A stretch of 50,160 bases of DNA from Sulfobacillus benefaciens (lineage in GTDB: Bacteria > Bacillota > Sulfobacillia > Sulfobacillales > Sulfobacillaceae), in the NCBI GenBank assembly GCA_003023725.1, contig PXYT01000030.1, forward strand, positions 1 to 50,160. The letters run 5' to 3'. Under the pieces are notes generated by a model. That model was not told the origin of the DNA. It searched no databases and saw nothing but the letters and a program-made list of their open reading frames with translations. Positions 1 through 50,160 of this stretch are shown here, one piece after another (the stretch's first letter is position 1; each line of letters starts with the position of its first letter). The translations under genes were made by a program, and so were the position numbers.

Positions 1-32
1 GGTTAATTTGGTTGGCACCTAATTATACTAAA

Positions 33-55
33 AAACCCAGTGTTCATGCGGGTTT
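33..55 (-). terminator. Candidate intrinsic terminator just past the group II intron
   Basis: Arms AAACCC and GGGTTT enclose an 11-nt loop. Read on the minus strand the stem is followed by a T run (positions 30-35). On the plus strand a T run follows a few bases later, so it could act both ways. It lies downstream of the intron 3' end on the intron's strand. The stem is short, so confidence is limited. Confidence 0.4.
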
Positions 56-101
56 CGGCCTTTTTTCGGGGTAAAAATTTGTTGTGAATTCGCGGTGGGT
101 A

Positions 102-2015
102 GGTAGAAAGGGGGCCTCGGGGCTTGGCCGTTGTGGCGAGTTTCCCTTGGGCTCCCAATCCCCCGCAGAACCGAACGTGCGGATTTCCCGCATTCGGCTC
201 CCCGACTATCTTGCCATCGTGCGTCGTGGGCGTAGTGTGACTCCGGGAAGCCAGAACCATCGTTGACCAAAGTACCAAGTTTTGGTCTGATGGCTCCGCT
301 GGCTGCGCCGCCGTAACACTTGATACCACGCATAAGAGACCTGATACCGAATCGTTTCCAGCGCGGGTGAGCACCCGGGATAGCCAAAATACCCATAGAA
401 GCCGCGGAGGGCTTGGGTGAGATAGCGTTGTTGCGCCAACACCCCGGCATGCATGAGACGATGCAACTCGCCTGTCACTTTAAGCAGGAATTTGTGCCGA
501 CTTTTGGCGGTGGGACGCCGTTGGAGCCCCCACCGACCCGTGCGACTCCGCGCCCCAAAGTGCGTGAAGCCCAGAAAGTCAAAGTGTTCAGGGCGCTCTC
601 CTCGGCATTCGGACGCATTCCCCGCACGCTTTCCAAAAGGTATGAGGCGGGTTTTCTCGGGCGCGAGCTCCAATCCGAATTTGGCCAGACGCGGAGGCAG
701 TGTCGTCGCGAAATGACGGGCATCGTCCTCCCGGGCGAACAGCACCACAAAGTCATCCGCAAAACGGATGAGCTGTGCTTCTCCGCGGCAGGCCGGTTGC
801 ACGGCCTTTTTGAACCACAAATCCAGTGCATAGTGGAGGTAGACATTTCCGAGTAACGGACTCAACGGACCACCCTGCGGAGCTCCTTCCGTGGGACGGG
901 TCTGCCGACCATCCGGTTCGACAATCGGGGCGTGCAGCCATTTCTCAATCAACCGGAGCACTCCCGGGTCGCCAATCCGTTCCGCCAACATCCGCATCAG
1001 CCACGCGTGTTGAAGGTGGTCGAAAAATCCGCGGATGTCCGCCTCAAAGACCCATTGGATGGGCCGCGTCATCATGATGGTAGACAGTTCCGCCAAGGCA
1101 TCATGGGGACTCCGTCTTGGGCGGAACCCATAGGACTCCTCACAGAAATCCGCCTCATAGATGGGTTGCAAGAGGCGATTCACGGCCGCTTGCAAGAGGC
1201 GATCCTCCACTTCAGGAATACCGAGTGGCCTGCTTTTCAACGGCTGCCCCGGTTTCGGAATGTAGACTCGGCGAATCGGGGGCACGCGATACGTGTGTGC
1301 CTTGAGCCTGTCCACTAAGGCTTGAATCCGTGGACCACGGACGCTGTGATAGGCGGCCATGGTTTCGCCGGACAAGCCCGGCGCTCCGTGCTGATTCAAG
1401 TGCTGCCACGTTTCTTCGAGGAATTCGGCCGTCAGGTGATGCGCCAGTGCCGTGAAGCGGGCATGGGGTTGGTCTTTTGCGCGATAAGCAATGTCGTCTA
1501 GTTGGGGTGACATGGTAGCTCCTCTCTGGTGTCGGACCATGGGTCCGCTAGACGTCTGATAATCGGAACGCCCTTCCCCATGTACACGGCTTTCCCGTGC
1601 GCGGAGTACTATGGCGTTCTCCGACTGCTCCGGTGGGTATTCCCGGCCCTTCGGTTCTCCCCTCTCGGGTGCAGGTACGCGCGTTGCGCGACCCCCGGAG
1701 CTTCTCCCAAGTTCTGGCTCGTTTCGTTTTCTGCCATGCCATGCTCTACGACTCCGCCGAGGTCTCCGGGGCACTCGCCGTGAACGTGCCCCTACTTGTT
1801 GCCTTCCCGGAGTTTCGACCCGGTCGGCCCTCGGACTATACTTTAACGAAGCTCAATCGCTTCACCCCGGAGGGTTATGGCCTGGACATCGCTCTGTTTA
1901 CGCTTAGCCCGAGACCTCACGGCCTCGGACCCAAAACTCGATTCTCCGTGGAGGGCTAGTCCTTACGGAGGCCGGAATTGCACCGGCTCGAAACGATCAG
2001 CTTATCTTGGCGCAC
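102..2015 (-). mobile_element. Group II intron (ribozyme plus maturase ORF)
   Basis: The minus strand begins GTGCG at 2015-2011, the canonical 5' end of group II introns. A typical domain I-like segment rich in short pairings follows for about 500 nt. The maturase ORF (206-1513) sits inside. Six bases after its stop comes a domain V hairpin (200 down to 168): GAGCCGAA pairs with TTCGGTTC, with an upper GCGG/CCGC stem and a GAAA-type loop. A domain VI-like stretch then leads to a pyrimidine-rich 3' end near 100-110. The exact 3' splice point is not certain. The ORF lies in the expected domain IV position. The element looks full length and may still be active. The flanks are a transposase relic on the 5' side and a terminator-like hairpin on the 3' side. 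Confidence 0.85.
206..1513 (-). CDS. ltrA: Group II intron reverse transcriptase/maturase
   Basis: Multifunctional intron-encoded protein that helps the intron RNA fold and splice and copies it during retrohoming. The chosen ATG at 1513 has GAGAGGAG just upstream; an open frame continues upstream to 1774 but has no better start and runs through ribozyme sequence. The product is 435 aa. RT fingers/palm motifs are clear: RPLGIP near 95-100, YGFRPRRSPHDAL near 128-140, EADIRGFFD near 157-165 (first catalytic Asp), PQGGPLSP near 212-219, and FADD at 251-254 as the catalytic box, where many relatives have YADD. A basic C-terminal maturase (X) region with a GFYGYFGYPG-like segment follows. No HNH endonuclease domain is present, as is usual for short (about 420 aa) bacterial maturases. 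No frameshift is visible. Confidence 0.93.
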   Translation of the reverse strand: MSPQLDDIAYRAKDQPHARFTALAHHLTAEFLEETWQHLNQHGAPGLSGETMAAYHSVRGPRIQALVDRLKAHTYRVPPIRRVYIPKPGQPLKSRPLGIPEVEDRLLQAAVNRLLQPIYEADFCEESYGFRPRRSPHDALAELSTIMMTRPIQWVFEADIRGFFDHLQHAWLMRMLAERIGDPGVLRLIEKWLHAPIVEPDGRQTRPTEGAPQGGPLSPLLGNVYLHYALDLWFKKAVQPACRGEAQLIRFADDFVVLFAREDDARHFATTLPPRLAKFGLELAPEKTRLIPFGKRAGNASECRGERPEHFDFLGFTHFGARSRTGRWGLQRRPTAKSRHKFLLKVTGELHRLMHAGVLAQQRYLTQALRGFYGYFGYPGCSPALETIRYQVSYAWYQVLRRRSQRSHQTKTWYFGQRWFWLPGVTLRPRRTMAR

Positions 2016-2049
2016 CGAAACTCAAGTAAAGAGTTGAAGTCCGTCAAAA

Positions 2050-2610
2050 TTAGGCTACCCATTCGAGGGCGATCCTGTGGTCGGTACACCAGGCGGCGAG
2101 ACCGTGGTTGTGATTCAGTGGGGCCCACTCATGCCTTGGTGTTTTTTTGACAGTTGGAGACACAGAGATCATTGGTCTTTTCGCCTCCAATTACTCGCGA
2201 ATTTCGCAGATCTGAGGCCTTTCGTAATGCATAGCATGGGATGTAGGCGCGATTGCGTTCGAAATACCTCGTCGGTTTATCAACGGATTGGCCCGGTTTC
2301 GGCTTCTTGTCCAGAATAGACCGGAGGTAAGCAATGGCCGCGTTAACGCGGCTGAGCCAGAGCCGAGGGAGGAGAGCGTTCCATATCGCATGACGAATTT
2401 TGGATCCACGTAGCTCTAAGGCAGCGCGCAAAAATTACCTTTATGTTTGGGATTGGGGTTTCACGATGTCATTCCACTTGCCATGAAAGGGTTGACGCTC
2501 AATATTGAGTGCTTGAAAGGTCGCATTATCCACCTTGCATCCTTTCTCATACGGGTGTTCATCCCATACAGCGCGGACCTGACCTCCTGGCGATGCCCTG
2601 GACTACGGTT
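2050..2610 (-). pseudogene. Decayed transposase relic (DDE type, family not certain)
   Basis: Translating the minus strand with several frame changes gives consecutive transposase-like segments: DEHPYEKGCKVDNATFQALN, then ERQPFHGKWND, then a stop-broken linker, then YIPCYALRKASDLRNS, then GEKTNDLCVSNCQKHQGMS. The C-terminus ends at a TAA at 2050-2052. The last part needs a one-base shift at a run of seven A's near 2140. The order of the blocks and the RxEKxNDxxVxxRxKHxGMSW-like ending fit the C-terminal half of a transposase I recognise only generally. No start, no terminal repeats and multiple frameshifts mark it as dead. The group II intron's 5' end lies 35 bp beyond its stop. Confidence 0.6.
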
Positions 2611-2894
2611 TCGAAATTCTCCAGGGGCCCTTTTAACTCGAGGTGGCCGATTTCCCCAGCGACCCGGTACACGCCCGGTCTGGCGGACGATCCCCCCGCT
2701 TGCTGCCTCGCCGGGCGCGTCCGCAGCCGCGATAGGTTCTGTTTAAAAAGGTCTTGGCATTTCTGATGAAGACATTGACCCAGTAAACACCTCGGCAGAC
2801 TGCAGATCGTTACTGCGCGGGATCTTTAACGTCGCCTTCAGCACTGTTGCCGCTTACTTATACACCTCAGCCCCCATCGGTGCGACAGGTACTC

Positions 2895-3110
2895 TGGCGT
2901 GCTGAATTATGTGGTGCAACAAACAGGCCATATGATAGGCCACTCCCAGTTGGAGCCACGGTCAGCGCGGCGTCGGCGAGCTGTTAGATAGATGGCCCAA
3001 AACCAGAGGAGTAACGACACATTGGAACGGTGAAACACCGTTCCCGCTGCGACACTGGTTTGTCGTCCACAGGGCTGACAATCTTACAGATCGATGCCGT
3101 GCCGATCCTG
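2895..3110 (-). pseudogene. IS1595-family transposase fragment
   Basis: One minus-strand frame reads CGRQTSVAAGTVFHRS followed by LLLWFWAIYL. This is the hallmark of the zinc-ribbon end plus first helices of IS1595/ISXO2-like transposases (C-x-R-CxRQ-SVTAGTVFHRT...W-FWAMYL). After a frameshift the next segment LQLGVAYHMACLLHHIIQHA matches the following helix of that family. Only this N-terminal piece is present, with an in-frame stop before the CGRQ motif. It is a dead remnant. The 285 bp between it and the neighbouring relic hold no other recognisable gene. Confidence 0.6.
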
Positions 3111-3197
3111 CCAATCGACCGCTTGTCTAAAACGACCGCATTTTTCCGTTATTCACCAAAACCACACTCCCAAACCTCAATTCGCGTATAAAATGAT

Positions 3198-3227
3198 ATT
3201 GTGTCAACACAATGTTCATGATAAGAT
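3198..3227 (+). promoter_or_regulatory. Candidate sigma-A promoter with overlapping 7-bp inverted repeat
   Basis: TTGTGT at 3199-3204 and TAAGAT at 3222-3227 are separated by exactly 17 nt. The -35 box lies inside a perfect inverted repeat, ATTGTGT-CA-ACACAAT (3198-3213). This is the only obvious promoter in the AT-rich 150 bp before the glycosidase gene at 3337, leaving a leader of about 100 nt. An operator over a -35 box suggests repression, but the regulator is unknown and the call is by eye. Confidence 0.45.
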
Positions 3228-3336
3228 TGGCCACACGTTTACTTTGGAATTATTGAAATATTCGTCACATATGATAGCGGTACATTTTTGGTTCTACGAT
3301 CATTTATCAATCACATCCGGCGGATGAGGCGAGAAA

Positions 3337-4449
3337 ATGTTGGATATTCGTGTGAAATCACTCAGAAGAAAAGTGCCGTGGTCTCGGGCGTTGGGCCTTG
3401 TGCTGGCGATCTTGTTAAGTATCGTCTGGACGAGACCACTGAGAGAATCAGCCGAACTCATGGTACCCGTCTATCATCCTGCCCGGAACATAATGGCCGG
3501 ATTTGTGTTCCCCGGATGGATTGCGAATTCCCCGCAACTCCATCTGATGTCTACCGGACAATGGGAACATCAAGTATCATTGATGATATCCCAAACGCAC
3601 TCCTCCTGGATCGAGATTCAAGTCGCGTTGTATCAACCCAATGTCTATGTCCCGAAAATTGGATCTGGTGTTCTGACTCCCGGAATCGGGCAGTTGCGGC
3701 AGGAAATTCTTTTTGCCCGCCGCCGCGGGCTCAAGGTTATTATGGCGCCCACCGTCCTGGTCGGCAACGCTGTATATTCCGGAGACATTCACTATCCGTC
3801 TGCAGCCAAGGACGCTCAATGGTTTCACAGCTATCTTACCCATTGGGCGCCGTATGCCAAAATAGCACGAGAGACGCACGTGAATATTCTGGTGGTGGCG
3901 AGTGAAATGGACGGAATGCTATCAGCCCCCGCCAGTCAGTGGGAGAGTTTGATTCAGCAGCTTCACCAAAACTTTTCCGGAGCTTTGTGGGTTGATCTGA
4001 ACTGGATTGATACCACTCGTTTTGAGCCGTGGCTAAAAGATCCCCTGATATCGGCAGTGGGAATATCAGCCTACTTTCCGTTGGAATCCAAGGCCCGTCC
4101 TCTTTCTTACGCGACCATTTTCTCCCGCTGGAAAACCCGCATCGACCCTCAGTTAGAAAATCTTATCCGGTATTCGGGTCATCCGGCCGTTCTCTCCGAA
4201 CTGGGCTACAAAAACGCCGCCAACGCCTTATACCAACCGTACCGCCACACCACCTCGCTAGGCCCTGATCCGACACTGCAAAACAACGCCCTGGTGGCGG
4301 CCGTCATGGCCGCGACGCAGGTTCGGGGTATCGCGGGGATCATGGTCTATGGGTGGGATATCGGTTACTTCAGTCCTTCCACTCTTGCCAAAGCCATATG
4401 GCTGGAGACCGGCGTCATTCGCCCCACTTTACACAAAATTGTGTCATAA
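3337..4449 (+). CDS. GH113-like (clan GH-A) secreted/anchored glycoside hydrolase
   Basis: 370 aa. An N-terminal hydrophobic segment (about 17-31) after RRK suggests a signal anchor or uncleaved signal peptide, with the catalytic part outside the cell. The body reads as a TIM-barrel hydrolase: strands such as GLKVIMAPTV (131-140), VNILVVASE (182-190, Glu190 in the acid/base position), WVDLNW (218-223), VGISAYFPL (241-249) and AVLSELGY (284-291, Glu288 in the nucleophile position). This pairing of Glu residues and a C-terminal GIMVYGWD-like strand resemble GH113 beta-mannanases and related sugar hydrolases. The substrate cannot be told. The ATG at 3337 has GAGGCGA eight bases upstream. The next gene downstream, on the same strand after 159 bp, is a lipoprotein, so a cell-surface function for the pair is plausible. 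Confidence 0.7.
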   Translation: MLDIRVKSLRRKVPWSRALGLVLAILLSIVWTRPLRESAELMVPVYHPARNIMAGFVFPGWIANSPQLHLMSTGQWEHQVSLMISQTHSSWIEIQVALYQPNVYVPKIGSGVLTPGIGQLRQEILFARRRGLKVIMAPTVLVGNAVYSGDIHYPSAAKDAQWFHSYLTHWAPYAKIARETHVNILVVASEMDGMLSAPASQWESLIQQLHQNFSGALWVDLNWIDTTRFEPWLKDPLISAVGISAYFPLESKARPLSYATIFSRWKTRIDPQLENLIRYSGHPAVLSELGYKNAANALYQPYRHTTSLGPDPTLQNNALVAAVMAATQVRGIAGIMVYGWDIGYFSPSTLAKAIWLETGVIRPTLHKIVS

Positions 4450-4576
4450 GAGAAGCCGCGACCCGTCAAATTACTTACCCTTCTCTTTTGACCAAAAGAC
4501 GATAATTGTTGTCCCCTGCCACTCTAATTCCTCAAATTTTCCTCGTCTCTTGCCAGAGTGCGTTGGGGAGTATAAA

Positions 4577-4589
4577 CTACACATTGTAG
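4577..4589. promoter_or_regulatory. CTACA-CAT-TGTAG dyad before the lipoprotein gene
   Basis: A 5-bp inverted repeat with TACA/TGTA cores lies between a TATAAA-like element (4571-4576) and the ribosome site of the lipoprotein. TACA-N-TGTA is the core of BlaI/MecI operators, and a BlaI homologue is encoded 2.4 kb away. The spacing here is 3 nt rather than the usual 1-2, so the link is speculative. Confidence 0.25.
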
Positions 4590-4608
4590 GTTATAAAGGA
4601 GGGCATTC

Positions 4609-5508
4609 ATGAACAAGACATTAATTCTGCTTGCCGCGGGATTAAGTGTGGCGATAGCTGGCTGCGGAACGACTCAAGCGGCAAAATCAATGTCGTCACC
4701 AGCATCGAAGACCCGGCACTCATCGTCCATGTCCGCGTCACAGTCCCACACCACTCGGGCTACCGTTGAAGAAATCTCCAGCAATAAAACGGCCCAGGTG
4801 ATCGAGGCCGGGCAGTCCGCCACGTTTGTGCTCAAAGCCACCACGTCTGGTCAGCGGCCGGCAGCGGGGCAACCCGTCACATTCTATATCGGTCCTATGG
4901 TTCCTCTTGGTCACGGTGTCACGAACTGGTATAAATCCGGAACTCCTCAGGCTGCCGGGTTCATCAAGAGCTATTCCAAAGTGACAAACTCCCAGGGTCA
5001 AGCCATGATCACCCTATCCCCTCAACCCACGAAACACATGGAAATGGTTGCGGTGAAAATCGGAAATTTCAACACCTTCAACTCGTCCGCCATGACAGGA
5101 GCCGGACTGCTGGACGCATGGTGGACAACCCCCTCGACTTCGCCTATGGCCCCAGTCGGAGACTATGTCCAAGTCTCACCGTTTGCGCAGGCCGCCAAGG
5201 CTGGACAGAAACAAGTCCTGACGATTACAGCCATGAGTCCTAACGGGCCGATATCCGGCGCCTCGGTGGACGTCATTCCCAAAGGCTCTCTCTCCTCTTC
5301 ATCTTCTTCCATGAGCAGCAGTTCGGGCATGAATGGATCCATGAGCTCACAGGGCGGCAAAATCCTGAAGACCAATTCTTCCGGCCGTGTCACCTATACT
5401 GTCACCGCAAGTGCACAGTCCATGGCCAGCCTTCCCGTTCGCATCGTGGTTTCGAATCATATGGAACGCGTGGCCGGAGGTATGAACGCCGATATCATGA
5501 CCCATTGA
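4609..5508 (+). CDS. Lipoprotein with two Ig-like repeats and a Ser/Met-rich insert
   Basis: 299 aa with a strong ribosome site (AAAGGAGGG, 7 nt before ATG). The N-terminus is a textbook lipoprotein signal: MNK, a hydrophobic stretch, then IAGC with Cys19 as the lipidated residue, so the protein should sit on the outer face of the membrane and be cleaved by a type II signal peptidase such as the one at 7470. A Ser-rich spacer (25-50) precedes two similar modules, about 55-140 and 175-290. Each has the G-x-P-V-x-F/V ... T-N-S-x-G-x-A/V-x-x-T pattern of bacterial Ig-like (Big_1 type) domains. The second carries an inserted run of Ser with interspersed Met/Gly (about 228-248). No catalytic motif is visible, and binding or structural roles are possible. 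The function is unknown. Confidence 0.85.
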   Translation: MNKTLILLAAGLSVAIAGCGTTQAAKSMSSPASKTRHSSSMSASQSHTTRATVEEISSNKTAQVIEAGQSATFVLKATTSGQRPAAGQPVTFYIGPMVPLGHGVTNWYKSGTPQAAGFIKSYSKVTNSQGQAMITLSPQPTKHMEMVAVKIGNFNTFNSSAMTGAGLLDAWWTTPSTSPMAPVGDYVQVSPFAQAAKAGQKQVLTITAMSPNGPISGASVDVIPKGSLSSSSSSMSSSSGMNGSMSSQGGKILKTNSSGRVTYTVTASAQSMASLPVRIVVSNHMERVAGGMNADIMTH

Positions 5509-5525
5509 ACGTAAATCCCGCTTTA

Positions 5526-6148
5526 CCCCGTCCTCGGGGCGTAACGTTCAGAACGGGCACGGCGGCAGTGGCGTCAAGTTCAGCCAAACATGGGTTCAAA
5601 CCACCCCAGTCTTCAGCAGGAGCTGGCGGGAAACCGTCAGCTCTATCACTTGACCAGCCTCAGTCGCCGGAATCGACACAGACAGTGATCGTCTCGGGGA
5701 GCGAGCGACTCTGTTCAGTCCGGTATCCCCCTGGAATGCTTCTCCAGTTCCAGGCTCTGAGGTTCTCTCTTCGATGCCAGCTTGGGGTAGCACCGTACCC
5801 CAACCCGTATGGGGTTCCCATTCGTTACTGGTCTCGCCGTAAGCAACACGGGGATTCGGAGCGGAGAAAGGGGCCAAGCGGTCATTCCTCGGGGCCAATA
5901 TGCGAAAACCGGACCGGTCGTGCCACGGTGACAGTGAGTGGGCCGTCGGGATCACCACAGAAACCGGCCTCAATCCGACGACGAGCGACAAACCCTCCCG
6001 CATCCTTCAACGCCGAGACGGGATGGCCCTATACGCAATGGTGCATCAGTGCCTAAGAAGAGAGGGAGCGGCACGCCTCTTCGCCTGGAAGAGCCGCGTG
6101 TCCGAGCCGAAAATTTAGGATGAATCTTTTCCGGCAATGCTTCATCCT
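5526..6148. other. Stem-loop-rich intergenic segment, no gene recognised
   Basis: No convincing protein is found in 5509-6172 on either strand, but palindromes are dense. CCCCG/CGGGG with a 4-nt loop lies at 5526-5539. TTGGGGTA/TACCCCAA is a perfect 8-bp stem with a 6-nt loop at 5782-5803. CACGCCTCTTC pairs with GAAGAG-cc-GCGTG at 6072-6100. AGGATGAA/TTCATCCT is at 6117-6148. The pattern resembles the 3' untranslated end of a TnpB/IS605-type element or another structured RNA, but no coding remnant was found to prove it. Confidence 0.3.
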
Positions 6149-6172
6149 CTGCCGCGCCTTCTTAAGACGCAT

Positions 6173-7027
6173 TCAGTGACAGAACAAGCTCCAGGAGGTT
6201 GCGGCCAGCACGGCTGACGTAGCAAAGGGCATTGCGGCGGCCGAAACCAGTGGATATGTTTCGGGAAATAAACTGACGCTATCACCATCGATAAGCGCGT
6301 TAATCCGGGCCTCCCACACGCTGTTCCAAGCCGGTCCCTCGGAAAATCGCGGGCGCGACTCGTTGCTTAAAGCGTGAACGGTGGTAACCATGGCCTGAAG
6401 TAAAGGATCTTTGGTCTCTTGCCATGCAATGGCAAAACGATCAGCTTGAATCTCCCGTGCCACAAGGTAAACACGGTAGAGAGACTCGATCGGAAGAAAA
6501 GGAAACGCTTTTTGTATCGTCAAAAAAACTTGTTGCAAGGCATAATCATGGCTCCTGGCATGGTGCACTTCGTGGGCCAAAATAGCCTCAAGGCCCGGTC
6601 CGTCAAGAAGCGTGCGAAGGGATTCGGAAATCACAATCGTTGGATGAATAATGCCGTACGTAAAAGCGTCCGGACTGTTCCACATACCGACCTTGACGGA
6701 AACGTTTCGCGGTAGCAGCTTCAACGGAATTTCATCACAAGGGAAAGGCGCCATCCGGGGTCTCACCCGTGCTATGGTGTTCCGGTTGCTTCTAATCACC
6801 CAGGCAATCCCATATCCCAGACGCCAAACATACAGACCGGACAACAATATTAACACCGCCAAGAAGATGAAGAGCCCCGGATGCCCTATCATGGGATGGT
6901 GCATTCGGCTCCAACTCAGATGATGCTCGGTCGTGGCAATAGCCACGCCTAAGAGCAATCCGGGTAGAAGAACCAGAGTAGCCAGCCCCAAAGCCCATGC
7001 ATATGCGGATTTCGACCCTCTATTCAC
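6173..7027 (-). CDS. M56-family (BlaR1/MecR1-type) membrane zinc peptidase without sensor domain
   Basis: 284 aa from a GTG at 7027 that overlaps the BlaI stop codon by 8 nt, a layout typical of translational coupling. The longer frame back to 7132 would overlap blaI by over 100 nt. Hydrophobic segments lie at about 14-31 and 52-72. A cytoplasmic-type linker leads to the zinc site HEVHH (152-156) and a third ligand EIQAD (192-196). A last membrane segment lies near 255-275. Family members cleave the cognate BlaI repressor when triggered. Unlike BlaR1/MecR1 there is no C-terminal penicillin-binding domain, so the signal is unknown. The partner repressor is immediately upstream, and the likely targets are nearby cell-envelope genes. 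Confidence 0.85.
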   Translation of the reverse strand: MNRGSKSAYAWALGLATLVLLPGLLLGVAIATTEHHLSWSRMHHPMIGHPGLFIFLAVLILLSGLYVWRLGYGIAWVIRSNRNTIARVRPRMAPFPCDEIPLKLLPRNVSVKVGMWNSPDAFTYGIIHPTIVISESLRTLLDGPGLEAILAHEVHHARSHDYALQQVFLTIQKAFPFLPIESLYRVYLVAREIQADRFAIAWQETKDPLLQAMVTTVHALSNESRPRFSEGPAWNSVWEARINALIDGDSVSLFPETYPLVSAAAMPFATSAVLAATSWSLFCH

Positions 7028-7400
7028 GGAGTTTTTCTTGAGTTCGAGCACGAACGATAGCCTCCAGTTTAGCCAACGCATTCGGATCCAGTTCATCAAT
7101 CGCGTCCACAAAGTGAACGAGGCAGGATTCACCGAATTCCGACATCAATGTCTCCACCGATTCCATGGCATGGGCTTTCAGAACACTTTCTGCGGGTGCC
7201 AGCCGATAGACATAATGGCGAATGCGGCCTTCGCGAACCAATATTTTCTGGGACACCAAACGATTCATCACGGTCGCCACCGTGTTAACCGATATAGGAT
7301 GATCTTGAGCCACGGTACGGTGCACGCTTTTGACCGTTGACACTCCTTGGCTCCGTATAATGTGAAGAATATGGTTGCGCAAATGGTTTTTTGAAGTCAA
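7020..7400 (-). CDS. BlaI/MecI/CopY-family transcriptional repressor
   Basis: 126 aa from a TTG at 7400 (a nearby TTG a few codons in is an alternative). The N-terminal winged helix is recognisable: HILHIIRSQG, then STVKSVHRTVAQ, then the recognition helix SVNTVATVMNRLVSQKIL, then a beta wing with a GRIRHYVYRL strand. A C-terminal helical dimerisation part carries the region where M56 peptidases normally cut. The gene is co-transcribed with and overlaps the M56 peptidase, and is divergent from the signal peptidase II gene with only about 70 bp between starts. The repressor therefore probably binds there and controls its own operon, perhaps also lspA. Confidence 0.88.
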   Translation of the reverse strand: MTSKNHLRNHILHIIRSQGVSTVKSVHRTVAQDHPISVNTVATVMNRLVSQKILVREGRIRHYVYRLAPAESVLKAHAMESVETLMSEFGESCLVHFVDAIDELDPNALAKLEAIVRARTQEKLRE

Positions 7401-7421
7401 TGACCTACAACCCTCGCATTA

Positions 7422-7450
7422 TCGGCAAAGTTTTTCACGTTTGTTATAGT
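7422..7450 (+). promoter_or_regulatory. Possible promoter of lspA
   Basis: TATAGT at 7445-7450 with a weak TCGGCA at 7422-7427 and 17 nt between them, in the divergent blaI-lspA gap. The ribosome site AGGAGG starts only about 8 nt after the -10 box, so the leader would be extremely short. Confidence 0.3.
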
Positions 7451-7469
7451 GTATCACAGGAGGTAACTT

Positions 7470-7937
7470 ATGATCGCTCACAAGTCAAGGCGTTCGTTAA
7501 TCTATGGGACAGCGCCAGTTCTGTACATGACGATGATGATCCTCGCCTGGCATTACCGCCCCAAAGTCAATCAGCGGGGGATTATTCTCAATCAGGGCAT
7601 AGCTTTTGGCCTCTTATCCCATGTTCCCTCATGGTTTCTGAGTCTGGGGACGCTGGGAGTCATGGTGGTTATGGCCATTTTTCTTTGGCGATGGCCGACC
7701 GTGCGTCTGTCTCTATCGTGGCTGTTGGCTGCGGCCGCGGCCAACTGGACCGACCGGATTTTATGGGGCGGTGTGGTGGATTATTGGCAAATTCGGCCTT
7801 ACCCCTTCATTTTCAATCTTGCCGACGTCGTTCTCCGGCTCGCATCCGTGTTGCTGGTCATTCAGGCTTATCGGCACTTCCGCAGCACACAAACCCGCAC
7901 ACAACCCTCAATGTCTCACCGTTCCTCCAAATCCTGA
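7470..7937 (+). CDS. lspA: Signal peptidase II (lipoprotein signal peptidase)
   Basis: 155 aa. An integral membrane aspartyl protease that removes the signal peptide of prolipoproteins before the lipid-modified Cys. It has four hydrophobic segments and the three conserved family boxes: NQGIAFGLL (41-49), NWTDRILWGGVVDY (92-105, Asp95) and FNLADV (115-120, Asp119). The two Asp residues form the catalytic dyad. The ATG at 7470 has a strong AGGAGG site. Length and motif spacing match the family. It is divergent from a BlaI/M56 pair, an unusual setting for lspA, which is more often beside ileS or a pseudouridine synthase. A lipoprotein that would be a substrate is encoded 2 kb upstream. Confidence 0.92.
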   Translation: MIAHKSRRSLIYGTAPVLYMTMMILAWHYRPKVNQRGIILNQGIAFGLLSHVPSWFLSLGTLGVMVVMAIFLWRWPTVRLSLSWLLAAAAANWTDRILWGGVVDYWQIRPYPFIFNLADVVLRLASVLLVIQAYRHFRSTQTRTQPSMSHRSSKS

Positions 7938-8545
7938 CCACCACACCATACGAAAGTTTCGTCAAACCCGGCAACCGCAGGCATGTAAGACCCATTCTCC
8001 CTGGATAGGAGTCAAGACTCGGCACTTCTGGTGTACGGCGTATTGACTCACTTCCAGACCGTTCGGCAAGGTTTTGCACCGCTTCCATGCCGCGCGCCCT
8101 TTTAGTTGACCTGCTCTAATCCCTTACGGACGCGAAAACTATTTTATACGCTGGGATTTGAAGCCCTCTACTTGTCTTGAACATATCTTGACAATTGCTG
8201 CCTCTCTGTCATATAGCCGCCCACCGCCATACGGCCGACACTGCAGCACAGCTCATCACAAAAGCGGTGGACGGCCCCCTGTGGCTCACTTTTCTCCAGG
8301 CCTTTAGGAAAAGCTGGGCGACGAGAACTGAACAGCAACGCAAAATCTCACTCTCCCCTTGCGACTCAAGTATCCGGTTATCGCCTACCTCTTATGACTT
8401 AATGGCACAGGATCCGGAGCCGCACATGGGTCGTGCGCGAGTTCATGCCGCCGTTGGCCTCAACGTCGGTCGCAGACAAACTTTGACACTGCTCATGGCT
8501 TGGAATAATGCCGCAAAATTTGTGACATGATTTCCCCCTGGGGAT
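7938..8545. other. 600-bp gap without a recognisable gene
   Basis: Short open frames occur on both strands, for example 8195-8530 on the plus strand. None has a ribosome site, family motifs or a protein-like pattern that I can support. No clear terminator hairpin is visible. Confidence 0.4.
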
Positions 8546-10909
8546 TTAGGCATCCGAAATATTTCCTGTGTCGCGTTTCTGGGCCTCTTCAATATGATAT
8601 CCAAACGCGCGATAGCTGGCTTTGCGACGCTTATACATGCGTTGCAGCTGAGGAACATGGATATCAACGTAATCATAAACGACAACGGAGTCCTTGTCGG
8701 CATGGAGACGATGAAGCCGTCCCACGTATTGCTGGATCACGCTGCGCCACGAAACCGGCGCCGCCAGAAACAAGGTGTCCAGGCGGGGGAGATCAAAACC
8801 TTCTCCGACAAGGCGCCCGGTCGCGATCACAACCCGGCCGGCCGGAGGAATCGGACCAGATAGCCTGGACGCGATCTCGTTTCGCTGGCGGGATCCCAAC
8901 TGGCTTTTCAGTATCACGACCTCGTATCCGCCTTCGTGGAGCAGTTCCGCTATCCTGTCTCGTTGATCGGTTCTTTGAGTGAGAACCAACGGCACGCGTC
9001 CTTGACTCAAAGCTTCACGGACATCAGAAGCGATACGATCATTTCGTGCAACACTGCTCGCCAATGCCTGATAGATATCTTGAATGGACCACTCAGAGGC
9101 ATCTCCCTCAAGGCGAAAGTCTGTCATACACGGCCGCACCACATGCTGATACGGGGAGGCAAGAACCTGATCTCTGGTACTGTAGGTAAAACGAATGGGG
9201 CCCAGATGCATAAAGATGATTGGCTCATGACCGTCCTTTCGTACTGGAGTGGCACTAAGGCCCAGCCGGTATAACGAGGAACTGGCATGGAAAATGCGCT
9301 CATAGCGAGGGGACGCAATGTGGTGGCATTCGTCAACGATGACGGCCCCATACTGTGACAAGGCTGTGGAATCTTTCATACGCACCACTGTCTGCACCGT
9401 GGCGATATCTACGGTACCAGTCTGATGTTTCTTCCCTCCCCCCAGTTGCCCGATAGCATCTGGCTGATCAAACTCCAGCGACCAGGACAAATGGTCTATC
9501 CATTGCTTAACCAATGTCAGAGTCGGCACCACGACAAGAGTGTTTACTCCGCGGTGAGCTATAAGATACGCTGCCACCAATGTTTTCCCGAATCCGGTCG
9601 CGGCCTCCACGATTCCTGTTTCGTGAGGAGCCAGAGCGCGGACGGCACGATGCTGTTCCGCCGTCAGCTGCCGGGTAAACTTCACACCGATGGGTCTTCC
9701 GTGGGATCGCTGGTCGTCCACCGAAATGGTAATCCCCTGGGACTCCAGCCATGTCAGCACATTTTCACTAAGAGCACGGGGCAGAGCCAGAAAACTACCC
9801 ATATCATCTGCCAGGGACAGGATCCTCGGTATTTTCCATGTAGAGAAATGCAAACGCTGACGTTCGTAGAACTCCGGGTTGGGAAAAGATGCCATCCGCA
9901 CCAGGTTACGGATTATTCGAATCGGAAGCGTTTCAGTGGGAATCAAAAGCCGGCTTCCTACGAAAACCGTAAGGCGTAGAGGTATCATTTCTTCCCGATT
10001 TGGAGGTTCCGGAGGAAAAAGGTTTTGGATGAGCGGCGACCCGAACTGCGAAGGTTCGAACAATCCCATAGCATCCCACTCACTGGGAGTATCTGCCACA
10101 AGCTCGTCCAACCGCTGGTTTGATAGACGGGTCAGCCTTTGGAGAAACGCCCACTGACTGGAAAATGGCTCACCATCATCTTGAATGAAGACGCTGTTGT
10201 TCTGCCTAAGAGCTTGACCTTGCAAAGGAAGAGCAATGAGGTTACCAAATCCCCCAACCGGCATGGTGTCCTGATTAGGAAAGAATCGATCGTACGATTC
10301 CAGCCGGGCAAATCCCATTTCGCGCGTGGCTTCGGTTAAAATTCGTGTGCCAAGTCGCCGTGCCTGATGAGCTGATACGGGGCTCTCAAAGAAGATCCAC
10401 ACGTGAGCCCCGTTCCCCGACCGTGAACGTTCCAGTGCGGCGGCAATTTGCCAGCGGCGGCACACCGCGAGATAGGCCTGAGCATCGCGAAACCAGTCCG
10501 ACTTGTCGAAGTCGATCACCAGAAACCATGTGCGCTCATCCGGTAAAAGCGGATAGATCCCCACCACCACTTGCCCCCTGAGATGCTGGTAAATAACGTG
10601 GTCTGTCAGCGGAAAAAAATCGTCGGGTGAATAGGGACGTTTTTTCCCCGGTATCCGCAAATGGGGCGCATAGCCGCTTTTGCCCGTTCGGGTATCGGTG
10701 TAGCGAATGGCGTAAACGTCATCCCGACCCCGAAACAGAGACCGGAAGATCCGAATCTTGTCCCGAGTGGACAGATGTATCTCAGGATCCCTGTCGCTTC
10801 CACCTTGTTGGATCTTGCTTAATTTCTCCTTAAGGAGCCTATTTTCCTCAAGAAGCTTCTCATAAGCCGCTACCAGTTCTTCATGGCTCAAGTGATCATA
10901 GCCACTCAT
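8546..10909 (-). CDS. TOTE-type archaeo-eukaryotic primase fused to SF2 helicase
   Basis: 787 aa from the ATG at 10909, which has AAGGGGG seven bases upstream; a TTG seven codons earlier has no such site. Residues 8-35 form a short coiled coil. Residues about 45-250 are an archaeo-eukaryotic primase domain of the TOTE conflict class: VIDFD (131-135, catalytic DxD), SGNGAHVW (164-171, motif II His) and a GGFGNLIALPLQ segment (219-230). Residues about 415-760 are an SF2 helicase: GFGKT (439-443), DECHH (526-530), LSATP (551-555), and a motif VI QYVGRLHR near 740. The nuclease domain often attached to this class is absent. Family knowledge links these proteins to defence against invading DNA/RNA. 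No partner gene is adjacent: BlaI/LspA genes on one side and a dead IS605 element on the other. Confidence 0.85.
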   Translation of the reverse strand: MSGYDHLSHEELVAAYEKLLEENRLLKEKLSKIQQGGSDRDPEIHLSTRDKIRIFRSLFRGRDDVYAIRYTDTRTGKSGYAPHLRIPGKKRPYSPDDFFPLTDHVIYQHLRGQVVVGIYPLLPDERTWFLVIDFDKSDWFRDAQAYLAVCRRWQIAAALERSRSGNGAHVWIFFESPVSAHQARRLGTRILTEATREMGFARLESYDRFFPNQDTMPVGGFGNLIALPLQGQALRQNNSVFIQDDGEPFSSQWAFLQRLTRLSNQRLDELVADTPSEWDAMGLFEPSQFGSPLIQNLFPPEPPNREEMIPLRLTVFVGSRLLIPTETLPIRIIRNLVRMASFPNPEFYERQRLHFSTWKIPRILSLADDMGSFLALPRALSENVLTWLESQGITISVDDQRSHGRPIGVKFTRQLTAEQHRAVRALAPHETGIVEAATGFGKTLVAAYLIAHRGVNTLVVVPTLTLVKQWIDHLSWSLEFDQPDAIGQLGGGKKHQTGTVDIATVQTVVRMKDSTALSQYGAVIVDECHHIASPRYERIFHASSSLYRLGLSATPVRKDGHEPIIFMHLGPIRFTYSTRDQVLASPYQHVVRPCMTDFRLEGDASEWSIQDIYQALASSVARNDRIASDVREALSQGRVPLVLTQRTDQRDRIAELLHEGGYEVVILKSQLGSRQRNEIASRLSGPIPPAGRVVIATGRLVGEGFDLPRLDTLFLAAPVSWRSVIQQYVGRLHRLHADKDSVVVYDYVDIHVPQLQRMYKRRKASYRAFGYHIEEAQKRDTGNISDA

Positions 10910-11327
10910 ACTCGGCCCCCTTCGCGCCAACGGAGACTCCCGGTTGTATTAGTTATCTCAGGATCAGGATATTTCGGGTAGCCCAGAATCTCAAGACGTC
11001 ACCCCATTAGTCTACGTGATAATATTCTTGTGGCATTCTTGGCCCATTCTCGCAGCGAACTTTCCTCTATGATAGTAATCCCCTTCTCGTGTTCGGGCAC
11101 TGTCTATGGCGTTCATCATATTGTGGTGGACATTAACTAAACACTCATCCCTGTTCCCTTGTCCGACAAACAAGCCTCTCACCCTCTTCTGAACCTCCCC
11201 GGCGTGGAGGCCGGACATTCTGAGGGAACCACCGTGGCTGCGTCGACGCGTCATGAGACCCAGGGAGTTGTCCTCCGGACTCGCCACCGCTTATCCCACC
11301 AACAACGTTGGCGGGGTTCAGCCGCCA
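10910..11327. other. Gap holding the probable right-end side of the tnpB relic
   Basis: No gene is supported. A short minus-strand frame (11012-11287) has no family match. The segment 11200-11330 is palindrome-rich, including GGCGG/CCGCC pairings just after the tnpB relic's zinc-finger end, as expected for the 3' end of an IS605-type element. Confidence 0.3.
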
Positions 11328-12386
11328 CTACGCTCTGACGTTCCCCGGAAGGAAACCGGATGGTGATACGTGATCCGTGTGGCGACAAGAATCCCCCCAT
11401 GCGTCCCCTTGTTCACCGCACACCCCATCACGATGTGCCTGATAGCCACAGCTGCGACAGTAGTACCTGCGTCCTGCCACCTTGTTGAGATGGCTACGGG
11501 GCGGACACATTTGGGACGTGTGCACTTCACTGATTTTCGCGAGTTGAATCCCCTGGCGACGGCGCTTGTATTCCAAGTATTGTTCCCACGGCCCGAATTC
11601 CAGCGTCCCCACTTCTTGGTGGGTCCTCCGAAATCGGCGATGCCATTTTTTATGGCTGAGGGTGCCGAGATCTCCGGCGCACAAGATCGTGAGGCTGTTG
11701 GCTCTTTTCCACCCCCTAGTGAAACGTGACGATCTGATTCGCGGCGTAATGCAACCCATTGCGCATCACACGTTCAACATTTTGGCTAACGCGGTGCCGC
11801 AAACGGTTGAACCGTTTGCAACGTCGCCAGCCAGATTTGGTCCGTTCCCGCTTTTTTGAAGTTTCGCGAGGGATTTCGCACGGCTTTGGTTGATGGAGAT
11901 CGGAGGCCCCGACCGGATAGGGCTAACGCCTCTTCGCCGTCGAAAACTTTACCCAGATGAATGGCGCCCATATCCAATGCTCCGGCTTTAGACGATTCGG
12001 GAAAAACGGGTTCGGCACGTTCTTGGGTGATGGTCAAGCAGAGCTTACCAAAGCCCAACTCCACTTGTACGACCCGCCCGGTGGGCATGACCGGCTGGGA
12101 AATGTACCCACATAAGTTCACGCCCCCGGCCTCGGAGCACGAGCAGATGCTGATCCTGAATCTTGAGGGCTTGGACCGTCTGCGAGTTCAGCGGAAAGCT
12201 TGTTTGAAATGCGCCTTCAGTGGGGCCGTCTTCGGTTCGAGGCGGCCAATGCCAGCAGCGGCAAAACCGGCGAATCTTGACCACGCGCGTCCACAGGTCG
12301 CCCGCGTTTCGGCGAGCTTCAGACGCCCTTTTTCCTTCCGTCCGGGAAAGGGCAATACGATAGATGAAGACAGTCGTCTCTTGCAT
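11328..12386 (-). pseudogene. tnpB: Decayed tnpB (RNA-guided nuclease ancestor) of an IS200/IS605 element
   Basis: Three minus-strand frames laid end to end rebuild a TnpB. 12386-12180 carries the N-terminal part ending in an HxQTVQAL-like helix. 12121-11786 holds VQVELGFGKLCLTI, then LDMGAIHLG (first RuvC Asp) and the ALSGRGLRS motif. 11759-11328 holds GTLEFGPWEQYLEYKRRRQGI, TSQMCP and YYCRSCGYQAHRDG (third RuvC Asp region). The first zinc-finger pair is damaged (CPPRSH where CPxC is expected). At least two frameshifts and stops make it non-functional. It is divergent from the tnpA relic beginning at 12434, the classical IS605 arrangement. Confidence 0.85.
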
Positions 12387-12433
12387 GGAGCCCCCGTCGT
12401 GACGAACATGTGTTGGTATTGTACCCTTGGTCT

Positions 12434-12845
12434 ATGGCAAATACCAGCGATTATCGAACCGGCAGACACTGTATTTTCGCCTTGCCTGTTCATTTGGTCT
12501 ATGTGGCGCAGTGCAGGCGAGGTCTTCACGAAGGAAATTCTGGAAGACTTGCGGACGATATTTTCCGACGTGTGCCAGGATTTGGAAGCCACCTTGGACG
12601 AATTCGATGGCGAGCGCGACCCTGTTGATTTGCTCATCATCTATCCGGCAAAAGTGACGATTTCTCACTGGTGAATATAGTCTGAAGGGGGTTTCATCCC
12701 CGCAGATCCACAAGAAGTCCTCCCCCACCAGCAAGCGCTGTGGGGTGGGAATGTCCGGCTCCCCAGTTATTTTACCAGGAGCGGCTTGAGGAGCCTCCCC
12801 TGTCGATCCTCTACCAAAGCTAGCGATTTTACGGCACGTTGTGCA
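12434..12845 (+). pseudogene. tnpA: Decayed tnpA (Y1/HUH transposase) of the same IS200/IS605 element
   Basis: From the ATG at 12434 the frame reads MANTSDYRTGRHCIFALPVHL. It shifts to FTKEILEDLRTIFSD near 12530 and on to LDEFDGERDPVDLLIIYP. In living relatives this last part is ERDHVHLLI, where HxH is the metal-binding HUH motif; here both His are lost (P and D). A stop follows at 12672-12674. Continuing in other frames gives a VNSLKGVSSRRI-like block and a final VILPGAA...GASPVDPL block, which corresponds to the SYFAGSxGGAPLSII end of IS200 transposases. Both frameshifts and the catalytic loss show that it is dead. Confidence 0.8.
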
Positions 12846-13270
12846 GGGAGTGTCATTCGTACGGACCCGCAATATGGCGAAGAAGACCGATTTAACTGGA
12901 AGGACTCCGGCAAACTTGGTCACCTTTACGGCGCAGCTGAATTCCCACCGTTGCAAAATACATTAGGCCCTCGGGATTTTTGCGTCCGCTATTACTTAGA
13001 ACCCCATCTCTTGTCTGCCTGGAGCTAAGGGTTCACGATTGGAGAGTTCACGGAAGCAGAAGACTCGCCGTAATGTCTTGACAATGATAACTCATCACAT
13101 CCGCAGGAAGTTGCGCCGGGATGGTTAGACTGCAACGAACTTTCTAGACCTGACATATGGGGCAGTCCTTCAGTCCGACAATAGCTTAGACAAATACCCG
13201 TTAAATCTTGCAGGAAGGCACGGACATCATGGTATGGTGGTGAGGAAATGAATGAGGAGGATATAACAGA

Positions 13271-13951
13271 TTGGACGACGGCGTCATTTCGTTTATCACC
13301 TGTGTCAACAATGATAATCTCTACCACATGTGCGTATCCCATATTCAAAGTTTGACCGTTCCGCAAGGATTACGTATTGAATTGGTAAGAGTTTCAGGAT
13401 CAGTGAGCATGACGGCTGGATATAATCTGGGAATGTCACGTGCCCACGGGCAGTACAAAGTTTATTTGCACCAAGATGTCTTCATTCTCAATACGAATCT
13501 CATAAGCGACATAATGTATATTTTTAACCGTTTCCCCGATGTGGGATTGATGGGACTGTGCGGCGTCGAAACCGTTCCGGAATCCGGAATTTGGTGGGAG
13601 GGACAGCCAAAATTTGGTCAAGTCTTGGAGTTTCGAAACAAATACCAGTTTCTGGGGTTTGAGCCGTTTTCCAGCCCTGTTCGTGAAGTGGCAGCTGTTG
13701 ACGGTCTCTTTATGGCCACTCGGGTTGATTTACCGTGGAATGAAGAGATCCCGGGTTTTCATTTATACGATACCTCACACGCCCTGGACTATAGAGCAGC
13801 AAAATGGAAAGTGGTTATTCCATATCAGCAAATTCCTTGGGCATTACATTATTGCGGCACAGACTGGGATATCCCGTCTTACCAACACTCTTTAGAGCGC
13901 TTCCGGCAATTATATGCTGACCAACTTTTGAATCCGAAGGACAACTGTTAG
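13271..13951 (+). CDS. GT2-like glycosyltransferase (Glyco_tranf_2_5 type)
   Basis: 226 aa from a TTG with AGGAGG about 10 nt upstream. Visible family features are an N-terminal VISFITCVNND strand, a SMTAGYNLGMSRAHG helix (about 45-60), and YLHQDVFI (65-72), the DxD-equivalent nucleotide-sugar/metal site of this single-domain group. Further along is a VDGLFMATR strand near 143-151, followed by an acceptor-side LYDTSHALDYRAAKWKV segment. Proteins of this kind act in the cytoplasm on surface-polysaccharide or protein glycan acceptors; the acceptor cannot be told. The gene stands alone between an IS605 relic and a winged-helix remnant. Lower GC and AT-ending codons compared with the neighbours suggest transfer. 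Confidence 0.75.
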   Translation: MDDGVISFITCVNNDNLYHMCVSHIQSLTVPQGLRIELVRVSGSVSMTAGYNLGMSRAHGQYKVYLHQDVFILNTNLISDIMYIFNRFPDVGLMGLCGVETVPESGIWWEGQPKFGQVLEFRNKYQFLGFEPFSSPVREVAAVDGLFMATRVDLPWNEEIPGFHLYDTSHALDYRAAKWKVVIPYQQIPWALHYCGTDWDIPSYQHSLERFRQLYADQLLNPKDNC

Positions 13952-14137
13952 CACCACAACAAGGAACCGTAATTGATAACTTAGATAAACCCGTCGCCGC
14001 CGACCACTAAGGCCTAACCCCAACCAGCTTGAGCGTTAAGATGTATGCTGGCCGCCTTATGGGAACGATCTTCGTCCGCGCATCGTCGGTGGAGTATCCT
14101 CCCCAAGGAGATGCGAGGATAATCGGGGGGCTGGCAA

Positions 14138-14470
14138 TTGCGTGAGCGGATTATCGTTGAGTCCGACCAACAAGAGATATGGCGTGCCCATGACTTTGCG
14201 CCGTTGCCGACAAGGAACTGCGGCATATTGGCGTGCTTTTTAGAACGTCCGCATGACATTCTTCGCTCTTTCCTCTTACACGTGGGGTGGCCTGATGATA
14301 TTCGGACAACTGCCGACCGCTTTCCCCAGATGCATCGCATCCGTCAAGCCATTGACCCGGATCCCCGTCGCCCTCAGCTCCTCGTGACGCGGTGGGAGGC
14401 GGGCTATCTCTTACCGGTGACTCCGGTGGCCGTGGAATTCGGTCCCATTTCCCCCATACGTCTTTCGTGA
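14138..14470 (+). CDS. Winged-helix (OmpR-type) DNA-binding domain, probably a remnant
   Basis: 110 aa from a TTG with GGGGGG upstream. Residues 35-100 match the effector domain of OmpR/PhoB regulators: LERPHDILRSFLL, HVGWPDD, a recognition-helix region FPQMHRIRQAIDPDP, and the wing PQLLVTRWEAGYLLPV, the usual P-x-x-I-x-T-x-x-G-x-GY ending. No receiver domain is encoded upstream in any frame. It is either a stand-alone winged-helix protein or the tail of a broken response regulator. No kinase gene is nearby. Confidence 0.45.
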   Translation: MRERIIVESDQQEIWRAHDFAPLPTRNCGILACFLERPHDILRSFLLHVGWPDDIRTTADRFPQMHRIRQAIDPDPRRPQLLVTRWEAGYLLPVTPVAVEFGPISPIRLS

Positions 14471-15114
14471 AGGTTGGCATCAGGTTCATTGCGGGCACGT
14501 TTCAGGTTATTACCGGCCAGGAATCACACTCGGTATGTATGCTCAAATCGTCCACGCAAGAGGATATACCAAATCAATTCTGCGACCTCCGTCAGCAGTC
14601 GGGACAATTTGATGAGAATCACCGATGACCCAGCCGACGTGAGATGACATCATGGTCAGATGCATAATGCCCACAGAGGGTGATCGGTGGACGGGTCCAT
14701 GAATGCTCACGGCATGACTCGGATTTGCCGTTCTGGAAATGGTAGTACGACCGTTATTCGCAGGCGCAGATATTCGGCTGGGTATCCCACACCCCGCTAT
14801 GGCAAGCATGTTGGAGATCAATCCCGAAACAAAGAAAAAGTGTCGCGTCACAATCTCATAAGGGCCCCTAAAATTCTCAAGCCTTATGATCCGCAAAAGT
14901 CTTCCCTATGTTCGGCACCCAGCTTGCAAAGAATCGAAGGTTGCCACGCCTCGACCGGTGAGGCCAGAATATCACTGACAAACAACGGCCCGGAAATTTT
15001 CGGCTGTAATATCATAGGGCCGGAGAGAAGCCGCCAAAGGATCGCCGCGAACGTAACCCCTTGGAATAACGGGCATGGTGACGAAATCGCTTGCTCGTCG
15101 GTCATTCCTCCCCG
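14471..15114. other. 640-bp gap without a recognisable gene
   Basis: Open frames on both strands (14543-14896 minus, 14687-15181 plus) lack ribosome sites and family motifs. The minus frame contains one hydrophobic stretch, but nothing identifies it. It probably holds decayed sequence. Confidence 0.35.
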
Positions 15115-16809
15115 CTACGGCAAAGGGTGCGTGGCCCAGCCGCCACCGGATCCCTCTGTCGCAATGGCCAGACCCGTATGAGTTTGAACCATCAGAACCA
15201 TTTTTCCCTGAGGGTTCACAGCCAGAGCCACGGGGTGGCCCGTGGGCACGTGCGACGTCACCCGGCGCCACGGCTGCCGCCCCCCGGCCCATTCCTCAAC
15301 CGAACCGGATGCGCTGAGAGCATAGGCCACGGATCCCTGCATACTCGTGGTGGCAGAAGGGTTGCCTTGCACTGCTAAAGCGGGAGATCCCCGCTGCCAT
15401 GACTTCCCGCCGTTCGTCGTCGTGTCCCACACCAGCCATTCTTGATTTCGATCTTCCCGAACCACCGCCACCCCACCCACAGACGCACTGTGCCACGTGG
15501 GCGCCATCACCAAGACGGGCTGATGTTCCCAAGACGCGGGGATGGGGACCGTGATGCGGTGCCAGCCATGCTCGCCGGATGTGTAGGACCAGAGCAATGC
15601 GCCCTGGGCTGTGCCGCGGATGTCTCCGGCTAGCCAGACTCTCCCTCCCGGCGAAACACACAAAGATGTTCGGGTTAACCACGGCACCTGATGACTGACG
15701 GAAGTCCATTGGAGGCCCTGGGTTTGGGTATGCCACAGACAGTGATCACTCACGAGCCAGGCTTGCGTGGGAGAGATAGCAGCCAGAGGATGCTGGGCCC
15801 AAGGGGGCAAAGGGCCGGGCTCGATCAGCGGGGCATGCCAGTGTAAACCGTCGTCGGACGTGGTGCGCAGCACCGGATCCACTTGATAGCCATAACCGCC
15901 CAGTAAGGCCCAAGCCGAGTCTGTCCCGACCGGAGCAACTTCTATTCCACCCCGCTGGGTCATGGCGGTGGGGGTAACCGTTCGCCAAGCAGTCGTCCCG
16001 GTGGCAGCCTGGGCTACCATGCGGTAGCCGTGATAGGGGGCAACCATCCACTGACGGGCCGGACTTTCCACAAGAGCGTAGGGAAGTCCGATGGGCCACC
16101 ACACCCCATTGCCCAGTCCGGCCGGCGCCGGGGCCGAGGTCGGCAAGGACTGATGCAGCAACTGGGCCACATAAGTCGCCAGTAATTGCGCCGTGCCGCC
16201 GATGTACTTGGTATGGCCGGAGGGATTGCTGAGCCAGACTGCCTGGCCTTGGGGATTGATAATCCAAAACACATCAGAATGCTGGACCATGCCGTAACGG
16301 GGAACGTGGACATATTCATAGTATGCATGCCAGACTCGAGTTAACGGCCGCAATGACGAGGCCGTCAGATACGTAAAATTGGACACTGATGTCAGTCCGT
16401 GTTCCTTCTCAAAGGTTTGGATGTCTTGCGTGCTGTGAAATTGAGGGTTGGAATCCACAGCAACAATTTGTACCCTGGTTGCTAATTTGGAGCCCAGAAT
16501 CCGGTCCATGTCCACGACTTCCTGGGCGTCAACGGGACAATCCAGCCAGCATACGGGGTCCCAAAATGTGAGAATAACCACTTTGCCTCGGTATTGGGTC
16601 AGGCTGACCGAATGACCTTGAGCGTTGATGAGATGAAATGTGGGCGCCGGCTTGTGAACCGGCGTCATACCGTCTGCTGCTAAGGCCTGGGTCGCGGCAG
16701 CGGTTAAGTGGGTGCTGGGAGCCTGCCGCGACACTTTCCCCACACCCCACCCGAAAAGAGCTGCCACAGGCAACAGGATCCCAAGCATCCAGACGTATCG
16801 GTGTTTCAT
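15115..16809 (-). CDS. SCO1/SenC-type thioredoxin-fold domain fused to Asp-box beta-propeller
   Basis: 564 aa. Residues 6-25 form a signal anchor or signal peptide, so the rest lies outside the membrane. Residues about 52-215 are a SCO/TlpA-like thioredoxin fold: PAPTFHLINAQG, then GKVVILTFWDPVCWLDCP with a CxxxC pair (Cys87, Cys91), and VQHSDVFWIINPQG with His177. CxxxC plus a distal His is the copper-binding set of SCO1/SenC oxidase assembly factors. Residues about 230-560 form a repeat region with Asp-box motifs (SDDGLHW near 318-324, TNGGKSW near 465-471), typical of BNR/Ycf48-like beta-propellers. The ATG at 16809 overlaps the stop of the upstream membrane-protein gene (ATGA), so they are coupled. 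A respiratory or copper-centre assembly role is inferred, supported by cydAB further upstream. Confidence 0.8.
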   Translation of the reverse strand: MKHRYVWMLGILLPVAALFGWGVGKVSRQAPSTHLTAAATQALAADGMTPVHKPAPTFHLINAQGHSVSLTQYRGKVVILTFWDPVCWLDCPVDAQEVVDMDRILGSKLATRVQIVAVDSNPQFHSTQDIQTFEKEHGLTSVSNFTYLTASSLRPLTRVWHAYYEYVHVPRYGMVQHSDVFWIINPQGQAVWLSNPSGHTKYIGGTAQLLATYVAQLLHQSLPTSAPAPAGLGNGVWWPIGLPYALVESPARQWMVAPYHGYRMVAQAATGTTAWRTVTPTAMTQRGGIEVAPVGTDSAWALLGGYGYQVDPVLRTTSDDGLHWHAPLIEPGPLPPWAQHPLAAISPTQAWLVSDHCLWHTQTQGLQWTSVSHQVPWLTRTSLCVSPGGRVWLAGDIRGTAQGALLWSYTSGEHGWHRITVPIPASWEHQPVLVMAPTWHSASVGGVAVVREDRNQEWLVWDTTTNGGKSWQRGSPALAVQGNPSATTSMQGSVAYALSASGSVEEWAGGRQPWRRVTSHVPTGHPVALAVNPQGKMVLMVQTHTGLAIATEGSGGGWATHPLP

Positions 16810-17873
16810 GATCGGACCCGTTCCTTGGCAAAGAGGCGCGGCCAGACGGCATGGCCCAGGACCGGCAGTGCGATCATCTGGGCGTAAGTGCCTAGCACAA
16901 GTAACACCACTACCCCGCTATTGGGATCGGTTCCCATGCCCCCCAGCACTCCAAAGTCTTGACCAAACCACCACGTCGACAATGTCACCAGCGCCGTAAT
17001 CCACCAAGTGACGACCGAGCGGGGACGAACAATCCACAGCGCGGCTAAGAGCGCAAAGAGAATCACCAACCCGGCATTCCATCTTGCAGGATGAGACCCG
17101 AGTTGGGCCGCCCAGGCATACATTGGACTCGAGATGAAGCTCGGCTGGGGCATGTCCGCCATACTGAAAACGTACGACGACAGCGTTTGACCCTGCCAAA
17201 ACCCGGAGGCGGGCCATGCTTGCAAGAACGCAGACAATCCCCATAACCCCGCCATGCTGTAGGAGACGGTTTTGGTGACGCGGGATGATCGCCAAAAGGC
17301 GGGCGGTTGCAAGAGAAGCACAGCCAAGAGCAAATACAGCAAAGCCGATCCGGGACTGCCATCGAGCCATGATCCGCCATTAAACAGGCTGCCCATGGCT
17401 TCACCGCCGACCCAAACAACGACGCTCCAGATTACGGAGAGCCACAACCCAAAACGCCGCCACGGTGCACTGCCGAATAGCAAAAAGAAACCAATCGCGA
17501 TCTGGATCCAGGTGGAGCATTCGTTCCATACGACCGGGTTTATGCCCCACACCCGGATTCCCACATCAATCAGACTGCGCAGAAAAGCCGGCTGTCCCTG
17601 GATGAGCGGAGCCAAAAACCCGCCGATAAACCGGGTAATCATGAGGGGTTGCGCTTGCAACAGGCCGTCCAACAGCCACAAAGCGCCCAAACCCCGCAAG
17701 AGCCCGTAATAGGCGGAAGGAAACGCGGTATCGACGTCGCTTTCGAGGTGTCGCCGTAGCCGGCGAACCACCGCCACGGTGGTCACAGCTAGGGTCAGAA
17801 CCCCTAAAATCCAAAACCAATGGTAAAATTGCGCCTCCGCTATGGGAGGAGGTAAAGGGCTTCCCATATTCAA
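16806..17873 (-). CDS. Polytopic membrane protein with DoxX-like repeats, function unknown
   Basis: 355 aa from a TTG at 17873, chosen because AGGGGGTGAT (9 of 10 bases of the ideal Shine-Dalgarno) ends a few bases before it. A GTG at 17882 sits inside that site, and an ATG at 17867 is too far. About 9-10 hydrophobic segments are present. Two parts look related: GLLRGLGALWLLDGLLQAQP near 60 and MAGLWGLSAFLQAWP near 210. Such Leu/Trp-rich helices with Gln-x-x-P ends recall DoxX/DoxD-like quinone-linked proteins, but the match is only structural. It shares an operon with, and overlaps, the SCO-propeller gene, so the two probably work together at the membrane. Confidence 0.75.
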   Translation of the reverse strand: MNMGSPLPPPIAEAQFYHWFWILGVLTLAVTTVAVVRRLRRHLESDVDTAFPSAYYGLLRGLGALWLLDGLLQAQPLMITRFIGGFLAPLIQGQPAFLRSLIDVGIRVWGINPVVWNECSTWIQIAIGFFLLFGSAPWRRFGLWLSVIWSVVVWVGGEAMGSLFNGGSWLDGSPGSALLYLLLAVLLLQPPAFWRSSRVTKTVSYSMAGLWGLSAFLQAWPASGFWQGQTLSSYVFSMADMPQPSFISSPMYAWAAQLGSHPARWNAGLVILFALLAALWIVRPRSVVTWWITALVTLSTWWFGQDFGVLGGMGTDPNSGVVVLLVLGTYAQMIALPVLGHAVWPRLFAKERVRS

Positions 17874-18347
17874 CGCAATCACCCCCTAATCCACCCTGCT
17901 ATGGGAACGGACCGTGTCTTCGGGACGTTGTTGCATAACAAATCTCCCGAAGGTTCTAGCCAAAGTCAAATGAGCCTTTTAGATTCTCACTATTTTTTAG
18001 AAAAAAGTTTATTATGATTAACCTCTTTTGTATACAGCCCAATCTAACTAACGCTATCCCCGTGACTTTCCATCTATGGTAATTTCCAGCACAGTGCCCA
18101 TGGCACTTTTACGGGTGGGCCCCTGAAATCAACTTTTCCTTTACCAGGACGAGTCTCAAGATTTGGCAGTTTCAACTTCTGCGCACGCATGAAAAGGAAC
18201 CATGACCGCATCCGCATGTATTCTTTAGTCCCGCCTTAGTACCAAACCCGGACGGGCATGGGCGGAAAAACGTTGTCTTCATCGCAGTTCGGGTGAGACT
18301 TGGGCTATCAGGGAATCTTTTTCCCGTCGGTTGACGTCCTCCTTGTG
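17874..18347. other. 470-bp gap between cydB and the SCO operon
   Basis: No gene is supported on either strand. AT-rich patches near 17990-18030 could hold the promoter of the membrane-protein/SCO operon (minus strand). After the cydB stop there is an AAGGAGG-like site (minus strand, around 18335) with no start codon at a usable distance. A small GGGAA/TTCCC pairing follows. Confidence 0.35.
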
Positions 18348-19361
18348 CTAATAGTGAAACGTTTCTCGCAAACTGACGCGTTTGCGAAAGATCCAGTAGG
18401 TCCAGGCCTGGTATGCCAACACAAAAGGCAACGCCGAAATGGCTACGATACTCATCACCGTTAAACTGTAGTTATTGGAGGAAGCATTGGAGATGGTCAA
18501 ATCCCATGCCGGATTCAAAGTCGAAATCATGACACGGGGATAAAGCGCCAAAAACACGCTAATCGTTGACAAGGCAATGGTGGCTCCAGACAAGGCGAAG
18601 GCCCACCCGAAGTGGTGCCCCCGCAGCATCAGACCCACAGCCACCATACTGCACCCGGCCAGCACAGGGATGGGTCCGGGATCAAGACCAAGTTTACCTG
18701 CCAAGTTGGTAAAAAAGTAACTCAATACGACAAATCCAAAATAAAAAACGGTGGTCAGTCCGCCAATTTTCCAAGCGATCCGAACGGCCCTCTCTTTGAG
18801 TGATACAGGGCTTTTCAAACTGAGGTACAAGGCGCCGTGAAGCACGAAGAGAAGCAACGACGCGATGCCGCCAACAAGAGCGTACGGGTTTAACAAAGTC
18901 AAAAACCCTCCAACATAGTTCATTTGAGCGTTAATGGGCACACCATGCAGGACATTGCCCATGGCTACTCCCCAAACAAATCCGGGAATGGCGCTGCCCG
19001 CCACAATCACGGCATCCCAACGGGCACGCCATTGGGGACGATCATCCTTGCTACGAAATTCCAAGGCCACTCCGCGCATAATGAGCGCGACCACTAACAG
19101 AGCCAAAGCCAGGTAAAAGCCACTGAACAAGGTTGCATACCAATTGGGAAAGGCCGCGAAGATAGCTCCCCCAGCGGTAATTAACCAGACCTCATTGGCG
19201 TCCCAAACGGGACCAATAGTCGCCAATACAGCCCGGCGCTCGTTGTCCGTATGCCCGATAAAGGGCAAAAGCGTGCCCACTCCATAATCAAACCCTTCAA
19301 GAAAGAGATAACCTACAAACAACACGCCAATTAAGATAAACCACAGGGTCGGCAAATGCAT
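18348..19361 (-). CDS. cydB: Cytochrome bd quinol oxidase subunit II
   Basis: 337 aa, the second subunit of the terminal oxidase that reduces O2 with quinol. The N-terminus LWFILIGVLFVGYLFLEGFDYGVGTLLP is diagnostic for CydB. GPVWDANEVWLITAGGAIFAAFP (about 51-73) is the family's most conserved stretch. Eight to nine membrane helices are visible and the length is normal. The ATG at 19361 has GGAGGAGG a few bases upstream. It follows cydA by 27 bp on the same strand. No cydX-like small ORF or cydCD genes are seen downstream. Confidence 0.95.
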   Translation of the reverse strand: MHLPTLWFILIGVLFVGYLFLEGFDYGVGTLLPFIGHTDNERRAVLATIGPVWDANEVWLITAGGAIFAAFPNWYATLFSGFYLALALLVVALIMRGVALEFRSKDDRPQWRARWDAVIVAGSAIPGFVWGVAMGNVLHGVPINAQMNYVGGFLTLLNPYALVGGIASLLLFVLHGALYLSLKSPVSLKERAVRIAWKIGGLTTVFYFGFVVLSYFFTNLAGKLGLDPGPIPVLAGCSMVAVGLMLRGHHFGWAFALSGATIALSTISVFLALYPRVMISTLNPAWDLTISNASSNNYSLTVMSIVAISALPFVLAYQAWTYWIFRKRVSLRETFHY

Positions 19362-19388
19362 ACGGGCGATTCCTCCTCCTTCTCAACC

Positions 19389-20768
19389 TCAACGATAAAT
19401 GTCATGAATTGATACTTCTTCTGAGGGTTCGTCAGCTTTTGGGCCCATCCGGATATATTTCACCAACAGATAAACATCGAGTGCGCCAAAGATTCCGTAC
19501 AGCAACGTAAAACCGATGAAGGTGATCCAGATGTCAGCCATTGGCACGGTGGGTGATACCCCATGCGCAGTGATTTCTAATCCGAAAACAATCCATGGCT
19601 GGCGGCCCACTTCAGTCATCACCCAGCCCATCAAGTTCCCCACGAGAGGTAGCCCAATAGCATATATCATCAACTTTTGAAACCTCGGGTGTTTCATCAG
19701 TTGATTTCGCCGCTCAAGGACAACTCCCCGTAAAGCCAGAACCACCATCAACAACCCGGTAAGGATCATGAGACGAAATGCCCAATACGTGGCCACAACC
19801 GGAGGAACATACCATCCCGGACCGTATTGATGCACGTACAAATGTTGCAGCTCGTCAATACCCATGACTCGGCCCGACAGGCGGTTATAAGCGAGAATGG
19901 AGAGCACATAGGGAATGCTCACGGCAAAGCGATTGACTTGGCGGACGGGATCGACGAAGGCCACCAAAGTCCAAGGAGCGTGCCACGCACTGGTGTGCCA
20001 AAGGGCCTCTGACGCTGCCATTTTCATGGGTTGAGCGACAATCAAATGCTGGGCTTGTTCGTGGCCAATGATCACCACCAGGACGCTGGTGATAGCCGCC
20101 ACATAAATACCGGTACGAAACGACTGCCGAAATTGACCGACATACCGACCCTTTCGCAAATAATACGCGCTGATTCCGGCCACGAAAAATGCTCCCGTGC
20201 AAAGAGCAGCCAATTCGGTATGGGGAAACTCAACCCAAAGTTGGGAATTGCCCAATAAGGCCAGAAAATTATCCATGACCGCATGCCCATGCACCATCCG
20301 ATATCCCGTCGGTTCTTGCATAAACGCGTTGGCTGTCAGAATCCAAAAGGCCGATAAACTGGTGCCAAAAGTCACCAGCCACATGGACCAAACATGGATT
20401 CCAGGAGATACTCGTTCCCAGCCAAATATCCACACGGCAATGAAAGTCGATTCCAAGAAGAATGCCACTAATGCCTCAATAGCTAACGGAGCGCCGAAAA
20501 CGTCGCCGACAAATCTTGCGTAATTGGACCAATTCATGCCGAATTGAAACTCCAGCAAAATTCCGGTTACGACACCCACGGCAAAGTTGATTAAAAACAG
20601 CCGCCCAAAAAAATCCAACAGTCGGCGCCCGTCTGCGGTAGGATGGCGCCAGTAAAGAGTTTCCAGCAAAGCTATTTGAAAGGCCACTCCGATGGTTAAC
20701 GGCACAATCAGAAAGTGATAACTGGTGGTAACGCCAAACTGGAGGCGCGCAAGTCCAACATTGGTCAT
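19389..20768 (-). CDS. cydA: Cytochrome bd quinol oxidase subunit I
   Basis: 459 aa from the ATG at 20768 (AAGGAGG nine bases upstream; an open frame extends 16 codons further without a site). It carries the haems b558, b595 and d of the bd oxidase. LARLQFGVTTSYHFLIVPLTIG holds the first haem ligand His18. A conserved HGHAVMDN segment and the GWVMTEVGRQPW signature are present. The Q-loop region is short, so it belongs to the short-Q-loop bd type common in Bacillota and in cyanide-insensitive oxidases. It forms an operon with cydB. A 6-bp inverted repeat lies about 80 bp upstream of the start. Confidence 0.95.
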   Translation of the reverse strand: MTNVGLARLQFGVTTSYHFLIVPLTIGVAFQIALLETLYWRHPTADGRRLLDFFGRLFLINFAVGVVTGILLEFQFGMNWSNYARFVGDVFGAPLAIEALVAFFLESTFIAVWIFGWERVSPGIHVWSMWLVTFGTSLSAFWILTANAFMQEPTGYRMVHGHAVMDNFLALLGNSQLWVEFPHTELAALCTGAFFVAGISAYYLRKGRYVGQFRQSFRTGIYVAAITSVLVVIIGHEQAQHLIVAQPMKMAASEALWHTSAWHAPWTLVAFVDPVRQVNRFAVSIPYVLSILAYNRLSGRVMGIDELQHLYVHQYGPGWYVPPVVATYWAFRLMILTGLLMVVLALRGVVLERRNQLMKHPRFQKLMIYAIGLPLVGNLMGWVMTEVGRQPWIVFGLEITAHGVSPTVPMADIWITFIGFTLLYGIFGALDVYLLVKYIRMGPKADEPSEEVSIHDIYR

Positions 20769-20843
20769 CTCTTTTCGCCTCCTTGGGTCATTCCAATCAT
20801 CTATCACGGATAGCAATCTCCACGTTGGAAATTTTTATGCTGG

Positions 20844-20864
20844 TCCACTTCATATCACAGTGGA
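20844..20864. promoter_or_regulatory. Inverted repeat TCCACT-N9-AGTGGA upstream of cydA
   Basis: A perfect 6-bp dyad with a 9-nt centre lies 76-96 bp before the cydA start. It does not match the FNR (TTGAT-N4-ATCAA) or Rex consensus. Its place makes it a candidate operator for the cyd operon, by position only. Confidence 0.3.
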
Positions 20865-21428
20865 GTCTGGAGGTTTTTAAACATGCGCGAGGTGAAAAAG
20901 ACTGCAAAACTCTTCGCATGATAGGCTGTGGGGAGATCACAACCCACGCAAATGCATGGATTTAAGTTTCGGGTTGGTCGTTTTGAGCGCCGGAGTGCTT
21001 GAGATCTCAATTTATGTAATAACTTTCCATTCTTGTACCGCCAGAACCTTTGATTGGTCTTACGCGTGCACATGTCATGGGTCACACGAAGGGCACATCC
21101 AACAATACCATCGGGTTTCAAGTGAGGAGCAGGCATATCGCCCGGTGGTCACTTACTCGTTGACATATCGTGGTGACGTGACGATTTTTGTTTTCGCCTG
21201 AAATGGCGCAGGTGGATGGGTGGATGTCAGGACATCGCGATCAGTCGGAATCAAAGATAACAAGGCCATGCTTAGGTTGACGGGATTTTGAGGCAACCTG
21301 AGCTCCCAATGAAGCGCCTGTGCCAGACCCTCGGTCCGAAAAATCTAAAAACATGAACCTGGTGGCTCTTCAGACTCTAGGACGCGTCATACCGCTCCCT
21401 GCCGCGTAGCTTGGCATCCCCCCTGTTT
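20865..21428. other. 560-bp gap upstream of cydA without a recognisable gene
   Basis: Overlapping open frames on both strands (20855-21136 minus, 20956-21201 plus) have no family motifs or convincing ribosome sites. It presumably includes the cyd promoter and decayed sequence leading into the IS3 relic. Confidence 0.35.
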
Positions 21429-21794
21429 CACCCCCTAATGAAACGTGACCCATGCGGTCTCCCCCTGATAGGGTAAAAGAGTCGATTTTCACGGCAAGGA
21501 GGGACCCATCTCAGGAGTCAAACATATTTCCTGGAATTGACAGAACAAGCCGTGAAAGAATTGCAGGATACCCACAATGCCACGCTGGTGCCCCGGGAGC
21601 ATCCACTCAGTCCGAGTATGGTGAGACGGTCGGTGCGAGAAGCACGGCAACGGGCGGCGGACAGTCCGGAAGACTTGCCGTTAACCGAAGAGAATGCGCA
21701 ATTGAAGCGGTTAGTGATTGACCGCGATATGGAAATTATGGTACTGAAAGACGCTCGGCGAAAAATGCAGAGTGATGCGGCGCGGTGGTGTTGA
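21429..21794 (+). pseudogene. IS3-family orfA relic
   Basis: An IS-end-like 21-mer at 21429-21449 opens the relic. In the frame starting near 21470 the translation begins VKESIF, like the (F)K-ESI start of IS3/IS911 OrfA. It then shifts to a frame (21537-21794) with SPSMVRRSVREARQR, the end of the helix-turn-helix, and ENAQLKRLVIDRDMEIMVLKDA, the leucine zipper typical of OrfA. The orfB integrase with its DDE motif is missing altogether, and the N-terminal helix is disrupted, so the element is dead and truncated at its right side. Confidence 0.65.
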
Positions 21795-21983
21795 AAATCA
21801 GAACCACCTTAAGCTCTCCCGTACCAACTTAAACATAAGGAACAAACGCCCTTGCGCCAAGGCGTTCCCAATAAGCCGGATGCACACACGAGGACGATTA
21901 GCAGCCAATTTCACACTACAAAAGAATGGCAAATGATAGCGCGTCTAAGTCGGTTCCTACCTGGGCAGGATGACTGTGCGAAA

Positions 21984-21992
21984 TCTTGCGCT
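21984..21992 (-). promoter_or_regulatory. Ada-box-like element AGCGCAAGA
   Basis: On the minus strand the sequence reads AGCGCAAGA, the core of the Escherichia coli ada operator (AAAGCGCAAGA). It lies 84 bp upstream of the adaA start and about 16 bp upstream of the expected -35 position. The -10 box TATACT (22031-22036) is good but the -35 region is poor, as expected for an activator-dependent promoter. Methylated AdaA may bind here to switch on its own operon. Confidence 0.4.
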
Positions 21993-22075
21993 CCTATTTC
22001 TCAACCACTCATCTCAGCCCCGCACGCGTGTATACTTATGGGGTCAACCGGTTATGCAAGGTAGGAGGCTTTGAT

Positions 22076-22657
22076 GTGCCACAACAGACGCTGACGCCAA
22101 CAATGGGACGGCCCATTGATGATGCCTTATATGAGGCCGTGTTAACCAGAAGCCCTCATTATGACGGGCGATATTACATTGCTGTTCGCTCTACAGGAAT
22201 TGTTTGTTTTCCCTCTTGCCGTTCCCGCACGCCGAAACGCGTGAATATTCTGGTCTACACCAGCTACGAAGCGGCTATCGGCGATGCGTTTCGCCCCTGC
22301 AAACGATGCACGCCCGATCTTCATTCGCGTCCCCCCGGCCACGACGTGGTGGAGCATGTTAACACGCTTTTGCAAACTCATTGGAACCAGCCGATCTCCC
22401 TCATGGACCTCGGCACCGCCCTCAATATGAGTCCGTCCCATCTTCAACGCCTCTACACGCGCTATTGCGGAATATCGCCGCAAAAGGCGTTAGAGATCGT
22501 ACGCATGGAACACGCTCAAACCCTCCTCGAAAATACGGCATTAACGGTCACAGAGGTGGCTCATCGTGTAGGGTTTCGCAGTCGGTCGCATTTTGTGCAT
22601 GTCTTCTCGCGAACAATGGGGATAACCCCATCCGCATTTCGTCCCAGGAGGTCATAA
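22076..22657 (+). CDS. adaA: AdaA: methylphosphotriester-DNA methyltransferase and AraC-type activator
   Basis: 193 aa from a GTG at 22076 with AGGAGG seven bases upstream; the frame runs 30 codons further upstream without a site. The N-terminal Ada domain carries the four zinc Cys: GIVCFPSC (Cys44, Cys48) and RPCKRC (Cys75, Cys78). Cys44 is the expected methyl acceptor from DNA phosphotriesters. Residues about 90-190 form an AraC-type double helix-turn-helix (ISLMDLGTALNMSPSHLQRLY, then VTEVAHRVGFRSRSHFVHVF). The methylated protein activates alkylation-repair genes. It is followed after one base by ogt, the same order as adaA-adaB in Bacillus. Confidence 0.93.
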   Translation: MPQQTLTPTMGRPIDDALYEAVLTRSPHYDGRYYIAVRSTGIVCFPSCRSRTPKRVNILVYTSYEAAIGDAFRPCKRCTPDLHSRPPGHDVVEHVNTLLQTHWNQPISLMDLGTALNMSPSHLQRLYTRYCGISPQKALEIVRMEHAQTLLENTALTVTEVAHRVGFRSRSHFVHVFSRTMGITPSAFRPRRS

Positions 22658-22658
22658 A

Positions 22659-23201
22659 ATGGCAGAGGTGTTATATTGGACGAAAATGGATCATCCCTTC
22701 GGGGTATTTTATCTCATGGCCAGTGACCGAGGACTCTGCCGCATTACCTGGCCCCATGAACCGTTTGACATGATCACCCGCTTCCATCAACGTCACGCGC
22801 CCCATGCAGCCCTCATCGAAGACCCCCGGCGGCTTGAATCCGTGGTTCACCAACTGGAGGCATATTGGAATGGTCAGCGCAATCGTTTTGACATCAGTTT
22901 GGATCTAGTGGGCACGCCTTTTCAGGTAAGTGTTTGGACAGCCCTCCAAACGATCCGGTATGGAAGTGTGAGCACTTACGGCGCTGTCGCCGCCGAGATC
23001 GGTCGCCCGAAGGCCACACGCGCAGTTGGCACCGCCATTGGACAAAATCCCGTGCCTATCGTGGTACCGTGCCACCGGGTGATAGGCAAGGACGGGACAC
23101 TCACCGGTTTTGGAGGGGGACTTCGGCTTAAAGCCTGCCTGCTCCGGATGGAGGGCGTAAATGGGTTCATTGAAACGGGCCATTCCCGCTTCAGGGATTA
23201 G
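22659..23201 (+). CDS. ogt: Methylated-DNA-protein cysteine methyltransferase
   Basis: 180 aa. A suicide enzyme that moves the methyl group from O6-methylguanine to its own Cys. The active-site box VPCHRVIG has acceptor Cys138. A conserved TPFQVSVWTAL helix start (86-96) and YGSVSTYGAVAAEIGRPKATRAVG (101-124, winged DNA-binding part with the Arg finger) are present. An N-terminal domain of about 80 aa precedes, giving the usual length. AGGAGG overlaps the end of adaA and the ATG follows the adaA stop by one base, so translation is coupled. It is the AdaB/Ogt partner of AdaA. Confidence 0.93.
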   Translation: MAEVLYWTKMDHPFGVFYLMASDRGLCRITWPHEPFDMITRFHQRHAPHAALIEDPRRLESVVHQLEAYWNGQRNRFDISLDLVGTPFQVSVWTALQTIRYGSVSTYGAVAAEIGRPKATRAVGTAIGQNPVPIVVPCHRVIGKDGTLTGFGGGLRLKACLLRMEGVNGFIETGHSRFRD

Positions 23202-24106
23202 GTCTTGACACTCCCCATTTCACCAAAGGTGCGTATTCGGGTTTCGTTAACTTTACTCTGATTGGTCCCGTTCTATTTTGAGTTCCGACTGGCTGGTGGT
23301 TTGAGCTATTCGAAGACTTGGACTGGGCTATCCTCGAACAACACATCTACTGACGGGTAGCTTATAGGCTTAAGCGCAGACTCTTCGAACGGTTTGTTGA
23401 CTACTACGTTTGGGATGACGAGGCCTATGGGATCTTCCCGCCTCCCGAACGGATCACTCGAGGCGCTGTCTACACGACGTCCAAGCCTTTCTCATTTACC
23501 ATGCCGGACTTCAGAACGCCATCAAATCTCGCCTGCACTTCTCAACCCTTCTGTCTTTAGAAAACCTTCTCTTCCTAATTCCCCCTCCCGGCGCCGTGAC
23601 AACGACATGCCGTCTCCTGGGTCGGGAAGGGTCAGGGCCGATGGTCATTAAATGAAAAGGTCACGACAAAACCCCCAGGCATCGTCAGAAATGTCATGAC
23701 CGTGGGCATTTTCACGAATATACCGCTCCTTGACGATCACGTTACGGAGCAGAGAACGATACATCGAAGAATCCAGTTAAATCCGGCAGGTGTTTTCTTC
23801 TTTAGAATCAACTCCTGCCGGCCTGGCTATCATGAACCGCGATATACCAATAAATAATGAGAACTTACTGCTCACGTATAAAACTTTACCGTTTTGTACT
23901 GCTTTTCTGAGCGGTCCTCAATTCAAGTCACAAGCCATTCGACTTGGGAGATGACGTCCCTTATCAGGGAGCCCAAATTAAAGAAGGAAGCTCTCCATTC
24001 TGCTCATTCTCACATCTTGGTTGTTCCATAAAGCGCCCCAAATTCGGTCGTCACCATTCGTGAGCAGTATACTATTCTACAAGAGCAAAGCAAAGGAGCG
24101 AGCTAT
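23202..24106. other. 900-bp gap with unidentified decayed coding sequence
   Basis: The plus strand between about 23355 and 23650 gives protein-like stretches in two frames (LKRRLFERFVDYYVWDDEA, then a shift to DVQAFLIYHAGLQNAIKSRL ending VIK and a stop at 23649). They look like one gene broken by frameshifts, perhaps a transposase end, but I cannot name the family. The rest, 23650-24106, shows no gene. Confidence 0.3.
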
Positions 24107-24451
24107 GTGGCTGAATTAATCTTAGATGGTAGCGATCTGGTATTAAAATTATCAACACTAGAAAAAATGGAGGGCGTTCATGGTGATATTCGCGTACCCT
24201 TATCCTCCGTGCAAAGCATTGCCATAGTTGAGGATGTTATCCATGCGGTGCACGGATTAAAGATGCCCGGAAGCCGCATTCCGGGAGTATTTGCCATGGG
24301 CACCTTTATGTCGAGGAACAACACCATTTTTGCTATTGTTCACCACCAAAACAAACGCGGCGTCCAGGTTCGTTTGCAAGGTGCAAAATATGATGCCCTT
24401 ATTGTTGGTGTAGAAGAGCCTGAGAAACTGATGAAGACCTTAGGATTTTGA
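24107..24451 (+). CDS. Small PH-like domain protein
   Basis: 114 aa from a GTG at 24107 with AAAGGAG eight bases upstream; an overlapping out-of-frame ATG at 24105 stops after four codons. The order of beta strands (LILDGSDLVLKLS, VHGDIRVPLSSVQSIAIVED), a G-x-R-x-P-G-V segment (SRIPGVFAMG), then TIFAIVHHQNKRGVQVRL and a final short helix PEKLMKTL matches a group of small bacterial pleckstrin-homology-like proteins of unknown function. It should be cytoplasmic. A CTTTTTCC/GGAAAAAG hairpin (24456-24476) follows the stop directly and may end its transcript. Confidence 0.75.
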   Translation: MAELILDGSDLVLKLSTLEKMEGVHGDIRVPLSSVQSIAIVEDVIHAVHGLKMPGSRIPGVFAMGTFMSRNNTIFAIVHHQNKRGVQVRLQGAKYDALIVGVEEPEKLMKTLGF

Positions 24452-24560
24452 ATGCCTTTTTCCCTACAGGAAAAAGAATGAAAAGGACTGTCGCACACAC
24501 GACTGTCATGGCAAGACTATGGCTGATCATCCGCAAGCTGTCGTGCTGTCCATGATACAT
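24399..24560 (-). CDS. Putative 53-aa single-pass membrane protein
   Basis: The ATG at 24560 is preceded at 9 nt by AAGGAGGTGA (24579 down to 24570), a full 10-base match to the 16S rRNA anti-Shine-Dalgarno. That site sits in the 11-nt loop of an 8-bp stem AAAAAGAT/ATCTTTTT. The product has a hydrophilic start (MYHGQHDSLRM), a membrane segment (LAMTVVCATVLFILFPVG) and then KK and a basic tail, which is protein-like. The last 53 bases run antisense through the end of the PH-like gene. There is no homologue I recognise. An alternative is that the stem is a terminator for plus-strand transcripts and the ORF is chance. Confidence 0.4.
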   Translation of the reverse strand: MYHGQHDSLRMISHSLAMTVVCATVLFILFPVGKKAFKILRSSSVSQALLHQQ

Positions 24561-24579
24561 CAAAAAGATTCACCTCCTT

Positions 24580-25213
24580 GATCTTTTTTCTGGATGCCAG
24601 CGAGGACTCCTGCTAGATGCCCGGGAACTTGCCGAATTCGCTGTTAACGATTTCCCGAAAAATACAAACTATGTCCTTGGATGTTCGCCAGCGTCCGCAA
24701 TGCGGTATGGGGTTGGTTGGAGCTGAAGAAGAAAAAGGGAATCGTCTCTCCACTCCCAGTTTTGGCATGGAATCGGGACGCAGTCATGGCAGCCGTGACA
24801 AAAGCCGTCTAGTCTGTTTTGCTGGAATCGAGTTCCTCGCCGCACTCGGGTGCTAGCGACCCGGCGGTTCACTATGCCCGTATACCGGAGATATTGACGC
24901 TCGGTCCGATCAACCGTTTCCTGTTGGCCGCGTACCTCTTTTCATCAAGATATTGTCACAATTGTCGAAATCTAACTTTGCCGAGAATATGACCATGCCA
25001 TCGGGATAACTTGACTTTGATTAACAGGGCGTGCAAGGCGCATGCGTACCCCTGTCCCGTCATCTGCCAACCACATCAACGGTGGAACCGGGGAAAAACG
25101 GGTCAGGGCAGGGTCGTGTTGTCAACTCAAATTCGGGTTCTTTCCACACGTATGGCAGGATTATGGGCTTGAAATGTCGAAGAGCATTATAGACAGAATT
25201 TCAAGGAGGTTCC
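24580..25213. other. 630-bp gap before dam with a possible broken gene
   Basis: In one plus-strand frame (about 24660-24790) there is a protein-like stretch including FASVRNAVWGWLELKKKKG and VLAWNRDAVMAAVTKAV before a stop. It has no start and no family I can name. The rest up to the dam ribosome site shows nothing recognisable. Confidence 0.3.
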
Positions 25214-26089
25214 ATGCCGCCCTACGATGATTTGTCCTTAACTCAAAAGAGTCAGGTGACCCCGCAACCGCCCCACGTTGTGCGTCCTTTTTTAAAATGG
25301 GCGGGGGGCAAAGCCCGTTTAGCCCCACAGATTCGCAGCCAATTGCCGCCTGGTTCACGCCTCATTGAACCATTTGCCGGATCCGCTGCGGTGTGGCTTG
25401 CCACCGATTATCCACAGGCCTTGGTAGCTGATGTTAACGTCGATCTGATCATGCTTTATCAAACGCTGCAACGCGAGGGCCCAAAGTTTATTGCCTATTG
25501 TCAAACCTTCTTTACAGATGAAACCAATACGCCCAATGTCTACTACGCATTGCGCCACCAGTTTAACACTACAAAGTGCTTACGTGAAAAGGCGGCACTG
25601 TTTCTCTATCTCAACCGGCATGGATACAACGGCTTATGCCGGTACAATGGGTCAGGAAAATATAATGTGCCTTTCGGACGCTATCGTAAGCCCTATTTTC
25701 CGGAAATGGAAATGCACATGTTTTGGCACAAAGCGCCGCATGCAACTTTTCTTGTCTCGGATTTTCGCACGGTACTCGCCCACGCTCAGCTAGGCGACGT
25801 GGTTTATTGCGACCCGCCATATGTTCCTTTATCGGCAACCGCAAACTTTACCGATTATGCTGCGTCGGGATTTTCTCTTCAGGATCATGACGATTTAGCC
25901 CGGGAAGCCGAACGTTTGGGATCTGAGGGCATTCCCGTTGTCATTTCTAATCACGCCACGCCCTGGACGCGTGCCCGCTATCATCATGCCTCTCAAACTA
26001 TCTTGTCCGTTCCGCGTTCTATCAGTCGCGATGGTTCACGCCGTCAGGCTGTCGATGAAATTATCGCCGTCTTTGGGAAACGTGCCTGA
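25214..26089 (+). CDS. dam: Dam-family DNA adenine N6-methyltransferase, solitary
   Basis: 291 aa, ATG with AAGGAGG seven bases upstream. It methylates adenine N6 in DNA using S-adenosylmethionine. Family motifs in order are PFLKWAGGKARL (25-36, motif X), IEPFAGSAAV (51-60, motif I, cofactor binding), LYLNRHGYNGLCRYNGSGKYNVP (131-153, target-recognition region) and DVVYCDPPYVPL (195-206, motif IV with the catalytic DPPY at 200-203). This order (alpha class) and the D12 signature place it with Dam and M.DpnII-type enzymes, whose usual target is GATC. No restriction endonuclease or specificity gene is beside it, so it is an orphan, perhaps mobile-element derived. Confidence 0.92.
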   Translation: MPPYDDLSLTQKSQVTPQPPHVVRPFLKWAGGKARLAPQIRSQLPPGSRLIEPFAGSAAVWLATDYPQALVADVNVDLIMLYQTLQREGPKFIAYCQTFFTDETNTPNVYYALRHQFNTTKCLREKAALFLYLNRHGYNGLCRYNGSGKYNVPFGRYRKPYFPEMEMHMFWHKAPHATFLVSDFRTVLAHAQLGDVVYCDPPYVPLSATANFTDYAASGFSLQDHDDLAREAERLGSEGIPVVISNHATPWTRARYHHASQTILSVPRSISRDGSRRQAVDEIIAVFGKRA

Positions 26090-27252
26090 TGACCACGCCT
26101 CCCCTATCCGGTTGAACGGCATCACGCAATGGCCACCAATTGGAGCGTGTTGTCATGCATACGCCAGAAACCAAAGGCTTTTTGATGTGCCCTGTCGCCA
26201 ACGGTGCCAACATTCGATACCCAATCAAAATGTCTCGGTACGAGGAGTTCCGTCGCTAACCATTTATGGGACAACAGGTCATACAGAATTTGTTTTGGAT
26301 TCGCCCTACCTTGGAGTATCCCCCTGTTCGCATTGAGTGCAAATAGCAACAAGCCAATAGCAGCGTAGATGAAAAATTTCCTTTTCCAGCATCTGCAGTT
26401 TGTCTTCGGATACGGGGATCCGGATCATCCGATAAACCTCTTCAACGACGCGACCGTTTTGACACTTCCCCGTTGAAGGCACAGCAACGATTCCAGCTTG
26501 TCCAGCAGATATCTTAACGCAATGCGGTAGTCGCACGCGTTTACCGCGAGAATTCCGCCATCAGAGCCCCGATAATTTGCTTTGGTTGTTATCCGTGAGA
26601 GGTATAGCCATAAGAGGGCTCCCCCTCATATCTTGGTGATACCAGAGTGTCGGGTGATGCTTCCGCGTTCCGTTCCGTGGCAAAGGTTTGGCTGGTGTCC
26701 CGGCGTTGAGCCGGTATCCGGATCATAGTAGGTCCCTTTTGGGTACACCATATTTAATCGGTATTTCTCATCCCTTTCCTATACACCCAGTGAATATATT
26801 TCGTTAAGAAATACTCCCTCGCCGTGAAACCCCAGGCGATTGTGGCGTTGTACAAGTAAAACAACGAAATGACAGACTGGGTGTTTTCGAAATGTTCTTT
26901 CGAATGGAGGGCGTCTGTGGACTGAGCCACCTTTTATGGGTATTGGGATTACATCTATGATGACACGTCCTTTTGGCCAGCAGTCTACTCGCTTCCGAGT
27001 TATTGGGCCGAAACAATGGATGACGGTGTCACAAATCCGTCCCCTGCCGGTTGGTGCCAAAGGGGTCACGGCTATGCTCAGTGGTTTGGCAGAGTCAGTA
27101 GCAATTACGAATTGATGTGGCAAATGGGTGTCCAATTCATCAGGTGATTACGACCAGTTTGACGCCAACAGTAATCCGGAGTCGATCGCAAAAGGAGTGA
27201 CCAAACGATAAACCCATTTCGACGGATATTAGGGTTTTTAGCCATTGGCAGC
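26090..27252. other. 1.1-kb gap with fragments of unknown origin
   Basis: Between 26900 and 27115 a plus-strand frame gives a coherent stretch (GGRLWTEPPFMGIGITSMM, then TRFRVIGPKQWMTVSQIRPL) ending at a TGA at 27113-27115. An ATG at 26936 has no ribosome site. Minus-strand frames at 26122-26536 also look faintly protein-like. None can be assigned to a family, and this is likely degraded coding sequence. Confidence 0.3.
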
Positions 27253-27873
27253 GTGAGTATGGTTTTGGCGGGGTTGGGAGTATGGATTTCTGCGCGCTCA
27301 CAGGAAAATCCAACCCGCTCGGCAGCTTCAGCCAACACAAACGATGTGTCAACGTCGTTGCCACCCCGGTGCCGCACCGATCAATTAACCTGGCAAGTGG
27401 CACAACGAAACGGCATCGCTGGCGGCAGCATTGTTCTTAAACGACTGCATAATATCAGCCACCAAGGCTGCTCACTCCAAGGCTCCCCGCATGTGCACAC
27501 GTTTGTGACAGCCCATCCTTCCACCGCGTTGCCCTTTCGTCAAGAGACGACCTATGCGCCACACCCGTCAGGATCCGTGGTTATCGCACCGGGCGGATGG
27601 GCCTCGTTTTACGAGATTATCCATGCCGATAATTACGACCCCACCTTGACATTACCACCTATGACCAGTCGCTGGCGTTTGCCCGGAGCGACTCAACCCA
27701 TTGCCACCGCCATCAGCCCTTCTCACACGATAACGGGCGGATATCGGATTATCACGGTGTTTGTCTCCAATATTTATTCGGGGAAGTTTCCGTCTCATAC
27801 TCCAGGAATTCAATGGAGTAACAACAGTGGTCATCCCCCGCTGCCTGCTCGTCAAAAAAAGGACCGGGAATGA
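27253..27873 (+). CDS. Exported DUF4232-like protein
   Basis: 206 aa as written from a GTG. The N-terminus (MVLAGLGVWISA) is the end of a signal or anchor segment. The mature part has the DUF4232 pattern: RCRTDQLTWQVAQRNGIAGGSIVLKRLHNIS, then GCSLQGSP, with two Cys, followed by a beta-rich region and an aromatic GGWASFYEIIH strand. Function unknown; it would face outward. The start is odd: a good AAAAGGAG site lies at about 27192 before a GTG that runs into a stop after four codons. One extra base there would join it in frame to a fuller signal peptide (NPFRRILGFLAIGSVSM). The gene may thus carry a small deletion. Confidence 0.6.
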   Translation: MSMVLAGLGVWISARSQENPTRSAASANTNDVSTSLPPRCRTDQLTWQVAQRNGIAGGSIVLKRLHNISHQGCSLQGSPHVHTFVTAHPSTALPFRQETTYAPHPSGSVVIAPGGWASFYEIIHADNYDPTLTLPPMTSRWRLPGATQPIATAISPSHTITGGYRIITVFVSNIYSGKFPSHTPGIQWSNNSGHPPLPARQKKDRE

Positions 27874-28070
27874 CATCGTATGATTCGTCGTGGAAAATAG
27901 CTCTCTTTACGACCTGAAGCTTGCTGAGCAATTCGTAGTGCTAACAGAACACCTGTAGACGAATTAACGTGGTCGGAATCAACAGGAAGCAGAAAGTCAC
28001 CCATGACACGATTACCACACTCAATTGACTACGAGCTCGTAATGCCGTATACACCATGAGAGACGACTAC

Positions 28071-28666
28071 TTATCGCTCCTCTTTCATCGCCCGTTGTAA
28101 GACGCTGACAGCGATTCGGTAATATTGGGCGGCTTGGTGGTACTTCAGGGCTGCGTGCACGGTTTATACCGCCTGAGTCAACTGCTGGGCCCGTTTGGGA
28201 TCTTTCGTAATCCGGAAACGCCCCAGGGTTTTACCTTCGCATTTCGCTTGGTCCATGCCCGTCTTGACGCGCTCTCCAATGAGATTTCTTTCCAACTGGG
28301 CATAGGCGATGGTGATGTCGTACATCATTTCACTCATCTTACTGATCCTATCCAGCCAAGCCTTTTGGTGACTCTTGATCCCCCAGTGTTTCAACTGCTC
28401 CAAGGTTTAGGCGGCGTGCAAAACCGAACGAAAGGCCCGGTCCATGCGCCACACTATAATCACGTCAATCTTCTGCAGTCGGGCATCGGACAATCAGGCG
28501 GTTCCGTGCAAACCGGGGGTTAAGGTGCATGGCGCTAGCCTGATCCACAAATTCGCTGACAGCATTCCCGTCCCGGGTTTGCGCATACTCCCGCAATAGC
28601 ATGAGTCGTGTCCGGCTTTTGGTCTTTGTCTCGGGTAGAGGCCCGAGAATAGAGGGCAATGCGCAT
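28071..28666 (-). pseudogene. Serine recombinase (resolvase family), broken
   Basis: The minus strand starts MRIALYSRASTRDKDQ at 28666, the catalytic N-terminus with the Ser nucleophile region. It shifts frame to LMLLREYAQTRDGNAVSEFVDQ (28605-28540), then to KHWGIKSHQKAWLD and YAQLERNLIGERVKTGMDQA (the long E helix), GKTLGRFRITKDPKRAQQL and QAV. A premature TAA is followed in frame by a helix-turn-helix-like tail (VHAALKYHQAAQYYRIAVSVLQRAM) ending at 28071. At least two frameshifts and one nonsense change kill it. It resembles small resolvases/IS607-type recombinases; no intact partner transposon is seen. Confidence 0.8.
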
Positions 28667-29689
28667 GGCACTCATCCCCATGTTAGGAGTCGTTTCAGTA
28701 AATTTTAGGCGGCTGGGTGCATTTTTGCACCCAGTGGCAAATTTGTACCCGATTCGAGCACCGGTAAATAGGGAGCAAGCTCGGCTGATCCGCCGGTAGC
28801 AGGAGCAGGCAGGAATTCGCAACGATAATCGGTTCAGCTCTGTAAAGTTTATAGAGGTGGTAGTTAATTCGTCCAAAATGCACGAATTAACAAGAAGCCT
28901 GGTTCTGGGAACCGGCAGGGGAATGAAGAGAAGCAACTCGTCCCTGCCGACCAAACCGTCCACACCCAACTTCACGGTGGCGGCTTTTACAGTCATCGTG
29001 ACTCATTGGTACATTGGTGTTCCCAATTTGATCGTCTATACTATGCAATCGTGCGACATTCCCTCTCTGTGCGTGTGAGGCGATTCATGAGAATCGGCAG
29101 AGATTATTGGGAATACGAGAGCGATACCCACCGCTAAACTGGGCGCAACCGGCGTGATTCTTGGTAGGAAACGCTTTTTGCGGGCGCACCTGTTTGCGTA
29201 TAAGGATGTGCTGAGGGCGCTTCGTTACGTCACTCATGAAGTGTCTATCTTTCACGGCAATTTCCAAGTGACAATTGAGGGAAGCAAGTTTTACGTCCCA
29301 AAACCAAACGGACTGGTCCGGTCCTTTACGTTGTTGCCCTTTGGCAGCTTCCGTGGGACTGGCCATTTCAGGCCCCCTCATGATACAAGTCTCTCTTGCG
29401 AAATGGCGTGAAACGAGCGGACAGTTTCCCTAAAGCAACGCCACCGACCAGAAACCCCAGAAGAAAACAGGCACCAAACAGACCAAACCAGGCCGCATTT
29501 TGATGCAGAACGTCCCCGCTCCCAGGCTGTTAACGGGACCATGAACGGGGCTAAAGCTCCATTGATCACCATGGCCACAGTAATCAAACGGCGCAGAAAC
29601 GGACATGTTCCACACGGTACACTGCGGGCCGGTACGGGAGATCTGAGACCCGGCGTGGCCGATCGCCTCGATCGCAGCATCCATGCGGA
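28667..29689. other. 1-kb gap, no supported gene
   Basis: Several short open frames on both strands (28695-28996, 29085-29411, 29378-29680) lack ribosome sites and coherent motifs. Minus-strand frames in 29430-29690 contain hydrophobic stretches that may be the remaining decayed part of the flavoprotein relic next to it. Confidence 0.3.
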
Positions 29690-29940
29690 GCAAACAAACT
29701 CTGTCGCAATAACAGAGCCTTTGCCATGACCAAAAACTGGGGGGATCTCTCAGCATCCACCCCTTGCGACTCGGCTAATTTATACCAGCGATCTGCCAGT
29801 CCCGTGCCACCTCCTACCGACTCCACGATGAGACCGCCGGAAAACTTCGTGTAGCCATCTACCACATAGAATTGACGCCGTAACGGTAAGGAAAACCGCA
29901 TGCCCTGAGACTGCATCCACCGCATGGCTTCATATGAATG
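29690..29940 (-). pseudogene. Fragment of a TcuA/fumarate-reductase-type FAD flavoprotein
   Basis: One minus-strand frame reads EAMRWMQSQGMRFSLPLRRQ, then YTKFSGGLIVESVGGGTGLADRWYKLAESQGV. This matches the middle of FAD-dependent tricarballylate dehydrogenase/fumarate-reductase-like proteins (ML-x-x-QGVRF...GGL-x-x-E-x-VGGG-x-GLVD-L). Neither the N-terminal FAD-binding GAG motif nor the C-terminal half can be found intact around it. It is a remnant next to the ureide/amide catabolic cluster and could once have been part of it. Confidence 0.45.
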
Positions 29941-30144
29941 GGAAAGTGTCTTGTTTCGCGCACATTCAGTGACGCCTTCTCCTTCTCGGTCATCCGATTT
30001 TTTAGTCCCCGTTTGCTGTCCAATGGGAATAGGGCGACTCGGGACGTTTTGAGGCGCTGGTCCAGGCTAGTCACGTCGACCCCGGCCTGACCCGCTACGA
30101 GGATCGCAAAGACGCATAAGTTGTACAGCGGCAAGCTGTTTCTA

Positions 30145-30870
30145 CTAGCGGGATCCCTGCATCAATCGACCCCAGCCCGTGATTTGGCTGGACACGCCTA
30201 GCTGTTGCAAGGCTCCCCACAACGTCATTGTCACACTGTCGACAATCGGAACGCCGAGTTCTTGCTCGAGGCTTTCAACCAAGGGGGCTCCGGGAAAATT
30301 GGTACAATAGATGCTAATCGCATCCACGTTGCGCGAGACTTCCCGCACCATATTGCGAATAGTCTCTTCGGGCACTTGGGAAAATGCCACATTGTCACAA
30401 ATGCCCAGCGCCCGCCAATGCACCACATAATACCCGGCTTGCTGATAAGTCTGGCGTATCTTCCCTGCAACATCTTCCTGATATGGCACGGCCAATCCAA
30501 TGCGCTGGGCCCCCAGGGCATCGAAAGCCTGCCATTGCAATAACGTGGTCGTTGTAGCGCGAACCCCAGTGGCCGCTGTGATACGTTGACACAGCTCTCG
30601 GTCGTGGGACTCGCCAAGCCAACCCGCCGACGTCCCGTTCCACACAATAAGGTCAACGTGGGCATCCGCTAATAACCGCGCGGCGACTAGCATTCGATCT
30701 TCCGTAAACTGGCTCAGATCCTGAGGATCTAAACTGATGCGGGTCACGGGAAGTCGAGCAAAATGGATAGACACCGGAAGTCGGACCGCCATTTGCATGG
30801 TCACCGGTTCCAGTGTGGTATTCGATGACGGTGTGATCATTCCAATTTTCGCAGTGTACAGGTTCATCAT
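30145..30870 (-). CDS. Asp/Glu racemase superfamily enzyme, arylmalonate-decarboxylase-like
   Basis: 241 aa from the ATG at 30870 (GGGGGAT upstream); an in-frame start 69 bp earlier would overlap the hydantoinase gene. The fold family includes Asp/Glu and hydantoin racemases, maleate isomerase and arylmalonate decarboxylase (AMDase). MITPSSNTTLEP (11-22) is the N-terminal substrate loop. The usual first catalytic Cys is replaced by Gly in NGTSAG (Gly79-Thr80-Ser81), while the second is kept in YCTNFPG (Cys189). AMDase of Bordetella has the same set, Gly74-Thr75-Ser76, Tyr126 and Cys188; here VPY gives Tyr130. A one-Cys decarboxylase or isomerase is therefore likelier than a two-Cys racemase. 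It is the last gene of the permease-regulator-hydantoinase run. Confidence 0.8.
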   Translation of the reverse strand: MMNLYTAKIGMITPSSNTTLEPVTMQMAVRLPVSIHFARLPVTRISLDPQDLSQFTEDRMLVAARLLADAHVDLIVWNGTSAGWLGESHDRELCQRITAATGVRATTTTLLQWQAFDALGAQRIGLAVPYQEDVAGKIRQTYQQAGYYVVHWRALGICDNVAFSQVPEETIRNMVREVSRNVDAISIYCTNFPGAPLVESLEQELGVPIVDSVTMTLWGALQQLGVSSQITGWGRLMQGSR

Positions 30871-30919
30871 AAGATCCCCCACATAGATTATAGGCCGGTC
30901 GCTGTTCCGTACCCTCTTC

Positions 30920-32332
30920 TTAAAGCACTTCCTCCCCAACCGATTTCACAAGACTCTTGTCCTGCTGTCGAACCGGTCTTCTCCGGACAAATCGCCCTTG
31001 ACCTCGGCGTCCCACAAAATCCTCGTCGTTCCACACCACACGTCCCCGGGCTATCACCAAAACCGGCATACCCCGCAATGCTAGATGGGAATACGGCAAA
31101 AAATCAGTGGCCATCGTGGTAGTGGCTGTAGGAAAGGAGCGGTCGGGATCCCAAATTACAACATCCGCATCACTTCCCGGCTGTAGTACCCCCTTTTGCG
31201 GATAGAGACCCAGCCACTGGGCCGGGCCCGTCGCTGTCACTTGCTGGAACTGATAGGCGGAGATGATGCCCGTCCGCACCCCCTGATCATAGATCAAGGG
31301 CATGCGCGTCTCGACCCCGGGCAAGCCATTGGCAATTCGCCGAAAATCGTCGCGATGGCGAAATTTTTGGCTGCGTCCAAAGCAGCAATGGTCGCTGGAA
31401 ATCAGGTCGACCGAACCACCGGCCACCCCGTTCCACAAAGCCGTCCGCTCCAGCTGGTCGCGCAGAGGCGGGGAACACACATAGAGTGCCCCATCCATGG
31501 TGTCATAGAGCGACCCATCCAGGGTGAGGTAATGCGGACAGGTTTCCGCCCCCACTCTTAATCCGGAGACCTTTCGCTGATGAATCTGCGCGAGCGCCTC
31601 TTGGCTGGAAATATGAACAAAATACGTAGGACATTGGGTCGCCTCAACCAAAGCCAAAAGGGTACTGACCGCGACCGACTCGCTGACAACTGGGCGCGAG
31701 TCGCGGTGACTCGATGCCACGGCGAGATTTTTTCCCTGCGTGGCCATATTAATTAAGTCCTGGTGTTCCGCGTGTATTACCGCCACCCCGCCCTGTTGAG
31801 CAATAATCCGCATAGCCTGGAATATTTCTCCATAATTAATCATGACGCTGCCAGGATAAGCGGAAAACATCTTAAAACTGGTAATACCCCGCCGCATGGC
31901 CTCACGGATCTGCCTTTCAATATCCCCGGAATCCAATCGACTCAGGCCCGCATGCAAGGCCACATCCACCACGCTGTCCCGAGAAATGGCCGCGATGCGT
32001 TCATCCATCATTTCTATTAAGTCCGGACCCTGCCCTTGCTCAGGAATGCAAAAATCGATAATGGTCGTGGTGCCGCCCCGTGCCGCAGCTTTAGTGCTTT
32101 CAAAAAATGTATCTTGGGTCAGATAGCCCCCCAGTTGGGTTGCCGTGTGCACGTGGGCGTCCACGCCCCCCGGAAAGACCGGGCGGCCCTCTGCGTCAAA
32201 GATCCTGTGGGCAGCCATATCCAAATTTTCGCCGACACACACGATGCGCTCCTGGGCAATACCGATATCCATCAAAACAGTCCGATCAGATAGGTACATT
32301 TCACAATTGCGCACAAGCATATCTAACTGCAT
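30920..32332 (-). CDS. Hydantoinase/dihydropyrimidinase
   Basis: 470 aa from the ATG at 32332 (GGAGGAA upstream, within the end of the GntR gene). A cyclic amidohydrolase that opens hydantoin, dihydropyrimidine or similar rings. The binuclear metal centre is complete: DAHVHT (His60, His62), the carbamylated Lys in TSFKMF (Lys154), IHAEH (His187/His190), YFVHISS (His240) and LISSDHCC (Asp314). GAETCPHYLTLD and CSPPLRDQ are further family signatures. The length is normal. The start lies 2 nt after the regulator's stop, so the two are translationally coupled. The exact substrate is unknown; D-hydantoinase, dihydropyrimidinase and related ureidases look alike at this level. Confidence 0.92.
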   Translation of the reverse strand: MQLDMLVRNCEMYLSDRTVLMDIGIAQERIVCVGENLDMAAHRIFDAEGRPVFPGGVDAHVHTATQLGGYLTQDTFFESTKAAARGGTTTIIDFCIPEQGQGPDLIEMMDERIAAISRDSVVDVALHAGLSRLDSGDIERQIREAMRRGITSFKMFSAYPGSVMINYGEIFQAMRIIAQQGGVAVIHAEHQDLINMATQGKNLAVASSHRDSRPVVSESVAVSTLLALVEATQCPTYFVHISSQEALAQIHQRKVSGLRVGAETCPHYLTLDGSLYDTMDGALYVCSPPLRDQLERTALWNGVAGGSVDLISSDHCCFGRSQKFRHRDDFRRIANGLPGVETRMPLIYDQGVRTGIISAYQFQQVTATGPAQWLGLYPQKGVLQPGSDADVVIWDPDRSFPTATTTMATDFLPYSHLALRGMPVLVIARGRVVWNDEDFVGRRGQGRFVRRRPVRQQDKSLVKSVGEEVL

Positions 32333-32334
32333 TC

Positions 32335-33033
32335 TTATTCCTCCGAACTGGTATTTATAATACGACGCAATTCGCACAAGTGGCCCTCGACCAACTGAAT
32401 GGTACCCGCCACATCCTGCCGAAGCAAAGCCGAATAAATTTCCTGATGCTCACGAATATGCTTTTCCCGATTTTGTGGCAAATACAGGGCATTCAAATTG
32501 AGTAATCGGACCAAGGGCTGGTCTTGACTCGTCATCAGTTCCTCGGTCATGCGATAGAGGATGCTATTGCCGGTACATTCGGCTAAGGTGCTGTGAAACG
32601 CCAGCCCTAAGTCCAAAAACTCCTTAACCTGCCCCGCTTGGTGCGCAGCAATACAACCCTCAATGTTTTGCGCCACCGGCGAGAGGTCGACATCCTTGGT
32701 ACAAAGCAGCTCGACGACCGCTTTTTCCAGGATTTGTCGCGTGACCAGCACTTCATCCATCGAGGCTCCTGCAAGTTGCAGCATCCCTTCCCGCGCCCCG
32801 GTGCTGTGTCTCACAAATGTTCCTTGTCCAGGATTCGTCTGAACAAATCCCAGTACTTCAAGGGCAGTCAAACCTTCGCGGACGGTGGCCCGACTGACCC
32901 CGAGCATGACCGCCAACGAGCGCTCTTGGGGCAGTTGGCTTCCCGGGGGGTATTCCCCTGACGTGATGGCTTGCAAAATTTGTTCGGCAACATGGATATA
33001 TCCTCTGGTGGTACGGATCGGACGAAATGGCAC
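32335..33033 (-). CDS. GntR-family (FadR/FCD) transcriptional regulator
   Basis: 232 aa from a GTG with GAGGAGGAG upstream. The N-terminal winged helix is standard: VAEQILQAITSGEYPPGSQLPQERSLA, MLGVSRATVREGLTALEVLGFVQTNPGQGTFV (about 14-75). Residues 90-225 form the all-helical FCD ligand-binding domain with metal-site residues in the typical D-x-x-FH, H-x-x-I pattern (LDLGLAFHSTLAECTGN, REHQEIYSALL, VEGHLCELRR). Such regulators respond to small carboxylates or pathway intermediates. It sits between the permease and the hydantoinase and probably controls the operon through the dyad at 34838-34871. Confidence 0.92.
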   Translation of the reverse strand: MPFRPIRTTRGYIHVAEQILQAITSGEYPPGSQLPQERSLAVMLGVSRATVREGLTALEVLGFVQTNPGQGTFVRHSTGAREGMLQLAGASMDEVLVTRQILEKAVVELLCTKDVDLSPVAQNIEGCIAAHQAGQVKEFLDLGLAFHSTLAECTGNSILYRMTEELMTSQDQPLVRLLNLNALYLPQNREKHIREHQEIYSALLRQDVAGTIQLVEGHLCELRRIINTSSEE

Positions 33034-33182
33034 CTGGGCTCCTCCTCAATTCATCGTTCTAGTGGCTAGGCCACACATCCAGAGTACATGAGCGCGACCG
33101 ACTCCTCAACTGACCATCGTGTCCAAGGCATCCCTACGCCGCCAGAGGGAACGGAAGCGACCCGTGTCACGGGCCGCACCGA

Positions 33183-34733
33183 TCACTTTTCTACTTCAAC
33201 CGACGACTCAAAGGCCACCAAAGCACTCTGAGATTGGGTTTTGCACACTTCGCCGCAAGATTTGTCGGTTGCACAACACACGGAACATAAGGGTGCCTCG
33301 TGGTAAGGGCAGTAAACCGAGTCACGCACCTCATATTGCGTGGCACAGGTAGCGCACTCGACGAACGAATCCGTGCCGAGGCTGGCTTCAAAATGGTCCC
33401 GTGCGGGGCTGATGTAGTACTTGCCGCGCGTCAAGGCCGCCAGCGCCACCGGCGCTACCACCCCTATCGTCAATGCCACAAATGGCGCTACGGTAAACCC
33501 CATAGGACCTGCCACCCCGAAGACCAGCAACAGCCCTGTACCCATGGCCAAGATGAGGGAGATTATGCCGACTGGATTTAAGGCATAAAGATGCGAGCGC
33601 TTGTATTCAAATTCATGGGGGCGCAAGCCCAATGCGCGGTTAATAGACATGTCGGACACAATCGTCGCAATCCACGAGACCATAAACATACCCAGTACCA
33701 CGAACACCGTTTGGATGTGCGCCAACACGTTGAGTTCCATTAAAATCGTGCTCAAGCCGACCGTTAAGACGACCCACCATTGGCGACCCGGCGCGAATTT
33801 CAAGACTCGGGCAAAGAAGTTGGAAAAGGCGAGAGAGCCGAAATATCCATTTAATATATTGACCCGCGTCTGCGTAATCATGACCATCAGCAACCCAATA
33901 AATCCCAAAGACTTGACAATAGTCAGTCCCGGGTTCGTGTTGCCAAAGGCAAAGGCAATATAGATGCCCAGGGTGGCAAAGACGAAATTTCCCAAGAAGG
34001 CTGTGATGGGACCTAGAGTCCAACCCGCCAAGGTGCGCTGTTTCGCATCCACAAATCGGGCGAGATCCCCCGACTGTGTCGCCAACGTCAGTCCCCCAAA
34101 AATGGTAGCAGCCCCTTGCAGCAACGGCGGCCCTGCGGTCGGATTGACCGGATGGCGGGGAACAAAGGTCAGCCAGGACAGATTAGACAAATGCGGGATT
34201 GCAGAACCTAACAGCAGCACTAATCCAACCATGTAAAGCGGAGTCAGAATCCACTCCAACCGGTTGATTAGGGTCACCCCATACCACGTTAAAGGGACAA
34301 AGACCAATCCAATAACCAGATAAATAAGGTACATGGGGATACCAGAAAAGTAGTAGTGAATCGGGGCGGCCATGATGTCGCCCTCAAAGGCAAAAAACAG
34401 GAGATAGTTAGCCGAATATAACAAACTGGTGACAGCGGACCCTAAAAATCCATAGCCGGAACCCCGTGTCATCAAGTCGCAATCCAGCCCGCTTTCCGCC
34501 GCTCGCGAAGCGAGATAATATCCCACAATCCCGATTGCGATCACCGCCAAGGACAGAACAATGAGCGCATCGACGGTTCCATAAGTCATAGCCAGTCCAC
34601 CCGCATAGGTTAGCCCGACCAGAGCTGTGGTTGCCCCATTGGCAGAATTGAAGATCGAATACCACGGTTTGCGAAAACTTGTCGGGACATACCGCAGGGC
34701 ATAATCTTCGACCATCTCTTGTTTTGCAGCCAT
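33183..34733 (-). CDS. NCS1-family nucleobase/hydantoin permease with Cys-rich C-terminal tail
   Basis: 516 aa, about 12 membrane helices. NCS1 features are the N-terminal amphipathic part before SIFNSANGATTALVGLTYAGGLAMTYG, a DCDLMTRGSGYGFLGS loop, and the LQGAATIFGGLTLATQSGDLARF region. These transporters carry purines, pyrimidines, allantoin or hydantoins with Na+ or H+. Unusual is the roughly 70-aa hydrophilic tail with about nine Cys, for example ECATCATQYEV and YCPYHEAPLCSVCC, laid out in CxxC/CxxH pairs like a zinc ribbon or double treble clef. The start is ATG with GAAGGGAT about 11 nt upstream. A sigma-A promoter with a dyad lies 110-150 bp before it. It is the first gene of the permease-gntR-hydantoinase-decarboxylase run. 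Confidence 0.9.
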   Translation of the reverse strand: MAAKQEMVEDYALRYVPTSFRKPWYSIFNSANGATTALVGLTYAGGLAMTYGTVDALIVLSLAVIAIGIVGYYLASRAAESGLDCDLMTRGSGYGFLGSAVTSLLYSANYLLFFAFEGDIMAAPIHYYFSGIPMYLIYLVIGLVFVPLTWYGVTLINRLEWILTPLYMVGLVLLLGSAIPHLSNLSWLTFVPRHPVNPTAGPPLLQGAATIFGGLTLATQSGDLARFVDAKQRTLAGWTLGPITAFLGNFVFATLGIYIAFAFGNTNPGLTIVKSLGFIGLLMVMITQTRVNILNGYFGSLAFSNFFARVLKFAPGRQWWVVLTVGLSTILMELNVLAHIQTVFVVLGMFMVSWIATIVSDMSINRALGLRPHEFEYKRSHLYALNPVGIISLILAMGTGLLLVFGVAGPMGFTVAPFVALTIGVVAPVALAALTRGKYYISPARDHFEASLGTDSFVECATCATQYEVRDSVYCPYHEAPLCSVCCATDKSCGEVCKTQSQSALVAFESSVEVEK

Positions 34734-34837
34734 CTGTGCTTCATCCCTTCTTACAATAATTCGACAGAATCTTGATAGCTTTTATCTCACACAGCGATTA
34801 ACCTAACACTATTTATCCAAATTCTAGTTCTTCTCTT

Positions 34838-34877
34838 ACACAATATGAATTTTATGTAACACATATTATGTTGTCAA
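34838..34877 (-). promoter_or_regulatory. Sigma-A promoter with overlapping inverted repeat ahead of the permease operon
   Basis: On the minus strand TTGACA (34877-34872), a 17-nt spacer and TAAAAT (34854-34849) form an almost ideal promoter. An inverted repeat, ACACAATATG at 34838-34847 and CATATTATGT at 34862-34871 (9 of 10 paired), brackets the -10 box. A repressor bound there would block RNA polymerase; the GntR/FCD protein of the operon is the natural candidate. The leader to the permease start is about 110 nt. Confidence 0.6.
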
Positions 34878-35010
34878 GTGGCTAGGTGGTCTGATCACCA
34901 AATAACGAAAAAAGAGTAAGGCCTCTTACAGTGGACCCTACCCAAATGTCGACGGAAATGAAAGTGCCGAAAAAAGGCTAAGACGTACTAAACCCCTTAT
35001 AGAGTCTATC

Positions 35011-36462
35011 TCACAAAGTCTTTTCCAAAATAGGCGGCCACATATTTTGCCATGGCAAAACCTGTTCAAAAAGCCGCGCGGCTTGCAATACCAATAGATC
35101 CTCTAACCGTCGGCCGATAATTTGCATCCCAACGGGCAGGCCAGACGTGGTCAATCCAACCGGAACGGAAGCCGCTGGCTGGCCCGTCATATTGATGGGA
35201 AAGGTGAATCCTTGCCACGCAGTCGGCGGCACCCGCCTGCCCGCGATAATTTCTGGGCCTTCAATTCCTAGGTCAAAGGGAGCAACCGCTGTTGTCGGGG
35301 TCAAAATTAAATCATATTGCCGCATAAAGCGCCACATCTTGTTGTTTATCGCTTTACGCGCCACGATGGCATTGGTCAGATCCTCGGCGGTCCACGGGTG
35401 GCGCAAGAACTCCAAAAGGTGGCTAGACATGGAATCCTCGTATTGTTCGGCCATCGCCCGCATTGCTTTTAAGTCGGTCTCCAACGCAATTAAAGCGGCA
35501 AAGGCATCCGCGGGATCTTCCCATCCTGGTTGGTCTTCTTCTACGATGCACCCGAGTTCCGATTCAAAAAGACGCGCCGCGTTGCTGATCATCGCGGCGA
35601 CGCCCGGATCAACCGCCAGATATCCCCAGTTCAGGGTCAGAGCCACTCTCTTGCCTTTCAGTGAATCGGAAAGCCCCCCCGTCCAATTCAAGCCGTCATG
35701 CGGCAGACTGTGGCGATCCCGATCGTCGGGGCCAGCCAGAATCGACATCATGAGTGCGGCATCCAAAACAGTTCGCGAGAGGGGCCCGACATGCTCCACG
35801 CTTTCCCAGCTTGAGAGGCCGGGATACCGTTCATCACGGCCGCTCGGATATAAGGGCACCCGCCCCATCGAGGCTTTGAATCCAAAAATCCCGCAAAAGG
35901 CGGCCGGTATGCGAATCGATCCGCCTCCATCGCTCCCTAGGGCCACAGGCCCCATCCCCGTCGCAACCGCCACGGCAGAACCGGCACTTGATCCCCCTGG
36001 CGTCATCTCCAGGTTCCAAGGGTTGCGGGTAGCCGCCGACACCGGGCTTTTGCCCTCGGCGCTATAGCCAAATTCCGAAGCGCTGGTCTTACCTAAAATA
36101 ATGGCATCGGCTTTTCGAATACGTTCCACGGACACGTCATCTTCGTCAGGCACAAAATCTTTGTAGGCCATGGAACCAGACATGGTTCGGATGCCCTGGG
36201 TTGGAATTAAGTCCTTTACCCCAATAGGAACCCCAGCCAGTGGTCCCACGTCCTCGCCGCGCATAATACGTTGCTCTAAAGCGTGGGCCTGTTGCAGGGC
36301 CCACTCCGGCACAGGTGTGCAAAATGCAAATACCAAGGGGTCTACATGTTGCATGCGGGTTATCACCGCCTGCACGACTTCAACCGGCGACACGTGGCGA
36401 TTGCGAACCTGTAACGCTAAGGTCCGCGCATCCCACTGGACCAGTTCCCGACTGAATTCCAT
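35011..36462 (-). CDS. Amidase-signature family hydrolase
   Basis: 483 aa with a strong AGGAGGG site before the ATG. It hydrolyses a C-N amide bond through a Ser-cisSer-Lys triad: Lys83 in GVPIGVKDL, Ser158 in TPGGSSAGSA and Ser182 in SDGGGSIRIPAAFCG. The last is the glycine-rich family signature. A C-terminal FTFPINMTGQPAASVP segment is typical. It resembles GatA-like and aryl-acylamidase/allophanate-hydrolase-type members, but no gatB/gatC is nearby, so a catabolic amidase is likely. It lies upstream of and parallel to the permease operon, separated by 277 bp that hold a promoter. It may deamidate or remove the carbamoyl group from the ring-opened product. Confidence 0.92.
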   Translation of the reverse strand: MEFSRELVQWDARTLALQVRNRHVSPVEVVQAVITRMQHVDPLVFAFCTPVPEWALQQAHALEQRIMRGEDVGPLAGVPIGVKDLIPTQGIRTMSGSMAYKDFVPDEDDVSVERIRKADAIILGKTSASEFGYSAEGKSPVSAATRNPWNLEMTPGGSSAGSAVAVATGMGPVALGSDGGGSIRIPAAFCGIFGFKASMGRVPLYPSGRDERYPGLSSWESVEHVGPLSRTVLDAALMMSILAGPDDRDRHSLPHDGLNWTGGLSDSLKGKRVALTLNWGYLAVDPGVAAMISNAARLFESELGCIVEEDQPGWEDPADAFAALIALETDLKAMRAMAEQYEDSMSSHLLEFLRHPWTAEDLTNAIVARKAINNKMWRFMRQYDLILTPTTAVAPFDLGIEGPEIIAGRRVPPTAWQGFTFPINMTGQPAASVPVGLTTSGLPVGMQIIGRRLEDLLVLQAARLFEQVLPWQNMWPPILEKTL

Positions 36463-37159
36463 CTCTGCCCTCCTAGAACTTCGTAGACTTACATGGAATC
36501 AAACACCCCAGGGCACCGTTTTACGGTTGTGATATGCAGACCAAATAACTCGGGGTCACACTGAGTTTATAAAGAGCCGGATTCATTCATTACCACTTCC
36601 TGCTACTGATAGAGCAGAAAATGCAGGCAGCCCGGTGGCACATAATTCGGAATAATCTTCTTCTGTAGAGAACCTCCATTACTCCATTCAGATTTTAGAC
36701 TCTTATTGTGCTTGCTGACGCGACGAATATATGACTCTTTTCGCTCGTCTGGGCCAACAAGTTTAGGCAAAGCGAATACCTCCCTGAGATTTTCCTTACA
36801 AGAAGAAGATAAATCAAGCTTACTTTTCTCATAGAATTAAATCAACATATCTAACATACTTATCGGGAATGTTGACATAACTTTGCATAAGACATTCGGA
36901 CGCTCTGCCCCTCATACCGTCATGGTTCTTTATGAATCTGCGAAAAAGCGACCAACGTGCAGATTGTGAGATCCTGGATCTTCGACTGCATCCAGTAGCC
37001 CTTCGGATTCGCTCGGCAGGTTGACCGGAAGAATTGCACCTCCCCCCAGAGATGCCACATACGGTTGGTCGTACCCATGTGTCGAAGAAAACCGCCACGA
37101 ACGCACTCATCCGCTACCGACCGTGGCTTCCGCCACAATCAACTCAGATATCACACCTG
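36463..37159. other. 700-bp gap, no supported gene
   Basis: Contains the unassigned upstream region of the amidase gene and two overlapping minus-strand frames (36829-37138) without ribosome sites or known motifs. AT content is high near 36700-36860. Confidence 0.3.
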
Positions 37160-37162
37160 CGG

Positions 37163-38591
37163 CCAAATCCTAAATTGCTGAAGACCTAGCGGAGGAAAAA
37201 GTATCGGTTTTGTACATTTCCTCGGAAACCTTGCTAAGTCGGTCCGACATCACCCAGTTGATTGGTGAACGTCGGGTTGGGTTGTTTATCGTGGACGAAG
37301 CTCATATCTTCACCATCTGGGGAAAGGCTTGTCGCTCCGACTATTGGTATCTTGGCACATATCTCAAATGGTTGCGGAAGAGCATGGCTTTTCCCGTGGC
37401 AATATTCACGGCAACCGCTATCTATGGCGGAATCGAGGATATGTACGCACAGACACGCGACAGCCTCAACTTCATCGATCCGATCAGCTACTTTGGATAC
37501 GTTAGGCGAGAGAATTTAGAGATGAAAGATTAAGAGAAAAGATGACTTACCACAAATTCCTTACAACAACTACAAAGGAGATGAAAATGAAAATTCTCCT
37601 TCGGCCGCTCGAGGGATTCGTCGGGATGGGCGAGAAGACCCTAGTATACTTTCCGCTCGTGACCCTGATTGGTCAATTTGGGGCTTTTGCGAATTTGTAT
37701 GGATCGCCTGCTCTAAGGACAAATCTTGTACGGTACTACGGACCGCTGGAAAAAGATGAGAAGCAAGCGAACTACGTCCGGTTTAAGTCAAACGACGCAA
37801 TCATTATGCTTGCCACCAAAGCCTTTGGAATGGGAATCGACATTCCTGACATCAAGAACATTTACCATTTTGCTCCGACAGCCAACGTGTGCGACTATGT
37901 CCAGGAAATCGGCAGGGCAGCTCGGCAGCTAGATGTGGGCTTTGCCTATTTCGACTACCTGCCGCGCGATTTTTCCTATGTGAACCGTCTTCACGGCATC
38001 TCGACGCTCCGAAAGCACCAGCTAGTCCAAGTAATGGAAAAAATCCACAGGATGGCAGAGATTGAGAACTTTCCTCGTCACCTTTTAACCAATTCAGCTG
38101 AATTCAGGCACATTTTCACATTGAAGACCGATGACGATTCGATGTCGACAACAAACTCAAGACGACGCTGTTGGTTATCGAAAGGGACTTTGGTACCACA
38201 ATTGGAATACTCTCCATTGGAATACTCTCCAATTGTGGCACGGCCGAGAAGTTTGTTCGCAATCGAGTATTTCAAGATGGATGCCGAAACGGCTGAAACC
38301 ATTTTACGGTCTTCATTTCGAAGATATTTCTCTCGGGTGGGGAAAACCAATGCCAACGAGATTTTGTACGACTCGGTATTTTCGGTTGATATGACGGGCA
38401 TATGGGAAAACGCCTACCGTTCCTTCTCGTTCACCAAGTTTAAGTATCTATTTCATTCTGTGGATGCCGAACTTAGCTTGAATTTCCTAGCCAACCTATG
38501 GCAGAAGGGTAGTTGGCAAGTGGTGATAGTCTTTCGGGCCCGGTCTTCGGTAAACTTATTGTGTGAAACTCTTGATAATATCGCGGAGTGA
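37163..38591 (+). pseudogene. Truncated, frameshifted SF2 (RecQ-like) helicase
   Basis: Two consecutive plus-strand frames belong together. 37163-37533 has VLYISSETLLSR, then LFIVDEAHIFTIWGKACRSDYWYLG (motif II DEAH plus the W-G-x-x-FR-x-DY block of RecQ-like enzymes) and FTATA (motif III). 37542-38591 has an interrupted linker, then IIMLATKAFGMGIDIPDIKNIYHF (motif V) and YVQEIGRAARQ (motif VI). The Walker A part that should precede is absent, and at least two frameshifts occur near 37515-37580. The second half also contains a 15-bp tandem duplication (LEYSP twice) near 38201-38230. A defence-island helicase is plausible. It is non-functional as it stands. Confidence 0.7.
38201..38230 (+). 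repeat. 15-bp tandem duplication inside a 10-bp inverted repeat
   Basis: The unit ATTGGAATACTCTCC occurs twice in direct succession. The pair is flanked by CCACAATTGG (38196-38205) and CCAATTGTGG (38229-38238), perfect reverse complements, so the segment can fold into a stem with a loop of about 23 nt. It keeps the helicase frame open. Confidence 0.7.
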
Positions 38592-38599
38592 AGCAGTGC

Positions 38600-39367
38600 G
38601 CCGTCCATAAGACACGGTGATTCAGAGCGCGCATAGGATTGCTCTCGAGAGTGACGGGCCGAACAACCCGGTCGCTAGCGACCGGGTTCGCCGATTCTGG
38701 CGACACCGATTAGATGGGTTCTGTCACCACCGCAATGGCCGCGCCCGATCCCAGGCGAACGCGCAAAGGCCCCACAGTGAGGACAAATGGGGCCGACGCC
38801 GTCGAGTTCTGGGCCTGTGCTGTCACTGGGTGACGAGTGTTTGTCCACAGTGTTGCAGCAATTCCCGGATCAACCCCTTGATGGCTTCCAGACTATGCAC
38901 CTCCTACCGGATGCTCACGCAAATCCTGTTCCACCACTCCGCGATTTTTTTCTTCCCGGAGCGATAAACGTTATCCACACTTTGTGCTTTCCCTTGCTCA
39001 ATTCCTCTGACAGGCGTATCCCTCTTGCCACAGCTAGCTCCTCTCGCCGGATCTCGTCGACCTCCGTTTGCCTCACGAAGGTGAGGGACACCCCGGAAAC
39101 TCATCGGTGGCACGATCCCCCGTTGAATAACCATTCCTTACGAACTGAGACCCGGCAAATGAGTGCCGAGAGCGGTCTAGCGGACAGCGTCGCCGCATGA
39201 GCCTGATGCGCTCTTAGCTCGAGAATCCTGGACATTTTGCGATTGTTGCCACAATCGTTAGAATCTTGATACGCAAAATGAGAACCGTGTGGGACTGCTC
39301 CACGGCCGGATTCGCGCCACAATACGTCATAGTGATCGAAAAATTTGACGACAGGGGGAACCATCCA
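38600..39367. other. 770-bp gap with probable transposon debris
   Basis: The minus strand has broken helical segments (KKIAEWWNRICVSIR, then after a stop HSLEAIKGLIRELLQH) and a Cys/Trp stretch that could be a worn transposase N-terminus. No complete gene is found. The palindrome at 38665 lies here. Confidence 0.3.
38665..38688. repeat. 24-bp perfect palindrome
   Basis: AACCCGGTCGCT and its exact reverse complement meet without a spacer (AACCCGGTCG-CTAG-CGACCGGGTT arrangement). It lies about 75 bp after the broken helicase. No T run follows, so an intrinsic terminator is unlikely. It could be an element end, a recombinase site or an operator. Confidence 0.6.
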
Positions 39368-39931
39368 GTGCCGTTCATTAACCATCGACTGCTCTATGGC
39401 GCATTAGGAATGGTCATGGCGGGAGGACTCGTCTTAGCACCTGCCATGTCCGCTTATGCCGCTTATTCCGATATCTGGACCGGAGAACAAATCACGGTGA
39501 CGTTTAAACTGCCACCATCCACCAATCTCAACTGGACGCCCCAGGCAGGAGAACCGGGGGTTATCGTCTCCGAAATCCACAATATGGGTCAGGGGTTGAC
39601 CTCGGGACTGGCCACCATTTCCAATGTTGATTTGATCAGCGCAACTCCCAACACCTTTCGCGTCAGGTTCACCGTGCCGGCCCCGGAATATGGCGTCATG
39701 TGGAGCGACGTGTATTTCTCATTATCGCTCCCCATCCCCGGGACTACCGCGTTAGCCTTTGGAGGGAATTCAACGACCGACTACACTTACGTGTCTCCGC
39801 CGCCAGCAGGGCAGTTGCCGGAGGTTCCGGTGGCGAGCGCCCTGCCCGTTATCGGCCTGTTAGCATATGGCGGCATGTGGGCAAAGCAACGATATGGCCA
39901 GCGGACGATGCCCCCGCGCGACATGGCCTAG
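39368..39931 (+). CDS. Secreted protein with C-terminal membrane anchor, unknown function
   Basis: 187 aa from a GTG at 39368 with AGGGGGA nine bases upstream; the frame is open further upstream without a site. Residues 1-29 are a signal peptide ending in SAYA before AYSDIW. The mature part is beta-rich (ITVTFKLPP, TFRVRFTVPAPEYGVMWSDVYFSLSLPI). The C-terminus has a Pro-rich spacer (SPPPAGQLPEVPVAS), then ALPVIGLLAYGGMW and a short basic tail AKQRYGQR. Proline spacer, hydrophobic segment and basic tail are the plan of C-terminally anchored surface proteins, close to PEP-CTERM-like tails. No LPXTG motif is present. It converges with and overlaps the next minus-strand frame. Confidence 0.6.
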   Translation: MPFINHRLLYGALGMVMAGGLVLAPAMSAYAAYSDIWTGEQITVTFKLPPSTNLNWTPQAGEPGVIVSEIHNMGQGLTSGLATISNVDLISATPNTFRVRFTVPAPEYGVMWSDVYFSLSLPIPGTTALAFGGNSTTDYTYVSPPPAGQLPEVPVASALPVIGLLAYGGMWAKQRYGQRTMPPRDMA

Positions 39932-40450
39932 CATTCGGCACTGTCGAGGGTTGTCCCGTCGCGCGTCGATGGATCCACCATTTGGAGGTTGGTCTTCCGC
40001 GTGTGTGCGCACGATCAACCCTCCAGGGCCAATTCCCGATGGTCCCATGCTGGGGTACGCCGCGACCAGCAGATCAGCGGGCGCTGTCCGTTCTGGGTCG
40101 CGGTTGGTGACACCGGCTACGATCGCGGATCGGATTTCACCGATTTTGACCACCGTCGTGGTGCGTTCTAATGGAAATGCTGGGGGAACAGGCGGAACGG
40201 CGAGAGAGGTATTCAAAGCGGTGCGGGTGCGCAAAACACGATGCGCAATGCGCCCGCGGCCTTTCTCCCGAATTTCCGCCGGAGGGCGAAATTCTTCGGG
40301 CTCTCGAGCCCAAATGTCCGCTGCCAGGGCGGTGTTGGTTGCGTTTGGCCATATACAGAACAGATACCCACTGTAAAGCGCCGCGAACATAAGGAGTTTG
40401 ACCGCTCGCGGTAATCCCGACAATCCCGTCCCCGGCACGGGCTCCCGCAT
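39860..40450 (-). CDS. Hypothetical exported protein, weakly supported
   Basis: 196 aa. Residues 18-44 (LLMFAALYSGYLFCIWPNA..ALAA) look like a signal peptide or anchor, followed by a Pro/Arg-rich spacer and a VVKIGEIRSAIVAGVTNRD block. Codon usage in the middle looks protein-like. No family is recognised, the ribosome site is poor, and the 3' end overlaps the convergent gene by 72 bp. The C-terminal 30 residues are probably not real coding sequence, so a frameshifted gene is possible. Confidence 0.3.
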   Translation of the reverse strand: MREPVPGTGLSGLPRAVKLLMFAALYSGYLFCIWPNATNTALAADIWAREPEEFRPPAEIREKGRGRIAHRVLRTRTALNTSLAVPPVPPAFPLERTTTVVKIGEIRSAIVAGVTNRDPERTAPADLLVAAYPSMGPSGIGPGGLIVRTHAEDQPPNGGSIDARRDNPRQCRMLGHVARGHRPLAISLLCPHAAIC

Positions 40451-41394
40451 TCTCCAAATCCCGCATGGCTGGCTCTACGGTTATTGTTCCAGAGTGTCTT
40501 GCATCGCCTCGATGCCTCGATCGAGGCGATTGGTAATCCATTACCGTCGCCCAAGAGATGGAAATATTCCCCCACGGGGAATGCTGGCTGGAGCGTTTGA
40601 TCGATCAAGTCACCGCCTCATAGCTTGCGCCTTGATCTACTGAATTCTTTCATTCTAAACGACGGCGTCCACAGTGCCGCTCAACAAAATCTCATCTAAT
40701 TTATTCACGAGCACATGATATGGCTATGCTGTTAATATCGATTCTATTTGGAGTTTTGTTTGAGCTTTCCGCTGTTTTAGACACCGTGAAGAACAAAGCC
40801 TTACGAATGCCGATATCCTGGGGTTGGCACACACAAACTTATGCACAATTGGAACTCGTGTCCTATCACGGGTTTCAGGCATCTCTATATAGAGATATAA
40901 TCTTCGTTTGCTTCTAAAAGCAGGCCATAACAGAGAAACCTTAACCTTGAATTGACGATTTTGTTAGCTTTTCGACACAATCTTCAGAATATCATTTCAC
41001 TAAACACACTATGGTGGACTCAGAATTGTTATCTCAAAGGAGGTCAGGAAACCTCGCGAGATGGCCTCAAATTCCACGAAATTCGGGGTGATCTCCCAAT
41101 CGCATCAGACATGGATTCGGCTGGCCCACGGAATGTATTCCCCACCTGTGCAGACCCAAGCCCCGTGTCCGTGTTTCACGCCACACCGTCTCCTTCAATT
41201 CTACTGATTCATAATGGTATCGACTCCCGCATAACAACCGTCCGATCTCAGATCATTCGAGAGATGGCTCCTTTAAAGTGTTGACCGTTTGAATCGGATT
41301 AATGACCCTAGCCACGCAACAGCTGGAGAATTATTCCCTGAAAGACTGTCCCCTAGGGTGTGTCCATCTCCATTTGCTGTCCCCATCGGGATCA
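40451..41394. other. 940-bp gap, no supported gene
   Basis: A short plus-strand frame at 40720-40917 starts with a hydrophobic segment (MAMLLISILFGVLFELSAV) but has no ribosome site. An AAAGGAGG at about 41037 has no start codon at a suitable distance. AT-rich around 40640-40950. Confidence 0.3.
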
Positions 41395-41892
41395 TCACGG
41401 CTCAACGTCCATTTCTACCATAAAACAAAAATCTCCCGCGTGCTCTTCGGCAGTCGAACCAATGACCATCCACGGTTCATCCCGTTCGAATTGGGACTGT
41501 CCAGTGTCCGTGCGACGCCAGGAGTAAATGGTCCGCACGACTCCCACGGATGTCCCAATGGGATCCACTACATGGTGCTCATACCAGAGTGCTCCCTGGC
41601 TTTCGACAACACAGCCGTTCAATTTCGGCTGGCTCGACAAACGCACCCCGACTTTCAGGTCTCCCCACTCGAGCACCATAGTGACACCATCCGCATTGGG
41701 GCGTCTCGGACTCCATCGCCAGACCGCCTCCACGTCGGTCTCCGACACTACCGTGAGTTGAGACGGTTTGTCACTGAGAATTGGGAACTGGGTCGGTTCC
41801 CAATACACCGGCCACTCCACAAAGTCCCCCAGGCGAATGTCTGACCCACAGCATGCATGCTCCCATCCCGCATACCATATGGGAATCAGCAT
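41395..41892 (-). CDS. DUF6578-like protein
   Basis: 165 aa from an ATG with AGGAGG about 11 nt upstream inside a purine-rich run. The N-terminus (PIWYAGWEHACCGSDIRLGDFVEWPVYW) has the W-Y/D-x-W-x-x-x-CCG-x-x-x-x-x-GD-x-V-W pattern of DUF6578, a small uncharacterised family known mostly from Actinobacteria. It probably forms an SH3-like beta fold. The rest is beta-rich. It stands alone; function unknown. Confidence 0.65.
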   Translation of the reverse strand: MLIPIWYAGWEHACCGSDIRLGDFVEWPVYWEPTQFPILSDKPSQLTVVSETDVEAVWRWSPRRPNADGVTMVLEWGDLKVGVRLSSQPKLNGCVVESQGALWYEHHVVDPIGTSVGVVRTIYSWRRTDTGQSQFERDEPWMVIGSTAEEHAGDFCFMVEMDVEP

Positions 41893-42002
41893 AATCTCTC
41901 CCCCTCCTCCTTTAGGATACTACCACAGGCGACGTGAGGTTGGGGCGTTATGGCGTCTTGTCAGCTCATTGTGATCCATGATCCCTTCGCACCCAGGCCC
42001 CA

Positions 42003-42266
42003 TTAGGCAATCAAGAGGGTGAAGACAATCCCACCGCCCCCGCGCGAATCATTCGAATTCTCGCTTTGTCTGATCACACGCCCATGAAAAGTCGTGGGCG
42101 CAAAATGCGGGGTCCGCGGATTACACCCCAACCCCGAGAACCTTCTATTTTGTGCTTCAGAGTGCTTCGGGAGGCATGCGGCATTAGTCGCCGGGTTCAT
42201 AATCGCTTTCGGGTTCCCGGCCCACGGTCCGAGAGGGATACCGATCACATCTATGGCACAGTGCAT
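42003..42266 (-). CDS. Hypothetical 87-aa protein
   Basis: The ATG at 42266 has AGGAGTGAGG just upstream on the minus strand, the main support. The translation (MHCAIDVIGIPLGPWAG...) is not recognised and has a rather disordered second half ending in a hydrophobic GGIVFTLLIA. The frame runs upstream through a strong terminator hairpin, which argues that only this short version could be expressed. Chance remains possible. Confidence 0.3.
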   Translation of the reverse strand: MHCAIDVIGIPLGPWAGNPKAIMNPATNAACLPKHSEAQNRRFSGLGCNPRTPHFAPTTFHGRVIRQSENSNDSRGGGGIVFTLLIA

Positions 42267-42322
42267 GGTCCTCACTCCTCTTGGGGGTAATTCGGGCCTT
42301 CCCAATCGGCTGAGAACCCACA

Positions 42323-42354
42323 AAAAAAGCCTGGCACGATGCCAGGCCAAAAAA
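42323..42354 (-). terminator. Strong rho-independent terminator (minus strand)
   Basis: The stem GCCTGGCA/TGCCAGGC with a 3-nt loop (42329-42347) is followed on the minus strand by seven T's (42322-42328). On the plus strand the stem is followed by C and a run of A's, so it works for minus-strand transcription. It lies about 60 bp before the start at 42266 and may end transcripts from the right or act as an attenuator. Confidence 0.8.
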
Positions 42355-42728
42355 GGAATGCCTTGGGTAAGTATAACAGTCCAAATACGAGAACAATTAT
42401 CTCTCATCAAGCGCTTTTCACTGACAAGAAATGAACCATAACGAAAAGGGATGTCTTGGAGCAATAACGTGCCAATAATGACCAAAATCTCGCGCCGCGC
42501 CATCATCTTTGTCGAGTTGCGAACACATAGAACCTCTCTGCGATACCCACCGCCACAGTCGTTTGGTCATTTGTTTCCAAGAATTGCTGCCTTTCCGTCA
42601 ACATGCGATAAAATACAGAAGGATCCGAAAATACCAGAGAAGTCTCAGGCACTGCAAATAGTGAATTTATCGGCGAGCCGTATATCATCATAAGATCATG
42701 GCATTTTTGCAGAAAGGAGAGCAATGGG

Positions 42729-43463
42729 GTGGGTCAGCTGATCCCGATTCGGGGCACGCATTTATGGGTCGAAGATTTAGGACGCTCCCACCAACCAGTG
42801 ATTCTCTACGTGCACGGAGGACCCGGCAGCGGCGCTTACGACTTTGTATTCTATCAAGGGAAGCGCCTTGCCAGCTTGGTTCGGCTTATTGCCGTTGATC
42901 AACGGGAAGTCCTACGATCGGATCCGCTCGGTTCGGGTCGGCTACACGTCCGGGACTTGGTAGAAGACATGGGTTAAGAGTCACGCTGGGCATCTCACGA
43001 TGGTCTCTTATCGGTCATTCCTTTGGTGGGTATCTTGCCGTTCTCTACGCGAAAACATACCCATTAGCCATTGACCGGTTAATCCTTGAGAATCCTTCGT
43101 TTGATCTCGCGGCCTCGGCAAGATCTTTGTTGCAGAAAGTGTCCTTGCAATACGCAGCCATGGGAAACCAAGACAAAGCTTACACCTGTTTGGATATAGC
43201 GTATAACACCTCTCTCGATTCCCGTTCCACGTGGGAATACTGGGGGTACTATGACGCCGTGTTCGGATTGGATCAGCTGTTGGCAGTATCGGCACGCTAA
43301 ACCAGACACGAATCTCGTCGTGGCGGCTGAAAGTAGCCATTTTGTTCATGTGGAAGAGCCCGAGCTATTTGCGACGATATTACTTGAATTCGAAACCGCG
43401 GACGATCACTCCTTCGTAAACGATGCTTCTGAGGACGGGCCGTATCGTGGTACCTTGTTTTAG
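42729..43463 (+). pseudogene. Broken alpha/beta hydrolase (proline iminopeptidase-like)
   Basis: From a GTG with AAAGGAG upstream the frame gives LWVEDLGRSHQPVILYVHGGPGSG, the HGGPG oxyanion motif of the prolyl-iminopeptidase group. It stops at 42976. A shifted frame continues with WSLIGHSFGGYLAVLYAK, the nucleophile elbow G-x-S-x-G, to a stop near 43300. A third frame ends with SSHFVHVEEPELFATILLEF, the catalytic His loop. The lid region and the catalytic Asp are lost between the last two pieces, so a deletion as well as frameshifts have occurred. Confidence 0.75.
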
Positions 43464-43898
43464 CCTGAGCCCATCCATTCTGGTCAGTTGACTGACCAGT
43501 GAAACAGGCAGAAGGATTGCGTGTTGACTGGTCTGCCCGTGGCTACCTCAGACCCGGCGCTCCGGTATCATGGGCTGCAGAATCAGATGACCGAGGTAGA
43601 CGAAGGGGTCCTTATCCTCCGAGTCCAGGACCAGATCTCCGAACAGGTATCGTCTTGCTTGTACGGGGTCAGGGTTATCCGAAACCTCACGATGACCCGC
43701 GACCACATGACGGGCATTGTTGATCGGGCGGATCGCTGGATTTGACGCATCTCATCCCCTGCAGGGAACATGACACCATCCTTGGCACCTTAACCTCCGG
43801 GAGGTCGCAATCCGGTAAGCTACGCCCATCGGACCGCTCACGCCCTGGCATTCGCCGCAAGCGCGCACCAAGGATGTACCCCCAGAATTACATCACCA

Positions 43899-43935
43899 AT
43901 GTAAAGTTTACATGATTAGCGCATCGGCTTACAAT
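43899..43935 (+). promoter_or_regulatory. Sigma-A promoter with 15-bp operator palindrome
   Basis: TTTACA (43907-43912), a 17-nt spacer and TACAAT (43930-43935) form a good promoter 35 bp before the ABM-like gene. ATGTAAA-G-TTTACAT (43899-43913), a perfect dyad, covers the -35 box. A repressor, perhaps the ArsR-type protein whose relic follows the gene, would have bound here. Confidence 0.6.
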
Positions 43936-43969
43936 TAACACGTTAGCAACGAGAAGGAGGGGGGCTGCC

Positions 43970-44293
43970 GTGGCGAATCAAACCGTAATTTGCACGTATC
44001 GCGTGCGACCCGACGGTGAAGAACTGTTTCAAGCCCTGTTGGGGAATCATTGGCCCACACTGCACACCTTGGGCTTTGTCACCGACTCCAAGCCCGTCAT
44101 ATTTCGCAGTGTGGATGATCCTCCGACCTATGTCGAGATTTTTACTTGGGTAGAAGGCGGATTTGAGCAGGCACATGAGCATCCGGATGTGTTAGCCATT
44201 TGGGAGCCGATGGATCCCTTGCTGGAGGACCGCCAGGGTTTGCCACGATGGGAGTTCCCGCATTACGTGCCTTGGGAGCCGCCGCATCGCTGA
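43970..44293 (+). CDS. Small dimeric alpha/beta-barrel (ABM-like) protein
   Basis: 107 aa from a GTG with GGAGGGGGG upstream. The pattern VICTYRVRPDGEELFQALLGNHWPTLHTLGF...VIFRSVDDPPTYVEIFTWVEGGFEQAHEHPDVLAIWEPMDPL fits small ferredoxin-fold proteins of the antibiotic-biosynthesis-monooxygenase type: a beta strand, a helix with H-W-P-x-L, strands with the substrate pocket, then a helix. The exact reaction is unknown; many are small monooxygenases or ligand-binding proteins. It is preceded by a promoter/operator and overlaps the start of an ArsR-family relic, the usual regulator of such genes. Confidence 0.75.
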   Translation: MANQTVICTYRVRPDGEELFQALLGNHWPTLHTLGFVTDSKPVIFRSVDDPPTYVEIFTWVEGGFEQAHEHPDVLAIWEPMDPLLEDRQGLPRWEFPHYVPWEPPHR

Positions 44294-44312
44294 AAAGCCC
44301 CAGGGACTGCGT

Positions 44313-44598
44313 GAGCTCGAAGACAGGGATGTGGTCTTTGAGACGCTGTCCCATCGATCACGAAGGATCATTCTCTCCATCCTTCAAGCTCGGGGCGGAT
44401 GGCTGACATCGCGCGAAATCGCCGGGGGCGACAACGTCCCGTCATCTCCGAATTCTCAAGGACACCGGGGCTGGTGCGCGGTGAATTGAAGGTCGCGAGC
44501 ACGCCTATACACTCGACCGTGACCGGTTGCTGGCCGTGGTGGGTACGTGGATTCAAGGGCTCGGCCCATCGAAGTTCCCCTCTTGCCTGGGACCGTGA
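44313..44598 (+). pseudogene. ArsR-type winged-helix regulator, frameshifted
   Basis: The first frame gives VVFETLSHRSRRIILSILQARGGWLTSREIA, a typical ArsR start (F-x-x-LSHPxRRxILxxL). After loss of frame around the recognition helix, another frame gives REHAYTLDRDRLLAVVGTWIQGLG, the usual ArsR end. The recognition helix itself is scrambled. It lies directly after the ABM-like gene and probably regulated it before decaying. Confidence 0.65.
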
Positions 44599-44872
44599 CT
44601 CAACAAGGCGTGCCACAATTCCTGCGAAGAAATCAGGTTTCCCTCCAGTCCTTGCGGCGCCCGGGGCATAACTGCCCAACAACGCTAGTCAAGCCTGATG
44701 CATTCTCGTCCCCGAGAGGCGTCCATTAAGTATGCGACGGACTGGTCGGGTGCGGTCTTTGTGGGGTCTCATTAGCCGAAAGATCCGTGTGATTAGGTTG
44801 GTAGCGCGTTCCACAAACGGATTGTATGGCGTGACCTTCACCAAGTCGAGCGACGTTTCCCGAATGCCAACT

Positions 44873-45091
44873 TTATACATACAAAGGGATTCCTCCACCG
44901 AGAATTGTTGGTGCAATATGAATGATAAACTCGTCGACTAAGTCGTCACGAAGTCGCGAGATCAGCACGTCGGCACCGCCTACAATCCAACTGTCCTTAG
45001 CAGACTCGGTCTTCAGGGAGGCAGTGAAGATTGCTCTGAAACATTTCATCAAGGCTGAAGGCCACTCAGAGCACACCGGGGCAAGTTTCAA
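44873..45091 (-). pseudogene. Fragment of a RibD_C/dihydrofolate-reductase-family protein
   Basis: The minus-strand frame has SWIVGGADVLISRLRDDLVDEFIIHIAPTILGGGIPLY, the C-terminal part of the YyaP/RibD_C type of reductase (G-G-A-x-L...DLVDEF-x-x-x-x-P-x-x-LG-x-G-x-P-L-F). The N-terminal half with the NADPH-binding start is absent, and the reading frame is lost after the motif; further in-frame pieces reach about 44770. Non-functional. Confidence 0.7.
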
Positions 45092-45339
45092 TTCCTCATA
45101 GGTAGGCTACAATCCGCATTTTGGCTTGATATCAGTGGCTGGTCAATATCTTGTGTTGTGGAGGATATTGGCAATGAGGCGAACAAAAATCCCGAAAGGC
45201 TTGTGGATAAACATCCATGGACCGCCTCCCTCCGTGAGCTGTTGGCAAACACACCGCCGTTTCTATTTGGCTTATCGCACGGCGCCTCTATTGGCGCCAA
45301 CGTCCCAGGACGTTCTCGCCCCGTATATCCCCTGCGTCA

Positions 45340-46065
45340 CTATAAAAAGTCGGACACGGGTATGAGATCAACCTCTCGGCTGTTCTGAAGCAACTGGATT
45401 AATGGGGCGACATGATCGGCCCCATAAATGACTAACCAGCGATCATCCGGCTTCATCCGCTCGCGGAGGTTGGCATAGATGGTGAGATTGCGAGCCTGCC
45501 ATGTGCTCACCCATTCCAGGCCCACCCGTCGGCCGTTAGCATCACGAATCTGGGTCATCGCGAGATAGAACGGTAACACGCCCGTTAACTCTTCCGGTTG
45601 ATTCATCCACCGCAATGTTTCGCGAATTGACTGCTGGCTGACGTGTTCCTGCATCGCGTGGTTGCGCTGTTGGCCCATCTCCATCATCCATGCGTAGAGT
45701 GCCGGCATCGTGGTCTTGGCAGAATCCATCACGTCACCAATGGTGAGCGAGTCCGACTCATTCTTGAAATCGATGGCAGACACACGCGATAGCTTCATGC
45801 ACTGAGCAACCCGAAAGCCCAACTGATAGCGTTCATTGGGAGGCAAATCCCAGCGTCCATCGAGAAATTGCCGATATTGGGCGTCGATCGCCGCCTGGTC
45901 CGACGTCAAAAGCTCCACGGCCACATGCGTCGGCCGATAGTCGGCCAAGGCGTTGGCGACGTCGGCAACGTCGCCTTGGCGGTCAGCGGTTGTGACGTCC
46001 TCGTGGACTCGGAAGAGATTTTGATTTGTGAAAAAATGATAACTCCCCATTACCATGACAGTCAT
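45340..46065 (-). CDS. DUF5694-like (TraB/ChaN-like) protein
   Basis: 241 aa from the ATG at 46065, which has AAAGGAG eight bases upstream; the GTG nine bases earlier overlaps the site spacing. Family hallmarks are VMVMGSYHF near the N-terminus (G-x-x-H), RPTHVAVELL (about 45-54, Glu in the TraB-type position), a long helical middle, and MKPDDRWLVIYGADHVAPLIQLLQ near the C-terminus (G-x-x-H). These are the conserved G-x-H, V-x-x-E and G-x-x-H sites of DUF5694/TIKI-TraB-type proteins, proposed metalloproteases or haem-binding. The true activity is unknown. It appears intact in a region of decayed genes. Confidence 0.75.
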   Translation of the reverse strand: MTVMVMGSYHFFTNQNLFRVHEDVTTADRQGDVADVANALADYRPTHVAVELLTSDQAAIDAQYRQFLDGRWDLPPNERYQLGFRVAQCMKLSRVSAIDFKNESDSLTIGDVMDSAKTTMPALYAWMMEMGQQRNHAMQEHVSQQSIRETLRWMNQPEELTGVLPFYLAMTQIRDANGRRVGLEWVSTWQARNLTIYANLRERMKPDDRWLVIYGADHVAPLIQLLQNSREVDLIPVSDFL

Positions 46066-46547
46066 CGGGTACACTCCTTTTTTCGTTCACCGTTCCCAAG
46101 GATTTTCTGCAGTCCTCCGCCATTTTTGGTCCGCTCCTTGTGCGTTATGCTCCGCCTTGCTGCAGAGCTTTCGCTCCCGAATCCATCCGTGATCGAACAT
46201 TAAGCCCACTTCCTTTCGCCTTCTTCGCGTTGCGAGCGCTCAGCAAGGTCGCTGCCCCGCTGCCCGAACGGGATTACGCCCCCTTGAAACTCGCCGGAGG
46301 ATGTTGTCAAAGGGGGCCCTTCCCTGTATCGGCGTCGATCATCTCTTGAAGAGCATCCTATACGTCGACTAAGGTCTGTTCGGACGATTTCCCCATAGCT
46401 GCCATCAACCAAAGCGTTGCCGTAATGGTTATCGTTCAGATTATCGATTAACATAACACCGCCAGATGCCTTGATGAACCCCGGCATATCAATAGGTTTT
46501 GGATGAATCGGTCGGCCGCGAGGGAAAAATGCCGTTATGGGAAGTCC

Positions 46548-46613
46548 GATCCATCACATAATCCGGGTTTACCTTCATATGACGATCTGATTCGATCCAT
46601 CACAAAATCCGCA
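46548..46613 (+). repeat. Two IS21-like terminal repeats
   Basis: GATCCATCACATAATCCGG at 46548-46566 and GATCCATCACAAAATCCGC at 46594-46612, same orientation, 27 bp between them. A weaker copy lies near 46648-46668. Spaced repeats of this GATC-x-ATCACA-x-AAT-x-CG type are the multiple transposase-binding sites seen at IS21 ends. Similar copies occur at 49496-49573. No istA/istB gene remains. Confidence 0.5.
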
Positions 46614-46729
46614 TGGACCTCCGCATGAGGAACATCGTGACAAGGCCCATGCCATCATAAAATCGACAGACACGATTGTTTTAGCCACCATGTTGTCTCA
46701 ACCGCTTTACGTGGGGGCTAGGGAACCTC

Positions 46730-46997
46730 CTAAAATGGCTTATAGGATTCTCGCAGTTCTGCCACACTATCATTTATCAATGTTAAGGATTTCTCATAGT
46801 CGACACCAGCCACATCAATTTCTAGGTGATGGGAGATTGGAATGTCATTAAACCGCAGGGTCTGCATTAAAGGAAGCCAATACGACTCGTTTTCAGGCTA
46901 CTTTTCAAGAAAAATATCAACCATTTCATCCAAGTAGCCCATAAAAATCTTAGCATGCTCCATCAAATCATTAGATATATCACCGTAAAGAATTTGT
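46730..46997 (-). pseudogene. Fragment of an unidentified soluble protein
   Basis: The minus strand reads QILYGDISNDLMEHAKIFMG, YLDEMVDIFLEK, one in-frame TAG, then PENESYWLPLMQTLRFNDIP and LEIDVAGVDYEKSLTLINDS up to a stop at 46730-46732. It is clearly protein-like with low GC, interrupted by one nonsense codon and lacking a start. The small acidic helical style recalls immunity or toxin-neutralising proteins, but no family is certain. The intergenic part 46614-46729 holds nothing else. Confidence 0.5.
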
Positions 46998-47019
46998 GAT
47001 CACACGACAAGAGACCCGT

Positions 47020-48129
47020 TTATGGCCGCACCCCATGCGTCCCATGACTTGCCGCAAATGTCTCATCTCCATACTGGTTTAACTGATCGATCAGATGCTC
47101 TGGCAGACGGGGCAGGGGTTCATCGGCGATCCCCAAGAGTGCTCCCGTAATGAGAGCGCGTGTAATCGGATCATAGCCGTCTTGCCAAGCTAATGACAAA
47201 ACTTTGTCCCACTGTGAGTGTCCCCACAGTATGGCGGCCACAATGCCCGCGACATTGGGCACAACATGATCGGCGGGATAGTAATGACACCGTTTCGCTA
47301 ATCGGGCCTGCCAGTCCGACCAGGATGTTCCTTGGCCAAATTCTTCGAGCGTCCATTCTCCCACGGCCCGAATTTGACTGTGGGAGGGCAGACGACGAAG
47401 CACGGTTGAGAAGATGATCTCGAATTCTGGAGTCTCCACTATCACCGCCAGCGCGGTGGTCATGGCTAGCCACGCGCTGGCCATTCGAGCTTCCCGACGA
47501 TACCCCGCTCCGTCGCGCCAGGCCGCCGCCGTAGCCCACCATATTTCCCCTGGCCAGAGTAACCCCGCAAGCACGCAACGCCGCAATGCCCCCGTGCTGT
47601 CACTAAAAAGATCGAGCGCCCAATAGTCTACCCGCTTCCCGCGAAAAACAGTTTCGATCATCGTGGCTTGATGATAAGCCGGTATCGTGGCAAAAGGGAC
47701 ATCCCAAGACAGATCATTCTGCTGCATTATGGATAAGGCCGATCGCCAGTCGGCATGATGCCAGAGTCGACTGGCTTGTGGAAATAACTGGTCCGCATCA
47801 CGTTCTCTCAGGCCCGCCTCGGCCCCCTGCCAGGCTTGACGGTACCGGTGGTAGCGGCCGGGAATGACATAAAATCGCTCCACCAAATGCAACGCCCAAT
47901 GCCATGGCGGATCTTCCTCATACATCCATCCAGCGCGTTGCGGCAAAGTTTGCAGCCGAGACCAGAATTCTTTGACGTTGTCCTTCTCCAATGATTTCGG
48001 TACCTTAAGCCACAAGGGTGACAAACCGTCCGCGAGGCTGCGTCCTCGTGCCCAGCTCGTTTGTAACATCTGACGATACAACCGTGCGCCGTTATCGTGT
48101 TTGTCACAGAGCCCTGTCGTAGTATTCAT
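47020..48129 (-). CDS. ADP-ribosylglycohydrolase-like protein lacking the N-terminal metal motif
   Basis: 369 aa from an ATG with only GTGAG upstream. The C-terminal third is the best evidence: DHVVPNVAGIVAAILWGHSQWDKVLSLAWQDGYDPITRALITGALLGIA parallels the VVPxxL-x-x-L...A-x-x-x-GGDTDTxAA-x-x-GxxxGA end of DraG-type ADP-ribosylglycohydrolases. The metal-binding DTDT is changed to YDPI here, and the N-terminal GxAxGDALG is not seen. It is all-helical. Catalysis by the usual mechanism is unlikely, and it may be a binding relative. Trp-rich helices in the middle are unusual. The weak ribosome site leaves the start uncertain. Confidence 0.55.
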   Translation of the reverse strand: MNTTTGLCDKHDNGARLYRQMLQTSWARGRSLADGLSPLWLKVPKSLEKDNVKEFWSRLQTLPQRAGWMYEEDPPWHWALHLVERFYVIPGRYHRYRQAWQGAEAGLRERDADQLFPQASRLWHHADWRSALSIMQQNDLSWDVPFATIPAYHQATMIETVFRGKRVDYWALDLFSDSTGALRRCVLAGLLWPGEIWWATAAAWRDGAGYRREARMASAWLAMTTALAVIVETPEFEIIFSTVLRRLPSHSQIRAVGEWTLEEFGQGTSWSDWQARLAKRCHYYPADHVVPNVAGIVAAILWGHSQWDKVLSLAWQDGYDPITRALITGALLGIADEPLPRLPEHLIDQLNQYGDETFAASHGTHGVRP

Positions 48130-48181
48130 CTCACTGACTCGTTATCGGTGTTATCAGGCCGCCCCCCAGCATTCAACAAAC

Positions 48182-48373
48182 TCACGATGCCTCCCCCATC
48201 AAATCCATACGTATTCTATTGTTATAGAATGTGGTAATCGCCATCAACTGTCCACTGTTGTCCCAGATGCCGGATCCAGACCACCCGTTGATAATCATGA
48301 TGTGCGCAGAAAATTCGTGATACACCGGACTGCTCAGACCGGCCAGGACATCCCCCGGAGGATATACGCTCAC
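48182..48373 (-). pseudogene. C-terminal fragment of a trypsin-like serine protease
   Basis: The frame carries HEFSAHIMIINGWSGSGIWDNSGQLMAI. GWSGSGIWD matches the G-x-SGSP-x-x-D active-serine loop of S1/HtrA-type proteases. The His and Asp parts upstream are missing and no start is credible, so it is a remnant. Confidence 0.5.
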
Positions 48374-48483
48374 GGCTGGCCAATTGAAGAGGTGAAGTCA
48401 ATCATCCACAGGATCCGCCAGACAACGGTGGCATTTGCCTTCATGCATAATTAATTCTGGTGCTGCGTACATTTACCCAATCA

Positions 48484-48714
48484 TCATTGCCCAGCGAATG
48501 TTTCTAAAATTCGAGTGCTGAGCACCTCGGAAAGCGAGACAAGACGGTTAGCAAGTGGAACGAGAATCAATGCGTGATCGTACATGGAACACCGAAGTTC
48601 CGCAATTGCCTTTAATACTTCCCTCAAATTTGCAAAGTCTTCACTTGAGTTCCGCACCTCGGCAACACAGGGTTTTTTCATCGGTGCTGATGCCGAAGCC
48701 ATGCTAACCCTCAC
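48484..48714 (-). CDS. Small Spo0E-like protein
   Basis: 76 aa from a GTG at 48714 with AAAGGAG seven bases upstream. After a short N-terminus, residues about 27-70 form two helices: LREVLKAIAELRCSMYDHA and SLSEVLSTRILETFA. The layout (I-x-x-LR-x-x-M ... x-x-E-VLS-x-x-x-D/R-x-x-I) resembles Spo0E-type aspartyl-phosphate phosphatases of spore-forming Bacillota, which dephosphorylate Spo0A. The usual S-Q-x-L-D signature is imperfect (S-T-R-I-L), so it is only a resemblance. Downstream it faces the trypsin relic. Confidence 0.45.
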   Translation of the reverse strand: MRVSMASASAPMKKPCVAEVRNSSEDFANLREVLKAIAELRCSMYDHALILVPLANRLVSLSEVLSTRILETFAGQ

Positions 48715-48893
48715 GTTGTCGCTCCTTTCCACCACCTCGTATTTTCTGATCATACTTAATAAGATGACTCACATCCTAGGGACTACCATTATTGCCATAA
48801 GGTGGATCGTTATGGTATACGTGGGATACCATGATGAAAATATCGTGGATGCCCGGCTTTAGGACGCTAACGTCCCCTTTAACAGAAGCATGG

Positions 48894-49367
48894 TTAAGAA
48901 ATTCTTCTTTCCATTGTCAAAAATTCTACATTACCCATTGGAAAAACCATAATTGGCTTGAACCCAAGCTTCTTATACAAAGCAATAGCCCGCTTATTGA
49001 ATTGAGCAACAGTCAATCGAAATTGGCTGAAATTATACTCAGACAGGGCAAATTCCAAAATGGAACTGACAAAAGCGTAACCTCTCCCATGACCTGTTAA
49101 GTCAGGTCTCATCCCTAACCCAACATCGACAGTCCCATTTTCAGGATAGGCACCGAATTGCAATCCTATTGGCACTATCGCCGATTTCCCAAAGCAACAG
49201 TAACCTATGAGCATTTCGTTTTCGAGAATCTTAAAGAAAGTCCCGTTCAGCAATTCATCCATTCCCGCATCGTCATCCATGTTGTAGAAGTCATAGGGTT
49301 CACTATATTTCCAACTGGAAATTTTCGATGCCATCACTCTATCCATAGGTTCTACTGTCATACCCAC
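48894..49367 (-). CDS. GNAT-family N-acetyltransferase
   Basis: 157 aa from a GTG with AAAGGAAG upstream. A GCN5-type fold: MLIGYCCFGKSA (beta 4 of the core), VDVGLGMRPDLTGHGRGYAFVSSILEFA (motif A with the acetyl-CoA loop R-x-x-x-x-GHGRGY), and FRLTVAQFNKRAIALYKKLGFKPI (motif B, N-x-x-A-x-x-x-Y-x-x-x-GF). The length is typical. The substrate (aminoglycoside, protein or peptide terminus, or small amine) is unknown. GC is lower than in the neighbours, which hints at transfer. It lies close to the element junction. Confidence 0.88.
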   Translation of the reverse strand: MGMTVEPMDRVMASKISSWKYSEPYDFYNMDDDAGMDELLNGTFFKILENEMLIGYCCFGKSAIVPIGLQFGAYPENGTVDVGLGMRPDLTGHGRGYAFVSSILEFALSEYNFSQFRLTVAQFNKRAIALYKKLGFKPIMVFPMGNVEFLTMERRIS

Positions 49368-49495
49368 AATAAAACTTCCTTTCGAACATAACTGGCTGTT
49401 AGTCCACCCGCAACTACCTGATGATAGTGTACACGACTGCTTTCAGCTACACTCCAATCACCGCAGAATTCCCCACCATGCACTATGGGCGTGGC

Positions 49496-49573
49496 GATCA
49501 ATCACAGAATACGCTTTTGCATCGGGCTAACAACACCGCCGAAAGCCGCCTGATCAATCACAAAATGCGGACA
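49496..49573 (+). repeat. Second pair of IS21-like terminal repeats
   Basis: GATCAATCACAGAATACGC at 49496-49514 and GATCAATCACAAAATGCGG at 49552-49570, same orientation, with a weaker CCAATCACCGCAGAATTCC at about 49454. They match the pair at 46548-46612 in most positions. They lie between the acetyltransferase gene and the tRNA remnant. No transposase gene is adjacent. Confidence 0.5.
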
Positions 49574-49808
49574 CCCCCTAAAATGATGCCGTGATCCCCC
49601 CACGAAGGGGACGGATACGCCATCCCTTCAAGGGCCTCGGGGAGTCTCCCGTCACGAGAACCCCGCCGTGAACCGGGAGGCCTGCGCGAAGTAGGGTCTC
49701 ATCCCGTATCGTACGTTCGTGAGGATGATGGTGGGGATGATGAGCCCAATTGGGGACGCTTCGCAAAATAAAAAACCCACGAATGCGCTGCGGTATCGGG
49801 ATTTCATC

Positions 49809-49853
49809 TGGTGGGCGCGCACGGGCTCGAACCGTGGACCCGCTGATTACGAG
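49809..49853 (-). other. tRNA-Thr(CGU) 3' fragment, element attachment site
   Basis: The minus strand carries the 3' half of a tRNA: anticodon loop CTCGTAA (anticodon CGT at 49851-49849), the 3' anticodon arm TCAGC, a 5-nt variable loop, T arm CACGG-TTCGAGC-CCGTG, acceptor CGCGCCC, discriminator A and CCA. The bases before the loop cannot pair to form the anticodon stem, so the 5' half is missing. Such 3' tRNA fragments are left by site-specific integration. An integrase gene ends 120 bp away on the same strand, so this is an att junction. Confidence 0.85.
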
Positions 49854-49972
49854 TTGGGTAGTTTGCTGTTTCTGCGGTTATCTGGCGTATGCCAAAGTTC
49901 CAGGAATCGGTGTTATTGCGCCATTTTTGCGATGACTCGTGTGACTGGCGTATCCTTCGATAAGCACGTTTT

Positions 49973-50160
49973 TCAAACTTCGTGTTGATGAAATGTTGAT
50001 GATTTTTCCGGCCCACTGACCAGCTGATTCTCCATTTCATGGGCAGCCTGTACTTCGTCATGGGGCAACACATGCCCATAAACTTGCAAGGTAAAGCCAA
50101 TGTTGGAATGACCCAAGCGTTCGCTGACCATCTTCGGACTCTTCCCTCCCGATAGCCATT
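49973..50160 (-). CDS. Tyrosine recombinase/integrase, C-terminal part
   Basis: The window shows the last 62 codons; the gene continues beyond 50160. The translation KMVSERLGHSNIGFTLQVYGHVLP contains LGHS (the second catalytic Arg/His box region) and the nucleophile Tyr in VYGHVLP, as in phage and ICE integrases. The C-terminal tail ends AHEMENQLVSGPEKSS and a short remainder. The gene points toward the adjacent tRNA-Thr fragment, the usual place of an integrase next to its att site. The element therefore lies mainly to the right of this window. Confidence 0.9.
   Translation of the reverse strand, partial: WLSGGKSPKMVSERLGHSNIGFTLQVYGHVLPHDEVQAAHEMENQLVSGPEKSSTFHQHEV

What the first reader, a model, noticed from the sequence alone, without database searches (positions are those of the whole stretch)
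8546..10909. Solitary TOTE-type primase-helicase without a nuclease domain
The N-terminal coiled coil, AEP primase (DxD, SGNGAH) and SF2 helicase (GFGKT, DECH, QxxGRxHR) are complete, but the protein ends after the helicase. Known TOTE conflict proteins are proposed to act in defence, usually with a nuclease on the same chain or nearby. Here the neighbours are lspA on one side and a dead IS605 on the other, so either a partner acts in trans or this form works by priming/unwinding alone.
Basis: partly seen in the sequence, partly recalled or inferred. Interest (0 to 1): 0.6.

Follow-up and report, generated by a model that had tools for sequence, protein, structure and literature searches.

The report
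Stand-alone primase-helicase carried by mobile DNA

Summary
The ORF at 8546-10909 (-) encodes 787 aa with an AEP Prim-Pol domain, an XPB-like SF2 helicase and nothing after it. All catalytic residues are present. AlphaFold (mean pLDDT 87.8) fits residues 49-279 to the CRISPR-associated Prim-Pol CAPP (Z 26, 1.7 Å) and 310-780 to archaeal XPB. No nuclease domain was found in the chain or among the nearby genes scanned.

The interpretation does not hold as a novelty. The nuclease-free ending is ordinary: 56 of 75 complete closest homologues, and 9 of 18 in a random sample of Bacillota, end the same way. Only some clades add a tail (PLD-type, or another probable nuclease). Zabrady et al. 2021 already called Prim-Pol + helicase the most prevalent form outside CRISPR loci. 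RefSeq names the E. coli homologues 'TOTE conflict system archaeo-eukaryotic primase domain-containing protein'. It is not a TOTE system (TPR, OB, TBP, effector): the genome has no TBP.

Its homologues have no fixed partner and lie on plasmids and islands. It is patchy in its own family, often broken, yet under purifying selection in the nearest pair. Best reading: a mobile accessory gene that opens DNA and primes synthesis, probably in conflict between genetic elements. The function remains untested.

The parts
8546..10909 (-). AEP Prim-Pol / XPB-like SF2 helicase gene, 787 aa
   Evidence: Open frame, Pfam AEP-TOTE + ResIII + Helicase_C; AlphaFold model and fold search
10103..10762 (-). AEP-TOTE Prim-Pol domain (residues 50-269), DFD 133-135, SGNGAH 164-169; lacks the four-cysteine knuckle found in most homologues
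   Evidence: Z 26 to MpCAPP 7nqd
8570..9982 (-). XPB-like helicase part (residues about 310-780), including a segment before the RecA1 fold that aligns with the N-terminus of archaeal XPB
   Evidence: Z 23-24 to archaeal XPB from its first residues; XPB NCBIfam partial match 391-579
7470..7937 (+). lspA-like signal peptidase II (neighbour, not part of the system)
   Evidence: Peptidase_A8 E 7e-17
11331..11759 (-). TnpB remnant of an IS605-type element (neighbour)
   Evidence: Cas12f1-like_TNB over 53 aa; no Pfam hit in the adjacent reading frames

Best explanation
A mobile accessory gene for a single-chain primase-helicase. Shown: a CAPP-type Prim-Pol is joined to an XPB-like duplex translocase, with intact active sites, no nuclease and no conserved partner; the homologues move on plasmids and islands. 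Inferred: the XPB-like part loads on distorted, forked or newly entered DNA and opens it, and the Prim-Pol primes and extends on the exposed strand (strand-displacing synthesis is known for CAPPs). This disturbs or converts the replication intermediates of a competing element, so the gene acts in conflict between mobile elements or phage and host without needing a nuclease. Nuclease tails in some clades would be optional add-ons.
For: Domain and fold matches; the metal-binding pair of MpCAPP (D177/D179 in the paper) aligns with D133/D135; active-site conservation; purifying selection; the short form is common and spread over the tree, with 5 changes of the tail label. Plasmid homologues: 105 records, 46 of them conjugative, 90 covering at least 80% of the protein. 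E. coli: DNA match in 1714 of 5426 genomes, last gene of an int-AlpA-YfjI-YfjJ island. Patchy in its own family (12 of 34 genomes), with split or broken copies. Immediate neighbours of short-form genes include AbiE, Fic, Schlafen and HTH genes.
Against: No activity or defence phenotype was found in the papers searched. The count of neighbouring defence genes has no control set and four of the AbiE loci are close relatives. In this genus the gene sits at one place (cydB side) in two species, which looks partly settled. No full-length homologue appeared in 50,697 phage records, so the target is unknown.
Confidence: 0.55

Rival explanations
1. A selfish replication or repair helper: the primase-helicase serves the plasmid or island that carries it (re-priming stalled forks, gap filling, DNA-damage tolerance), not defence.
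For: Carried by conjugative and mobilizable plasmids and by E. coli islands beside YfjI and YfjJ; XPB-like fold with a lesion/fork-binding type of helicase; Prim-Pols of other families replicate elements (Kazlauskas 2018, PMC5862659).
Against: Where the context is known the gene is a terminal or stand-alone cargo with no conserved replication origin or initiator neighbour; it is lost or truncated in many E. coli islands that keep the rest; several clades add nuclease-like tails.
Confidence: 0.3
2. Effector of a TOTE conflict system in the strict sense, working with TPR, OB-fold and TBP proteins.
For: Pfam names the primase domain AEP-TOTE, and RefSeq carries the name over.
Against: No TBP in the 98% complete genome, while the same search finds it in four archaeal controls; no TPR, OB or TBP domain in the window genes scanned with Pfam.
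Confidence: 0.05
3. A CRISPR adaptation Prim-Pol (CAPP) acting in trans with the CRISPR system of the host.
For: Closest solved structure is MpCAPP; PADLOC's CRISPR-associated PrimPol model scores 278 bits; a Cas1 gene exists in the genome.
Against: Cas1 lies on another contig (C81), no cas gene was seen near the gene, and the only CRISPR-like hit in the window is a lone 30 nt repeat 34 kb away; homologues are mostly not beside cas genes.
Confidence: 0.07

Closest known systems
CAPP-Helicase, third type of class CAPP_A (Zabrady et al. 2021, PMC8211822), and its non-CRISPR homologues
   Same: [quoted passage not shown] non-CRISPR members typically in mobile elements; same fold and catalytic pair
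   Different: No CRISPR genes at this locus; the window's clade lacks the four-cysteine insert that most homologues of the AEP domain carry
RefSeq 'TOTE conflict system archaeo-eukaryotic primase domain-containing protein', e.g. WP_000233452.1 of E. coli (786 aa)
   Same: Same architecture, length and ending, about 41-42% identity
   Different: Sits in an int-AlpA-YfjI island; keeps the four-cysteine insert
Long forms of the same family with PLDc_2 or ELDG-type C-terminal tails
   Same: Same Prim-Pol and helicase core
   Different: Extra 142-201 residues; PLDc_2 confirmed by Pfam in one (L012, same taxonomic family); the ELDG tail was judged nuclease-like by eye only
Archaeal XPB (XPB-Bax1 complex, 6p4f/6p4o)
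   Same: Helicase part including its N-terminal segment
   Different: XPB has no primase and pairs with the nuclease Bax1; no Bax1 counterpart was seen here

Membership tests
Pfam AEP-TOTE (PF22548) | Score above the curated cut-off over the whole domain | tested here: met
   279 bits against a cut-off of 27, positions 1-229 of 230
TOTE conflict system (TPR, OB, TBP, Effector) | TBP gene in the system | tested here: not met
   PF00352 absent from the whole assembly; controls positive
TOTE conflict system (TPR, OB, TBP, Effector) | TPR-OB gene next to the effector | tested here: not met
   No such domain in the neighbouring window genes scanned; not searched genome-wide
[quoted passage not shown]
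CAPP_A, helicase type | Gene inside a CRISPR-cas operon | tested here: not met
   No cas gene nearby; Cas1 on another contig
CAPP_A, helicase type | DNA primase and polymerase activity lost on mutating the DxD pair | not testable with these tools
   D133 and D135 are present and align with the MpCAPP pair
XPB-like SF2 helicases | XPB fold, including the segment before RecA1 | tested here: met
   Z 23.3, 390 residues at 3.8 Å to 6p4f_C; other rows show larger rmsd from domain motion
Known anti-phage defence system | Demonstrated protection | not tested
   No wet-lab work possible; no paper with such a test was found

The most novel reading that the evidence does not exclude
In this bacterial family the primase-helicase is cargo of a mobile unit bounded by short direct repeats (core ATCCGTCACCAT) and a copy of the 3' half of tRNA-Sec, packed with toxin-antitoxin genes and with no visible integrase, and the knuckle-less Prim-Pol of this clade primes differently from the rest of the family.
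Probability: 0.15. Interest if true: 0.5.

Novelty: new member of a known kind. Interest (0 to 1): 0.2.

Why it matters
It corrects the idea that a nuclease-free TOTE-type protein is exceptional: the bare primase-helicase is the common form and nuclease tails are the optional part. So the open question is not 'where is the nuclease' but what priming plus unwinding does by itself, in a family present, at least as fragments, in about a third of complete E. coli genomes and never, as far as the held papers show, tested.

Tried and rejected
Hidden nuclease domain: none by Pfam or fold search; the XPB and CAPP folds cover residues 49-781, though a small domain could be missed. Partner nuclease in trans nearby: none in the window genes scanned, and no recurrent nuclease among the most frequent neighbour families of short forms. 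Obligate operon partner: neighbours of 80 loci cluster only in small groups. TBP/TOTE system: absent. CRISPR link: Cas1 on another contig, lone repeat only. Phage origin: no full-length homologue in the phage records. tRNA gene at the ends of the mobile unit in relatives: ARAGORN finds none there, only partial tRNA-Sec copies. Closed circle for the contig L164: no terminal overlap, so its fused left and right ends may be a tandem junction. Papers for 'TOTE' with primase or PF22548: none held. A first attempt to hand in this report failed for missing fields.

Full report
What is there. The minus-strand ORF 8546-10909 encodes 787 aa. Pfam finds AEP-TOTE at 50-269, ResIII 415-557 and Helicase_C 636-735; NCBIfam gives only partial sub-threshold hits, the best to a CRISPR-associated primase-polymerase and to XPB. 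PADLOC's PrimPol model PDLC01465 scores 278 bits. The genome holds one AEP-TOTE gene.

Fold. A model from 49 sequences of short-form homologues has mean pLDDT 87.8 and pTM 0.77. Residues 49-279 match the Prim-Pol domain of MpCAPP (7nqd, Z 26.0, 1.7 Å, 195 residues) and about 310-780 match archaeal and eukaryotic XPB (6p4f_C, Z 23.3, 3.8 Å, 390 residues), including the segment before RecA1. The DFD of the window protein aligns with the DID of MpCAPP, whose D177/D179 are essential in the paper. The matches leave no room for a hidden nuclease of ordinary size, but a small domain could be missed.

How common the ending is. Of 75 complete ones, 56 end at most 40 residues after the aligned helicase and 19 carry a tail of more than 100 residues; the distribution is bimodal. 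This set leans towards the window protein, so I also fetched hits from an even draw of 398 Bacillota genomes: 38 genomes have the domain, and among 18 complete genes with the helicase 9 are short and 9 long. Tails are of at least two kinds: PLD with an HKD motif (Pfam-confirmed in L012) and a second with an ELDGxQH...RRDRRKD signature that looks like a PD-(D/E)xK-type nuclease by eye (not tested). On a quick tree of 109 rows short and long need five changes; the window falls in a fully supported clade of 8 rows from its own family and order, on a long stem, all short where complete.

Zinc knuckle. Most homologues carry CxNEW...C.KP..KC..C between residues 80 and 100 of the AEP domain. The window's clade lacks it, and so do several other lineages: 84 rows with, 23 without, five changes on the tree. 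It is therefore dispensable, and the loss is not unique to this clade.

Context. In plasmids 105 records match and 90 cover at least 80% of the protein; 46 are typed as conjugative. The annotated genes are 786-813 aa, alone, beside transposases, toxin-antitoxin genes or integrases. In E. coli 1714 of 5426 genomes have a DNA match and 681 hold most of the gene, which is the last gene of an int-AlpA-YfjI-YfjJ island in the cases read; many copies are cut short or interrupted by insertion sequences, and in one strain a two-gene AAA-domain operon follows the stump. Neighbours of the 80 loci show no constant partner; the most frequent Pfam and PADLOC families are AbiEii/AbiEi, HTH, Pkinase, Fic and AlbA, with no control set.

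Own family and locus. 12 of 34 genomes of the family have the domain, several in pieces. The nearest relative (G002, 70-77% identity) has the first part about 150 bp downstream of cydB and the rest at the end of another contig; a third species (G006) has cydB and lspA about 1.1 kb apart with no such gene. In the window the gene lies between lspA and cydB, about 7.4 kb from cydB. So the gene is a presence/absence trait at a shared place. dN/dS between window and G002 is about 0.10-0.13 (dS about 1.4, so rough).

Literature. Zabrady et al. 2021 (PMC8211822) define CAPP-Helicase and write that the most prevalent architecture of non-CRISPR CAPPs is the helicase type, typically in mobile elements. 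TOTE stands for TPR, OB, TBP, Effector (PMC12458937 citing Aravind 2022). I did not have the 2022 review itself. No paper with a functional test of this form was found.

Verdict. Observation confirmed, novelty not. Filed as a new member of a known kind (non-CRISPR CAPP-Helicase / AEP-TOTE protein). Function inferred only: a mobile primase-helicase, more likely a conflict gene than a replication helper.

Noticed in passing
L160:10480-10910, L162:5980-6390, L164:1549-1955, L161:485-960: In relatives the gene lies a few hundred bases from an end module with GGTGACGG double motifs and, in L160/L162/L164, the 3' half of tRNA-Sec; DNA similarity between different loci stops at that motif.
   Followed up: partly
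L162:5986-10600 and L164:1551-1563: The L162 unit (about 4.6 kb) has direct repeats ATCCGTCACCAT at both ends; in L164 left and right ends are fused, as in a circle or tandem copy. It also carries a Pfam-confirmed nucleotidyltransferase beside the gene and, read by eye, HepT, ribbon-helix-helix and MazF-like pieces.
   Followed up: partly
L195:8297-11720 and L197:8286-11721: In two Rhodobacterales plasmids the gene is about 40 bp from three tandem tyrosine recombinase genes, convergent.
   Followed up: no
relatives G025, G029, G031 (L007, L162, L169): Several copies are broken or deleted near residues 72-85, suggesting a recurrent break or insertion point.
   Followed up: no
window:98-1980: Group II intron with its reverse transcriptase ORF (209-1774 -).
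   Followed up: no
window:37542-38591: Truncated helicase with only the C-terminal helicase domain; best PADLOC match is a 'possible alternative Cas3' model.
   Followed up: no
window:25214-26089: Solitary D12-class adenine DNA methyltransferase, matching PADLOC orphan and type II methyltransferase models.
   Followed up: no
window:45085-45114: A single CRISPR-DR2-like repeat without an array.
   Followed up: partly
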